Shown one piece after another: positions 1 through 64,000 of a stretch of DNA of 64,000 nt. The notes under the pieces were generated by a model that did no database searches, was not told the origin of the DNA, and worked only from the letters and a program-made list of their open reading frames with translations. Each line of letters starts with the position of its first letter. Position 1 is the stretch's first letter. The stretch is from Trichobilharzia szidati (taxonomy: Eukaryota > Platyhelminthes > Trematoda > Strigeidida > Schistosomatidae), in assembly GCA_944472155.2 (NCBI GenBank), contig OX235271.1, positions 120,471,329 to 120,535,328 on the forward strand, written 5' to 3'. The translations under genes were made by a program, and so were the position numbers.

Positions 1-1260
1 GGATGGATAAATTTTGTTTCAAAATTCTCACAATGTTAAAGTTAAGCCATTGACGAGGATCTAATCATAAAGTAAATATTTCTTCTCTCAAGATTTTTGT
101 TCTCTCCATGTCTAAATGGGGATTTTTGTTATATTGAGAAATGCATGCAAATTCATCATAACTGTTAACTGTTTTTACCGCAGATCGTTAAGCCTATTGA
201 CTACATTTCAACTTCCTTTTAGCACATGTTAGTGAAAAGATATTTAATTAAATGTCATGCAATCATCCAAATTCAGATTGTTTTGCTAGTCCTTAAACCT
301 GTCGTTTTATAAAAATATTATCATTCGTTTGAAATGAAATGGTATGTTAAATTTTAAGTTATTCCATTTTCCAAATGAGACATATTTTTACAAAAAGGAA
401 CGAAGTAGTTATCATGCTATAGTGAATAAATGTCATACGGCAAAAGCTAATTACGTCAAAGTGATCATAATCAACATTAGATGTGAATGGGTTCTAACGA
501 TATAATATTGATGAATGCTGACGGGATTCCCATATTTATGCACATTTTGAGAGTTCTTGAAAAAGAATGAAACCCTCACCACACAAAGATACATACCACG
601 TACATGCAACCTCAAATAATCGGATTTCTTTTAAAGAAAAAACATAAAAACAGGCATACAAAGTAGCTGTTAGTGAGTTATTTACAAGGGGACTTGCGTA
701 CTATAAAAGTGATCTAAAGACATATGCATCATAGCTAAAATTAGGAAGTGAAAATGACTGCTCTTTGACAATCAAATATCACTACTCATTGTAACTGAAA
801 CTATCTCAGATAACTTTATATTGGAAGATTGATAATAATTAATATTTACTGAGCTACGTTCACATTAACTCACATATTATTTATCAAATACAAGTTTTAC
901 TAATTAGTGGAAAGATTTTATCAGGAAAACATGCATTTAAATTTAAATGTCAATTAGAAATTTAATTACTTTATTTAGGAGTATTTGAAGTTTTAGACAA
1001 TTTCAGATGAAGAGGAAAGTTTGCACCAGCAATTGTTTGAATACGTAGTAATACAATCTACTCATTTGTACATAGATGAGTTCAAAAAAGCTTCACTTAC
1101 TCAAGAATGATTTTCCTAATGACTGCAGTATTAATATTAATGGCTTCAGAGATATTTAATAAGCATTTATTTTCTCACCCTAAACTGCATACATAATAGT
1201 TATTTGACAAATGTACTGATGAGGTGAGAATGTAAACAGAGTTTCAGTTTCTTCAATGAC
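1..1260. other. AT-rich non-coding stretch
   Basis: No coding frame, RNA gene or recognisable repeat was seen on either strand. Stops are frequent in all frames. Confidence 0.5.
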
Positions 1261-1261
1261 A

Positions 1262-1440
1262 TAAATGTTGTAACCTGAAAGTCTTAGGTTTGAATCGCGA
1301 TGGGTGCGCACTGCTGAAGCACCCAAAACTAGGAATAAATAGCTGTTCATTACTACCTGATTTTTCAGTAGTTCTCTAACGAGTGCCAGCTCGTGATCGA
1401 ACCTGTAAATATTGCTCCATCTACACAGGTGTGAAGAATA
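1262..1440 (+). repeat. tRNA-related SINE carrying a hammerhead-like module (SINE-HH copy 1)
   Basis: A tRNA B-box-like string (aggtttgaatcgcg, 1287-1299) is followed by the hammerhead-like block and a tail reading 'ctgatttttcagtagttctc'. Other copies in the window have the same order: tRNA-like head, hammerhead block, then a tail of the type 'ctggttttcaatggttctct'. They lie at 33930-34080 (+), 34736-34870 (+) and 39715-39900 (-). It is a decayed, non-coding mobile element; an RTE LINE probably moved it. The family assignment rests on comparison inside this window. Confidence 0.6.
1308..1349 (+). ncRNA. decayed hammerhead ribozyme module in SINE-HH copy 1
   Basis: Stem I 5' strand gcactg (1308-1313) is followed by ctgaagc (1314-1320), matching the CUGANGA core except for A9 to C. 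A C-rich/G-rich stem II follows, then taaa (1336-1339) where GAAA is expected, then agctgttc, a decayed form of the palindromic stem III plus cleavage-site C seen in other copies. It is very unlikely to be active because two core positions are lost. Confidence 0.45.
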
Positions 1441-1594
1441 TACATTAAAGAATTCACAAAGTAACTTCAGTGTTTAATTTACTTTGTCCTATTGTTATTT
1501 TACATTTATAGTTAATGTACTGTCCGGCAATGTAACTAAGTCAGAGGTTTAATTCATTTTATACTCACAGATGAATGATTATATCAGAGCGAAA

Positions 1595-1650
1595 TGCTCG
1601 ACCTGTTCTGATAAGTCCCAAGTAGGGTGAAACACGCATCTTGGATTCCA
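1595..1650 (+). ncRNA. Sm-alpha-type hammerhead ribozyme relic
   Basis: The core reads ctgataa (1608-1614), then a stem II of type gtccc...ggg, then gaaa (1629-1632), a stem III-like stretch and the cleavage-site C at 1640, followed by ttggattcc. This order and the 'ggattcc' after the cleavage site are hallmarks of the schistosome Sm-alpha hammerhead. The invariant G8 is replaced by A (1613), which removes a catalytic base, so self-cleavage is not expected. The rest of the SINE is not clearly preserved. Confidence 0.6.
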
Positions 1651-3150
1651 TAGTTGACTATAATTAACCAAATAACACAAGTGACTACTTGTTGTACTTC
1701 GTTTTTTTTTATTGGAAAAGTCCGATAATATATATCATTCTGGGGATGTTTGAAAAGAAACTTGAGTTCCCTGCCAGCTATGCTTGTTTAGAGTATCTCA
1801 TAATCTTGGAAATATAGGGCTCAACTGTTATATTTTTACACGGAATATACCTGTGTCCACTTGGTGAAATAGTGAAATGTTTAAAGAAATTTAATCCATT
1901 TTCAGATATGAGGGTTGAAGAAGAAGTGACTTTATCATCTTTCTTCTCACATAATGCATTAATCGAAGAAAATTAATGACAGTTCGAAACATTACTTTAA
2001 TAGTGGTTGAATGAATGTTTGCAAATATATCGTATATTGTGGAAGAGAACTGAACAGTGTATTGTAAGTGTAAGTTATTGTTTACAAAGCATATCAATTT
2101 CATTTAGAAATATTTTTCAACTATTATTTTGATATTTACTAGACGCCAACAAGCTTTATTTTATAAATTTAACGTTGACGAGAAAATAATGTCAGGGAAG
2201 CTAATATAAACAGATGATTTCCAGACGTCTCTTGATCAAAATGACGTTCACCTTTAAAAAAAATGAATAAAGTTTTTGAAATGTTATTTTGATGATAAAA
2301 CATTCGATAAATGAAAGTAACTGAGAAAATCATTTTTCTGAAATTTAAACTATTCAGCGAACAGATTTCATGTCAACAAATTACCACAATAAGAAAACAC
2401 TCTTTTGAAACTAATGAATTATGCTGTTAGTGTTGCAAAATCTCAAAGCTTATGGATGCAAATGAATCATAGATGGTCCGTCAAGATGGATCATAATCCA
2501 TAACCTTTCATCTTTGCTATGACATCTATTCAGTCAGTAATTTATTTAGTCAATGTAATAGAAGCCGTAGCAATGGTGCTATTGCAATATTTTGTTATTT
2601 TTCAGTATACCAACAAAGAGTCAACATAAACTATCTTGAAAATAGGTGCTTCTACGATATAAATGGTGAAAAAATCACAGGCGGTGCAGGTTTTCTAACC
2701 AACAGGAAGTTTGCACTCCCATTCATAAGAAGTAAAACCACAGTTTGTTTGAATCTTTTCCATGCACCTTAATTTATCAGTCATTGAGTTCTTTATTGTT
2801 ACAGTAAGCTTACATTTTCAAATGATTTATTATTATTCATTCAAATTCCCGTTTCTTTGGGAGTAGTTTCATATTTTTGAAGTGACAAAAAGCGTAAAAT
2901 ATTAAGTGTTATCTGTTTTGACATGAAAACATATAAATCACTGTGTTTATGAAAAAACAAGCACTAAAACTTACAACATTTGCAGAAAATAATAAAAGTT
3001 ATCCAGTTTACAAATAGTTTAGATATAGTTGTGCCTCTTCTTCTGGGAGGTTTGAATACGAAACCTTCAGTGCAAACCTTAATATGAAGTGAGCTTATTG
3101 GGATCCTCCATGAATGATATAATTGTAGGTCATGATTACCATTTTTTTTG
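1651..3150. other. no recognisable feature
   Basis: AT-rich sequence with only short chance ORFs, such as 70 codons at 1891-2103 on the minus strand, which is low in complexity and resembles no family I know. Nothing supportable is seen. Confidence 0.4.
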
Positions 3151-3159
3151 ATCTGTTAT

Positions 3160-3770
3160 GAATTCGTATTAGTAGTGGCCATTTTTATTGACTTGGAATT
3201 AGATTTTTTTGTCATGTGGTTTATTCTTCATTAGTTGATCAATTACGTCTGTAATAATGTGTCTGTTAATCACTGATTCATCTGAGTACCAGGCATCTAG
3301 GAATTTTCTGGTATTTTTAGTGTCCCCATTGTTTGGAATTCCTACATTTTATTAGTCTCATTGGTGTCTGTAGATGTCTCCATGCATTGATAAGAAAGTA
3401 TACATACTGAATCTTTTGACAGCTAGTTAATTTTCTTGAAGTCAGAATCGAAGAAGGCGCTTATTTTGACCAATGTAGTACTTATCACAGTTCATGCAAA
3501 TTATTTTTTAATTGGTGTTGACATTGGTTTCTTTTGCTATTGGATCCTTTGGTCTACATATTAATGAATAAAGTGGCTGCGTTAGTTTATTTGCGACGTC
3601 TATTCTGAACGGTGTTTTATATTCTAACTGTTATTTTAGAAACACTTTATATACGGTAGGAGGAATTTTCCTGTAGTTTTTGAGGATGGCTTCTAATCGG
3701 TAGTTTGGTTTGAGTTTAGACATTTTTTGATGACTATATAGGTGTCCATTTTCCTTGGGTCTGGGTGTTT
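3160..3770 (-). pseudogene. Penelope-like element relic, GIY-YIG end (PLE J)
   Basis: The minus strand encodes the C-terminal part of a Penelope-like retroelement protein, with frame breaks. Readable blocks in order are KTNYRLEAILKNYRKIPPTV, then CMNCDKYYIGQ (the zinc-like CxxC and the GIY-YIG core, here YYIGQ), then NTRKFLDAWYSDESVINRH. In intact PLEs this endonuclease nicks target DNA for reverse transcription. Several in-frame stops are present. The RT domain is missing, so the copy is truncated. It belongs to the same broad family as the relic at 40130-41170. Confidence 0.7.
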
Positions 3771-4439
3771 TAACTCTTTTCAATAATTTTTATTTCAATA
3801 TTTGATTTTCTAGTTGATTGATTGCCATGGCAATTCACACGTTAAATCTCGAAGTCTGCATTGAGATAAAGTTTGTTCAGCCACTAAAGCTAAAATGGAC
3901 ATGACCCGTCTTAACACCAGATATTTAATTTGTTTTGTATAAATTGCACCTCATATTATCATTATTCCTAACTCGACTGTTGTTCAGTTATAGTAGAATC
4001 TGACTGAATTCCATAAAATATGTTAAGTCACTCAAATTATTTGATTTTATCGCAGTTTTCGTACTGCGTAACTATTATCTGAAATTCACAATTCTAAAAA
4101 CCCGTTTTTGAAAACATTCCTTCTGTTGTTAAGAAAATTTACAATGTATATGCAGTTGTACAGCTTGAGAATGATGCAGCTGAAAAGAGTAACTCTTCAC
4201 TGAACGTCTTTCCTTTTATTTAGAATATATCTGGTTAGATCTTATTTTCTAATGTTTGTCTAAGAAATAAAAGTGTACAATTCAGAAGAATAGCACGATA
4301 AATAATTCATTTCCACTTATTTATTGAAGATTTGAAACCTTTATTTTTATGCATGTTATATTTATGTAGAAAGGTGTATTCGCAAATAACGTAAAATGAT
4401 ATTTTAAGATGGGTATATGGATTAATACAACCCTAAAGG

Positions 4440-4600
4440 GTATTTGATATGTTGACCAATTTACCATCCAGTCTTAAACCTGGAGAAGAGATAAGGCTGC
4501 ACCTTGGGCTAGCGACTTCACCCTGAAAGATACAACCCCATTGGCAATGAAACTTCAAGCAGGAAGAAAAGGTTTCAAATGCTGTTTGAACTGTTAAAGA
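4440..4600 (+). repeat. 5' end fragment of an RTE LINE
   Basis: The stretch 'aaacctggagaagagataag' followed by ggctagcgacttcaccc parallels the 5' UTR of the LINE at 45388-48060 (minus strand) and of the one at 50325-53312 (plus strand). Neither the endonuclease nor the RT follows, so this is an isolated 5' piece. It could also be the body of a tRNA-headed SINE, because that SINE shares this segment. Confidence 0.45.
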
Positions 4601-4869
4601 AGATTAGGCAATAAAACTATAATACATGTTTACACAAATAAATTTAGACTGTAGACCCACTGAATCCCTACTCATACATTATAGTGCATGTTTATGTCAT
4701 CTATTTGAACTTATAACATAATTTCGAAGCCTTTTCAATTTTAAGAGAAATCTGAATTAAACTAATGGACTATGAATTTATTTCAACTTGTGACCTAAAA
4801 TAGCTTTCAATTCAGTTGAAAAGGAATATATTTCTTCGCTCAGTTTGTTGCTTTCTCTAGATTAATTTG

Positions 4870-5110
4870 GCTTAATGCGTCAGTGGTTCAGAGGTAGAAC
4901 CATCACCAACCATGCATTTGGTCCGTGGTTAGATTCCTGGCGGACACACCTCTAATTCTCGCTAAGCTGGTAGTAAGGCTAGTAATGAGGCAAGGTTGAG
5001 TATGAGGCTAGCAACCCCACTGTGTAAAAACAAAACCACTGCTACCAAAACTTCAAAGCTCTAACTTAAAGCCCTATGCTCCGCTGGGAACTAAAATGAA
5101 TAAAAAGATT
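4870..5110 (+). repeat. tRNA-headed SINE (SINE1 copy 1)
   Basis: The head reads gcgtcagtggttcagaggt (box A-like) and gtggttagattcctggcgg (box B-like). A middle part containing 'tatgaggctagcaacccc' and a tail 'aaagccctatgctccgctgg' follow. The same three-part order recurs at 42495-42745 (-), 55912-56112 (+) and 58798-59031 (-). The tail matches the 3' end of the RTE LINE here, implying mobilisation in trans by that LINE. No target-site duplication was recognised for this copy. Confidence 0.7.
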
Positions 5111-5114
5111 TCAA

Positions 5115-6770
5115 GAAGCATAGAAGTAAGGAGTCACTAGCAGGTAAGACGGATATATCTCATCACAAATATTGAAATCACTTGGCCAAACCACATCAAA
5201 ACAATTAAAATCCAAATAAAGAAGTTAAATCTTTTATCATTCATACTAAATACTAGTTAGACAACCGTGGATAGTCTTAGTTTATGAGAATGTACTTGAT
5301 TATGAATATTTCATAAGATTTAATTTCAGCTGGCCTAGCAGCCTACTTTTTTGCCTACAAAAGGCGTTGTATACTTAACCTGCTTGTCACACTGGCTGAT
5401 AAGGAAACTATTTGTAGCAGTTCACTTTTTACTCTGTTTCTTTCTCTCTTTTTGAAGATTTAAAGTAGATATGTAGAGTTTTTTTATTTATACACATTTA
5501 CACACATGACTAGAATGTCTAAGAGACAAGGACGCTTTGAAAGTACATGTCTCACATAGTTATTCGAGGAAATAACCTCATTTTTAAATGCTTCAATAGA
5601 GAAGTAACTGGGTATGTGCCCAACCAAAAGAAAGAAAAATTATATAAATATATATATTTATAAGTATTAAACTACCTAAAACTTTCAGCGCATTTCTAAA
5701 TATTGCATGCAATCTGTCTCTTTTAAAAGTCTGAACAGAGAAGGAACGAACATATTTGCCGGATAATGCAAGCTGGTTGACAGCCTGCCTAAAAATTGAG
5801 CTATCAAAATGTTTCATATCTCTGTTGTATATATTTTCTCTTGTGCAGTTTGTTTTAATCGATTAAGAAATGACCTCTATTAGTATTATCTACTCTTGTG
5901 TACATTTAAAATGTTTACAAACCCCTGATTCACAAGTTCTTACTAAACTTGATGACTGGTCTGGTTGTGGGTGGCAGCCTGTCCCAATACATGAGATAAA
6001 TATTCTTCAGTTATGTCCTTTGGTCTCAAAATGTACTTCTGAACATCTTACAACTGGCTTTTAACTAGATATGGCGGATTTCTTGAAGAAAACAGCAGAT
6101 ATACATAACGGAATGGTTTCTGCTTCAGCTCACAGACCACTGTGTGTCACATGATATACTGCCAGTTAATATCTTACTTGAAGATACTGTACGAAGGGAA
6201 AATATCATACAATAAACTCCTCTGAAAATTCTGTACATTTTATAAATACTGTCCAGAATAAAGATGTTAATATGATTATCATATCGTAAATTCTTTTCAA
6301 CTGCGTACATCCTAGACAAAAAACAAATTATAAGTTACAAAATTTCTGAACATACGTTTTTTACAGCGACTTCAAGTTATAGATAGAAGGTATAAGCAAC
6401 ATAATTCTAAAAATGATGTAAGTAGATAAATTATCCAGTGTTAAAAGACTAACCATTCATGATAAAATTACACAATGGAGGTTGGGTTCACATTTAGCTT
6501 GGAAACAAGGATTGACTGGAAATAAAATACAAGATCGGACAACAGAGTGAGTTTCTACATATAATGATGGAGATTTAAAGAGGGTTGGAGTGATTAGTAA
6601 AGTAAAACTATGACACACAAACAATAAAGTAAATTTTGAAACTTAATGGTGAGTTCAACTCAACAAGAGAAAAACAAAGTTAAATGGAATCTTACGGAAC
6701 AGAACGAAACACAAAAGCACACGAACAAAACAATTACAGTTACCAAGGTGGTGAGAGATTAGTCATGCTA
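5115..6770. other. no recognisable feature
   Basis: Only short, low-complexity ORFs occur on both strands. No conserved motif, RNA gene or repeat was identified. Confidence 0.4.
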
Positions 6771-6774
6771 TTTT

Positions 6775-7120
6775 CTGTATATAGAGGTTGGGTCGACGTC
6801 TTTTCATAGTAATGGCTTCTGAAGACCGAAGAAACCATGGTTTTCTTTGTGCATTAATTATTTCGCAAACCTGACTAATTTTCACTGTGTTTCCCATGTC
6901 ATTAGGTGTCTTTTAATCACACTTGAGAACACTTTGCTGCCTTTCATATCGAGACTTTTAGGGATGTGTTTAGAAAACATGGTAGACGCTTTCCTCTTAG
7001 TCCTTCTTATGTACTTCCTGACGCAAATGCAAGTGAACTGGCAAATAAAGTTGGGATTGACATGAGCAGCATACTTACATGCTTTTGAGTCAGTCAACGA
7101 GCATACCCTGTTGTAAAGTG
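6775..7120 (-). pseudogene. Penelope-like element relic, GIY-YIG domain (PLE M)
   Basis: The minus strand reads ICQFTCICVRKYIRRTKRKA followed by FSKHIPKSL and VFSSVIKRHLM, matching the C-terminal GIY-YIG endonuclease of PLEs (typical order: C-I-Y-Q-F-x-C-x-C-G, then Y-I-G-R-T, then E-H-I/L-P). The glycine of YIGR is replaced by Arg, and the CxCG glycine is lost. Past a stop, the next blocks resemble the PLE C-terminus. It is a short 5'- and 3'-truncated relic. Confidence 0.6.
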
Positions 7121-7124
7121 AATC

Positions 7125-10100
7125 AGTCTGATGGCCAAAACAGTTGAAAAGAAACCAGTTTTATCTGTCTAGCATAAAAAGGGGAAAAAGTATCTCCAAG
7201 GACCTAAAAGTGAATCAAGCGTGTATTGACGAGAACATGTCCCACCTCTTTCTTTCCACTTCTTACTTCTAGTTTAGTTTATTCAGTCCATTAGTAACGC
7301 ACATATAGTGAAACACTGAAACGTTTATCTTTGAAATGCTATAATTGGGAAATAGTGAAACTACTTTGTATTCGAAATGAAGCTAATAATGCAGAAGCTT
7401 ATTTATAGCACAATGCATTCCATCACCGATAGTATTCACAGCTATTTACCTTATTCAAAGTAAACAGTTTTCAGAAATAAAATTCTATATGCCTCCAACA
7501 ATTTTGTTTCAGTTAATTAGAAAATGACAGAAAGAAACATAAAATGTGGTGACTGAAACCTTTTAAGCTACCAGTCTCAAGCTAGTGGCTTACAAGTAAA
7601 TAATTTCACGTTTTACCGAACTAAGTCACAAGATATTCTTGTTAATTAAGTGTCATAATTACTTCGGCTTTAGAATTATTTCCTAGATTCTCATGTGATT
7701 AGTACACAAATCCGTTCATTTAGTTGCCCTTGCATAATAAATAAAAGAGACTGTGGATGACCGGAATAAATTTCGGAAGACAGTAAAATGAAAACGTTTG
7801 ACTGAATACCTACTCTGTATACTTCACTAATTATGCTCATTAGTAAGGATAAATGAATGTCTACCATGGAAGCTGTTTGAAGAATCATGGTCTTAAATCT
7901 TTTAATTGTTGTAACACAATTTGGTGACCCTTTACTAAACAAAAATACTCAGTAAGTCAATTACTTGATTGTTTGTTAGAAACATAAGGTGTATTAATTA
8001 AAAAAAGTGATGAAGCTTAGGGCAAAAGAAGTTAGTTAAGTGATCATGATTAATATTTTTTAGGTGTTTGTCGAGTTGTTTCTTCACTGCAGAAAATAAA
8101 TTTTCGTATTATATTATTGTTTTACCAATAACTATTATTTTGACGCAAGTATTTTCCACCTTTTCGTAAACATGGAATTAATTACAGCTGCTTCTTCTGA
8201 ATGCATTTCTTTTCTACTAGTCTGATTTGATTAGGACTACTGTAGGTAATGGGATATCGGAAAATGGAGCAATTTGTGAGAATCTGTTTTTGAAAAGGCG
8301 CTCAGTCTTCTGACTAGCTGTTCCCTGAGGCATGAGTTATCTTGTAATACTTTCAAACGAAAACTTAAAAGCACATGAAATCAGTGCATCTTTGCTGCTA
8401 CGTGAGTGTTCAGACTCGGCAATATCGAAAATCACGTACAGTTTGCCAATTTTCAACCCCATTCTCTTTCCTTTTCAGTTCTTTAACAAAACACACTAAT
8501 CCATCAGTGTCGTCACTGTGTGTGCGTTACTTGACTTTATCTAGTTAACTGTGTGAGTGAAAATTCCTGCAAACATATTTGAAACTTCATTCTAAAACCT
8601 ATCGATAACATAATTTCATTCATTTTAAAGGACAACATAAAGAGACACGGCTACCGATCATGATTGATTTTGATGTTTGGGTAGGTAAAAGCAGTCAGAG
8701 TCAATAAAGAAAATTAAAATTTGTCTTATAGCTAACACCTAACCATATCAATGTTTATATAAGTCATAAACAAGAAAGGGGTGGATGAATTCTGTAATTC
8801 TGATCTATTATGACTTAGGCAATAGTCAAAGAACGGCATTGTGTTCATTCATTTCAAGAAATTATTGTGCTAGTCTGATTTTGACGGAATCAGAGATTTA
8901 TAACACTAAATTATCAATATTAGTAAAGTATTAAACGAGCGATTCACAAAATTGTTTCATTTTATCATAAATAATGTGAGTCTTCATTTATAATCACATG
9001 AGGTTTAAATTTATGTTGAAAACACTCTGTTCAGAGCCTAAAATCGATGTGCCTCATTTGTCAACCTACAAAGCATTATTCAAAAAATGTGGTGAATTCA
9101 GAGATAAAAATGACAGTAAAATGGATGAAGGCGACTGCAATAAGGGAAACCAGTGAAAACCAGTTAAAATCATGAGGAGTAAATAGTTTTGAACAGATTG
9201 AAAGAATATGAAACGTGCTACCTAGAATTTCCAACTGAATGACTAAAACCAAGTAGGTCAAGCTTTCTTGTGTAGTTTAGGCTAACATGTGAGGAACTAA
9301 ATTCCCAAAAAGGTGTGACATGGATAAGACTCCTTTTGAATATGTCGGCCGCCTAAATTACTAGTTCAATTCAAATGATTGGTGTTAGATATCAGCAGGA
9401 ACTTCTTGATTACAGGGGTAAATTCATGATAGGAATCTGTGAATGTAAGATGTTCCCTTAGCAGCTCATTAGTTTTTCAAAAAATACATTAATCAAAAAT
9501 ATACTTAATTATACACAATCCATCAAGGTTGTGCATCCACACTACGAGGTTTCCGAATGACATAATTCAATGCTCGACAATAAATTACTTTTAGGTTTCT
9601 AGGTTTCTGATTCATTGAACTTGAGACAGCATTTTAGAAGCTCAGTACGGATAAAGAGATTATGAACTATAGCAATTAAGTGACTGCAAGTGAAACTGAG
9701 GAATAACATCCCGTTATAATGACACTTTCTCAATCCCCACCCTAACCATTCTTAATATTTAGTGTGTAGATTATCTTCTCTAATCTCTGTCGCTGTGATG
9801 AAACATTTATTCATGAGGCATTCATCTGCAAGAATTCTGATGAAGAGGTTTTTAAAAATCTGATTGTCAACTTTTTTAGAGCTTACTTCTTGGGTTTTAT
9901 TGTTAAGAAGAAATATTACGATATTTCGAAATCAGCTTTTTCATGAAGTGACATGTCTCATTTAGTGAATTCAGAAAGGATACATAATTTACTAGTTAAC
10001 AAAACCATTACAAAGCACTTTAAGTTTCACATAAATCTGCTTATATTCATTCAGATAGTTCAGAAGAAAGCGATAGATTCACCTAAGTTCCTACCATAAC

Positions 10101-11800
10101 CCAATATCAGAAAGAACACCATATTAAACATTTTATATTAGCCGACTTTTAGATTCCACTCCTCAATTTAAAAGCAGTAGCCACCTTCACTAGACAAAAA
10201 ACAGGAGTCAGAAATATCATGATATGCGTTCTACCACATAATGGTCCAGTTGATGTCATCTAAAATTTCATCTGAGGACAGTTAATGTAATAAAGCCAAG
10301 AAAAGTCAGCAGCATTATTTGTCATTATTCTCAGTATTTTATTAATTGTCTTTTTAGATGTGACTTCCATATTACATAAATCTTAGTATCACATACACTA
10401 CTAGTAAGTAGGCAGTTCCGAAAATCCTGCTATTTTACAAACACTTAATCTATCACATCTTTCGTTGATCTGTTTATGTACATTTCTCATATTAGAATTA
10501 GTTGTCAATAAAGAAGAAAGAACAAAAAGCTCAGCAAAGACACTTTTTCAATGATGCCATCGTCAAAAGCTGTACAGTAGCACTTTTATACGTAGGCACA
10601 CATTGTTAGTTGTTAGACTTCAAATAGATAACTGCAAGCACTGTTTATTCATCATGATATATAACGATTTTAGGTCAAAACTAGTTCACTGGTTACAAGT
10701 TAACCGAATAAGGTGGAATGTCAAACAAAACGTTCAGATTTTTACTCATTCATAATTAACTGTCTTTTTGTTAATTTAGGAACCATTCAAGAAAGTTACA
10801 ATTTGCACATTCAGTAAAGTTCTAATGTTTAAATTAAGAACTGTGCTTTTTTGATAACTCTAAATTAAATCTTTTATGAAATGAAGGCCAGGGTTGAAGC
10901 TTCAGTGTTTTAAGCATCAAATTCTGTCAGCAATTTTGTACAAAAGGAAACTAATTCTATCTGAAAAGTTTATTCTTTTTCCTTTTTGTTTTTCTAATAT
11001 GAAATTAGGAAACAATGAAAATATTATTTTTTTTAATGAAAGAAACCCACTATAAATATTTTCCATCCCTCAAGCCTAGACAAGGAAGTGAAGAATATAG
11101 ACACGCGATATTCAGAAATAAATTCTTTTCTTCATACATTTATTCACTGAATGTGATTTGTAAGAACATTCACTTTTACGCACATAGGCAAGTAGAAATA
11201 TAATATTTCAGCTTATATAAATATACGCACAACGCAGACAATTAGAACAATAATAGTTGATTTAAGATCGACAAACAAGATCTTTATTTTTAAACCTTTC
11301 ATTACCTTTCTCTTTATGAAGTAATTAGGCAAACAAAGATAGTCTTTTATGAAAATTAAGTGATTTATAATTTAATTTTAGATTATGGCTTAAGATTTTT
11401 AAATAAATAAATAAATAAGTGAAATGCTGTCTAATAAAACACATATATTCAACATTCATATTTACTCTCACTTTATAGATAGGAACATTTAAGCAAGTAA
11501 GACAGAATAAGTATCTGAATGATGTGATGGTTCATCATGGTTCTCTAGATATCATTATTTATGCATAGATTGATGAATCTATCGAACAAAGATATTAAAT
11601 GCTTCCTAATTCGCCTATTTTTCTTAGTGACTGATCAGTTGTGTTTTTTGAAAAGTGCTGAATAAACTTGACTCATTTTAGAAGCTGAAACATAAAAGTG
11701 AACGTCAGATGCGCAAGCAGTTATTCCTGAAACATGGACAGAATTATTCGGAGGGGTACCCACCTTCAAGAATTCTGCTATCAAGGTACATGTCGTCAGG
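7125..11800. other. long AT-rich stretch without recognisable genes
   Basis: About 4.7 kb with only small ORFs (for example 83 codons at 7691-7942 on the minus strand) that show no recognisable motif. A short (aaat)n tract lies near 11402-11416. It could be intronic or intergenic; nothing in the sequence decides. Confidence 0.4.
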
Positions 11801-11805
11801 AACCG

Positions 11806-11970
11806 ACATTAAATTAGACAAAAGAATGATTACTGAACAACAAAGAATACTCTTTTCGATAACGCCTTCTTCATCAGGTTCTATAGTTATATGTACATAA
11901 TAGTGAATGAACTAGTGTTATTAATAACATTAATGTTGTTTGAATAGCATCGAATCAATAATAATAATAA
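11806..11970 (-). repeat. left inverted arm of PLE A
   Basis: The reverse complement of this segment matches 12585-12744. Shared landmarks include tactgaacaac, ccttcttcatcaggttct, 'atatgtacataatagtg' and atcgaatcaataataata. Confidence 0.8.
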
Positions 11971-12410
11971 ACAAGAAGCCTTCATCCATACGACTGCAAT
12001 TCAAGGGCAACATACCTAGCAAAATAATTGCGAAGAAGTTAAGGAAACCACTTCAAAGAACTTTTAATGCTGGCAAACTACACGTCTTATTTTCTACACG
12101 ACCGATGGTGATTCCTCGATTGATAGATGAAGTACCTAGGCTTGCCACTTCTAATTGTATCTACCGATTCAAATGAGCTTGTGGAGCGAGTTATATTGTC
12201 CATCGCTCTAGTAACTTGATTTTTCGTGCTTGGGAACATCTACCTTTGTGGTTAAGTAAGAGTGTAGTAAAAACCATCAACAGTTCTGTACTAGACCACC
12301 TGGTCCAAACCGGCCACAAAGCCGGCATTGTAGAACCCTTCTCTATCGTCTACAGGATACCAAACAAATTGCTTAAAATATCCAGCTACCGCATACTCTA
12401 AACAGTTGAG
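11940..12410 (+). pseudogene. PLE A protein C-terminus with GIY-YIG remnant
   Basis: Two blocks lie in the same frame, separated by a stop at 12174-12176. The first contains LFSTRPMVIPRLIDEVPRL followed by NCIYRFK. After the TGA, which sits where PLEs have the first Cys of C-x-C-G, comes ACGASYIVHRSS and then AWEHLPLWLSKSV. The GIY-YIG core is SYIV instead of SYIG, so the nuclease would be dead even without the stop. The RT domain is absent (5' truncation). The intact enzyme would nick DNA at the insertion site. Confidence 0.75.
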
Positions 12411-12584
12411 GCCAACACGATTAGCATAAAGCAACCAGTACTCTGTGTGCAAAAGAAGCATGTCCAGCCACTACAACTGCCCTGGCTGACCTTCAATGTA
12501 GAATTATTTTATTATTATCTCTCCTAATTTCCCTGATATTCAGTGTATTGTTATGTTGATACTACTGAACTGTAATCCATTGAT

Positions 12585-12744
12585 ATTATTATTATTGATT
12601 CGATGCTATTCAAACAACATTAATGTTATTAATAACACTAGTTCATTCACTATTATGTACATATAACTGTAGAACCTGATGAAGAAGGCATTATCGAAAA
12701 TAGTATTCTTCGTTGTTCAGTAACCATTCCTTTGATAAATTTTA
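12585..12744 (+). repeat. right arm (3' terminal repeat) of PLE A with hammerhead-like core
   Basis: The 3' terminal repeat contains ctgatga (12676-12682) and gaaa (12696-12699) followed by an imperfect hairpin. The inverted left arm has the same pair at 11871-11877 and 11854-11857. PLE terminal repeats are known to carry hammerhead ribozymes; this copy has only a weak stem II, so it is called a relic. Confidence 0.6.
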
Positions 12745-12889
12745 ATGGGCATTTTTTTCAACTAATTTAGACAGCCAATTAAAACCAAGAACCACTGGAA
12801 ATATATTCTATAATTATTTAGGATTCTTCAAAAGTGAACATCTATGACCCTATCATGTTACTAGGTTAGACCATTGACCATACAGACAT

Positions 12890-13040
12890 TAAGTTAAAGC
12901 TGAGTGACTTGTGAATTCTAACTTCTCTCAGTTCATGATATAGCGCCGCTGCCGTCCACTTCGATTAAGGTGTACCAGTGTTCACATACGAAGTGGTGGA
13001 TAGTATCCTTCACGTCTTCTCATTAAAATTTAATGAAATT
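12890..13040 (+). repeat. dispersed repeat sharing the 'gaattctaacttct' block
   Basis: The block tgtgaattctaacttctctc followed by atagcgccgctgccgtcc resembles segments at 24860-24970, 33850-33925 (minus strand) and 39900-40060. In two of those places it lies directly upstream of a SINE-HH head, so it may be the 5' extension of that SINE. An 8-bp inverted pair (ccacttcg...cgaagtgg) lies inside. Nothing codes here. Confidence 0.4.
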
Positions 13041-14094
13041 CACCCAATACTGAACTCTGGGTTTTAGGGAATGGACTGATTTCTTAACTGGGATAAACCA
13101 TCTGTCCAAGGCTCCATGATTCTCTGTGGGTCTCTGACAAACATCAGTTCATGAAGAAATCTACTGTGAAATCAATCAGACCCATACAAATTAACGCCAG
13201 GAGATTCCTCTTCTGTCTAACAATCTTGTACAGAAATGATTTTGTGGAATTATGTCTCTTAAAATAATTTCCTTCAAATTTCTGTAGTCCAAAAGTTATC
13301 TGTGTATTTGTTGATTGAGCAAATTTTATTTGGACGATGCAGCTTGAAAATACAGTTTAAAAACCTAATACTTTACATGTGTTCCTTGGTAGACTGTCAT
13401 TGTACTGAATTATTGCCTAGCTATCTACGATCATACTTACCATAGTAGTTTGTAAGCAGTTTCTAAAATGAAATAATTCCTCCAGTACAGTTAAAATGTC
13501 TAAAAACACTCACTACTAAACTATAAATTTTTATGTCACAATTAAAAGCAGCTTTTAACTAATTTGACTCATCAACCCTACATAGAGTAGAACTTTCTAA
13601 CAAGTAGATTATCTTTCCGCAGAAATCTACGGTTTGCTTTTCGTCAAATCGATAGCTCAAAAACTCACTAAAAGGAACTGTAGGATAACATTTGTGTATA
13701 CGTGTGTATTTTGTTGTTTCACCTGTTAGTAGTCTGTGATATCTTTATATGAAAATAAATATGCAAAATCTTGAAGTGTGTTGAGAGTAAATTAAAGCAT
13801 TTATTTGGCCATTTGACAAACCATTGTTTCTGCTAGTCAGAGAAAGAGTATGAATTTATCAAAAAACACCAAGAAAATATACATTTAGAAAAGTGGTTAT
13901 GCTACGCATCTAATTTATTTATGTCATTGGCAAGCTTCACAGTTTTGTTGATATCTGGGAACAGAGATATGTCAATTCCAGAAAAGTGAATAAAAACATT
14001 TTGTTCGAAATTCTAATTGATGGCATTTTGACATACTCCTTTGTATTCAGATATCAATTAAGCGATTTTTATAACGACATGAAAGGATTTTAAA
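13041..14094. other. no recognisable feature
   Basis: AT-rich sequence with no supportable gene or repeat. Confidence 0.35.
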
Positions 14095-14190
14095 ACAATT
14101 AGCTCCCTTTATGAATTTAGATAAAGCAATAAGAAGACGTAATTTGTCTGAATAGTGTAATGTATGTTGCGCAAATACATCACAAGATGT
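14095..14190 (+). repeat. isolated PLE terminal-repeat box
   Basis: The string aagcaataagaagacg...gcgcaaatacatcaca shares its landmarks with the terminal regions of PLE H (43075-43130) and PLE I (62110-62200), and with 48186-48232. No PLE coding sequence lies nearby, so this looks like a solo terminal repeat fragment. Confidence 0.45.
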
Positions 14191-15035
14191 GAAAGGAGGT
14201 AACAAAAAATCGGTACATTTTTGTATTACCATCAGAAATTAGGTCATAACTGACAGAAATTGGAACTCAAATACCGACTGTAAGTAAACGTATTTCCAAA
14301 AGAATAAAAGTAGTTCACGGAGCAGACGTGGAAGGGTTTTCAAGAGAAGAGGGGAATGTTTCACACAAATTCACTACTACTACTAATAATAATGATAGTA
14401 AATAAGCAAACGAGGGAAAGTCTACACATTGGTTTAGTTATACAGGATTATCTTCTTGAGTACAATAAAATATAACAAATGAAGCAAAGGAAGCAAGCAG
14501 TTGGGAATTTTTGTGGGCTAACAGCATGAAACACATATGTTATTTTACAAATAAAAACACTAAAAGTAAAGAAGACAACAAAAGGATCAACTATATGGGT
14601 AGTTTAAAAGAAGTCAGTAAGAGCAGATTGATGCTGTGAAAAGAATAAATTTATGAAACAGTTTTGTCACTCAGCTCTAACTTAAATTCAAGAGAGCACA
14701 TTCTGATCTTGGATAAATTGGTGGGAAGACAAAATTTAAGTATTCATCAGTGAAGAAATAAGACCACAATGTAGTATGATCCAAATCAAGTGGTTGTCTT
14801 AGGAATGGATTTGAAATTCATGCTGCTTCATTTATCAGCTGTATACTTGAATCTCAGCCTTCACCGACATCCATTTTTAAAGGGGTTTCAAACTAATACT
14901 TACGACATTTCGAAGGAAGTACATAAAAATACTGAAGGCACTTATCACGTAATTCCTATAGAGCAATATTTTTAAAAATGTTGATTTGTAGGGAATTGAT
15001 TAGTTTCACTTTAGATGAGGGAAGGGCATCAGTCA
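14191..15035. other. no recognisable feature
   Basis: AT-rich; a short (act/aat) trinucleotide run lies near 14381-14395. No gene is supported. Confidence 0.35.
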
Positions 15036-15039
15036 GAGA

Positions 15040-15195
15040 GCCACTGAATACCGTGAAGTTCTGTAAAACTGTTTAGTTCACTCATTGAACTCTTTAGTAG
15101 TACCCACCTGTGGGTCCACCAGTTGTCGAACGCGGGATCCTTGAGTTATTACCTGGTTTTCGTGGTTCTATAGATGCTTTCAGCTGGTGACCTAA
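15040..15195 (+). repeat. possible SINE-HH relic (tail)
   Basis: The tail 'acctggttttcgtggttcta' matches the conserved tail of other SINE-HH copies. The head and hammerhead block upstream are too decayed to read with confidence. Confidence 0.3.
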
Positions 15196-15199
15196 CTTA

Positions 15200-17515
15200 C
15201 AATTAATCAAATATGCATGTTTAGGTACATACATATAAATGTTTCTGCAAATGGATAAGACAGCTTAGCAGTCTATTAAATGTATTTCTTCCATATGATA
15301 TTTAAAACTTTCTTTTGCCTTGTAGAGGCTAGGCAACTAGGCATGAATTATTAATTGCATGATACGATGAGCATACTGGCAATGGAAGAGATTTATGGTG
15401 CAGAGCATGTCATATTTCGGTAAATGGGGTAGAAAGCTATAGAAAGATATCACTTAAGAAGAATCTGTACGATTTGACGTCTTGGAAGCTGTATACCTAG
15501 GTTTTATGTTCAGGCTCATTCCTAATGACTTAGGCGCATTTTCCTGTAAATCATATTTTCGCATAGCTGGATTTCTTAATTCTAAGACATTATACTACCA
15601 CTAGTGGTGAACGTGTGCTGGTACCTTTCTTTTTCATCTGCAAAGTTTAACCCTTCACTTATTGGGATGTTGTTATAATAATTTCGCCGTAAAGAGGAAA
15701 TAAAGCTGTTCTGAAAGTTTATAGTGTTCATCTGTTTCCAGTCAATTTAGTTTTAATGTGTTCGCGTGTATAAATTATGATTCATAATACCATATGAAGT
15801 ATATTTTGACAAATCTTTCATTAAACCTTCAACGGGAGATAACATGGAAACGTTATGGATACACTGTAATAAATTCAAATAATTAAAATACATAAAACTC
15901 TACATTTATGAAGAGTGATGTTAGATAATGAGTATCTACAAGAATAAAGCTGCTACCTTGTACAGTAATGAGGGATGAAATCAGTTTGTAAAATGCCGCG
16001 TATGGTTCCCTTACAGTTTCACTATTATCCATAAACATATTACGTGCATTATGATTAGTCTGTCATGAAGCTGGGTCACAGAAAACAGGGATTATCTGGT
16101 AAAAAACATATTTAACTCATGCAGGTTAATTTATATTTAGGAAATGGACTTTTTCTTCTTCGTAGGTGACATAAAAATAACAAAAGTAGTAGATAATTAT
16201 TCACTTAGACTATCAAAGACACGCTAGTGAACATAGTTCTATGATTAGACGCTTTATAAAAATGCAATACATTAAAATGAAGAACAAATCATTCACTTGA
16301 AAGCCTTAGACATACCTTTCCACCTCGTTAGTTTTCATCAGAAAGGGAGGCATTCATTATCCAAGCATCAGTAACGTTATGAAGGCAAAAAGAAATCAGC
16401 CTGTTAGACTTTTTATGTGAATATATATACTTGCATATATGTACCAGATAAAGATATTTTTACATTTAAATAATCATTTTTAGGAATTTATTAAGTTCTC
16501 CGTGGAATTTTCTTTACAGATTTCTTACCAAAGTCTATATTTTCTTTATTACAGATAAGGCACGAATTCCTTAAAAATTCACTTTTAAATAAAACAAATT
16601 CATAAATAGGAACAAAATGGTTAAAAGAATAGCTGAATAGTGAAAACGGGTATATACATACATTTGAAGATTTTACAGCCTGTTGTATCTTAAAATTGTT
16701 CAGCGAATTCATAGTAATAAATGATAAATATAGACAATACTGTTGGGAATAAAAGTATGTTTATTGTGAAACTTTATTACTGAAAGTTACTCGCATATAC
16801 AAACAATACAGTGGCTGATATATAAGAATACGCCTGTGATTCGTTTAGGTGTTGCATAGCTGTGTACATTGAATAATCAGTAATCCTATTGTTAAAAGGA
16901 TGTTCAAAAGACCAAACTATTCATTTTAAGTCAGAATGGTGTGGACCGCATTTATTATTAACTTTGAGTAAATTCTTTAAGCCTAACTTTACATAGAATT
17001 TCTAAGAAATCCTACTATTATGCAATAAGACTGGAAAATTTACAGTGTAAAATTCAAATTGAATGCGGCCTTATACAGATATTTTAGAAACGGAGATGCA
17101 GAACACTCTATGTTATCGTAAAACTTCAGTTTATTCAGATAAATGACAGTTAATATTTTTAAGTGAGTTAAGTAATTTCTATGCAGAAAACTGTAACTAC
17201 ATGTTTCGTCCACGAATATATCTACTTTTAGTCTACGATGTCGGCCACTAATAAGGCATCATGTATTTTAAATAAAGTCAACTGCTGATTTAGAAGAATC
17301 CAGCTGATTTTGGTTTTGGCTTCAAGAAAGAAAATAAAAGACTCCCAATATTATCCATTCCTAAAAGTAATTGTATAGAAATGATATTACAAAATATTTT
17401 CTCACATATTAACCGAAGTGTGGGCCACATAAAATCACTTAGTTCGATAAAAATAACCACAATGAACTCAAGGTGTGCATTTTTTGAAATTACGACATGC
17501 TATTTAGCTAAATTT
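15200..17515. other. no recognisable feature
   Basis: AT-rich, with short ORFs only (73 codons at 16491-16712, minus strand, no motif). Confidence 0.35.
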
Positions 17516-17521
17516 AAATAT

Positions 17522-17693
17522 AAGAGACAATTCAGCGAAGAAAAATTTCTTTATTGACGAAATCATCTTCAGAGGCTGTATAGTTGCATTTATATTTATC
17601 GGAAATGTATAGTAGTCTATTATTGGATAATAGGGGGTGACATAATTGATATAATTACTTAGAAGTGGCTTTAGAAGTAAAAGTAAAGGTTTT
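17522..17693 (-). repeat. left inverted arm of PLE B
   Basis: The reverse complement matches 19107-19275 with scattered substitutions and small indels. The long minus-strand ORF here is a shadow of this repeat and not a gene. Confidence 0.75.
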
Positions 17694-18870
17694 GAATTAG
17701 GTATTACTCTCACTGAAACTATTTGCTTTATATGCAAATTCATCAAGGATAATAATGTAGATATAGGTGTTAACATCCACCACTTAAAGCAACTACTACT
17801 GTGGTGCTCTTTTAATGTCCGGTTCAAGTTCAACAGCACCCTTTATAGACAAATAATCTGAGCGACACTGGGGTCACCATTGAGTCCTTTACTTGCAGAC
17901 TGATTCTTGACAAGTCTAAAGAACAGTAGGTTACGACCCACTATCGATAGTTTCCATATGTACCAAAGATACATGAGTGAAACTTTCATCAAATGTGACA
18001 GGAATACCAACACCGAAATGATAACTAGGGAGTTCAACAACTGCCAGCATTCCATGCAGTTCACGTTGGAATCAGAGACAAACTAGGAATTCCATTTTTC
18101 GGATGCTTTACTAAAAAGGAGATCTGATGGTTCTCTCCAAAGATCAATCCACAGGAAACCAACATGGAATGGTTGATACATGAATTTTCATAGCTGCGTC
18201 CCTTTGAGAAGAAAGAGAAATCTGATCCACTCCTTATCCTCAAGAATAAGAAGGATATGCACCAGTGATACAATCGATGGTGAACTGGAGCGACTCAAAC
18301 GAGTCTTCATGGAAAATGGATATCCTTAAAACATTCATCGCGAGAAACACGAAAGTAAAGCAAAAACCAGAAAGAACCAAGACGGTGCTGAAGTAACTGT
18401 TATTTATGAACGTTGATTTTAAAGGTGGTACCACTGCTGAGATTCTGAAGAACTGCATATCCAGATCATTGAGAAAAGCCTTCTTTGTGGCTAAGCTACG
18501 GATCAATTTCTATAGCCGTTAAATGATCAGTGGATTTGTGAAGGATAAACTATCACTTTATTTGCTAGTTATACTGGCAGCACAAAGCACACACTTTGCG
18601 AACACATCTCTGAACATTATCCGGCATGGTTAGCAAAAGGACAATGCAAGACAGTTACTAGTTCAGTTCTCGAGCACTTAACGAGCTCAAGCCACACAGC
18701 TCCACCGGAGAAGTTTTTCAAGATTATCTACAAGGTGAGGACAAATGGTACAAAGGGTGTCAGGTTTCGGCATTTGTGTATTGCGGAAGCGTTGGCAATT
18801 TGTCAATACAACCCCTGAACTCTGTATACGGAAAAGGTTTGTCCAGTCTCTTATTCTGTTATGGTCCTAA
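17694..18870 (+). pseudogene. PLE B reverse transcriptase to GIY-YIG remnant
   Basis: Read across several frame breaks, the plus strand gives ICKFIKDNNVDIGVNIHHLK (before RT motif B), a decayed GSPLGPLLAD-type motif near 17855, and MYQRYMSETF near 17955-17985 (the RT catalytic Y-x-D-D box decayed to YMSE). RKPTWNG and LRRKRNLIHSLSSRIRRICT follow. The GIY-YIG part reads ASYTGSTKHT then EHYPAWLAKGQC, and the end LCIAEALAICQYNP matches PLE C-termini. The element is 5'-truncated inside the RT and cannot be functional. Confidence 0.75.
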
Positions 18871-19106
18871 GCTCTTCACTAGTCAGCTGTGATTTCTTTT
18901 TATTATTTTTATTATTACTTTGCTTTCACTTTAACAATTAGTTCACTATTATCACTCTCATGTGCTCCTTTCGTAAATTTGCTCACCGTCTTCCCACTTG
19001 TTAAATGGAAACTCAACTACCTATTTTTCTCACTCAATATCACTTTCAACATTATCAAATTTCTGACGCTTTCCTCCTTTGTGCCATTGAGTATTACGTA
19101 ATTTAT

Positions 19107-19275
19107 GACTTTTATTTTTACTTTTGAAGCCACTTCTGAATAATTATATCAATTATGTCAACCCCTATTACCCAATAAGAATATTATACATTTCTGGTAA
19201 ATATAAATACAAGTGTACCGCGTCTGAAGATGATTTCGTCGATAAAAAAATTTTCTTCGCCGAATTGTCTTTTAT
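19107..19275 (+). repeat. right arm (3' terminal repeat) of PLE B with hammerhead-like core
   Basis: It contains ctgaaga (19224-19230), one extra base, a short gat/gtc stem and gataaa, a decayed CUGANGA...GAAA pattern parallel to the PLE A and D termini. A related terminus occurs at 60250-60430 after PLE F. Confidence 0.5.
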
Positions 19276-19460
19276 TTTCTTTATGACTCACTGGGTATTT
19301 TCGGAAATTTAAATATTGCACGAGAATTCCCTAGAAACTCTAACATTAACCAGCTGTCAAAGAATATAGATAAATTATTAGGTCTGTCTGACGATTTGAA
19401 TGAAATATGTTGAGGTTTGCATTTATGCTAAAACTTTTCGTGTAAATTTGACAGAAGTTA

Positions 19461-19675
19461 TTTTTTATTATTATTTCCTTTAATTCCTAGAGGAATATAG
19501 GGCTTCAGCTGCACTTCTCCATTGCATTCGTTTCTCTGCTAAAGTTTTCACCTGGCTACAGGTCTGCCCACATGCTTTCATCTCCTCTTCACATGACCTC
19601 TTCAAAATCACCCTTGGACGACCAACTCGCCGCTTCCCTTTCGGGTTCCACCAGGAAAAGTAAATATCCTGGAGG
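19461..19675 (-). repeat. 5'-truncated RTE LINE, 3' end only
   Basis: Read on the minus strand, the segment ends in gccctatattcctctagg then an AAT-rich tail. It covers the last ~200 bp of the LINE, including the stretch equivalent to NP-KGKRR. It is related to, but distinct from, the subfamily at 45388-48060. It is too short to contain the RT core. Confidence 0.65.
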
Positions 19676-19699
19676 CCTACGAATGAAAGGCCGAAAACT

Positions 19700-21485
19700 C
19701 TTCTTCACACTGCATATACTAGTTCATCGGCATTTGTAGAGACACACATATGGATAGAACCAATCGCATGTTCCAATTTCGTCAGACTGAATGTGTTGCC
19801 ATACGGGTATCAAGTCAAACAGAAAATCCAGATGTACCCAATCTGAATAGAGGTTCAGCATCATCTATAGCAAAACATTTACCATTACGCGATACTATAA
19901 TTTATGTGTCACAGAATCTTATTGCTACCTGTGATCCCCATTTTTTGTCTTATTCGAAAGACTTCTATCACATTATACAAATAAGTACAGCTGTGTTTCA
20001 TATTTTTCTGACTGAGCATTTCAATTCATCTGTGTACTGTGGTCGTTCTTAAATATTATCCTACACTTTATTGACACTAAACTAAATTATGTTAAAACTG
20101 TAATAGAGCTAGTAATTTTTATTATTTAGGTTGTTTTGAGCTGTTCAAATATCGACGAAATAAACAACAGATCCGTTTTAGTTATAACGATAGCTTTGTT
20201 GTAAACACGTTTAAAATCACTACAGAATTTTCAGCTTGTTTTTATCCCTTCATACAGATTAATTGAAGAAACCAGTAATCCACAGTATATCATTTAGCGG
20301 GATTTCGTTATGTCTGCAAAATGCTCCTACACTCGACGTAATTCTTCCTCTAAAACAGGCCGAGTTAAGATTGTTCTTCAATAAATTCAGCAGATGGCTT
20401 AAACAAAGTATGAATAGGTAAATTTGATGCATCTTGCCATGTGAAATAAGGTAGTCGAGGGATTTAGTTAGGTCGTTGTCACTCATTTATGCCAAACCGT
20501 GTATTGTTACTGCTTTGTCCAAATTCGTTAGGATGAATTCGTGCATGGCATTTATCAATGTCTAGTCACAACAATAATGATTGCTTGTGACATAATTTTA
20601 ATTTAAGGTTATTAAAAGGAATGAAAGCACTTGGGATTAATCACATGTATCCCAAAAATGGATACGGAATCAATAAACCATTTGATCTATTGAAATACGA
20701 TTAGTTCCTAATATAAACTCTTATTTCATACGACTAATCATCATACATTTCATGAATATCAAACACACAATTATGAAGAAATTACGAAATGATATCCTCG
20801 CGCACTGTCTTTCTTCTAAGCTACTTATTGGAGGTAATCGAAGGGTCTGTCTGTTCCAGTATTACAAACAAATTTCTAAATGTGTGGATAGAGGTGCGCT
20901 TTTCTCGTATCAAATCTGAAAGGAAATCTACAAACTAACCTGTAATTCCAGTCGGAAGTTCAAATTGATTCAGTGACATTCGATTCGCTCTTTATTTTCG
21001 TTGGACAACTCACTCTGAAACGAAAACAGTGTGTTTGTAAAACACTCTTGTTATCAGATATGGTTTGATGTAGTTTGTGTTCACTGAAACAGTAACGTAT
21101 GAATACTTAATTGAGGTAAATGCTTCATGCAAAACGCCCATTAATCCAACAACAACTTAGAAAATTGAAGACGTCTTGCTGCGTTTTAACTAACATTTTA
21201 TTTTGGAAAGCAACGATTCCAAACTCATTTTGTTAAAATATTTAAAAAATGTAGACATAAGTTTAAATCAGATCTTATGCCGTCTCTATACGATAATAAA
21301 ACACTGCGTTAAAAGTTTTTTGTTATTATTTGAGTCACATCTGTAACGTGGTGAAAGAAGAGTATGATAGAATCAATGGTTTCAACTGACGAACACATAC
21401 AAGTTTGAGCTTAAATTAACCACTGTGAGTCACAGACGAAAGAAATAACCGACGCTTATGCAGTGAAGACAAAAGCAAGATAAGG
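19700..21485. other. no recognisable feature
   Basis: A 100-codon plus-strand ORF (19750-20052) and a 75-codon minus ORF (20259-20486) show no family motif I recognise. Treated as non-genic. Confidence 0.35.
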
Positions 21486-21489
21486 ATAC

Positions 21490-22370
21490 CCAACACCACC
21501 GATGATATTGCTAATTGTGATGAACTAGATCATGAGGCACGCAGTGCGAAGTATGAAGACAAGCATGCGTTAAGCTAATAAGATGACTAAAGAAGATCCC
21601 AATTGTGTGGATGGTTTGTTTCCATTGTCACACTAACTCGAAGATCTACAGGTAAAAACCAACCAGCTGACACGGGAGGTAGGAGACGAAGACAGAAATG
21701 CGAGTAAACATAGAGAAGATGAGGGTGATGAGGATACCTAACCAACAACAACAACGAAACACCAGTCATCATCATCAGAAGGAGAAATGCGTCATTTCAA
21801 ACACAGGAGGCAGTGATGACGATGTGAAATACAGAACTGAAATAGCAAGACAGGCGTCCACTGCTCTGACATCAGTGTGGAAATCTACTGTACTCAGAGT
21901 AAAGAAGGAGATACGGATTTTCACTACTAGTGTCAAGTCAGTGCTACTACATGATCTACAGAATCGGCGCTCGCGTCACGAGACACTTTCATCACACTGC
22001 AGACTGTCATCGACAGTCGTCTTTCCTAGATACTGATGCTGAAGATTAGATGCCCAGCGAGGATAAATAAGAGACAAGGAATTCTGGCACTGGAATCAAC
22101 CGATAACCTGTCGCTCAATGAAAAGTGTATACCGAAGGAAACGGAGATGGACTGGATACACACTGAGGATATTGTTGAGTGACACGATACGCCAGGCCTC
22201 CGTGTGTTGGTTGAATGGTAGACGACGAGTTGGATTTCGGTCGGATTGTGACATGGTGATGCTGGTGTGAGGAGGAGTAGGAGATGAAAGATTATGGGCA
22301 GTCGTGTACCGAGCTGAAGATGACTATATAGAACAGAATAAAATAGAGATGTCCTGCTGAAGACCTTTTT
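21490..22370 (+). pseudogene. 5'-truncated RTE LINE, RT C-terminal part (subfamily 2)
   Basis: It starts near RT motif B (the equivalent of SPMIFLIVVDW, decayed). It then reads NIEKMRVMRIPNQQQQ, ISNTGGSDDDVKYR, STALTSVWKSTVLRVKKEIR and SVKSVLLHDLQNR, matching the RTE thumb region up to the YGSETW position, where this subfamily reads HDLQNR. Downstream in other frames comes the KRRWIGHTLR-type region, and the 3' end is cctgctgaagacc. The shared HDLQNR with the copy at 34139-34735 marks a separate subfamily. Confidence 0.7.
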
Positions 22371-22374
22371 TCAT

Positions 22375-25300
22375 CTATAAACATATCACTGTTTCTATCT
22401 GTATTCGAATTCTGCCTCTTTTTTTCTCGGAAGCGTATATTTGCATTTCTTTTCCTAGTTTACGATTTGACTACATACGTCAATCTGGACCGATATTTCC
22501 TTTAGTTCCTATCAAAAACGTTTTGTCAACTTGATGGAACTATGTCAAAACCCTGATTTGTAATTGATGTATTTCGGTATTGGTTGTGTTGGAAGCAGTT
22601 AAGAAGAATCGGTGAAGTAAGTGAAAATTGATCCCATATTATCTCACTGCATTTGCTCTTCCTGATTTGTCCAAGTCTTTCAATTGAAAGAATTTTTTAA
22701 GTTCGCACACAGTGTTTTAACCAGTCTTTGTGCTATTTCTCACTATACCAACCACTTCTATGTTTCTTTATTTTCTCTTAATGAGATATTTGTTAATTTA
22801 TTATCTACCCAAGTTGTAGGTATCACTCTTTGTTCCATCAAATGATAAATTTCACACATAACCGTGGATGCATATACATAGAGAATGTCATCTGCATATA
22901 AACAGATAACACCAAAAATAATAATTAGGTATGAATAAAAATTACAAAGCCCTATGGGATAAAAATAATTTTATTTCTTCATTTTAGCTGATGACTAACA
23001 TCATTATCCAACAATTCAAATAATATTTAATGATGTAAATATTATTTCATTGTTTTTTCATCAGTGAATGTATGTTTGTAAGGTGATGAAGTGTGCATCT
23101 ATCTATTGGTATAAGTGTATCTATATACAAAATATGGCTAATAACAATGTCATCGTATTCCTAAACAAATCAATCAAGAATTCATTATTTCATCATAGAG
23201 GTTGGTCAAAATCTAAAAAGCATTAATCTCTATTGAAATACAAAACTAAATACGACTAATTTTGGAGGTATAACACAACTATCTTACACAGGGGTCACTA
23301 GAAAGTAATAAGTGTCATATCCACTCTTTAGTGGAGGCTGTATCCTGTCAGTCGACTCTGGAATATGGCCACCAAGCCAAGAAACTTGCCAGTACAATAC
23401 GCTTTGAATGGAAATTGGATAGATGCAGGGAATCAGAGGAAAGTTCGCCTGATTCTGACACGAACCAGATAAATATAGAAACTGAATCAGTTTACTGACT
23501 AGGCAATTTCTGATGATAATGGAACGTCTGATAACATTTTGGAGTGAGTGAAGTAGTAATCACTGCTGCACGCACTCAACTTCTTAACACACGGTTTCTT
23601 TTGATTTCAGACATATTAGATTAACCTACGTGTGGTATTTTGTTCACTCTGCGGTTTAAATTAGTCCAATACAACATTCGTTTATATAAAATACCAAGAT
23701 GAAGAAATAAGTAGCAACTCAGCATGCTAACATATTTTTAGTAAACAAAACTTTTGTGCATAATCATTTTTACCGATAGTTTAAATTTTTATTATAAATC
23801 CAACTGCGTCGCTACATCACATTTTTCTTATTCCTATTCATAATGATCGTGTCCAGTTATATTTTACTTGAAATAAACATAATAGAATGAATAAGGGGGA
23901 TTTTATTCCTTTACGCCTGCTGTGTGAACATTTGTAAATCTGAACTTGACAATGTGAAGCTTGTAGCATAGTATTAGTTTTCTTTCTTTCTAGAGAATGC
24001 TACTATGTAATAAACAGCTAAGTTACGAATTATGTATTGATATGAAATAAATTGTATCTTCTTCTGCCATTAAAAGAAGGGAATAATTTACCAGAAAGTT
24101 TAAATAAAACGTAGCTAATGGTAGGCATAAAAATAAAAATGTGTACTACACTCCATGCAGGCATAATATAATTGTATCCCAGGTGTCACTGCTGTTTAAA
24201 CTGAGACTGAATGAAAATCTAGTAGTAATATGTGTTAGCTGTAATTTCAATATAACTTATTTATTTACATCCTACAGGGATGCACATGTGTTAATTCAAC
24301 AAAAGTTAAATCCCCATTCAGCCATTGGACTAAGTTAGAGTTCTGTACTCCTCTGTTAACTACTGAACAATATGAAAAAATAAAGAACGATAAACTGAGC
24401 AGCATAACATGACACCATTTTACTTCGTCGTTTCTCACCAACTGCACACAACCAAAAATAATTTCTATATCAATATACAAAATATTCAGATGCTTTCATA
24501 GATGAGTTAGGAGATGACAACCACTAAGATTACGTGACGGAACACATGAAGAGTTCAAACAATAGAACTGCAGATGTCAGTGCACTTGTTGGTATATACG
24601 AAAAGGTTACAAGAATATTCAAGAGTCTGGAACCGAACGTGGATATGAATTAGGTGAGAAAAACATTTTGAAGTGATGCTTCGTGAGGATTTGGTTGATT
24701 TCTTGTTAGATCACAAACCGACTTCAGTTAATTAACTATTGAAAACTGGGGAGTACTTGGAAGACCTTCTGTTCTAGTTTCCAGCTCTCTGGCAACATAT
24801 ACGACTTACACGAACATCGAATTCAAGAACTTCAGGTAAAGAGATAAGCCTATTGACCAGTGAACCAGTTGAACGGAACCCAGTGCCTCACAAATTCTGA
24901 CAACTGCCAATTCGCGATACTTAGCGCCATCACCAGTCAGTGTCTATTTTTCTTAAGATGAGTAACTGAAATTATTGGGAATCCAAGAAAGTTTGGAGGG
25001 ATACCCTAATACATACAATGTTATCGCAATGACATGGTTTAATTTGCATTACAGACCTTTCAGAAATAGCCTCCGAAAACACTTGTATCAGTAAGATAAC
25101 AGATACTGGCGTCAGCAAAAGCGTGCTATGCATTTAGTAGTCAAACGCTTAATATTTATTGACCTGTTCCACTATTTCTGAATCTAGGTTCGGTCGAATT
25201 CAAGATTTCCTCAGTATTTATCCGTCTGACTTATTTCTGGAGCATTTCACAGTATCATATTTAACCGAATACGATTGAAGAACAATGCATATACACTAAT

Positions 25301-25535
25301 TCACTGCGTAAGATTATTATATATATGACAAGTATACGTATATATATATATATATTACAATGTAAAAAGCTGATTTGGTATATCAGTCCTAAGACTAATG
25401 CCCTGTGTATTTCTGATAGGAAACCAAGTATGAGTAAGATAATATACATATATCAGTCCTTCTCAAGTTCGCCGAGACAATTACCAACAAATGCTTAAAA
25501 CCTGATTTGTATATTCACAAGGAATTTGTCATTAG
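22375..25535. other. mostly non-genic AT-rich stretch
   Basis: No gene is supported. A block at 24860-24970 (gccaattcgcgatacttagc) belongs to the dispersed repeat also seen at 12890 and 39900. A (ta)n microsatellite lies at 25330-25356. Confidence 0.35.
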
Positions 25536-25551
25536 TCTTGTTTGCATTTAT
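25536..25551. repeat. target-site duplication, 3' side of RTE copy
   Basis: cttgtttgcatttat here and cttgtttgcacttat at 26087-26101 flank the LINE copy, differing at one base. Confidence 0.8.
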
Positions 25552-26086
25552 TATTATTATTATTGTTCCCTTGGGTTCCTAGTGGGACATAGGGCTTCAA
25601 CTGCACGTCTCCACTTGCTTCTGTCTTGTGCTGTACTTTTCCTTCATCCATGTTGTTCCATACTGTTTCAGTTCCTCTTCACACGATCTCCTCGATGTCA
25701 CCCTTGCACCGACGAACCACTCACTGCTTCCCTTTCGGGTTCCACTCGAGGGCCTGACGTGCGATGTCACCCAACGGCCTCCTCAGCGAGTGTCCAATCC
25801 ATCTCCACTTTCTCCTGCATATTTGTTGGGCGATTGGTTCCTGATTTGTTTGTTCCCATAGCTTCTTGTTTGTGATTCTTTCCGGCCATCTAATCTTCAG
25901 TATAGAACGAAGACAGTTGTTGATAAAGGTCTGCAACCTGTTGGAAATATTCTTGGTGACCCGCCAAGTTTCTGATCCGTATAGCAAAACTGACTTGACG
26001 TTTGTATTGAAAATACGAATTTTGTTGTTGATGCTGAGTGACGAAGATTTCCAGATTGGTTTCAGATCGATGAATGTGTTTCTCGC
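25552..26086 (-). pseudogene. 5'-truncated RTE LINE copy with target-site duplication
   Basis: The last ~535 bp of the LINE, nearly identical to 45388-45925. The translation reads NTFIDLKPIWKSSSLSINNK, IRIFNTNVKSVLLYGSETWR, FINNCLRSILKIRWPERI and RRKWRWIGHSLRRPLGD. The frame stops at NPKGKQ because a CGA codon has become TGA; the other copy keeps CGA there. The Trp of GSETW is intact here but is a stop in the long copy. A 15-bp duplication on both sides and the AAT-rich tail show a classical target-primed insertion. Its similarity to the long copy suggests recent activity of this subfamily. Confidence 0.85.
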
Positions 26087-26101
26087 CTTGTTTGCACTTA
26101 T
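26087..26101. repeat. target-site duplication, 5' side of RTE copy
   Basis: cttgtttgcacttat directly follows the truncation point of the LINE and matches the 25537-25551 copy at 14 of 15 bases. Confidence 0.8.
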
Positions 26102-26328
26102 CACTCAAATACTTGACTCTTCTTTTTATTTGAATGCGTAATGTTCTGCTTTAAACCTATCTGATTTGGTATATTATAATTTGTTTCTTTGTTTCTGTTT
26201 CTACTACTTGTGTAGAACTCACCATATTACTACAAAACTTAATAGTTACTTATCACATACTAAACTTCCCTTGTTTTTACTACACAACTCCTTTTTCAAT
26301 GTGACCAACCCTATATTAAATAGATCAA

Positions 26329-27932
26329 CGCGAATATACATAATATACATAAGTTTACAAACATAAATTCAAATATAAACCAATCATGATGTTTTGTCAA
26401 TGGGATAATAAGATTATACAGATAAATTGTGCAATCACTCATAATAGTATTAATGATAATTGTTGTATCACTAACAAGGAATATGAATTACTGAACACAA
26501 AATGCACCGACAAGTAGACGGAATAGCTATGGGTTCACCATAAGGCCCAATCTGAGCTGACTTCTGCGTCTCTAAACTTGAAAACGGGAGATTGAAAGAC
26601 TTCATCAAAGAGTTGGATACGTATTACCGTTATGTCAATGATACATTTATCTTAGTTTATGGGGAATGCAAAAATAGACGAATCGTTGGTGAAATTCAAT
26701 AACATCCACCCTTCGCTTACTTTTACTTGGTAAGGGGAGCAGGATAACAAACTACATTTTCTGGATATCTTGCTAAGTAGGCGAGAAGATGGGTCACTTG
26801 GGAGAAGCATGTATGGAAAAAGCACATTCACAGGGCAATACACCCACTACCTTCATTACGTGCCCATTAAATATATAGGAAATGTTGCTTAATGTCTTAA
26901 GAGCATAGCGAGAAAGATATGTACAGATGTTCACCTAAAAAAGGAAATTGGATATGTTCATGATTCCTTGACGGAAATGGACTATCCGAATAGTTTCATC
27001 AAGAAACATGTGAAAACACTGGAGAGAAAACCTGAGGCTGACTGCGTGTAAAGAGCCCCTATTTATTAAGTTACAATTTAATGGTGACTTGTCAAGTGAG
27101 ATTTTATTACAGAGACTTTCCAGGAGTATACGAAGAAAGTTTCACGCAGCATACCTATGTTTGTCATTCTGTAACCGATGAATGACTGGGACTTAAACAA
27201 AGGATAAGCCACATAGTTTTGCCACATCTGTGTGCATTTATCAATTTAACTGAACCTGCGATGATAGTTATTTTGGGCTTACTATTAGACAGCTTAACGA
27301 ACGCGTTACTGAACACCTCTCATCGTGGTAAAGGGCAGAGAAAAACAGTCCGTAGCTCCATTTTAGTTGATAGTGGTCAAGTAGTGGAGAAAACGAAGGC
27401 TTTCAAGGTAATAAATCGCATCTTCCCAATAGACTTCATATTCGTCTACTGCACACAGCTGAGGCGATAGGCATTAGAACTGTTAAACCTAAGCTATGCA
27501 TTCAAAAGTAGTTCATACAGCCATTGTCCCTCGCTTGGCCTACTAAGATCTAACCAACTGATGACTTGTATGTTACTTATATGTTCAACCCCCTCTCACC
27601 CCCCTAATCTTATCACACCTTCAGTAAAACGTATTTTTTCCACTTCCCTTACAATCCAGCATTACTTAATCGATCCAATTGTTTTTCTTAGCCTTTATTG
27701 ACTACTACTTCTATTTGTTTGTTTAATCATGCTGTTTTTTGTTTTTCTTGTTATCGCAGATCTCCTCACCTCTTCATCCTTGTTATTGATAGAAGCATTA
27801 TTACCATTATTATCACTACTATTATTATGACTAATTGCACAATTTAAATGCATAATCTTATTATCCTAATGACAAAAACCGTGATTGGTTTACATTTGAA
27901 TTTTTACTTGTAAAGTTACGTATATTGGAGTT
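26329..27932 (+). mobile_element. Penelope-like element flanked by inverted arms (PLE C)
   Basis: Left arm 26329-26462 and right arm 27797-27932 are inverted copies. They share aaattcaaatataaaccaat/aaattcaaatgtaaaccaat, ggataataagattat and aaattgtgcaat. The PLE coding remnant (26480-27530) lies between them. This is the third PLE in the window with this layout. Confidence 0.75.
26480..27530 (+). pseudogene. PLE C RT and GIY-YIG remnant
   Basis: Plus-strand blocks in order: HRQVDGIAMGSP (RT motif B, followed by a stop), ADFCVSKLENGRLKDFIKEL, YYRYVNDTFIL near 26618-26650 (YVDD changed to YVND), LSRREDGSLG, a TFTGQYTHYL-like stretch, then the GIY-YIG region read across frames as CDDSYFGLTIRQLNERVTEH near 27240-27305. 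KTVRSSILV and HTAEAIGIRTVKPK follow. Many stops and frameshifts are present. The Asp-to-Asn change in the catalytic box and SYFG in place of SYIG would also inactivate it. Confidence 0.75.
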
Positions 27933-27960
27933 AAGGCCGACGAGACCTAGTTGAAGACAC
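27797..27960 (+). repeat. right arm and 3' terminus of PLE C
   Basis: The arm pairs with 26329-26462. Just outside it, ccgacga-gac-cta-gtt-gaag (27933-27951) has the form of a hammerhead core with two substitutions (U4 to C; GAAA to GAAG) and a 3-bp stem II. Confidence 0.45.
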
Positions 27961-28847
27961 TATTGTTCGCTTCAGTGTGTTGTTCTAAAAAATTAAGTAC
28001 TATTCACGCACAACTTATTCTGTCACAAGAAATATCAATGTACAGGAACAAATGAATTCTGTGTGTTACGTAATTACTTTTTTCCAAAGGAAACAATATT
28101 TTGAAAGGGAAATTCCACCTACCTTTACACGACTATGGATATTTTGTTCACAGTCATTATTTTTGTGCTTTTCTAAAGAGAATACCAAGAAATAAATAGT
28201 TCTTTAGTAAAAACAGACTGTCAGTAAAACAAACAAACAAAATCTACAATCTTCACAAATAGAATAATTTAGTAGTGAGTAAGCCCCAGGACTCTATTTC
28301 CTATTTCGCCTCAGAATGTCGTAAATTTTTATCTGGATTCCAGGAAGTCTCACTTAAAATAAAAGTCAAGTAATTATGGAAATTATAACCTCTACCCAAT
28401 TTAAGATCAGAGGTCACTTCAAACTATAAGATGCTTACATTTATGTTTGAGGGTATATCTATATAAACATAACCTCTGACTTACTTAATTCCTCACACAT
28501 AGCTTTTAACATGGAACAAATTCGTAGACTGCACAAATATTTACTTTGCAACAGACTTTTCATATTGAGGTACTGTGGTTTTGAAGAATCTTATGCGTTT
28601 CAAAACAGATCACATCAATAACTGACCTAGTTCAAAGAACGCTTGAGAGGATACATTAAACAATGACATATGTTAGTAACGTTAGAAACTGACGTAGTTA
28701 CACAAAAACCTGTGAACGTTAACAAAAGAGATTTTTTCCGCTTTCTTTTCAATTATTGTTAGCGCTAATAATATAACAGCAGGTACAAGGAAAATGGAAA
28801 TGAGAACATTTCTTCTATAACTACATTTATTTAGATCTAGCTGTAAG

Positions 28848-29945
28848 TATTATTACTCTTTCCCTTGGTTCCGAATACAAAGCAGGGCTTCAATAGCACA
28901 TCTCCACATCGTCCTACTCCATGAGGTCCTCTTCAGATGGCCCTACGATTGCCCATAACCTCTCATCTCCTCCTCACACGATTTCCTCTATGTTACACAC
29001 GAACCACAGGCAAACTCGTCGCTTCCTATTCGGATTGATTCCATTCTAGAGATGGCCTGACGTGCGATATCACTCGACTGTCTCTTCAGCATGTGCCCAT
29101 TCCCCTTCCATTTCCTTCGACATATTTGTTGAGCACAATGTTCTTGATTGCTTCATTCGTTCGTTCGTTCCCAGAGTTCCCTGTTGCCAATTCTTTCTCG
29201 CCAGCCATTTCATCTTCAGTAGGGAGCCAAAGAAGGCAGCCGTTGTTAAAATTCTGCAGAAACCTGTTGGAAGTGACTTTCGTGACGCGCAGTGCAAGTC
29301 TCTCACCCATATAGAAGAACTGTGTGACTGACTGACTTAGCTTTTATGTTGAAAATCCGGAAATTGTCCTTGGTACTGAGTGAGTGCACAACATTTCCAA
29401 ACTGAGTCTTCACATTGGTGGATGAGTCTGTTTTGCCTTTCTAATTCTCGTTGGCTTTGACATACGTGCGGCTGTCTGTATTTGAAACGATGCTGGCTAC
29501 CTAGCTCAGTGAAGGAAGTGGCCTCTTACAGATTTCTCCCGTTGAAGGCGATCGATGCTGTTTGTTGTTGTTGGTTGATTGGTTGGTTATCTTCATCACC
29601 TACATCTTCCCTATATTCACGTATCCTTTGTCCTGTTTTCCTTTGCTACCTACTTCTTCTGCCACCTTGTAGCTTTTCGCCTGAAAGGCTTCGAGTCTGT
29701 GTGACTTTAGACATATATCACCTGTGCAATCCAGATCTTCCAGTGTCTTCTTATCTGTGGTCCAGTGTATTCCCGTCTCCTTCCTCCCAAGAACAGTTTG
29801 ACGCATAATCCAGTCCACCACAATTAAGAATATCATTGGTGATAATAGACACTCTTGCCTTACTCCTGTATTCACTTGAAACGCCTCGCCGCGTTTTCCG
29901 TTGTGGATCACTTGAAAGTTAACATTGTCATATAACTGTTGAATG
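28848..29945 (-). pseudogene. 5'-truncated RTE LINE, RT C-terminal half
   Basis: Minus strand reads MIHNGKRGEAFQVNTGVRQE and LLSPMIFLIVVDWIMRQT (RT motif B), then LEDLDCTGDICLKSH where the catalytic FADD box should be, so motif C is lost. Further on comes GERLALRVTKVTSNR, the decayed equivalent of the GSETWRVTKN region. The 3' end is marked by gccctgctttgtattcgg and an AT-rich tail. Frameshifts are frequent. It is closest to the decayed copy at 50325-53312, with which it shares GERLALRV. Confidence 0.75.
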
Positions 29946-29949
29946 GAGC

Positions 29950-31515
29950 TAATTTAGCTGCAGTTTCAGTTTCTACAATTACTTGAAAGAGCATAATCAA
30001 CTTGATGTGTAAATTCTTGTCTCATAATAATTTTTTCAATTTAATGGGAACCAGGCACTAATAACCTCCGAAATGGTGATAGTGAATTCTTAGAAACAGA
30101 TTGACTAAAGAAAATTTCAACGCTGGAATTCTTCTGTCTGGTATTTTTATTTCAATTATCAGCAAAACATCTCATGAACCAGTAGGGTTTTCATTGTTTT
30201 CAGTTTTTGATTGTATCTGCAATCCAAGAAATAACTGTAGATCTTCTAATGATATCAATGTGCATGTGTCAGACGGCTTAAAACAAATTACCTTATGAAA
30301 TTTCATAGTGTTTCCACTTGTCGTCATTAATGTACACGAACAATACAATACGAATAAAATCATACGAGTAAAGTCATCTGACGACAAAAGACGAAAGAAC
30401 GCTAAAGTAAGGTATACGAAGCCTTAAGATATTGAAAGTAAGATGGGACCGATTTTGGGACATATTACCATAATTTCCGTTTGCTGCACTTACCAAAATT
30501 AAGGGAATCATGCTTTCTTTATTCAGCTCATATCACTTTCCGTGACTTCACTCAGCGATGTTTAATTCTAGCCACTCTCAACCTTGTAAAATATAATTCT
30601 ACTTCTATAACCTGAAGATTGATATAAGGCAAGTATGCTAAAGAAACATCACAGCGCTATTAGGTGTTGCACCTTTATACTACCACGGCAACACCAATAA
30701 TTACGAATATCCTTGCAATAGGTAAATATAACGGACGCATAATAAATACGTCTCACATTGATATTCTTGCTCTTGATGGCTGCATTGTCTAGACATATCT
30801 GTCCTGTCAAATTGCAAATTAATCGATTGAATGATGCCCACAGTAAATTAATCCAATATTTTGTACCTTGACAATGTTTAGTCTTTACAAGAAATAATGA
30901 ATGGAAAAAATTCACAGACAGAAGAAAACAAAAACTAGAATTTTTCTGCAGTCATTTGTCTAAATAACTTCAGACTACTTAAACACCAATTACTTCAAAT
31001 CAAAATAATACCAAAGTTGTCTTTTTTGACAGACAGCAAGTTAATTTCATTTGTTGCTCAATATATTCTCAAAAAGCAAAAGAGTGACATACTTCACGAA
31101 AATGGACTTCATTTATTATCACATTGTTTCACTTTAACTAAAAATATAAATTCATTGATTACAAGATTATAAAAGTAGGTACATTGTTACTACTTCCTCC
31201 CAGACAGTGAATAGTAGACAAGTGAAAATAATATGACGGTATACTGAGCTAATATATAGAAATTTAGACCGATCTATATGCTACACTTCGATAGTTTTTT
31301 TTCGCATGGAAAGAGATCACTTAATAATCCACATAACCTTCAATTTAAACCTCATTAAGTAAGATTAATCGGGAAATTGTGAAGATCCCATGGCAAAGTA
31401 AATAAAGAAAATATGGTATAGTTGCATAAGTGGACCTAAGGCATACGGGAATCACATCAGTCAACCAATACACTCAATACACTAAAAATTCTGATTCGAT
31501 CACAGTTAGATTGGG
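29950..31515. other. no recognisable feature
   Basis: Short ORFs only, with no motif recognised on either strand. Confidence 0.35.
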
Positions 31516-31519
31516 ATTA

Positions 31520-31700
31520 GAATTAGCCTTTTCTTTCATTCCTATGGATTCTGAGTGGAACATAAGACTTCATGCGTGAGTTTTGAAGTTTCCCTAGCGG
31601 CAGAATTTCTTTTCGGGCTGAAGTCACTAACTTCATGCTCACCTTCCTTTTAATAGGGAACCATATACAAGGTATGAAGGTATTCTACGGTTGAACCACA
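31520..31700 (-). repeat. degenerate SINE1/RTE tail relic
   Basis: The order ggattctgagtggaacataa, gacttcatgc, then a segment like ctaacttcatgctcacc parallels the tail and middle of SINE1 at 42495-42640. The tRNA head is not recognisable. Confidence 0.35.
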
Positions 31701-31704
31701 AACG

Positions 31705-33845
31705 CAAAGTGTATCTTGAAGTGAATTGGTTGATTTTTCCCCTATGAATATCGCTACTGAGAATAATTGCTAAATGTGATCAGAATTCACACCTTTACTC
31801 TGAGGAAACGTAACCGGTGGTTCAGTTGATAATGTGTCAAGAAAATTATCTAACTTCAGACAGGTGAAGAGGTGAGTGAGTTCGATGTGCTTTTTATTAG
31901 CTTGGCTTCAAACAATGCAAACTGCTTTCCACCTCTGTAAACTTTATTGATTTGTGTGGGAGACTTCACCTAAGAGTAAATACAGAATCACTTTCTGTTT
32001 CACTTGCTAGATACAAATTACTTTGCTGAGGTCACATATTTTTATCCACACTTGCTTAGTTGCAAAGTAGATCATGGTTAATTCTGTTGTCGGAGTTTGG
32101 AATTCACAATTGCCTGAATGGGTTACAAGTTATTTTCCTGTTTTCGTTATAGTGAGCTGATACAAATTGGAATATTTCTGTCTGGTAGTCATTCATTCAC
32201 AACATAAAAATGCCATCTATTAAAACGGTTAAAAAACGTAGATAAGACCGATCTAACCTTTCTACAGTCCTATCAATGCTTTTATAAAGCTGTTCTTAGT
32301 TAATCCAAACGAATCAGAAAGTAAGTGGTCACCAAAAACAAAAAAAAGTGTGGCATACTGTCAGATTCACGAGGTTAGTTACTGAGTAACATTAAACACT
32401 AACAAAACATATAACATACTTGAACTCATAATAGACGTCAAAACAAAATATTATCTACTTATCTTAAGTTTTTTTTCGTATTAAATCCATACCCTACTAG
32501 TTAAAAATCAAATTGCAAGTCAGATAAGGAAAATTTATTTATTGTTCTTTCTTATATTCCATAAATTAACTAACTATTCATTTTTGACAAAAATAAAATT
32601 TTACTTTTGTCCCCTGATACCTGATTCAATTATTTTTCTTAATTTTAACAGAAAAGCACTACTCATAAAAAACTGAAATAAACATCGTATTACATTCTTG
32701 TCATACAAAGAAATGTGTAGAATAAATAAATATAATATGGAAATTAATTTAACAATAAGGGTAAGCATAGTTCTACATTCAACAGCAATCAGTGAGACCG
32801 GAGCGTAGAACGGCAACACCTATCCGTATTCTATGTTCAGCTTTCGTTCACTAGAGGAAAACAAACTCCGCAGAAACAGTTGGATGTCAAAGCCGTATAT
32901 ATATATATATTCGTTATTTTTATTTATTAATTCGCAATCGTATTTTTGATATGCTATGAGAAATAACATTTCGATTAGTATTTATATAAAACTGTTCATT
33001 GTGCACCAGTGCCTATACTAAATATCAAGTATACCTAATATTATAATTCTTGTCAAGTTTAAAGTAATTTCATTAGCTTTACTTGTGTGTGTGTGTGTGT
33101 GTGTGGTTCTTATTTATTTCTTTTCCATTCTAATGAATTTTGAAACTGAATGAATAACAGTCACTTTCTGTGTTTATTCTTGACAAACATTTAACCTTGA
33201 ATTGTTTCATTGTAATGTGTTTTCACAGTTTTGTACATAGTGATACAATCGAAAATTTAGACATAAATCATTATGAATTCTAAATATACAAAGTTTACCC
33301 TACGCAAAATTAACTATTTTGCCTATTTTGTTAAATACTAAACGACAGTTGCTGCTTGACATACGCGTATGTCATAAAATTAGTATCAGCTATGAAATAA
33401 CAGCTGCCCTTTTCTTATAACACATACTTTTATGATTATTGATGCCCAGCAATAAGAGAGGAGCTTCAAAGTAACGTACAAGCAAACTTTCTTTAGTTTC
33501 CTGCTCAGAAATATTAACATGAGAAAACAATATACCGATGAACTTTAGTTTTGTACATGAGAGTGATTGTTTATCTACAGTTGCAAAGTTTCTAACTTTA
33601 GTCGTAGTAAGGTATCAATGCTGTTTTCTTTCTTCTGATATCAAACGAGAGTTCAGACGAAAAATAGTAGTCCAAAAAATAGGTTACAAGACGGATTAAA
33701 TGTAAGTTATTATACTTTCCTGTTATTTATCAGTCACCATGACTGAAGTTACAAACATTATCATATATAACATATTAATGTTACAAGTTACCTGAAGTTA
33801 TAGTAAAATGTCATTGCCCATTAGGTTAACCAAGTTGTTTGAAAG
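31705..33845. other. no recognisable gene; microsatellites
   Basis: AT-rich sequence with (at)n at 32898-32911 and a (tg)n run at 33085-33104. No coding or RNA feature is supported. Confidence 0.4.
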
Positions 33846-33849
33846 AACG

Positions 33850-34085
33850 AAAACCACTAACCAATGACAATGGGTGGCGATTGTAATATAAGTCGCTAAC
33901 TGTCAGAAGTTAAAATTCATTCGTGATTGGATTCCGTTCGAGTGGCTGAATGGCTTGCCTTGTTACTCAAAGGTCCTGGATTCCATTACTTGTTGGGGTC
34001 AAGAGTGTAAACTGATGAAGCGTCTAAATTTTGGATGAAACGGCTGTTCAGTGCTTCACTAACCGACTTCATGATCGAACCTTAA
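33850..34085 (+). repeat. SINE-HH copy 2 with 5' extension and hammerhead module
   Basis: The tRNA-like head reads gttcgagtggctgaatggct (box A-like) and aaggtcctggattcc (box B-like). The upstream block (33895-33925) is the minus-strand version of the gaattctaacttct repeat. The hammerhead block follows at 34011-34053, then a tail ending near atgatcgaac. Layout matches the minus-strand copy at 39715-40060. Confidence 0.65.
34011..34053 (+). ncRNA. hammerhead-like module in SINE-HH copy 2
   Basis: Stem I is actg (34011-34014) with cagt (34049-34052). The core atgaagc (34015-34021) fits CUGANGA except C3 and A9. Stem II is gtct...ggat, GAAA lies at 34037-34040, and stem III is the near-palindrome acggctgt with U17 as the cleavage-site base. 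The string ctgatga at 34012-34018 is in the wrong register for the stems. Confidence 0.5.
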
Positions 34086-34138
34086 ATAATGCAAGTAATT
34101 TGAAACTGTCTAATTTCAAACAAAAATAATCCTTTGTT

Positions 34139-34735
34139 TTAGTATCGTTTCATCTTTTTTATCTGTGCATTATCAGCATCAGTATCTAGAACACTTGATA
34201 AGTTCATTATAATTTTGTGACAGCGATTCTGTAGATCATGTAGTAGCACTGACTTGACACTAGTAGTGGAAATCCGTATCTCCTTCTTTATTCTGAGTAC
34301 AGTAGATTTCCACACTGATCTCAGAGCAGTGGACGCTTGTCTTGCTATTCCAGTTCTGTATTTCACATCGTCATCACTGCCTCCTGTGTTTGAAATGACG
34401 CTGCCTAGATAGACGGAAAACGTGGCCTCATCCACATTTCTCCCTCTGATGATGATGACTGGTGTTTTGTTGTTGTTGTTGGTGGTGGTGGTGGTGGTTA
34501 GGTATCCTCATCACCCTCATCTTCTCTATGTTCACTCGAATTTCTGTCTTCGTCCCCTACCTCGCGTGTCAACTGGTTGGATTTTACCTGTAGATCTTCG
34601 AGTTAGTGTGACAATGGAAACAAACCATCCACACAGTCGGGATCTTCTTTAGTCATCTTAAAAGCTTAACGCATGCTTGTCTTCATACTTCGCGCTGTGT
34701 GCTCCATGATCTAGTTGATCACAGTAAGCATTATC
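34139..34735 (-). pseudogene. RTE LINE fragment, subfamily 2
   Basis: The minus strand reads YLGSVISNTGGSDDDVKYRT, GIARQASTALRSVWKST, RIKKEIRISTTSVKSVLLHD and LQNR, matching the copy at 21490-22370. A (ggt)n/(gtt)n run at 34469-34499 is the expanded Gln/Pro-type microsatellite found at the same RT position in other RTE copies. The fragment runs from RT motif B to just past HDLQNR and lacks the normal 3' tail, so it is truncated at both ends. Confidence 0.7.
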
Positions 34736-34870
34736 ACCGGTGGCTGAGTGTTCTAAGCGCTTGTCATGTAATCCGAAGGCCCTGAGTTCGAAATCTAGTG
34801 CCTAGCGCCAAACTAGAGCAAAACAGTTGTCCAGTATTCCCTGGTTTTCAATGGTTCTCTAGCTGATATT
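34736..34870 (+). repeat. SINE-HH copy 3 (partial hammerhead module)
   Basis: The tRNA-like head reads ggtggctgagtgttctaagc (box A) and ctgagttcgaaatct (box B). The hammerhead block has lost the CUGANGA half and keeps caaactagagcaaaacagtt followed by gtccagt, i.e. the end of stem II, the GAAA position (caaa), palindromic stem III acagttgt and the cleavage-site C. The tail is 'ccctggttttcaatggttct'. It abuts the RTE fragment. Confidence 0.6.
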
Positions 34871-34874
34871 AATT

Positions 34875-35920
34875 TGTGGTCGATTTCGATAAAACAAATG
34901 AAATCTTTACAAATCAACTCCTGAAAAATTTTATTATTGTCAAAGTAAGCTGTGTTCATAAGCGAAATATAATTACAAATCGTTTCAAGATCTAGTGCAA
35001 GTTTGATCATAGTGACAAATGGGTTGTAGTCCATGTGAATTTGATTGTGAGTTGGAATGTAAATGATGTAAATAGAAAGTATGTCAATGGAATGTAAATT
35101 TCTTAAACGCCACAGGAATGTATTGCTTGACGATTGGTGGAAAATCACTAAACAAATCTTTGAATCTCTCTGTGCATTAACTTACCTGATAATGCAAATT
35201 TATGGCTTCTTGTCATGTTAACTTACTTTATCATGTTTGATAACCTGTTATGTGGTATAAATGCATCAGTAGTGATAAGTTAATACAGAACTGTCTCCCT
35301 TCAATCCTTATTAGATTTTAGAAACGTACTGTTTACGTCGAGTATGAAATGAAAAATGTATTAAAACTATTTCTGTTGAATTTCTACTAATTATTCAGAT
35401 GTTCCATGTATGCATTGCATAAAGGATTTCAGAAATTAGCAGATTTATTTAAGCTTATCATAAGCATAAGTAATGGTGGCAATCAATCCACTTTACTGAG
35501 TTCTTTAAAAGAAAATACGATAAATGCTCTACTGTATTATGATAACAACGAAATAAGGATCTTGAGTGAAGAAATAATAAAAATATGAATGTTCACCGTA
35601 GACTAGTATGAATTAAGTGGTGCTTATGAAAATATCTACTGTTTTTAGATAACTCATTAAAAAAACTATCTGTAAGTCTATTATGTGTACTATGACTTAG
35701 TGGCTATGTTGTATCCATACATTAACTCGAATTCATTTGCTGGTTTACTAGTTTAAAAGTCACACTCAGCGTACGAAGACTTACAATGCCGTTTTATTTG
35801 TGTAGGTCAAGATAACTGAAGCGATGTCACGTTGACTGTATGAAAGTGTGCAAATTCTGCGCTGCTGAAAAACTTCAAATTACAAATAAACGAAACCTCA
35901 GTATCATGGTTTTTATAGTA
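34875..35920. other. no recognisable feature
   Basis: One 111-codon minus-strand ORF (34813-35148) overlaps the SINE tail and shows no family motif. Nothing is supported. Confidence 0.35.
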
Positions 35921-35934
35921 TACTCACAAAAGAG

Positions 35935-37740
35935 CATCGAGAGGCTGTTAAAAGACTAAGAAGAAATAAAAACATAGTTATTGCCAGACCGGATAAGGGC
36001 CGGGGATAGTAATTATGGGCAGGCATCATTATATAAACAAGAAGAACTCCATACTAGAGGATGGGAACAAGTTTCAGAAGCCAAAAAATAGTGAAGGACC
36101 AGACTAAAAAGTATAGAGAGACATAACAAACTTTTTGAAGGATTTGAAATGTAAAGGGTATATATCACCTAAAGCATACGAAAACACCATCTCACTCATG
36201 TACGGTCTGCCGAAAGTGCATAAATCAGGAATACCCCTATGTCCCATACTTGATATGTCTCATTTACCCTATTACGAGACGGCAAAGTGGCTGGTACAGC
36301 TACTGCAACCCTTGCATGACGAGTTAGTGAAGCATAGCGTCAATGATATTTTCTAATTTATTGAAAAGACTGAAAACTTGAAGGCGTCTGGTGAACATTT
36401 GCCATCATTTTATGTTTCATCTTTATTCACTAATGTGCCTCTGATGGAAACCATCGATTATATCTGCGAACAGATTACAGAAAGGAAATTGTGCACTGAT
36501 ATTCCTATTAGTAATATGAAACAACTACTTCTTAAATGTACAACAAATGTCCAATTCTTGTTTAATAATGAAATGTACAGACAGGTTAATGGTGTGGCCG
36601 TGAGATCCTGACTGGGACCTATTTTTGTGAACGTATTCCTAGCAAAAGTAGAAAATAGTCCGTTGAAAGATGAAATAGCAAAAATTGGAATGTATTGTCG
36701 TTTCATGGATGATACCTTTGTAAGGTACGAGGAAGGATTACGTGGTGATTTGATTTTGAACAACTTCAATAATGTTCACCCAGCGATTCATTTCAGGAAC
36801 GAAGAAGGATACGACTTTTTGCACTTCCTCGACGTCCTACTAACGAGAAGAGAGGATGGTTCTATCAAAAGAACCACATTTAGAAAGCTAGAGACCAATG
36901 CTCAGTATACACACTTCTTTAGCTTCGTACTGATGAAATACAAACGTAATCTGATCAGACGCTTGGTATTTAGAGCGAGGTCCATTGGGTTCGAAGATTA
37001 TGTAGAAAAAGAACTCCAGGTAATCCGGGATATTTTAAGCGAGAACTGATATCCAGAGAAGTTCATTAAAGCCAACATAGTTCACAATAATCGTAAACAT
37101 GAACTTGCAATGTTGAAGAAAATGCCTTTATTTTTACATCTATAATTCACGGGGAAACTCCTACGGAAATTCTACCGCAACGTTTAACTAGGGTGACAAA
37201 GAAAACTCTCTACTCTGCATATCTGTTCCTATTCTTCAGTAGCCGTCCCATGTTCACTCAACAACAAATAGATGTCTTAATTAACCTTAGCTTTTCTTCA
37301 TGCATAATCCATTTCAACTGTTCCTGCGGTTCAAGTTACATAGGGCGTACGATTAGGCAGGTTCTTCTACGGGTTAGAGAACATTTACCAGCTTGGTTCA
37401 GCAAGGGGGAAATTAAATGCATAAAAAGCCCGATTCTGTCACACTTGGTTGATACTGGACATCTCATTGACGCCAACATAGCCTTCAGGGTTATATAGTA
37501 AATTTTGAAGTCGTTATCAAGTACAGTTCGCTTACGTCTGCTACACATAGATGAAGCTGTTGCAATAAGATCGACTAAAAATGAAGTTTGTGTACAAAAG
37601 AACACGTCCAGACGCTATTCCTACCATGAATTAGTGATTCTTCTTCTCACCAAGAGTGCCTTTTCCCTTTATCCCTCTTGGGGGTTTCCCTTCTTTTTCT
37701 TTGCTTATAATTACAGCTATTACTATTATTCGTTATAATT
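35935..37740 (+). pseudogene. PLE D reverse transcriptase-endonuclease protein (broken)
   Basis: In order: RRNKNIVIARPDKG (N-terminal PLE signature), ISLMYGLPKVHKSGIPLCPI, FYVSSLFTNVPLMETIDYIC (RT motif A region), YRQVNGVAVRS-stop-LGPIF (motif B), MYCRFMDDTFVRYEEGL (catalytic box FMDD), HFLDVLLTRREDGSI, and the GIY-YIG core IHFNCSCGSSYIGRTIRQ with REHLPAWF (37300-37400). The end is HIDEAVAIRSTKNEVCVQKN. Frame 36135-37049 is interrupted by stops at 36354 and 36609, with frameshifts on both sides of 37050-37190. The GIY-YIG catalytic residues that can be seen are intact. Confidence 0.8.
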
Positions 37741-38179
37741 TATACCCTCCATTCAAACATTCTTTCAATATTATCGAATTTCTCATTTATACTATCTTGA
37801 CTCATCATTAGTAATATTATCTTTTTTCTCATTATATACCTCCACCTCTTTCATTTTAGACGTTGTTTATTTCATGATGAACCTCTCATTGCAGTCTTAC
37901 TATCTCCTCTTGCCACTCTCCTGACCCCTTTTATAACCTTGAACTGACTTATCACTTTTTCCTACCCCGTATTCTACTAATGTATTATGACCATTACAAT
38001 CACTGTCTCCCATTTCACAATATTTTGCAAATGGATTCAGCCTAGCACGTTTGTCACACAAATACTACTATTTATTTTGACACCCCATAACTAATCCGTT
38101 ATTCTACGCGTAAATGTATCCGCCGCACTACTGGCCATTATTGTAACGACAAAAATATTATATTTTATGATTGCAAGAA

Positions 38180-38225
38180 CCTGAAGAGAAATTATTGAAA
38201 AGAATATTCTTCGTCCAGACTGACT
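38180..38225 (+). ncRNA. hammerhead-like terminus of PLE D (relic)
   Basis: ctgaaga (38181-38187), a short AT-rich loop, gaaa (38197-38200), then a 12-nt perfect palindrome (38200-38211) followed by C. This is the order core - stem II - GAAA - stem III - cleavage-site C. Stem II has almost no pairing, so activity is doubtful. Confidence 0.35.
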
Positions 38226-38989
38226 TTTAAAAGCTCAGTAAGCAAATTCATTGTCGTAATAAAATATAATCCAGAACCCTTTTGTAAAAATTTCTAAATA
38301 TAATAAATGAGTTGCATTTTTCAATATACGCAACAGGTAAAAACAAAGTGAGGTATAATAAAATGTTTCATTCATGCACAGGTGGTGAATTTGTTCATAA
38401 TAATTTTTCGTAAACTATTGGTTGGTTAATTTCGTTACTAAATTAGTGTAGAATTGAAAATGGACCCAAAAAATGCAACGATCGTAAGCATTCGTTTAGC
38501 TTCAGATTTTTTTTCAAGATTGACTACAACGCAGATGTTCTTGTAATTTCATTCAAATGCCCATCATATACTAGCAGAAAATAAAACATCATTATGCAAT
38601 CAGGACTAACTGGAATTGAATCTTGAATAAATTCTCTGGTTGTTAATGCAGCTACTTAGAGGAATATGAGCACTAATTTCTGTTTAAAAGAAAATATCAT
38701 GAAATCTTTATGTTAAAATATTTTGGACACATATTTGGGATGATGTATTTCGAAAAAGAGGGTTAGGAATCAAATGCTTCATAATACGATGCGTTGACAA
38801 TAATGTATATTTATGAAAACGAGAATTAGACGTCTTTTACCGCGTTAACGAGTATGTAGAATCTACGAGGAATTAAAATCTACCCAGTATGTATTTGCAT
38901 TTATATCACACGGGCATTTTTCATATTTTAAAGGGGAGCAAAGGTCCGTCGACTGTGAAGTAGCTGAATTATCTCCTCCGATTTTCTAT

Positions 38990-39395
38990 TAAGCTTGCTG
39001 AAGCAAAGTTCAGTATTTCTTTCCTGGAAGACTATTACAAATATAGACTTGATCAATTCAGGTCCTGACAAAGGTGCTGGGGTTGTATTACTAAACAAAT
39101 GGGACTACGCGGAAACAATTTAAACAATTTTCAATCACGAAACCAAATCTCCAAAGCCATTTAGGGAAAGACAACGTCATCCTAACCGAAAAACAGCTAA
39201 GGAAAATTCACTCAAGAATGAAGGAAGATTCGTTAACATATGTTGAAATGTTTCAAAGAATTAGGCATTCTGGACCAATGGCGTCTCGTCCCCGTGGTCT
39301 GCTGAGGATTCACAAAGAGGGGTTACTCATGCTTCCAGTATTAAAGATGTCTAGATCAGTGACTAGCAGAAAGGTGATGACGACACACTCCTTAA
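38990..39395 (+). pseudogene. Penelope-like element relic, N-terminal RT part (PLE L)
   Basis: The plus strand reads ITNIDLINSGPDKGAGVVLL then NKWDYAETI-stop (PLE signature with PDKG), and after a frameshift MKEDSLTYVEMFQRIRHSGP, MASRPRGLLRIHKEGLLMLP and VLKMSRS, the equivalent of the YGLPKIHKEGLPLRPVLDMS motif. The RT catalytic part and endonuclease are absent, so only the 5' part of the protein is kept, unusual for a retroelement normally truncated at the 5' side. Confidence 0.65.
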
Positions 39396-39714
39396 GAGAC
39401 GCCTGCGACCTCAATATTTTTTGTGAGAATAACTTGTTTTACAAGGCTTGTAACAGAATAATTGTTTGGAAAATCCTATTTGGACGATCTATTTATAGTG
39501 TGGATACTTATTTGGATAATTCAGCTGACCTTATACATATTATCCTTTACTTTTCTGAGTTGTATAACATTGTTCTGATGTTTGCACATCACCGGTTGAC
39601 TTGAACATTATTTTTGTTCTTTCTTGTTTCGATTCTAATTTTAGTGCTTATCTTCGCGGTTGTGTGATGGTGTTGAAAGTGTGTTGTTTTACGACTTCCG
39701 GTTTTGGGTTGTTG

Positions 39715-40060
39715 GAGGACTTTATCATGAGCTGTCATCAGCTAGAGAACCACTGGAAGACCTGAAGAGACTACTGGAGAGCTGTTTCATCCTAGTTTGG
39801 GTCTCTTCATCGGCGTACACCCACCACCAGGGTTTGAATCCAGGACATTTTGGTTACAAGGCAAGCTCGTAGACCATCAAGCCACTGGGACCCGATCCAA
39901 TAGCCAGCCAGTGCATGAATTCTAACTTCTGCCAATTCGCGACCAATTCGCAACGCCTCATCTTCGACCTGCTGTACCCTAGTGGTGACGGTTTCCCACT
40001 AGAACCGCAGGTCACTGAATAGGGCCAGTCGCTAGTGAGCATCTGATGAATTTTCAAGTA
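39715..40060 (-). repeat. SINE-HH copy 4 with 5' extension
   Basis: On the minus strand the order is: gcgaattggcagaagttaga (extension), a tRNA-like head cagtggcttgatggtctacg with box B gtcctggattcaaacc, the hammerhead block (39771-39818), then tail ctctagctgatgacagctca. The extension block recurs near 12890, 24880 and 33900. Confidence 0.65.
39771..39818 (-). ncRNA. hammerhead-like module in SINE-HH copy 4
   Basis: On the minus strand: core atgaaga (39804-39810), matching CUGANGA except C3; stem II gaccc...aggat; GAAA (39785-39788); stem III acagctct; cleavage-site C; then cagt. Only C3 is changed in the core. The stem I 5' strand has drifted. Confidence 0.5.
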
Positions 40061-40129
40061 TTGGTTTTCGTGGGAATTTGGTTTGATTGGTTGGAGGATT
40101 TCATCTTGGTATTGTTTTTTTATGTGATT

Positions 40130-41170
40130 TGTACTCATATTTAGTTCATTTTTTGTCCATTCATTTTTGTGTATCCACAATTATATTCCAGGTTGCTGAT
40201 AGTTGTAATGATTCACCCTTGTTACATGTATGCGATGTGACTTAATGAATATAGATTCTGTTATAAAGCTCTCTTTCCATTTGTTCATATAAGTTTTCAG
40301 AATACAAACATTGTTCCAATCAATATTGTACTTTTTGTTCCATGCATGTGCAGCAATAAATGATTTTTTTCTAAATTGTTGTAAGCTTGTGTTCTAGTGG
40401 GATAACTTTTCGTTAGGCGTTTACGTTCATTCGCTCTTATTTTGAGTGATCTGGACGTTTGATCCGCATATTTAGTCGGACACTCGGCACAAGATATTTC
40501 GTTAATTACAAAATTTTTGTCCGTCATTTTTGATGGATCGTTTTAGTCAATTTATTTTACTTTTAATTAGATTTGTTGGTTTAAACGTGATGAGAATCCC
40601 AATATTTTTGAGGTTTCTTCGAAATGACTCTGATGTACCATTTTGTATGGCATTGTGATTGTTTTTTGCCTTTCTCCTTATAGTCACTCTCAGGTTTTAC
40701 CCTCTTTTTTCTCTTCTTTATTCATTTCTGATAAATATTTCTGGGTAGTTGTTGTTGAGTAACATTTTGAATAAGACGTTCATTTGGTGTTGTTGTCAGT
40801 CTACGTATTCTGTCTGCAAGACCTGGTATTAACCCTCGTTTTACAAGGAATCTTACAGAATGTGTAGTTTTTCTGTATAGCGTCGTTTTAATGCTGTCAT
40901 CTGTTGTTCTTTGTAATTTGCAGTCTAACATAAGCAGTTCCCTGATTTCATTCTCTATTCCCATAATGAATTTTATTGAGTAGACGTGACTGTTTATGTG
41001 TGAGAAGAATTACCCAACACTGTTCTTTTCCACTATTACCAACGTGTCGTCTAGATATCTCCACCAACCTATTATTGATGACCTGAATGGTTTAAGTGAA
41101 TTCTCTCATCAAAAATTCATGGATATGTCAGCTATTATTGGTGAGATGGGCTTTATATATGAGTACAAAT
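40130..41170 (-). pseudogene. Penelope-like element relic (PLE K)
   Basis: On the minus strand the order is SPISPIIADISMNF-like motif B near 41140, WRYLDDTLVIVEKNS (catalytic box YLDD, near 41065), the FIMGIENEIRELLMLDCKL region, KTTLYRKTTHSVRFLVKRGL, then the endonuclease part ISCAECPTKYADQTSRSLKI with the GIY-YIG core changed from KYIGQT to KYADQT, and LKIRANERKRLTKS. Several frameshifts and stops are present. SPxSP in motif B and the CxxC-KY(I/G) pattern put it in the same family as PLE J, distinct from A-I. Confidence 0.75.
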
Positions 41171-41297
41171 AATAAAAGTGCGAATTAGAAAAAAAACACA
41201 ATACCAACAACTGGTGTGATTACGCGCAGTAATTTTGCTCGAAATATTGCTAAAAACTTATCATTGTGTGTAAACTGTTTAAATATAATCATAATTT

Positions 41298-41605
41298 AAT
41301 TGGTGGATGGTGACTAGTAGTGGAATCCAGGATGCGCATTTCTTTCAATTTTGGACTCGCCGGCTGGATGTACCTGCATTCCCCAATGAGTGATGATGTT
41401 CACACCGAGGCTTGAACCCAGTGCCCATAGTTTCAAACGCCTAAGCGTTATCCACCAGACCACTTGAGCCACGAGAGCCACCTCTTGTGCAATGGGTTAT
41501 ATTAATTACTCACTTCAATAATAGATTTTCCCGTCGATTGATTGGACCGAAGTGCTGCGTCTCATGTTGACATGACTGCTAGTCACCATCCACCAATTAA
41601 CTTCT
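41298..41605 (-). repeat. Sm-alpha-like SINE with hammerhead and terminal inverted repeat
   Basis: The sense strand is minus. A tRNA-like part contains ctcgtggctcaagtggtctg (box A) and cactgggttcaagcctcgg (box B), at 41420-41480. The hammerhead follows at 41322-41373. Both outer ends carry aattggtggatggtgactag in inverted orientation (41298-41318 and 41582-41602). Sm-alpha is a known schistosome SINE-like family combining a pol III promoter and a hammerhead. Confidence 0.7.
41322..41373 (-). ncRNA. Sm-alpha hammerhead ribozyme (core-mutated)
   Basis: On the minus strand: stem I atccag/ctggat gives 6 bp; the core ccggcga (41357-41363) has U4 to C and A6 to G relative to CUGANGA; stem II has decayed; GAAA lies at 41339-41342; stem III is the perfect 8-nt palindrome atgcgcat; the cleavage-site C follows, then ctggattcc. 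Fold and cleavage site are clearly Sm-alpha type, but two invariant bases are lost. Confidence 0.7.
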
Positions 41606-41702
41606 AATTATATGCCCAAACATCGTCGAAGCATCTGCACAAGAGGCCGACAAGTCAACCTGAGACCGAACACTTCGGTCCAATCAATTGAAGAGAAAAT
41701 CT
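41523..41702. repeat. imperfect 52-bp inverted repeat
   Basis: The arm at 41523-41574 and the arm at 41651-41702 are inverted copies sharing gattggaccgaagtg, and agattttc at the outer ends. The first arm adjoins the Sm-alpha 5' end. A related string (tttcggaccaaaatgc) lies near 56590, also next to an Sm-alpha hammerhead. Confidence 0.6.
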
Positions 41703-41895
41703 AAAATTGAATTAAACAATGATAATTTAATTAACATTTCTTAGTCTGAGGTCAGACTTTGATCACAGTTCACACAGTTTTCTTTATTATATTTTGATGC
41801 CTTTTTTCATGACTCATATGACTGGACAAAGTTTTCCAAGACAAGATATGTCCTTTTTACAGATAAACTTTTATTATTTTAGTTATGATTAATTT

Positions 41896-41945
41896 CCCTG
41901 AAGAAGTTCCGACCAGTTTACGGAACGAAACGCTGGAATTACTCA
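41896..41945 (+). ncRNA. hammerhead-like stem-loop, probable PLE terminal relic
   Basis: ctgaaga (41898-41904), one A, a perfect 6-bp stem gttccg/cggaac (41906-41911 with 41921-41926), then gaaac. The order is CUGANGA - stem II - GAAA with one extra base. The flanks give no convincing stem I or III. PLE termini elsewhere in the window show the same extra base. Confidence 0.4.
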
Positions 41946-42494
41946 TTTCAATTTCGCCGAGATTTTGAAAATATAATTTTGACATACTATCTTGTAGGTA
42001 TGTATCTGACTTTTTAGAACACTATATAAAACTGTACAGCGTTGAAGTTAAGTTACCAATTGAAAATATTTCGCTGACCTATATCTCTTTAGTTTGTTTA
42101 TATTTGTTATATTGTTTGGTATATAGTAAAGTACCTGAAGATTGTAACTTGCGTTTGGTGTCACTTTTGAAGAGCTGTAAAGATAAGAAGTTTCATGTGA
42201 ATTCACTTTACAAAAGAATTTTTTAGATGGAGTGAGTTAAGATGGCTGGAAATTTTGAAACTGTTAAATTCCAATGCTTTACTAAACCTAGACATTGAAA
42301 CATTTAGTTACAAAATAAGTCTACTAATCGCCTTGAGTTGCATTTAGCTTACCGAATGATTATATTTAGAAATGTTCTGTTTATCTTACTCAACACTGCA
42401 AATCAGTTTATTGAATACTGAGATGAACGAAATATAAGAAAAAGGCGTAAACAGAGAAGAAGATTTTCTTTTCAACGATTCATTTTCATAAGCT

Positions 42495-42745
42495 GTTCAA
42501 TCATTTTTTCCTTTACTTTCCCCAGTGGAACATAGGGCTTCATGCTAGTGGCTTGAAGATTCTGTAGCAGTGTTTATTTTACAGGATGGGGTTGCTAGCC
42601 TCATGCCCAACCCTTCCTCTTCACCAGCTTTTCTTAATTCTGACTTAGCGAGGTAAAGGAGTGCGACGGCTGGGGGTCGAACCCCGGACCATGAGCATGG
42701 TCGGCGAGCGTCCTAACCACTATGCCACCGATGCAGCCGTCTAAC
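42495..42745 (-). repeat. tRNA-headed SINE, best-preserved copy (SINE1 copy 2)
   Basis: On the minus strand the head reads ggctgcatcggtggcatagt with box A (tggcatagtggttagg, 42712-42727) and box B (ggggttcgacccc, 42673-42685). The middle contains gaggctagcaaccccatcc, and the tail gaagccctatgttccactgg joins an A-rich end. The head can fold like a tRNA. It is a SINE, not a tRNA gene, because no acceptor stem closes and the same head occurs fused to the LINE-like tail elsewhere. Confidence 0.8.
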
Positions 42746-43279
42746 CATAATTATATTTAACAAAGAAATCATAAGACCAATCAGATATTGGTAAAATTTG
42801 TCCTCGAAAAATGTGTTATGTTGTCACGTAAGGTGTAACCCAAAATGGGATGACTAATTGGAAGTTAGAAAAGAGACAGAAGTTGTTATGAAGTAATAAG
42901 TGTGAAATAATGACTAAGCAATAAGCTCGTGTAGAATGGACAGGAACTAGTGGTAAGGTGATAAATTGTCTGTATACATTTGAAGAAGCAATGTTATAAA
43001 AATCACTAATAGAGCGATGATAAAATATGGATGATGGGAATAATGGTGATAATAAAATAATAGCAATAATAACAATAATAATAGAAGACGGAGATTATCT
43101 GAAAAATGTGATGTATTTGCGCTATACATTTCGAACAATCTGATCACACATTTACTTGTCAAGTCGAGATATATGAAAAAATTATGGACGATTAAATTAA
43201 ACAAAGTGACAAAAAACAGATTTAAGAATGATTAACACAACGTTTAGTAATCCAATCAAATAAGGATTACCAAGGTAGG

Positions 43280-43970
43280 TTAAAAGTAATAATAAATTGA
43301 TCCTGAATACACAGGGGGGGGCTTAAGTTTATGAATAGCTATAGCCTCAGAGTATTTCAATGAGCGCCCTTGACCGTTTTTATAGATGACTTTAAAGGTT
43401 GAGTTAACATCAGTCTTATGGTTCATCTCGATTGGATGTTTGGCTATAGACGAAGTTGGTAGTCTGACACCTGCATCTATTGGTTTTCCACAATTCATTG
43501 GTTTTTCTAACCATTTCGGGATATGCTCTCCCCCCCTCACATGCAAAGCACGACTACTCCTCTCTACGTATGTGTTCACACACACACATGAAAATTAGTA
43601 AATAGTATGGGATGTGACATAATCACTTGTGCACTTTTGAGGTTTGCAGTGGAGCATATTTTTGGCTTTTTCGATAATTACAAGCCGGGCTGCATAATAG
43701 GATGACAGAATTCAACCTTTGTCTCAAAATCCTACTGTTTATTTCCCCGTTATAAGTTAATTTGATGAAGACAATTTTCTTAAGGGCGGTATAGATTGTA
43801 GGTTTAAAGACTAATTGACCTCTAGACCTGTTTAAAAATGTTAAAGGATATCCGTTTTCAACAAGAGTATCCATCAATGTTTCATTTTCTTCATCTATAA
43901 CATCAGCTGTGCAAATGCGTTGAATCCTCTTAAATAGACATTTTACCAAACCTCTCTTATACTGTAGAGG
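43280..43970 (-). pseudogene. PLE H linker and GIY-YIG endonuclease part
   Basis: After the nonsense at 44082 the same frame continues through LVKCLFKRIQRICTADVID, VENGYPLTFLNRSRGQLVF and FIKLTYNGEINSRILRQRL, and stops near 43623. A frameshift leads into CVNTYVERSSRALHVRGGEH and IPKWLEKPMN, the GIY-YIG domain with YVE in place of YIG, then YSEAIAIHKLKPPPV. A (ca)n run near 43569-43586 sits at the frameshift and may have caused it by slippage. Confidence 0.75.
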
Positions 43971-44081
43971 ACAGAAACTGTGAAAATTAAGGTATTGCCC
44001 TGTCCAAGTGGGCTTTCTGTAGATTGATAGTCTTATTGAACCATCATCTCTTCGACTCAGAAGTATGTTTAAAAATGCAAA

Positions 44082-44909
44082 CTAGTTGCGACTTTCTTCC
44101 TCGCATCTAAGACTAATATTATTCTGTTCAGAGTTAAGTCTGTCTAATAGACGACTTGCATCTTCATGATGGTCACATATCAAAATGATATCGTCTACAT
44201 ATCTCCTACAGAAGGGCAATTTAGAAATTAAATCAAGGGACAAGTTCTCAACATAAGACATGTAAACGTCCGCTAACCAAGGTCCTAATGGACTCCCCAT
44301 AGCAGCACCATCCACCTGTCGAAAATGTTCACCTTCAAACGTGAAATGGACGTTGTCAGTACATAACAGTAATAGATCTTTCAAATAAGTTAAAGGAAAA
44401 GGAAATGAAAAACAACTAGAAGATATACAGTCACAAAGAGTATCAGCAGTCTTTATCAATGGCACATTAGTAAACAAAGAATTAACAACAAATGAATACA
44501 TTTTCCTATCTTTTATGTTCATGTCTGCAAAACAGTCAACAAGTTCAAATGTATCTTTCAAAGTAAACTTACATAATTCATTGCGCATTGGACTTAAAAC
44601 ATCAGCTAACCATTTCGCTGATTTATGTGTAGGAGAGTGACACATTGATGGAATTGGAGGTAATGGATTATCAGCCATATGAATCTTGGGTAATCCATGA
44701 AGGTTTGGAAAGTCAGATCCCATTGGTTTCAAGGAATTAAACCCCTGCTTATCGATAACATCTATGCCACGAAGATTTACTAAGTGAGAAGCTACTTTTC
44801 CTTCCAATTTTCTGATGTCATCAGAAGGAACATCGGCTATGAATTTGCTTTTGTCACTAAGGATGGAAAACATTTTTGTTTTGTGGTTACTACTGTTCAT
44901 GGATACCAC
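44082..44909 (-). pseudogene. PLE H reverse transcriptase domain
   Basis: This 275-codon open frame is the longest PLE frame in the window. It reads MNSSNHKTKMFSILSDKSKF, NLHGLPKIHMADNPLPPIPS, YSFVVNSLFTNVPLIKTADT (motif A region, with VVNSLF where D is expected: an Asp-to-Asn change), FRQVDGAAMGSPLGPWLADV (motif B) and FCRRYVDDIILICDHHED (intact YVDD). The frame ends at a TAG after CEEESRN; the next codons, FAFLNILLSRRDDGSI, continue the domain in the same frame, so this is one nonsense change. It was an RNA-dependent DNA polymerase but is non-functional here. Confidence 0.8.
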
Positions 44910-45399
44910 TTGTGCTAAAAAAGGAAATGCACTTTAAACTCTTTACTTTCACTTATAATGGTAATGTTAGAGACATTAGAAGTTAAATCTCTCTATACTT
45001 TTCAAGAGTTCACACTTCAGATGTCATTCAAACTATCAGCCATTACATTAAAATCTAAATGTAATATGTGATAGCGAATATTTCAAAGTGTCTAAGGGAA
45101 ATAAAAAGTTTGTTTCTAATCTTCTTTACGTATGATTGAGTTTCAATCGCTACGCTATTGAAGACAAAACTCACTTCCCTCATTATTTAAAAATCTTTGA
45201 ACAGTATGTTGAAATAAAATTATATATGGACTAAAAGTGTACATATTGAGATGAAGTAAATAGGAATGATGACAGCTGTATACCAAATAATCCTATGTAA
45301 TGGTGAATGGTTCTTGTTATTGAGTATTAATTAGTCATTGTAAAGGGAATCCGTATATACCGTAGACTAACATCCTACAGTTCGAATATTGTATTATTA

Positions 45400-46716
45400 T
45401 TATTGTTCCCTTGGGTTCCTAGTGGAACATAGGGCTTCAACTGCACGCCTCCACTTGCTTCTGTCTACTGCTGTACTTTTCCTTTGCATCCATGTTAATC
45501 CATACTGTTTCAACTCCTCTTCACACGATCTCCTCCATGTCACCCTTGCACCGACGAACCACTCGCCGCTTCCCTTTCGGGTTCCACTCGAAGGCCTGAC
45601 GCGTGATGTCACCCAACGGCCTCCTCAGCGAGTGTCCAATCCATCTCCACTTTCTCCTGCATATTTGTTGGGCGATTGGTTCCTGTTTTGTTTGTTCCCA
45701 TAGCTTCTTGTTTGTGATTCTTTCCGGCCATTTAATCTTCAGTATAGAACGAAGACAGTTGTTGATAAAGGTCTGCAACCTGTTGAAAATATTCTTTGTG
45801 ACCCTTCAAGTTTCTGATCCGTAAAGCAAAATTGACTTGACGTTTGTATTGAAAATACGAATTTTGTTGTTGATGCTGAGTGACGAAGATTTCCAGATTG
45901 GTTTCAGGTTGATGAATGTGTTTCTCGCCTTCCCGATTCTCGATTTGACATCCTCGTCCGTTCCTCCTGTGGTTGAGACAATTCTCCCTAGATAAGTGAA
46001 AGAAGTAACCTCTTTCAAATCCTTCCCGTTGATGGTGATTGGCGCTGGATGTTGCTGCTGTTGCTGTTGTTGTTGGCTGGTTATTTTCATAACCTCCGTC
46101 TTGTCTATGTTCACCTGCAGTCCTGTCTTTGCTGCTTCTTCGACCAGTTTGTCGGTTTTCGCTTGTAAGTCTTCGATTTTGTGTGACATCAAACATAAAT
46201 CATCTGCGAAATCCAGGTCTTCTAGGTTCTTCGCGTCGGTCCAGGATATCCCTGTCTTCTCGTTTCCCACTGTCTGACGCATAATCCAGTCCACCACAAT
46301 TAGGAATATCATTGGTGATAGTAAGCACCCTTGTCTGACTCCTGTGTTTACTCCAAAAGCCTCGCTGAGTTTTCCGTTGTGAATCACTTGACATGTGCCA
46401 TTGTCGTACAGCTGTTGAATAAGGTTGATGAATATTTGGGGTACGCCGTAGTACTCGAGTATTTTCCAAATTACTTCGTGGTCAACGCTGTCGAAGGCCT
46501 TCTCAAAGTCTATAAAGTTGAGGTAGAGGTTTGATTGCCATTCCACGCTTTGTTCGATGATAATGCGTAGAGTTGCAATTCGGTCAGAACATGATTTGCC
46601 TTTCCTGAATCCAGCTTGTTCTGATTGGAGTTCTGTATCCAGTGCTTCCTTGATTCTCTCCAGGATGATGTGACTCAGGATTTTACTTGGCGTCGACAGG
46701 AGCATGATTCCTCTAT
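45400..46716 (-). pseudogene. RTE reverse transcriptase and C-terminal region (broken)
   Basis: The RT portion enters after the deletion, reading RGIMLLSTPSKILSHIILER, then QAGFRKGKSCSDRIATLR, LNFIDFEKAFDSVDHEVIW (motif A), VNTGVRQGCLLSPMIF (motif B) and LEDLDFADDLCLMSH (motif C, FADD intact). A Q-rich run (46051-46076) follows, then SFTYLGRIVSTTGGTDEDVK and KSILLYGSET. The frame stops at 45806-45808 where TGG (Trp) became TGA; the 25.6-kb copy keeps Trp. The C-terminal part continues as RRKWRWIGHSLRRPLGD and shifts frame near 45555 before VTWRRSCEEELKQYGL. Confidence 0.85.
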
Positions 46717-47922
46717 TAGCTTCCAAGTGTCCGTTGAGAGCCATTCCTTGTCTTGTTTCTTCTTTCTTCCTAAAACCGTTGAACACGTTTCGTTGAAAAT
46801 TACCTTCAGAGAGTTGCAATGGTCTTCCACGGATGATTCCTCAGTGGTGCCAAGTAGTGTTTCCTGCTTTGCTCTGACCGTTGCAGTGAAAATGTCCTGT
46901 GTGATTGTGTCCTTCAGTTTGTGAGTGTTGAACTTGCATTGTGGCCTATCCCCAGGTATCCTCGAGGCTTTCAGCTTCACCTTGAAAGTCCCTTGTACTA
47001 GATAGTGGTCTGAACCCACATCTGCTCCTCTCCTCGATCTTGTGTCTAGTAGGCTCCGTCTCCACTTCCTTGAGATTGAAATGAAGTCTATCTGGTTTTT
47101 GGTGTGTCCATCTGGTGAAATCCATGTTGCCTTGTGTATATCCCTGTGTTTGAACACACTGCCACCAATCACCAAATCATTGAAGGCGCAGAAGTCTGAG
47201 AAGAGTTCACCATTTTCTTTCATTTCACCGAGGGCCTCGCGACCCATGGTGAGTTCTCTTCCTGTATTGTCTCCTCCCAGTTTCGCATTCATATCACCCA
47301 TCAGGATTTTGATATCGCTCTTTGGGACGTTGTCCATTACTGTTTGTAGTTGACTGTAGAAATCCTCCTTCTTCTCATGTTCTGAGACGTTTGTAGGCGC
47401 GTAGCATTGAATGATTGTAACCTTCTTTCCTTTTGAGTTGAACCTGGCTGTCATTATCCTGGAGGAGATTGGTTCCCACTGCATGAGAGCTTTAGCCGCT
47501 GTTGGTGACATCATGATGGCTACTCCCTCGGTATGTTCGTGATCGTCCTCTGGGTGACCGGAGTAGATTATTGTCTCTCCAGTCGGTAGTTGGCACCTTC
47601 CACATCCGTTCCATCTGCTCTCACAGATTCCCAACACTTCTATTTTATATCTCCTCATTTCTGCGGCTACCTGAGCAGCCTTCCCAGTTTCGTACATTGT
47701 ACGAATATTCCACATCCCCATCCTTATTTTTGCTTTCATCGAAAGAAGGCACATCGGCTGACTGGCTTCCCGAAGGCTTTCACCAGCCTGCGTCATTTCA
47801 CTTCCCCGATTCCAGCGAAAAATAAGATCATTGTTTGTATTTTTAGAATTTTGAATATATTTGTGCGTTGAAGTTTTAGTAGCAATTTGGTTAAGTTTTG
47901 GGGGTGGAGTTGCTAGCACCAC
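46716..47922 (-). CDS. RTE APE-type endonuclease (ORF N-terminal part)
   Basis: An open frame of ~415 codons runs 47922 to 46675; the last ~14 codons lie past the deletion junction. It shows all visible APE motifs: GMWNIRTMYETGK (Asn), VLGICESRWNGCG (catalytic Glu), IIQCYAPTN, ILMGDMNAKLG (Asp/Asn), TWISPDGHTKNQIDFI and RRGADVGSDHYLV (SDH). The enzyme nicks target DNA to prime reverse transcription. The start is unclear: the first Met is in the 5' UTR-like part, and conserved sequence begins near PMCLLSMKAKIRMGMWN. The frame is uninterrupted, so this is the best-preserved catalytic domain in the window, although the whole protein is not intact. Confidence 0.8.
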
Positions 47923-48185
47923 GCTCCAACCCTCCCTCTTTATCCGGGCTTGGGACCGGCTAGAATACTAGTGACCTAGTAATCTAGGCGAGGTTGTCAG
48001 AGGTACAAGATTCAAGCAATTTCAATCTAGTATTCTCTTTCGTCTTATTTAGCGGCAGAGCTTCAAAAATTAATGAACTTGATTAGGCAAATTATGGAGA
48101 AATCAGCCAATATATTTGATGACAATAAATAGAGTTCAATTAATCCACATAACTTCTCATTGGAATTGTCAATGTGAGATTCAAT

Positions 48186-48232
48186 TAGCGCAAATACATC
48201 ACATTTTTCAGATAATCTCCGTCTTCTAATAA
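48186..48232 (-). repeat. isolated PLE terminal box
   Basis: agaagacggagattatctga continuing to gtatttgcgct on the minus strand is an essentially exact ~42-46 bp match to the PLE H terminus at 43083-43127, and flanking sequence on both sides is unrelated. The orientation is opposite to PLE H. Confidence 0.55.
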
Positions 48233-48334
48233 CACTATCCAAATTTTTAAAAGGGACTAATTGTTTTAAATACAGTAATAATAGTGAACTTGCATAATAA
48301 AAAAAGCAAAACTATAGTGAGAGCTTTACTCTGG

Positions 48335-48415
48335 CCATGGTAGGGTGAAGGAATGTATGCGGTGCTTTTGAATGCAGAGATCCGGTTTCAAATCTCGAAT
48401 AGCTAATGATTCAGC
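48335..48415 (+). repeat. possible tRNA-like SINE head
   Basis: tggccatggtagggtgaagg (box A-like) and ccggtttcaaatctcgaata (box B-like) are spaced as in tRNA-derived promoters. No second copy was recognised in the window. Confidence 0.3.
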
Positions 48416-48419
48416 TGCG

Positions 48420-50320
48420 TACAGATGGCGTATGCGAAGTCCCTTCGTAGGATATTGAGAGATTCTGTGTAGCACTGTGAAGCAATCATGAGGGTATGCT
48501 CGATGTTCAGCGATGACAAAGTGTTCGAGGATGGAGCCGGAGTTTTTCTCCTCCGGCTAACCAAGCTGAACAATATTCCAGAATACGTTTGTGGACGTAA
48601 CGTTGAGTACTGTTGAGATTGAAACTGAGACTTTCGATATCATTTTTACATGTTTTTGGAATTGTTTCTAAGTTATGTGATTTACTAGCTCATTCCAATA
48701 CGACACTGTATGCATTCGCCCAGTGTTAACTAGAAACAACAGTGAGATAGCAGTAAAGTGAAAATTTCCTCTCGGAAAGTGGAGAAAGAGAAGCAGGTGG
48801 CCTATAACTTTGTTTGTCAGTCGCCTGGTTGAAAGTTATGGTTATTAAACTGCTTCCACAGTAATGATACAGTCTCTACTACTAGTGGAATGTTTGACAA
48901 ACAATTATATTCTGGTATCAATATGAATACAAAAGATAACTTATGTTAACCACCAGTTTTAAAGAAAATCTTTGGTGTTTTTTTCAAATTATCTGATACT
49001 CTCTCTCTCTTCAATGCTTCTTATGTAATTTAATTTCACATAGATTTTCAAGAAATTTTGTTTTCCCAGGAAAATTTAGAAAAAGATAATTTTGTTTTCG
49101 AAATACAGCAATTTTTTTCCGGAATATATATATATATATATACTATATTACTCTTTGTATATGTGCATTTTTGCTTCGACTGAGCAAATAATTAGTAGTC
49201 TGTCTAGTAAACTTCAAAAGTTTAGTAGAGTAACAATGTTCTATGCACCTTATTATGCAACATTACAGAATGCTATTTTGACGTAATTTTTATTACTTTT
49301 CGCTACATCTTATTTTTGTTTGTCTTCACAAAAAATTATAGTTCTCTACCTTCCGCGTACATTCAAATTTTCATAGCTATAGGCGTAAATCTACTATAAA
49401 TTGTCTAAGGTATAAAGCGGTTTGCTTTTTCGATGGTATTATTATTCCTGTGATGATTTTCATGACTCAACTTAAAATATTTGCCATTTAAGAGCGTTAT
49501 ACCACAAATAACTGCAGTTGGCCATCCATAGTATTAAAAATGCAATATTTAAGTAAGAGCGTGTTGAGGAATGCATAACTTTCACTTCTACATCAGTTAA
49601 TAACCATCCATCATACATTAAAATGTCACTTATGGTCAGATTACAATCGTCTCTGGGTAAAATCATCCAAGCAGAGATCAAGAAAGCATCTATCTATCAC
49701 CCTTTTAAGTAGAAAAAAGGTAAAATTATTGTGAAAGTCACTAATTAATTAGAAAATTGTGAGAGACGATGAGTAAATATCTTGATGAACCTAGGAAAAT
49801 GATGATTCTATTTTATTGATGAAGTTTCTTCATTGAGGAATCAGTGAAATATGTTAAAACCTAATACGTTACATGATACTCCTCCATGATACCGATTTCT
49901 CGTACAAGTAATTAGCTCTACATATTTTCCAGTTAACAATATCCATCAAGTTTAGTTCATTTCATACAGTTCAACTCTGTACAGATGCACAATTTAAACT
50001 AGATTTTTAACTTACCGCTATGCATTTTTCGTAAGAAATAAGGGCAAAATATCTTGAGGCGTACTGTACACACGACATAATTGAGTCAATTATTATACTA
50101 TTTAGAGATTTTTCACAACTGATGAATCTTTAGTAATAAAATAGTACTGTATAAAAATGCACTTTTCACAATAAAGCTACCATTATTACAAAAGTCTGAT
50201 TGATGCCATCAGGTGAAAGAATGAGATCAACGATATCTGAAGGACTAATACTTTTATTAAAATGGTACTGCAGTGTAAATGCCATTATCAAAATGTTGGA
50301 GGGATTTGATTGACGATAAG
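48420..50320. other. no recognisable gene
   Basis: AT-rich; (ct)n at 49001-49013 and (at)n at 49124-49142. Short ORFs show no motif. Confidence 0.35.
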
Positions 50321-50599
50321 TACTGAAATAGAAAACCTAGATAGCCAATTTTCTGGCCGGAAGCAAACCTGGGAAAAGACGGAGAGTTGAGAGTAAGGCT
50401 AGCGATCTCACACTGGAAAATCAATCAAAATGCTACGAAATTTTCAGTGCATAAGAAAAACATTAAATAGGTAAAAAGCAGACCTATTTTCGCTGGAATC
50501 GGAGAAACTAAATCACACAGGCTGGTGAAAGCATTCAGCAAGCCAGTCAGATGATGTGTCTTCTTTCGATGCAAGAAAAAATAAATATTAGGATATAGT

Positions 50600-51480
50600 A
50601 TAGTGTACGAAGTTGGGAAGGTAGATCACGTAGCCGAAGAAACACGAAAATATGCCATGGAAGTGTTAAGAATCCGGGAGAGCAGATTGAATGGATGTGG
50701 ACTACCGAAATTGTTAACTGCACAGTCAGTAATCTACTCCAGTCACCCATACAATAACCACGAACACACTCACCGAGTGGCTATCATGATGTCACCAAAT
50801 TCATCCACAGCTTATAAACAGTAGGAAGTAATCTCCTTCCACAGGATTATGACAACAAGGTTCAACTCAAAAGGAAGGTTAAAATTATCCAATGCTACGC
50901 TCCTATAAACAACTCAGGAAAAGAGAAGAAGGAAGAGTTCTGTTGACAACTACAAACAGTAATGGAAAACACCCCAAATAATGATATCAAAATCCTCATG
51001 TGCGATGTGAATACAAGCCAAACTGGGAGCAGTTAATACAGGAAGAGAACTCATCACAAGCTGATAAAGCTCTCAGTGAAATGAAAAATAATGGAGAACT
51101 CTTCGCAGACTTCTGCATCTTCAATGATTTGGTGATTGGAGGTAGGGTATTCAAGCAGGAGGATATACACGGGAGACATGGATTTCACTCGGTGGAGACA
51201 GTAAAAACCGGACAGACTTCATCTCAATGTCTCTCAAGAAAGTGGAGACGCAGTCTGCTACTAGACATAAAATTAAGAAGGGGAACAGATATGGGAACAG
51301 ACCACTCACTATCTCGTGAAACGATCCCTGAAGGCCAAGTTTAAAGATTTCAGAACAACTCGAGGCAGACCACAATTCAAGTTAAACACCAAGAAAATGA
51401 AGGACAAAACTACGAAAGATACTTACACTGCAGTCACCAGAGCAAGATCGGAGACACTACTTGGCATAACTGAGGAAACC
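50600..51480 (+). pseudogene. RTE endonuclease remnant
   Basis: Reads VYEVGKVDHVAEETRKYAME, VLRIRESRLNGCGLP (Glu kept), THRVAIMMSPN, NDIKILMCDVN (GDMN decayed to CDVN), NGELFADFCIFNDLVIGGRV, then LRRGTDMGTDHSLS (SDH decayed to TDH). Multiple stops and frameshifts show no function. Confidence 0.75.
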
Positions 51481-51559
51481 TGAGTGGAAAATTACTGGAA
51501 TACTCCAGGAAAGATGTTCAAGGAAGCATGAACCGACGGTCAAGTGAAACTAAATACGA

Positions 51560-53250
51560 AAACAGAGAGATAAATAAAACAATGGGCTGATCATTTCAGA
51601 GGACTCTTTAATCGAATGTCACCTACAACTCGCCTAGAAATACCAACAACAGCATTCACAGAACTGCCTGCTAATGGACACCAATCCTCCAACATAAGCA
51701 GAAGTTTTGAATGCAGTCAAGCCAGTGAAGTCCAGGAGAATAGCAAAACCAGACAGAATTCCTCTTGAAACACTGAAAACGGATCTAGACACCATAGTGG
51801 ATATACTCATGCTAGTGTTGGAAAACGTTTGGAAGGAAGCAGAGGTACCTTCTGATTGAGGGATAACTTAAACCTCTACAAGAAGTGATGCGAAATCATG
51901 CTCTTCTCCACACCACATAAAATACTGAGTCGCGTCATCCTGGAAAGAAGCAAAACATGAACTGGATGCAAAACTCCGCTAACCTGGTCAAACTGGATTC
52001 AGGAAACGCATATCATGTGCTTATCGAATAGCAGCTCTACACATGATTCTCATCGAAAAGAGAATAGAATGGCAGTCATATCTCTCTATCTCAACTTCAT
52101 CGACTGTGAAATGGTCTTCGATGAATTTGACCTCGAAGTAATTTGGACACTGTCTCAACACTATCGCGTGCAGTGGCCAAATCTTTATCAACCTCATTCA
52201 ACAGCTGGCTATATAACAAGGCTTCCCATCAAGTGATCCACAACGGAAATCTCAGTGAGGCATCTGAGGTGAATACAGGAGTAAGACATAGCTGACTACT
52301 ATCACTGATGATATTTCCAGCTGTGGTGGTTTGGATTATGCAGCACACCATTTGTGGGGAGAGGAGCGAGAAGACTAGAATACTCTAGACCACCAATAAG
52401 AAGAGTCTGGAAGATCTGCATTTCGCAGACGATTTATGTCTAATGTCACGAGGAATCAAGTACTTTCAGGTAAAAACCAAAAAATCGACAGAAGAAGGAG
52501 ATAGCGAAGGAAGACAGGATATAGGACAGGTGGACATACAGAAGATGGGGGTGATGAAGATAACCAACCAACCAACATCAACACCAGTAACAACCAGCAC
52601 CAATCACCATCAAAGGGAGAAATTTGAAAGAGGTCACTTCCTTCACTGAGCTAGGCAGCCAGCATCGTTTCAACTACAGGCAGCCGCACGGATGTCAAAG
52701 CCAACCAGAATCAGAAAGGCAAAACAGACTCATTCATCAATGTGAAGATTCAATTTGGAAATGTTCTGCACTCACTCAGTATCAAGGACAATTTCCGGAT
52801 TTTCAACACAAAAGATAAGTCAATCACACAGTTCTTCTATATGGGTGAGAGACTTGCACTGCGCGTCATGAATATCATTTGCGACAGGTCACTGCAGAAT
52901 TTTACCAACGGCTACCTTCACTGGCTTCCTAGTGAAGAAGAAATGGCTTGCGAGAAAGAACTGGCAACAGGAAACTCTGGAAATAAGAGAACGAACTAAG
53001 CAATCAAGAACATTGTGCTCAACAAATATGTCGAAGGAAATGGAAGGGGAATGGGCACATGCTGAGGAGACCGTCGAGTGATATCGCACGTCAGGCCATC
53101 TCTAGAGTGGAATCAATCTGATTTGGAAACGGTAAGTGGAGCGGTGGAAGGTGACACTGAGGAGATGGTGTGAGGAGTAGATGAGAGGTTATGTGCAATC
53201 ATCGTGGCATCTGAAGAGGACTGCGTAGAATAGGACGATGTGGAGATGTG
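51560..53250 (+). pseudogene. RTE reverse transcriptase remnant
   Basis: Reads QWADHFRGLFNRMSPTTRLE (pre-RT), LFSTPHKILSRVILERSK, YLNFIDCEMVFDEFDLEVIW (motif A, with FDSVD changed to FDEFD), STTEISVRHLR..., LEDLHFADDLCLMSRG (motif C intact FADD near 52405-52440), RQDIGQVDIQKMGVMKIT, and YMGERLALRVMN in place of YGSETWRVTKN. It shares the GERLALRV variant with the copy at 28848-29945, marking a third RTE lineage. Confidence 0.75.
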
Positions 53251-53312
53251 CTGCTGAAGACCTATATTCCAATGGGAACTAAGGGGAACAACAATTCAAT
53301 AATAATTGAAAC

Positions 53313-53680
53313 AGTTAATGTAAAAGCTGGTATTTTTTTGAGGGAAAATGTTTGTTGACTGTCATGACTTTACTTTTCGACCGTCGGTTTAAGAAAGCCA
53401 TCTACATTGTCGTCTTATCACGCTGTCGTTGAACTAATGGTTCTGTAATCCAATTGGGGTTGATGTTTGCAAGTAGATACCAGAATAATTTGTTGTGTAT
53501 TACAGACACTATATATATATATGCTCATATGACTATTTATCCTCTGAAATCATATTTCTGTAACTCAAATTAAAAAGACAAAATTATTTCATTATATTTA
53601 ATTTATTTGAGATATAAGAATACAATTCTCACCTACATCTGATTGTACTGAAATAACACACCAGAAGTTTGAAATGATTT
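53313..53680. other. no recognisable feature
   Basis: AT-rich, with an (at)n stretch at 53511-53522. Confidence 0.35.
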
Positions 53681-53684
53681 GATT

Positions 53685-54560
53685 TTTATTTGAATTGTGG
53701 TGGCAGAATAATAAAGTGACCACACAAATAGTTTGTAAGTTTGCTTCAGTATGTTGAAAACACAAAAAATAGGAATTTACAATTCTACTCCTCGTAGGAG
53801 AAAACCTTCATGAAAGTCTACTGGAGAAGGTTTAAATTCTGTGTGAGCGAGCATTTTCTATTGCCTGAATTACTTGGTCTTCATCTATTAAATGTGAGAG
53901 TAGAAATGAACCATAAATTCGAATTTCTTTAGTTAATGACGGGGCACCAATGATTATTTCACCGCGATAGCCGAATTGACCTACATTAGCGGTTACGACT
54001 TCTATTTCAAAAATGAGAAAATTAATCTCTAAACCAGTCACTAATGGACGTAAGAAAAGTTATCAGGATTTTTGGTCATAGATTTCATCTTCAGTGGAGT
54101 CCTTAATGTACATTTCTGAAGAGTTTCTTGCAGAAATCACATAGCTGTGTAGCATCAAGTTCCCAATGTTTCACTGGACGATTTCTATTCAAAAATAAAA
54201 TCTGCCTTAAATGTTCATAGTTTATTTCTTGGAAATAATTTGTCTTCTCGTCCCATTCCTTTCGCTATGAGAGCCTTAAGACACATATTCTTGTGAATGT
54301 CGATAAACTTCAAAGGAAAGAGACGAAAAATAATCAGAAGATTGGGCCTCGTATATTAAAGCCTAATAAAACATGTTTTTCAGGAGATTATTGCGTTTCG
54401 TCCAGAGATAATGGAACATTTTATCAGATGTCTCAAAATGATCCAGTGCGGTTGCAAAAGTGTATGAATGAATCTCGAGTAGCCCTAACTTTTCCTTCGA
54501 GTTATTTAGAAGCACGACTTTTGAAAATAGTAACATTTTTGTTTCTCTACACTTCATAAA
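53685..54560 (-). CDS. possible 3' exons of an unrecognised host gene
   Basis: Three minus-strand stretches look coding and are not from a retroelement I recognise: 54540-54363 (NNSKEKLGLLEIHSYTFATA, then LDHFETSDKMFHYLWTKRNN), about 54262-54110 (RKEWDEKTNYFQEINYEHLR, then NRPVKHWELDATQLCDFCKK) and 54040-53832 (EINFLIFEIEVVTANVGQFG, then IIIGAPSLTKEIRIYGSFLL and IDEDQVIQAIENARSHRI-stop). The last is preceded by a good acceptor (cttttcttacgtccattag) and followed by AATAAA at 53685-53690. Exon phases could not be joined without ambiguity, so the joints are not asserted. No function is assigned. A decayed gene or unknown repeat is also possible. Confidence 0.3.
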
Positions 54561-55299
54561 TGGATGAAAATATATTGTGGTTCTTATAATAGAACGTTTT
54601 TAATGACCATTCTGCTTTATTTTTAAATTCTTAGAACCATCAGCCACAATTTTTTCTGTTATCCCAAGTTTGGTTGAAAATCTGATATATTATTTTATGG
54701 AAGTAGTTGTGCATAGGCTAGATGTTTAAGAAAATATTTACTTTAATGCAGATATACTTAGCAATAGCAAAAAAGTAAGAAAACAGATTATTATTGTAGC
54801 TGATATGTTTGTTTTTATGCAAACGTATGATATCCCCTATTGTCTAAAACGGCTAATTTAACAGTGGTTATTAGAATTCCTATTTCAAATGAGAACTTCA
54901 AAAAATAATGATGAATCCTAGTCTCTCGGAGACACTGAACATATTAGTACATCCGTTCATAGGATGAGGACTGTAAGGTCATCTATGCTCCGATAGCTGC
55001 TCTCAGTATTTCAGCTCACATAAGTACTTGAGAAAAGCTCTATCCCATCTACAAAACCCAATACTACGCTTTCCGTATTCATACAAACAAAATACTATAA
55101 ATGTATGCATATCGTTTGATCACATCACTCCGAGAAAACTGAATACAGAGAAATAGCACTAAAAATTAAGTGTGGTAAGTGATAAAAATCCTTTGTAGAT
55201 ATCTGAGCAGAAGCTATTTACATGGACTATAAAACAGTAGTACCTTGCGTTAGACATATTACTCATACATGAAGGAGTATTTTATGATTTACTTCTAGC

Positions 55300-56420
55300 T
55301 TACATGGCCTTGTTTTGAATAGGAACCTCATGGTATCTTCAGAGGTTTTATCAGTGTTCACCAACCTACCACTAACTGAGACAGTGAAATTCGTGTACTG
55401 ACAGATACAGGAAAAGTAGACCGATATATGTACCAAAGCTTTTACTCTCATGGAACTTCCTTTAAAATGTACCATTGATAAATGTCTCATATTAAAAAAA
55501 TATCTATCAGAGACAGATAGATGGTGTCTATGGGTCCTCTATTAGATCAGATTTCGGTAAATTTTTTCCTCACTTTGCTGGAAAAGTTTTCACCAAAGAA
55601 AGCGTAAAAACACTGGATCCTTACTGTCGTTATACTCATTATTCTTGATCCAAAAAATGAAATGAACAGAACACTGAAAAATTTGATGATGCACATCCAC
55701 AGTCCATTTTCACTTTCGAAGCAGAACTTGATGGTAAATTACATATTCTTGGTGTTCAGCTGAACAGAAAAGTGGTTGGTACACTCAAGAACGGTGTTTG
55801 TAGAAAGACCACGTATCTAAGACAGTGTACACATTTGGTTGTTTCCGTACCGTTTCGCTAGAGGATCAAGAGGCACATGATAAAATGGAATTAATTTTAG
55901 TTAAAGAAACATGCACATGGTCTGAGGTTCGATCCGCGGCCTGCGCACACCTTTACCTCGCTAAGCCAGTAATAAAAAAGCTGATAAAGAGGAAAGGTTG
56001 GGCATGAGGCTAGCAACCCCATCCTGTAAAAATAAACACTGCTACAGAAACTCCATGTATCTAGCTTGAAGCCCTATGTCCCACTGGTGACGTGAAGGAA
56101 TAAAAAACAAAAAAAGAAACAGTTCTTCATGAGGAGCTGAATCTTTGAAGACGTAGCCAGTGAGTTTCATACCGAAGACTGTCTAGAGCCATGAGAAGGA
56201 ATTATACTGCTGCCAACATTTATTTATCATTTTCCAGTGGAGCGGTTGTCATTTCTAAGTTCAGAGATAAGTTACCTTAAACAAGTCGCTCGGAGGACAA
56301 ATACCGCTAGATGATATCCATAGTTTTCCTACAATTTCCTAAACTAGCACCACTGACAATTATAAAATGCTTGACTATTAGTCACTCTGGTGAAATAAGA
56401 TTGCATATTAAGAAACTATT
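55300..56420 (+). pseudogene. Penelope-like element interrupted by a SINE (PLE E)
   Basis: Before the SINE, the plus strand reads SVFTNLPLTETVKFVY (RT motif A region), LPLKCTIDKC, DGVYGSSIRS (motif B decayed), VKTLDPYCRYTHYS (catalytic box lost), KFDDAHPQSIFTFEAELDGK and RKTTYLRQCTHLVVSVPFR. After the SINE (56122 on) it continues with VLHEELN, then NYTAANIYLSFSSGAVVISK and FRDKLP, the linker before the GIY-YIG domain. The GIY-YIG core is not readable. The SINE splits the frame near the RT-linker boundary. Confidence 0.7.
55903..56121 (+). mobile_element. SINE1 copy 3 with 9-bp target-site duplication
   Basis: aaagaaaca lies at 55903-55911 and 56113-56121. The insert begins 5'-truncated within the tRNA head (catggtctgaggttcgatcc; box B 55926-55935), passes gaggctagcaaccccatcct and ends gccctatgtcccactggtga plus an A-rich tail. 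It interrupts PLE E. Confidence 0.75.
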
Positions 56421-56639
56421 GTTTTTTATCAAGTCAAGTTAGTCGGGGGGAAGCAAAGATTGGAGTCTGTTTGGTTTTGTATGCATAGTCTGGGATGTAA
56501 ATAGCCGATTCAGCGTGTTTCCATCACGACTAATGTCACTGAAGTTACTGATTGCGTTAAATTAAATTCCCTGTTGATAGATTATTTCGGACCAAAATGC
56601 CCAGTCCCCATTGACACGTCGGTACCTAGTACGGACGGA

Positions 56640-56750
56640 TGATGTATGGAGGTTGTATGATGTTATTTCGTCTGGTGATGAGTGTCAGTGGGATCCAGGA
56701 TCCACGTTTCGTCATGTTCGGGACTCAACAAATGGATGCCAGTGGAAAAT
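56640..56750 (-). ncRNA. Sm-alpha-type hammerhead relic
   Basis: On the minus strand: core ttgttga (56725-56731; C3 and A6 changed), stem II gtcc...tgac (56711-56724), GAAA (56707-56710), a stem III-like part, the cleavage-site C, and ctggatccc where Sm-alpha has ctggattcc. An atcca/tggat pairing is possible for stem I. The tRNA-like head is not recognisable. Confidence 0.5.
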
Positions 56751-56759
56751 TTTTTCAAT

Positions 56760-57690
56760 CTAATTGCTAAATCATAAATGGAAGAATTCACGGTACTTAC
56801 TACCACAACTAATATAAAAATCAGTGTATGTTTAATCTGTCATGACTGACTAACACGACGTACTATCTCTCTGGTTAACAAGCTCTTTACCATTCCGGCT
56901 CATTACTGGTTAGTCCATTTTTGAAGGTAGCCGTCTCGTCCCGTCCAGTTTGCATGTGTTGTAATCTGTGTAGGGTGATTATTGTGAATCCAGCAATGAT
57001 ATGCTAAATCTCGACTCAGCACGTAATGTGAAACAGATTGTAGATTTCTTTGCAGACGTACACCAGTTGCACAAAAACTTCAAGTCAAGAGATGCTGGAC
57101 AGTCACAGAAATAAATTGAACTAGAAGAATTCCTATGTAAAATACTAAGGGTGGATGTTATACATCCATTTTGAAATGATGACAAGGAATAAATGCTCAT
57201 GAAATGTCAGCTGGTTGATACGACATTCTGACTGTGGTCAAAACGATTTGAAGAAGAATGCAATATTATTTCGTATAGGATATCTTATACACATAAACAG
57301 CGAAGTTTTCCAGATCTGATCTTCCTTTCCACGAATCATTTCCAAGAGTTGTACAGTCGTAATCAGATTTAATCAAAAATTTATAAAACCAATCAAATAC
57401 TGGCAGTTACGTTGTAGCAAATGTATTAAGTAATGTGAGGTGTAGTCTACAAGAGAATGAATAAATGGAGATTCAAAAGAAGAAGGAATTATGTGATGAC
57501 TTTGGAAACTTACCTGAATACTCTAAATGGACAAAATCTATAGGAACTAGCGAGCATATTGTATAGTGTCTAAACCAAAAGTGTATGAGAAGCCAGATTT
57601 TAATAACGAACAGTACTGATGATCATAACAGTTATAAAATCATGGTGAAAATAATATTAAACTAAAATATCATGCAATGAAATGAAATAC
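56760..57690. other. no recognisable feature
   Basis: A plus-strand stretch near 56990-57120 (SARNVKQIVDFFADVHQLHK) has a coding-like look but no stop-free frame beyond ~45 codons and no known motif. Not called as a gene. Confidence 0.3.
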
Positions 57691-57699
57691 ATTTATGCC

Positions 57700-58645
57700 G
57701 AGAATGTTACTCTGTTCAAGACAAGGCGAGTGAATGCATATTATTTACTTGAATTCAGAGGTACGGTTTCTGACTACGTAGAGTATGCGTATTTGAAGTC
57801 TTTTCATACGATACTAGGGAGCACTATGCATCCTTTTGATGTAACCATACAGGCGTGCCCAATGTCCATAGTTGGTAATGTGCTGGAGAATAAAGCTATT
57901 GTTATTGCTTTTTTCTCCACTGGCTAGGAAAACTAGAGCGTACGAAAATGTGTTTGTGGAGGTGACGCTGTGCACGGTTGAAATACTCTCCTACATTCTG
58001 TTCTTAAGGCATGGTTTGATTAACTGTCCACTGGAGAATTTTGTTCGTAATTTGGTTATTTGAGATGTCTTTTTCAGATAATCAGAAATATGACTGTTTA
58101 GAATTTCCGCCTCAATATGACCACTGAACTTCAAGTTCATGAATGGAATTTCCTTGGGAACAGTTGCAAGTTTCAGTGACCAAAGCTTTTCTCTCTTGTT
58201 TCTGTCAATAAATATTGATGGACGTCCATTATGTAGGAAGGTATTACGCAGTGATTTTAACACAGCCTCTACGACATCTTCTAGGTAGATTTTCAAATCC
58301 TTGAGCATAATAAACATATTAGGTTCCATTTTCTGACCAGTAATACAAAGCTCTAGAGACTAACAGAGTGCTTAGTTCATGTTGTTTTTTTGATACATTG
58401 ATTTCCGAACCGAGTTACTTTGTCTTCTAGTAGGCGGTTCATCCAGGAATGGAAGAATCAGGTTCATTCTAGAGTGAATATTATAAAAAGTGCTGAGGAG
58501 TTTGTCTAGACCGAACCCAAATTATAAAAGTATCATCTACATACCTTTTGTAGAGGTTCACGTGAACGATGGAAAAGTCGAAAATGTTGCCTTTAAGATT
58601 CCGTAAAATAGTTAGGCAATAATGGATCAAGAGGAGACCTCATTA
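57700..58645 (-). pseudogene. Penelope-like element on the minus strand (PLE G)
   Basis: The minus strand reads MRSPLDPLLPN (motif B, GSPLGPLL decayed) at about 58620, YKRYVDDTFIIW by reading across a frame break near 58545, then LKSLRNTFLHNGRPSIFIDR, FMNLKFSGHIEAEILNSHIS and KLRTKFSSGQLIKPCLKNRM (58329-57991). A weak C-terminal continuation extends to about 57700 (SGEKSNNNSFILQHITNYGH). It starts at the same place as PLE F, which runs the other way. Confidence 0.65.
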
Positions 58646-58785
58646 ATATGCAATATCCTATTCAAAAGAACTGTTACTCATACACACGTTCATTTCACGC
58701 TAAATGACACACTACAAACAGAAGGATGTTGGGCGGTGGGGTCACCACTGGGTCATTTACCAACCAATACCTCTAAGGTTAGTCT

Positions 58786-58797
58786 TGAAAATGACGT
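58786..58797. repeat. 12-bp target-site duplication, left
   Basis: tgaaaatgacgt occurs here and again, identical, at 59142-59153, flanking the U6-SINE composite. Confidence 0.85.
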
Positions 58798-59031
58798 TTG
58801 TTTATTCCCTCACGTTACCAGTGGAACATACGCCTTCAAGCTAGATACTTGGAGTTTCTGTGGCAGTGTTTATTTTTACAGAATGAGGTTGCTAGCCTCA
58901 TGCCCAACCTTTCCTCTTCACCAGCTTTTTTATTTCTGGCTTAGTGAGGTAAAGGTGTGCGTTGGCCGGGGATCGAACCACGGACCATGTTCATGGTCAG
59001 CCAACATCCTAACCGCTATGCCATCGACGCA
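58798..59031 (-). mobile_element. SINE1 part of the U6-SINE chimera
   Basis: On the minus strand the tRNA head begins gcgtcgatggcatagcggtt (box A), box B is ccgtggttcgatcccc (58968-58983), the middle is gaggctagcaacctcattct, and the tail gaaggcgtatgttccactgg runs into the target-site duplication. Only the first ~4 bases of the SINE head are missing at the joint to U6. Confidence 0.85.
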
Positions 59032-59034
59032 AAC

Positions 59035-59141
59035 AAAAAAATATGCAACGCTTCACGATTTTGTGTCATTCTTGCACAGGAGCTATGCTAATCTTCTCTG
59101 TATTATTGCAATTTTAGTATATGTACCTCCGAAGCGAGTAC
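59035..59141 (-). ncRNA. U6 snRNA retrocopy (5' part of U6-SINE chimera)
   Basis: Read on the minus strand, gtactcgcttcgg is the U6 5' end, then catatactaaaattg, acagagaagattagcat (ACAGAGA box at 59095-59101 and the AGC triad), then cgtgaagcgttgcatatttt at the 3' end with a T-run. About 107 nt, the full U6 length. The U6 first base lies directly at the target-site duplication. Several changes from canonical U6 (for example in the segment after the AGC triad and the ggaggtac stem) mark it as a pseudogene. It is fused 5' of a SINE inside one duplication, so it arose as a chimeric cDNA. Confidence 0.9.
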
Positions 59142-59153
59142 TGAAAATGACGT
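59142..59153. repeat. 12-bp target-site duplication, right
   Basis: tgaaaatgacgt, identical to 58786-58797. Confidence 0.85.
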
Positions 59154-60599
59154 GGTACTACCCATTATTGAGAGTTCCTATATGTACTATCACCACCATG
59201 TGCAAGAAAGGCGCTGACACCTAAGTTACCGTGAAAGGTCCCAGTAAATGCCGTAATTCCATTAAGTGTATATCTGAATCTGAGATCGACTATGAATATC
59301 CTTTTCTGTAAGTTCTGTCGGAAAGCAGATCTAATAGTTCTCTTCGAAGATCAATGTACAGGAAGCCAACATGGGGCGATCATAGTTTGATTCCATTGAG
59401 AAGAAAGAGAAACTAGATTCACTTCTCATCCTTAAGATTTAGAATGACCTGCGCTAGCAACTGAATCGACGACGAACTAAAGAAATTCAGACAAGTTCCC
59501 ATTCAAAACTGATGCATTCCAAGTTTTATCGACAAAAATATGAAAGTAAAGCAGCGTCAGGAAGGAATCCACACAGCACAGAAGAAACTTTTGAACTTAG
59601 AGGTGATACTGAGGACAGAATTCTGAAAATTCACCTATCCAGATAACTTTAAAAAAATCATTCTTTTCTGCAGTCAGCAAGTGATCCGTGGATGTGTGAA
59701 CAACAAACTGATGATTTCAGCCACTTCAGTGTATGTTTGCAAATTCACTTGCTCCTTTAAAGCTAGTCATTTTGGCCGCGCAAAACGCACATTTTCCTAA
59801 CCTATCTCAGATTATTATCCTGCGTGATTTTTCCAGATGACAATGCAAGTCAGAGACTAGCTCAATTCTCAAGAACCTAGTGAACTCAGAACACACAGTT
59901 CCACCAGAAATATCTTTTAGAACTATTTACAAAGTGTGACTGAATAGTAAAATAGGTGTTACCTTTGGTCATTTGTGTATGGTAGAGGCGCTGGAGGTTT
60001 GTCAACAGAACCCTACACTCTGAATGCGACAAAGTTTTGTCAAGTCTCTTGTTTTACTATTGTCCTAGGCTTCTTTCTATTTGTTTGTAATTCACTATAA
60101 TCAGACTCACATATCTCTTATGTACATCTTACTTTTTTGTCACCTTTGCACTTTCAAGCGCACAGTAAAGCACCTTGTGGCTTATATAGCAGCAACCTCC
60201 ACCTTAACACATCTCAAACTCTTAATTCCATTGCATTGATAATCATTGAGTAGTTTCTTTTTATCTTTAGATACCACTTCTGAATAATTGCATCAATCAT
60301 TTCAAATACACCTATTTATCAATATCAGACTACTATTCGTATTTAGTGAATATAGATCCTCCTATACAGTGTATAAACATGAAGAAAATGAAAATTTTCT
60401 TCCCTGAGTTACCTTTTATATGTTCTCATTTATCGGTGAAGTGTATACTCTAAGTAACAGTGGTGAATACTGACTATTTATGGAGAAGTAGCAGTCATTT
60501 AGATTCAATCCAAATACTGTCTTAAGAACGAAAAGAGTATGCAGACCAAGAAAACTACCAGCAAATTCCTCCACGAGTTTTGGTCTATCTCTAGCTTCT

Positions 60600-61430
60600 T
60601 TGAAACGTGCCTCCTCGATTTCGAATGATCTTTCAGATATATAATGAAGTGAGTCTACATTTACATATAATACTTTTCTCGAATTTCTGTGCAGCAGGCT
60701 GCGTCTCCATTTCCTTGAGTGAAGTTGAGATGAAGTCTATCTGATTCCGCATGTGTCCATCAGATGAAACGCATGCCGCCTTGAGTATGTTCCTGTGCTC
60801 GTATCCACTACTTCCATTCAACAAATCAATGAAAGCGTGGAAGTCGGAAAAGGGTTCCATCTTCTCAATTATTTTGCCTAGAGCTTCCCGACCAATTATT
60901 AATTCTCACTTATTTTCTGCTCCCAGTGTGGCATTCACATCACCCGTCACAATTTCGATATCGTCATTCGATTCAGGTTTTGTCCATTATCTTCCGTTTT
61001 TGTCTGTGGAAGTCCTTCTCCTCCAGTGGATCTGTACATTTTAAGAGAGTACTACTGGATAACTCTAACTCTCATACCTGTTGAGTTGAAGGGAGAGGTC
61101 GGTTCCGAATCTATGAGTATCTTGGTTGCCATTGGTGACATCTCGATAACCACTCGATGAGTGTGCTCGTGGTCGGTGTTTAGTTGACCGGAATGGATTA
61201 TTGACTGTGCAGTTAACAATTTGCAGAGTCCATATTCATTCTATCTGCTCCCACAGATTTCGACCATTTCTAAGCCAAACCTTTTCATTTCTTTAGCCAT
61301 CTGAGCAGCCTTTCTAGCTTCGCATATCGTTCAGACCCTTCATGACCCCATGGTTACGGATTCCTCTGTGGAGAGAAGTCTTATCGGTTGAACGGCTTCT
61401 CTAAATGTTTTACCCTAATGGGTCATCCGT
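60600..61430 (-). pseudogene. RTE endonuclease relic
   Basis: The minus strand reads AACVSSDGHMRNQIDFISTS (the TW-SPDG-TKNQIDFI motif), FSDFHAFIDLLNGSSGYEHR and GDVNATLGAEN (the GDMNAKLG motif) near 60920-60950. Further upstream are the decayed equivalents of the 47.5-47.9 kb endonuclease start, with CGRCQLP-like and WNIRT-like regions around 61200-61350. RT sequence is absent. Confidence 0.65.
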
Positions 61431-62079
61431 TCCGTGGTTTAGAGGTGGTCCATGTTGAGGATGAAAATCAGTTTATTTTTTGAGCCTCTGATTTTCAGGA
61501 GCTGTGGAGTAGCCATTTACAGGATGTTGTTGTTAACCTGTTTCCGAGTGATCCCTGTTTTCTGGGCCTAGGTTGTGGTGTTGAATTTGGTGTTGTTCGA
61601 AAATCGCATCGTTCTACTATGAGAATCTGTAGCGTTGTCAAACCAAGGAATTTCAGATCAGCAAACGAGTACTTTGTCTATTCAGACACTGTAACATCTG
61701 ATACGTGGTCAAAATCTGCAGGATGCTGGATGGGTTAGCAATTGTTTCATGATGCGACTATAAGTTATTCAAAGGTACGTATGTTCGTATTTTGATGCTT
61801 TTCGAAAATACGTTAACTGTCAATTTTTGATTAGTGTTTGACAGCGAAAATACATGGGCAAGATGGCCAATTAATCAGAAGACATGCTTTTTCCAAAGAC
61901 GGTATGTGATTAGTGAAATAAATAAGAAAAATGTATACACAGTACTCATTTTTACAATACGCTGCGAAATGGATTTTGTTTAGTATGATAACTTGAATTT
62001 CGAAGTCGTGTGGTTATAACTGATATGATTATGAACAATAAATTTTGTTCAAAACGTCATCCAGTAAATGATACTGTTT

Positions 62080-63110
62080 CACGGTGTGATAAATCTAATA
62101 AACAAACTAATATGTAATCTAGATAAAGCAATAAGAAGACATAATTTGTCTGCATCGTTTAATGTATTTGCGCAACACATTTCGAACGATCTGATCACAA
62201 ACGGACTTGTCATAGGAATATATATGAAATTAATAAAGAGTTATGTGGTGAGAAAATAGACTTAGTTAAAAGGACATATTGAAGGTGAAAATAACAATGA
62301 AGACCACTAAACCAAATAGCAGAGGTAACAGCACATCTGCTGTGGTATCACAACAAAATTTACCAAGGAAGGTTAAATGTGATGACGAATTATTTTTGAA
62401 CGCATATAGGTGGTTTATACTTTCTAATTGCTAGGGCTTCCACAAACTTTAGGATATGCCTCAAGCACGTTTTACAGATAGGTTTAAAAGACCTGTAAAC
62501 ATCAATTTTATGTCCTGTCTATATAATATATTTCGCAGAAGAGGTGCCAGGTCTCCTGTTCTCAACATCAATGGGTTCTGAAGATTCTATTTGTTTCTGG
62601 AGCCATTTGGGAATATGCTCTGAAGCCCTTACTTGCGCAGATCGATGAGTCCTCCCTATGTGTGTGTCCACACTTACATTCAAATTGGTAAATACAGTGG
62701 GATGTGACATCATTCTTCGTATGTTCGAAGGGCTTAGACAGATATATTGCCTTCACATTTTCAATTATTATGATACTAGCTGCATAAAAAGTCTTTTTAA
62801 CAGCAGCGTTCAGTCTTTGTCTAGTTATCAAGCTGCTTTGATGCCCCATATAGGGTAACTTGATGTACACGTCTTTCTTAGGGGCGAGTTGAAGAGTTGG
62901 TCTTGGTGTTCTGACTACTTTATATCTCCTGGTGAACTTGTCTGGATAACTGTTATCAACCAGAGTTTGCGTCAACTTTCCTTCTTCTTCATCAAGTGTG
63001 TCTTCAGTGCATATTCATAGGATTTTACTGAAGAGGCACCTTACTAAGGCTCTTATATACCGAACAGGGCAGAAACTGTGGTAATTAAGATTCTGTCCTG
63101 TCCTGTACTA
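62080..63110 (-). pseudogene. Penelope-like element, H family (PLE I)
   Basis: The minus strand starts TGQNLNYHSFCPVRYIRAL at 63110, passes one TGA (in KIL-stop-ICTED), then TQTLVDNSYPDKFTRRYKVV, YIKLPYMGHQSSLITRQRLN and TSHCIYQFECKCGHT. A one-base shift leads to THIGRTHRSAQVRASEHIPK, the GIY-YIG domain with its catalytic Arg in place. The RT catalytic part is missing (5' truncation). The 3' terminus (62080-62390) shares ttaccaaggaaggttaaatg and the gtatttgcgc box with PLE H. Confidence 0.75.
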
Positions 63111-63114
63111 CCAC

Positions 63115-64000
63115 AGTGCCCAATGTTTACACATTTATTGATAACAATTAACGTTTGATGTTGTTCTTAGTAGAAACAATAAAAAAATTACTGGACGAAA
63201 AAATCACTGCTCAGATGAACCTTATTGTTCAATAATCTGAGCACTTCAACAAACTAACATCACTCATTATAGCATACTCAGACAATTGCCACTTGATCCT
63301 GTTATACTGTTTAAACATATACAGACATACCTGTTTGATCAGTATTTAATTACGATTCAAACAAATACATACACAAGCCTCAAGATAAACTACTGTTATG
63401 ATGCTAATTTAGGGAATTTACCTTCCAAATGCATATGTCATCACTTTGTAAATTAAGAGTACTAAATCTTCCCCTCAGGGATTTCGAAAATAGTGCTACC
63501 ATTGTAAGGTGTAGTGTAAATTAGACGGCATAGCTTCTGAAGACAGTGATGACCTACCAACTTATTTCCTGAAAGAGTCTGGGGTGAAAGACTCAGTTTG
63601 TGAACATGCTTTATTAGGTCGAAGACGAAATTATTCATTGAGACACTTAAGACAGTTCACTGCCTTTTCACAAAAATCGCACATGCTTACCATCAAGTAA
63701 ACCCCATCGAAGCGGTATCTTTGAAGTTTTCTAGGATTTGGTCATGTTTTTGGGAAGTTGCGGAAGTAAGCCAAATCCGGTTAGTCTTCGAAATCACGCG
63801 AATTATTTGACACCAGAGCTTGAGAATGAAATATCGTAAATCATTCTGAGGCATTGGTGTATACGATATTTAGATTATTACGGTATATAACAGATAAAAA
63901 GGTTCTGGAAAGCATTTCAATGAAAGATATTCAATTTTTTACATGGTGGCTATGAATTTCTATTATTTATTCTCTGTTTGGAGATTGAAAGCAAAACAAA
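63115..64000. other. no recognisable feature
   Basis: AT-rich sequence with no coding frame or repeat I could support; a GC-richer stretch near 63700-63830 may be an old repeat. Confidence 0.35.

Follow-up and report, generated by a model that had tools for sequence, protein, structure and literature searches.

A U6 snRNA-SINE composite inside a single target-site duplication in Trichobilharzia szidati, and its probable origin by template jumping

The composite locus and its neighbours

The stretch of DNA analysed here, hereafter the window, spans 64 kb (C1:120471329-120535328) of the 1.114-Gb Trichobilharzia szidati assembly and carries, on its minus strand, a U6-SINE composite at positions 58786..59153, both copies of a target-site duplication included. 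Read 5' to 3' along that strand, the composite consists of the 5' duplication copy (59142..59153, reading ACGTCATTTTCA), a full-length U6 snRNA retrocopy (59037..59141; Rfam RF00026, 91.4 bits, model positions 1-105 of 105), the joint TTGTTT, read from the sequence between the T5 of U6 and the SINE head (59031..59036), a full-length SINE (58798..59030; recognised by blastn to three other copies in the window and by a consensus from 25 loci) and the 3' duplication copy (58786..58797). U6 and the SINE are directly joined on the same strand with U6 upstream, as in a chimeric retrocopy, and a single duplication surrounds both. The Rfam match over the full model confirms the same-strand fusion proposed in a preliminary description of the locus. 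That description also had U6 as full length and fused directly to the SINE, and the whole model is indeed covered, but the copy is about 9% diverged from the U6 at another locus (L009), it contains a small deletion, and TTGTTT lies beyond the T5 of U6. This joint may consist of extra U of the RNA tail, of untemplated bases or of SINE leader.

The 12-bp duplication is an exact repeat, as had been noted from the start. The 12-mer tgaaaatgacgt occurs at two places in the 64-kb window, 58786-58797 and 59142-59153, and nowhere else in it; one copy abuts the first base of U6 (59141), again as first described, and the other directly follows the A-rich end of the SINE. The repeat scores 12, above every one of 650 cross-pairings of the flanks of other loci (maximum 10), and has p = 0.0007 when set against a further 1,482 null pairings. 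Because the U6 part is 8.6% and the SINE part 9.7% diverged, the two halves look equally old. Nesting of the composite in a Penelope element, which had been part of the original reading, is weakly supported: a degraded Penelope-like remnant (59354..59674, plus strand; tblastn, 26% identity, E 2e-8) lies 200 bp downstream, beside and perhaps around the composite, but the upstream side yields a 14-residue match at E 0.53 and a GSPLG-like motif seen by eye.

The SINE is laid out as a tRNA-like head (by eye), a middle resembling the 5'UTR of a LINE, a tail resembling a LINE 3' end, and a short A-rich end. The earlier label of a tRNA-headed SINE agrees with the box-like GGTTCGATCC and the tRNA-like layout of the head, both judged by eye, but ARAGORN (bacterial setting, standard code) recognised no tRNA in either the window or the SINE consensus. 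The tail is common to the SINE and the presumed partner LINE (85% identity over 39 bases, E 2e-7), and the middle matches the LINE 5'UTR at 74%, as measured on other copies of both elements; judging by these resemblances, the SINE may have been built from both ends of the LINE. By blastn, the SINE is present in the window in three further substantial copies, at 42504..42735 (minus strand), at 55910..56107 (plus strand, head missing) and at about 4877..5104 (plus strand), and no U6 was found in front of any of the three; weaker partial matches are present as well. The window also contains a type I hammerhead ribozyme at 41325-41369 (minus strand, 39.2 bits); hammerheads of this type have been described in Penelope-like elements and SINEs of schistosomes.

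An RTE-type LINE copy without U6 occupies 45395..47995 on the minus strand, with an APE endonuclease ORF (46678-47967) and a reverse transcriptase ORF (45809-46840) that includes DUF6451. The domains found (PF03372, PF00078 and PF20049) comprise both the endonuclease and the reverse transcriptase, and the RTE-type assignment is provisional. Among LINE proteins, the highest score belongs to one of T. regenti (88%); a T. szidati LINE-like protein shows 61% identity. Compared with the first 700 bases of four chimeric LINEs, the window LINE is 95-97% identical, and its first base is the start of AACCTCGCC, the point at which U6 is fused elsewhere. The 5' end of the LINE resembles a twister-P1 ribozyme (47926..48000, minus strand; Rfam RF03160, 58.5 bits, E 6.3e-13, model positions 1-68 of 68), with a score below the gathering score of 67.2, and the consensus U/AA step, at 47996/47995, coincides with the LINE fusion point. 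The predicted fold of this stretch has -25.1 kcal/mol (z -2.0), a stability reached by 8 of 200 shuffled sequences.

U6 copies across the genome

An Rfam search of the genome gave at least 48 scored U6 matches (from 117,794 first-look candidates), all 48 of which were examined with their flanks. Together with the window copy they form an Rfam-selected sample of 49 loci, in 26 of which a SINE head starts -1 to 8 bases from the end of the U6 match. Because this search did not list the window copy or an array of U6 genes, we added a pattern search with the 19-base U6 3' end, allowing at most one mismatch, which gave 111 places, compared to 0 for the reversed-pattern control. There are 84 dispersed places in the pattern sample, of which 73 were examined; collapse of identical letters leaves 71 (72 with longer keys). 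Several places duplicate each other (L023/24, L027/43/50, L032/33/52, L035/51, L039/47 and L053/56; by eye also L025/46, L081/L117, L082/L120, L125/L136 and L132/L133), so that the counts given here are not counts of events.

Among the 71 dispersed places, U6 adjoins a SINE head in 32, a LINE 5' end in 12, the interior of a LINE in three, the interior of a SINE in two, a repeat family X in five and a repeat family Y in three; one place is an array-like unit and 13 are classed as other, with a SINE head visible by eye in two more places among the latter. U6 is full length in at least 21 of the 32 SINE-head places and at least four of the 12 LINE-end places, as measured by BLAST, which measured some copies short. 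The search for further U6-SINE fusions that had been suggested at the outset is thereby answered with 32 of 71 sampled dispersed places, and the joints vary among them. Most of the dispersed U6 copies sampled form one half of a chimera, and the annotation of snRNA genes has to take account of this. The remaining 27 of the 111 places are U6 units arranged in tandem at C3:95.41-95.52 Mb (C3:95410306-95515195; L099-L109), mostly about 2 kb apart; 10 of the 11 units read have an upstream block in common, and the array units are probably the genuine U6 genes.

The fusions to other sequences are diverse. Family X meets U6 3' ends in L110, L114, L122 and L130, and also in L083; L110, L114 and L083 each have an inverted repeat with the end of U6 close to its centre, which looks like the outcome of snap-back or twin priming. 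The third repeat family, Y, is fused to U6 in L054/L073, L124 and L138, and the 5' fusion points of L054 and L138 almost coincide. Rfam detected no ribozyme at the joints of the family X and Y loci; it placed a hammerhead far downstream in L073 and a sub-threshold miRNA match in the inverted repeat of L110. In the duplicates L039/L047, U6 is fused to sequence resembling ribosomal spacer, which in L047 runs into 5.8S rRNA (Rfam, 106.5 bits). The chimeras in L021, L029 and L037 apparently have three parts: U6 is separated from the downstream SINE by some 150-300 bases that look by eye like tRNA or spacer or like nothing familiar. In L009/L077, L035 and L051, U6 is directly preceded on its 5' side by an inverted SINE; the U6 of L009 stands between two oppositely oriented SINE heads. 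In L055/L074 a 5'-truncated U6 is fused to what appears by eye to be a Penelope-like reverse transcriptase fragment.

A duplication at p<=0.01 was detected in 14 of 39 testable places, where about 0.4 would be expected, each with its own sequence; one of the 14 was discounted as a TA microsatellite. Clear duplications are mostly 9-13 bp. They are absent from 25 of the 39 places, for which age, filler bases or other repair may account. An exact-repeat search reaching up to 300 bases upstream of U6 found nothing for L009, L021, L023, L025, L026, L029, L030, L041, L049 and L053, distant and doubtful repeats for L011, L012, L034 and L037, and short offset repeats for L020 and L028. Chimeras that begin at the LINE 5' end carry duplications of their own, for example TCACATCTTCTA and AATTTGTATTC. 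Among the long loci, the duplications measure 12 bp in L066 and 11 bp in L064, both starting from the LINE 5' end, 12 bp in L068 and in L071, and 10 bp with a mismatch (by eye) in L063; none was found in the long loci L065 and L067.

The ages of the two halves are matched across loci as they are in the window. Among 25 of the 49 loci, those with a near-complete SINE, the divergence of U6 correlates with that of the SINE (Spearman 0.755), and the correlation is 0.666 (p 0.00098, n=21) after the duplicates L043, L046, L050 and L056 are dropped. Both at the window locus and over loci, these values point to the joint arrival of U6 and the SINE.

Origin of the fusions

The data support joint insertion of the two parts, complete element 5' ends at the joint, and recurrence. 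Insertion of U6 and the SINE in one event is well supported because a single duplication surrounds both, their ages are matched across loci and there are many parallel cases. We consider it likely that the composite was made by end-to-end template jumping within one retrotransposition event. The reverse transcriptase of a LINE, for which the RTE-type family in the window is the most likely source, would have started to copy SINE RNA at a nicked chromosomal site. On reaching the 5' end of that RNA it would have passed end to end to a U6 snRNA, entering at the oligo-U tail of the 3' end, and copied U6 up to its first base; attachment of the finished cDNA across the staggered break would then have produced the 12-bp duplication. 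We infer the identity of the acting LINE, the timing of the switch during reverse transcription and the landing on the U tail. Such a jump would cover the SINE, LINE-end and LINE-internal cases with a single step, and the element at the joint would be complete because the jump runs end to end. Several points count against this explanation: 25 of the 39 places tested lack a clear duplication, the pairing of the SINE with the LINE rests on a short common tail, and ligation of the RNAs before reverse transcription gives the same DNA. The template switching put forward in the preliminary description is the favoured route to one-event insertion, with RNA ligation as an alternative proposed in the literature; the LINE joints here fall at a predicted ribozyme cut.

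The T-runs at the joints are longer than those of the array genes. The latter end in T4 in nine and in T3 in two of the 11 units read, compared to T5-T7 in 24 of 29 SINE-head and nine of 10 LINE-end chimeras with the standard ATATTT end; the array-like unit L129 itself has T5. The excess fits copying of U6 RNA with added U, or addition of A by the enzyme at the jump. It could also come in part from leading T of the SINE itself, or from U6 genes outside the sample.

Ligation of RNA first, to which we assign a minor share of the probability, would join the cyclic-phosphate 3' end of U6 to an RNA with a 5'-hydroxyl, through RtcB or a ribozyme running backwards, and the product would be reverse transcribed whole; the 5'-hydroxyl of the LINE RNA would come from its predicted twister. 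Twister ribozymes cut between U and A of the U/AA step; the resulting ends are a 5'-hydroxyl and a cyclic phosphate on a terminal U, and the U6 RNA likewise ends in U with a cyclic phosphate. Because these ends match, ligation fits the LINE joints well. In accord with this reading, the LINE fusion point falls at the consensus U/AA step, whole-model twister matches are kept in all five LINE-5'-end chimeras scanned (48.4-60.2 bits), and 12 of 13 LINE joints consist of a bare T-run against the first bases of the LINE, with no other letter. The Rfam scan found no twister match in L068, in which the LINE part starts elsewhere. Furthermore, U6 is fused to 10 of the 1,775 exact LINE 5' ends in the genome compared to five of the 4,700 exact SINE heads (odds ratio 5.3, Fisher p 0.0017; p 0.010 with eight instead of 10 LINE ends), where the numerators are lower bounds from 72 places with one duplicate pair among the ten (L082/L120), and the SINE heads and LINE 5' ends differ in age and length; the higher frequency of fusion at LINE 5' ends is thus suggestive. 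Ligation by RtcB is also one of two routes proposed for U6/L1 chimeras in the available text of PMC13174262.

However, ligation fits the SINE poorly, and the window case is a SINE: an Rfam scan of the composite at E<=5 detected U6 only and no ribozyme, and many SINE joints contain varied extra bases. A Pol III transcript, moreover, should not bear a 5'-hydroxyl. For the LINE itself, fusions to internal positions exist (three of 71 places), and the twister matches of all six LINE copies, at 48-60 bits, lie under the gathering score. A related, equally tentative reading divides the labour: the predicted twister would make the 5' end of the LINE RNA, the freshly cut 5'-hydroxyl would capture U6, with RtcB or the reverse reaction of the ribozyme joining them and the U-ending 3' terminus of U6 resembling the leaving product of the ribozyme, and template jumping would add the SINE cases.

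It is quite improbable that a single early fusion gave rise to a U6-headed SINE family that has since been amplified as a unit. Differing duplications alone would not exclude such a spreading family, and we therefore tested descent. The joint T6-GTGCGTC does recur (for example in L009, L010, L014 and L018), and a (T)n-GTGC joint or a near form of it occurs in ten of 36 distinct SINE parts. However, among seven young copies with the commonest joint, the nearest SINE relative belongs to the group in two, compared to 2.2 expected, and random draws are at least as close in 29% of cases for the 20 young copies and in 9% for all 36. The other SINE joints differ in length and letters, many with varied extra bases. 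Because copies with the common joint are not nearest relatives and the joints vary, recurrent fusion fits better than a spreading family, and the common joint looks as if one and the same SINE leader had been fused repeatedly. In addition, the changes in the U6 parts are mostly private (by eye), and U6 is fused also to the LINE, to rRNA spacer and to other sequences. SINE families headed by snRNA have reportedly been described (Kojima, in 2015); with U6 on five of the 4,700 exact heads among the places examined, and with no clustering of the copies that have the common joint, the present SINE does not appear to be of that type.

Two further explanations can be dealt with briefly. Both parts are repeats, and two insertions can come to lie side by side, but the chance abutment of two independent insertions, with the SINE landing in or beside an older U6 copy, is very improbable given one duplication around both parts, the common strand, the fusion of many loci at complete 5' ends and the matched ages. 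That this U6 is a functional gene followed by a SINE, as its full length and T-run might suggest, is hardly credible at about 9% divergence and with the upstream block of the array units missing here (by eye).

Comparison with known systems

A full-text literature search for U6 snRNA pseudogenes with SINEs in flatworms found no description, and the available parts of two flatworm papers (PMC2770079 and PMC4465651) show no chimera. The novelty attributed to the composite at the outset was nevertheless too strong, as the fusion of U6 to a SINE or to an RTE element is as such already known. According to the available text of Doucet et al. 2015 (PMC4476161), U6-SINE chimeras occur in platypus (Mon-1) and Anolis (AnolisSINE2), an opossum U6-RTESINE1 chimera lacks a clear duplication, and human U6/Alu chimeras are rare; U6-LINE chimeras involve L2 in platypus, L1, L2 and RTEX-2 in Anolis, and RTE_Mdo in opossum. 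The platypus and Anolis chimeras are attributed to template switching in that paper. What appears new, as far as we searched, is that the host is a schistosome, how often the 5' ends are complete, and that the LINE joint lies at a predicted twister cut.

As in platypus, Anolis and opossum, U6 in T. szidati is fused to SINEs and LINEs alike, and RTE-type elements are among the partners. The T. szidati chimeras differ from the others in completeness and in their duplications: 5' truncation affects nearly all of the platypus U6-L2 parts, most of which have duplications of 1-9 bp, and the opossum RTE and RTESINE1 cases have no obvious duplication (available text of PMC4476161), whereas here at least 21 of the 32 SINE-head places have a full-length U6 and most of the clear duplications measure 9-13 bp. 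As in the mammalian U6/L1 and U6/Alu chimeras, U6 is on the 5' side, in sense orientation and with duplications (Buzdin 2003 and Garcia-Perez 2007, via PMC4476161; PMC13174262, available text). Fusion to full-length or truncated L1 is mentioned in the available text of PMC13174262, where the L1 part is more often 5'-truncated, unlike the LINE parts described here.

The WEIRD, Mg-SINE and MGL chimeras of Magnaporthe are also comparable, being bipartite or tripartite fusions that include a SINE and have a single duplication. In the available text of PMC2104539, however, 5'-truncated 3' parts are a common feature and the joints lie inside the templates at GCC*A/U sites, whereas here they lie largely at element 5' ends.

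For the capture of U6, template jumping and RNA ligation are both given, and the choice is left unsettled, in the available text of PMC13174262; the word 'ribozyme' is absent from the text of that U6/L1 catalogue. The present genome offers two natural series at 5' ends, SINE RNAs with no recognised ribozyme and LINE RNAs with a predicted one, and comparison of the two could separate jumping from ligation. The LINE series points to a possible connection of self-cleaving ribozymes, predicted here, with the capture of host RNA. Twister variants occur in non-LTR retrotransposons of Schistosoma mansoni (Liu et al. 2021, as cited in the available text of PMC11620745), and the T. szidati LINE, with its predicted twister, resembles these elements as another schistosome non-LTR element of this kind.
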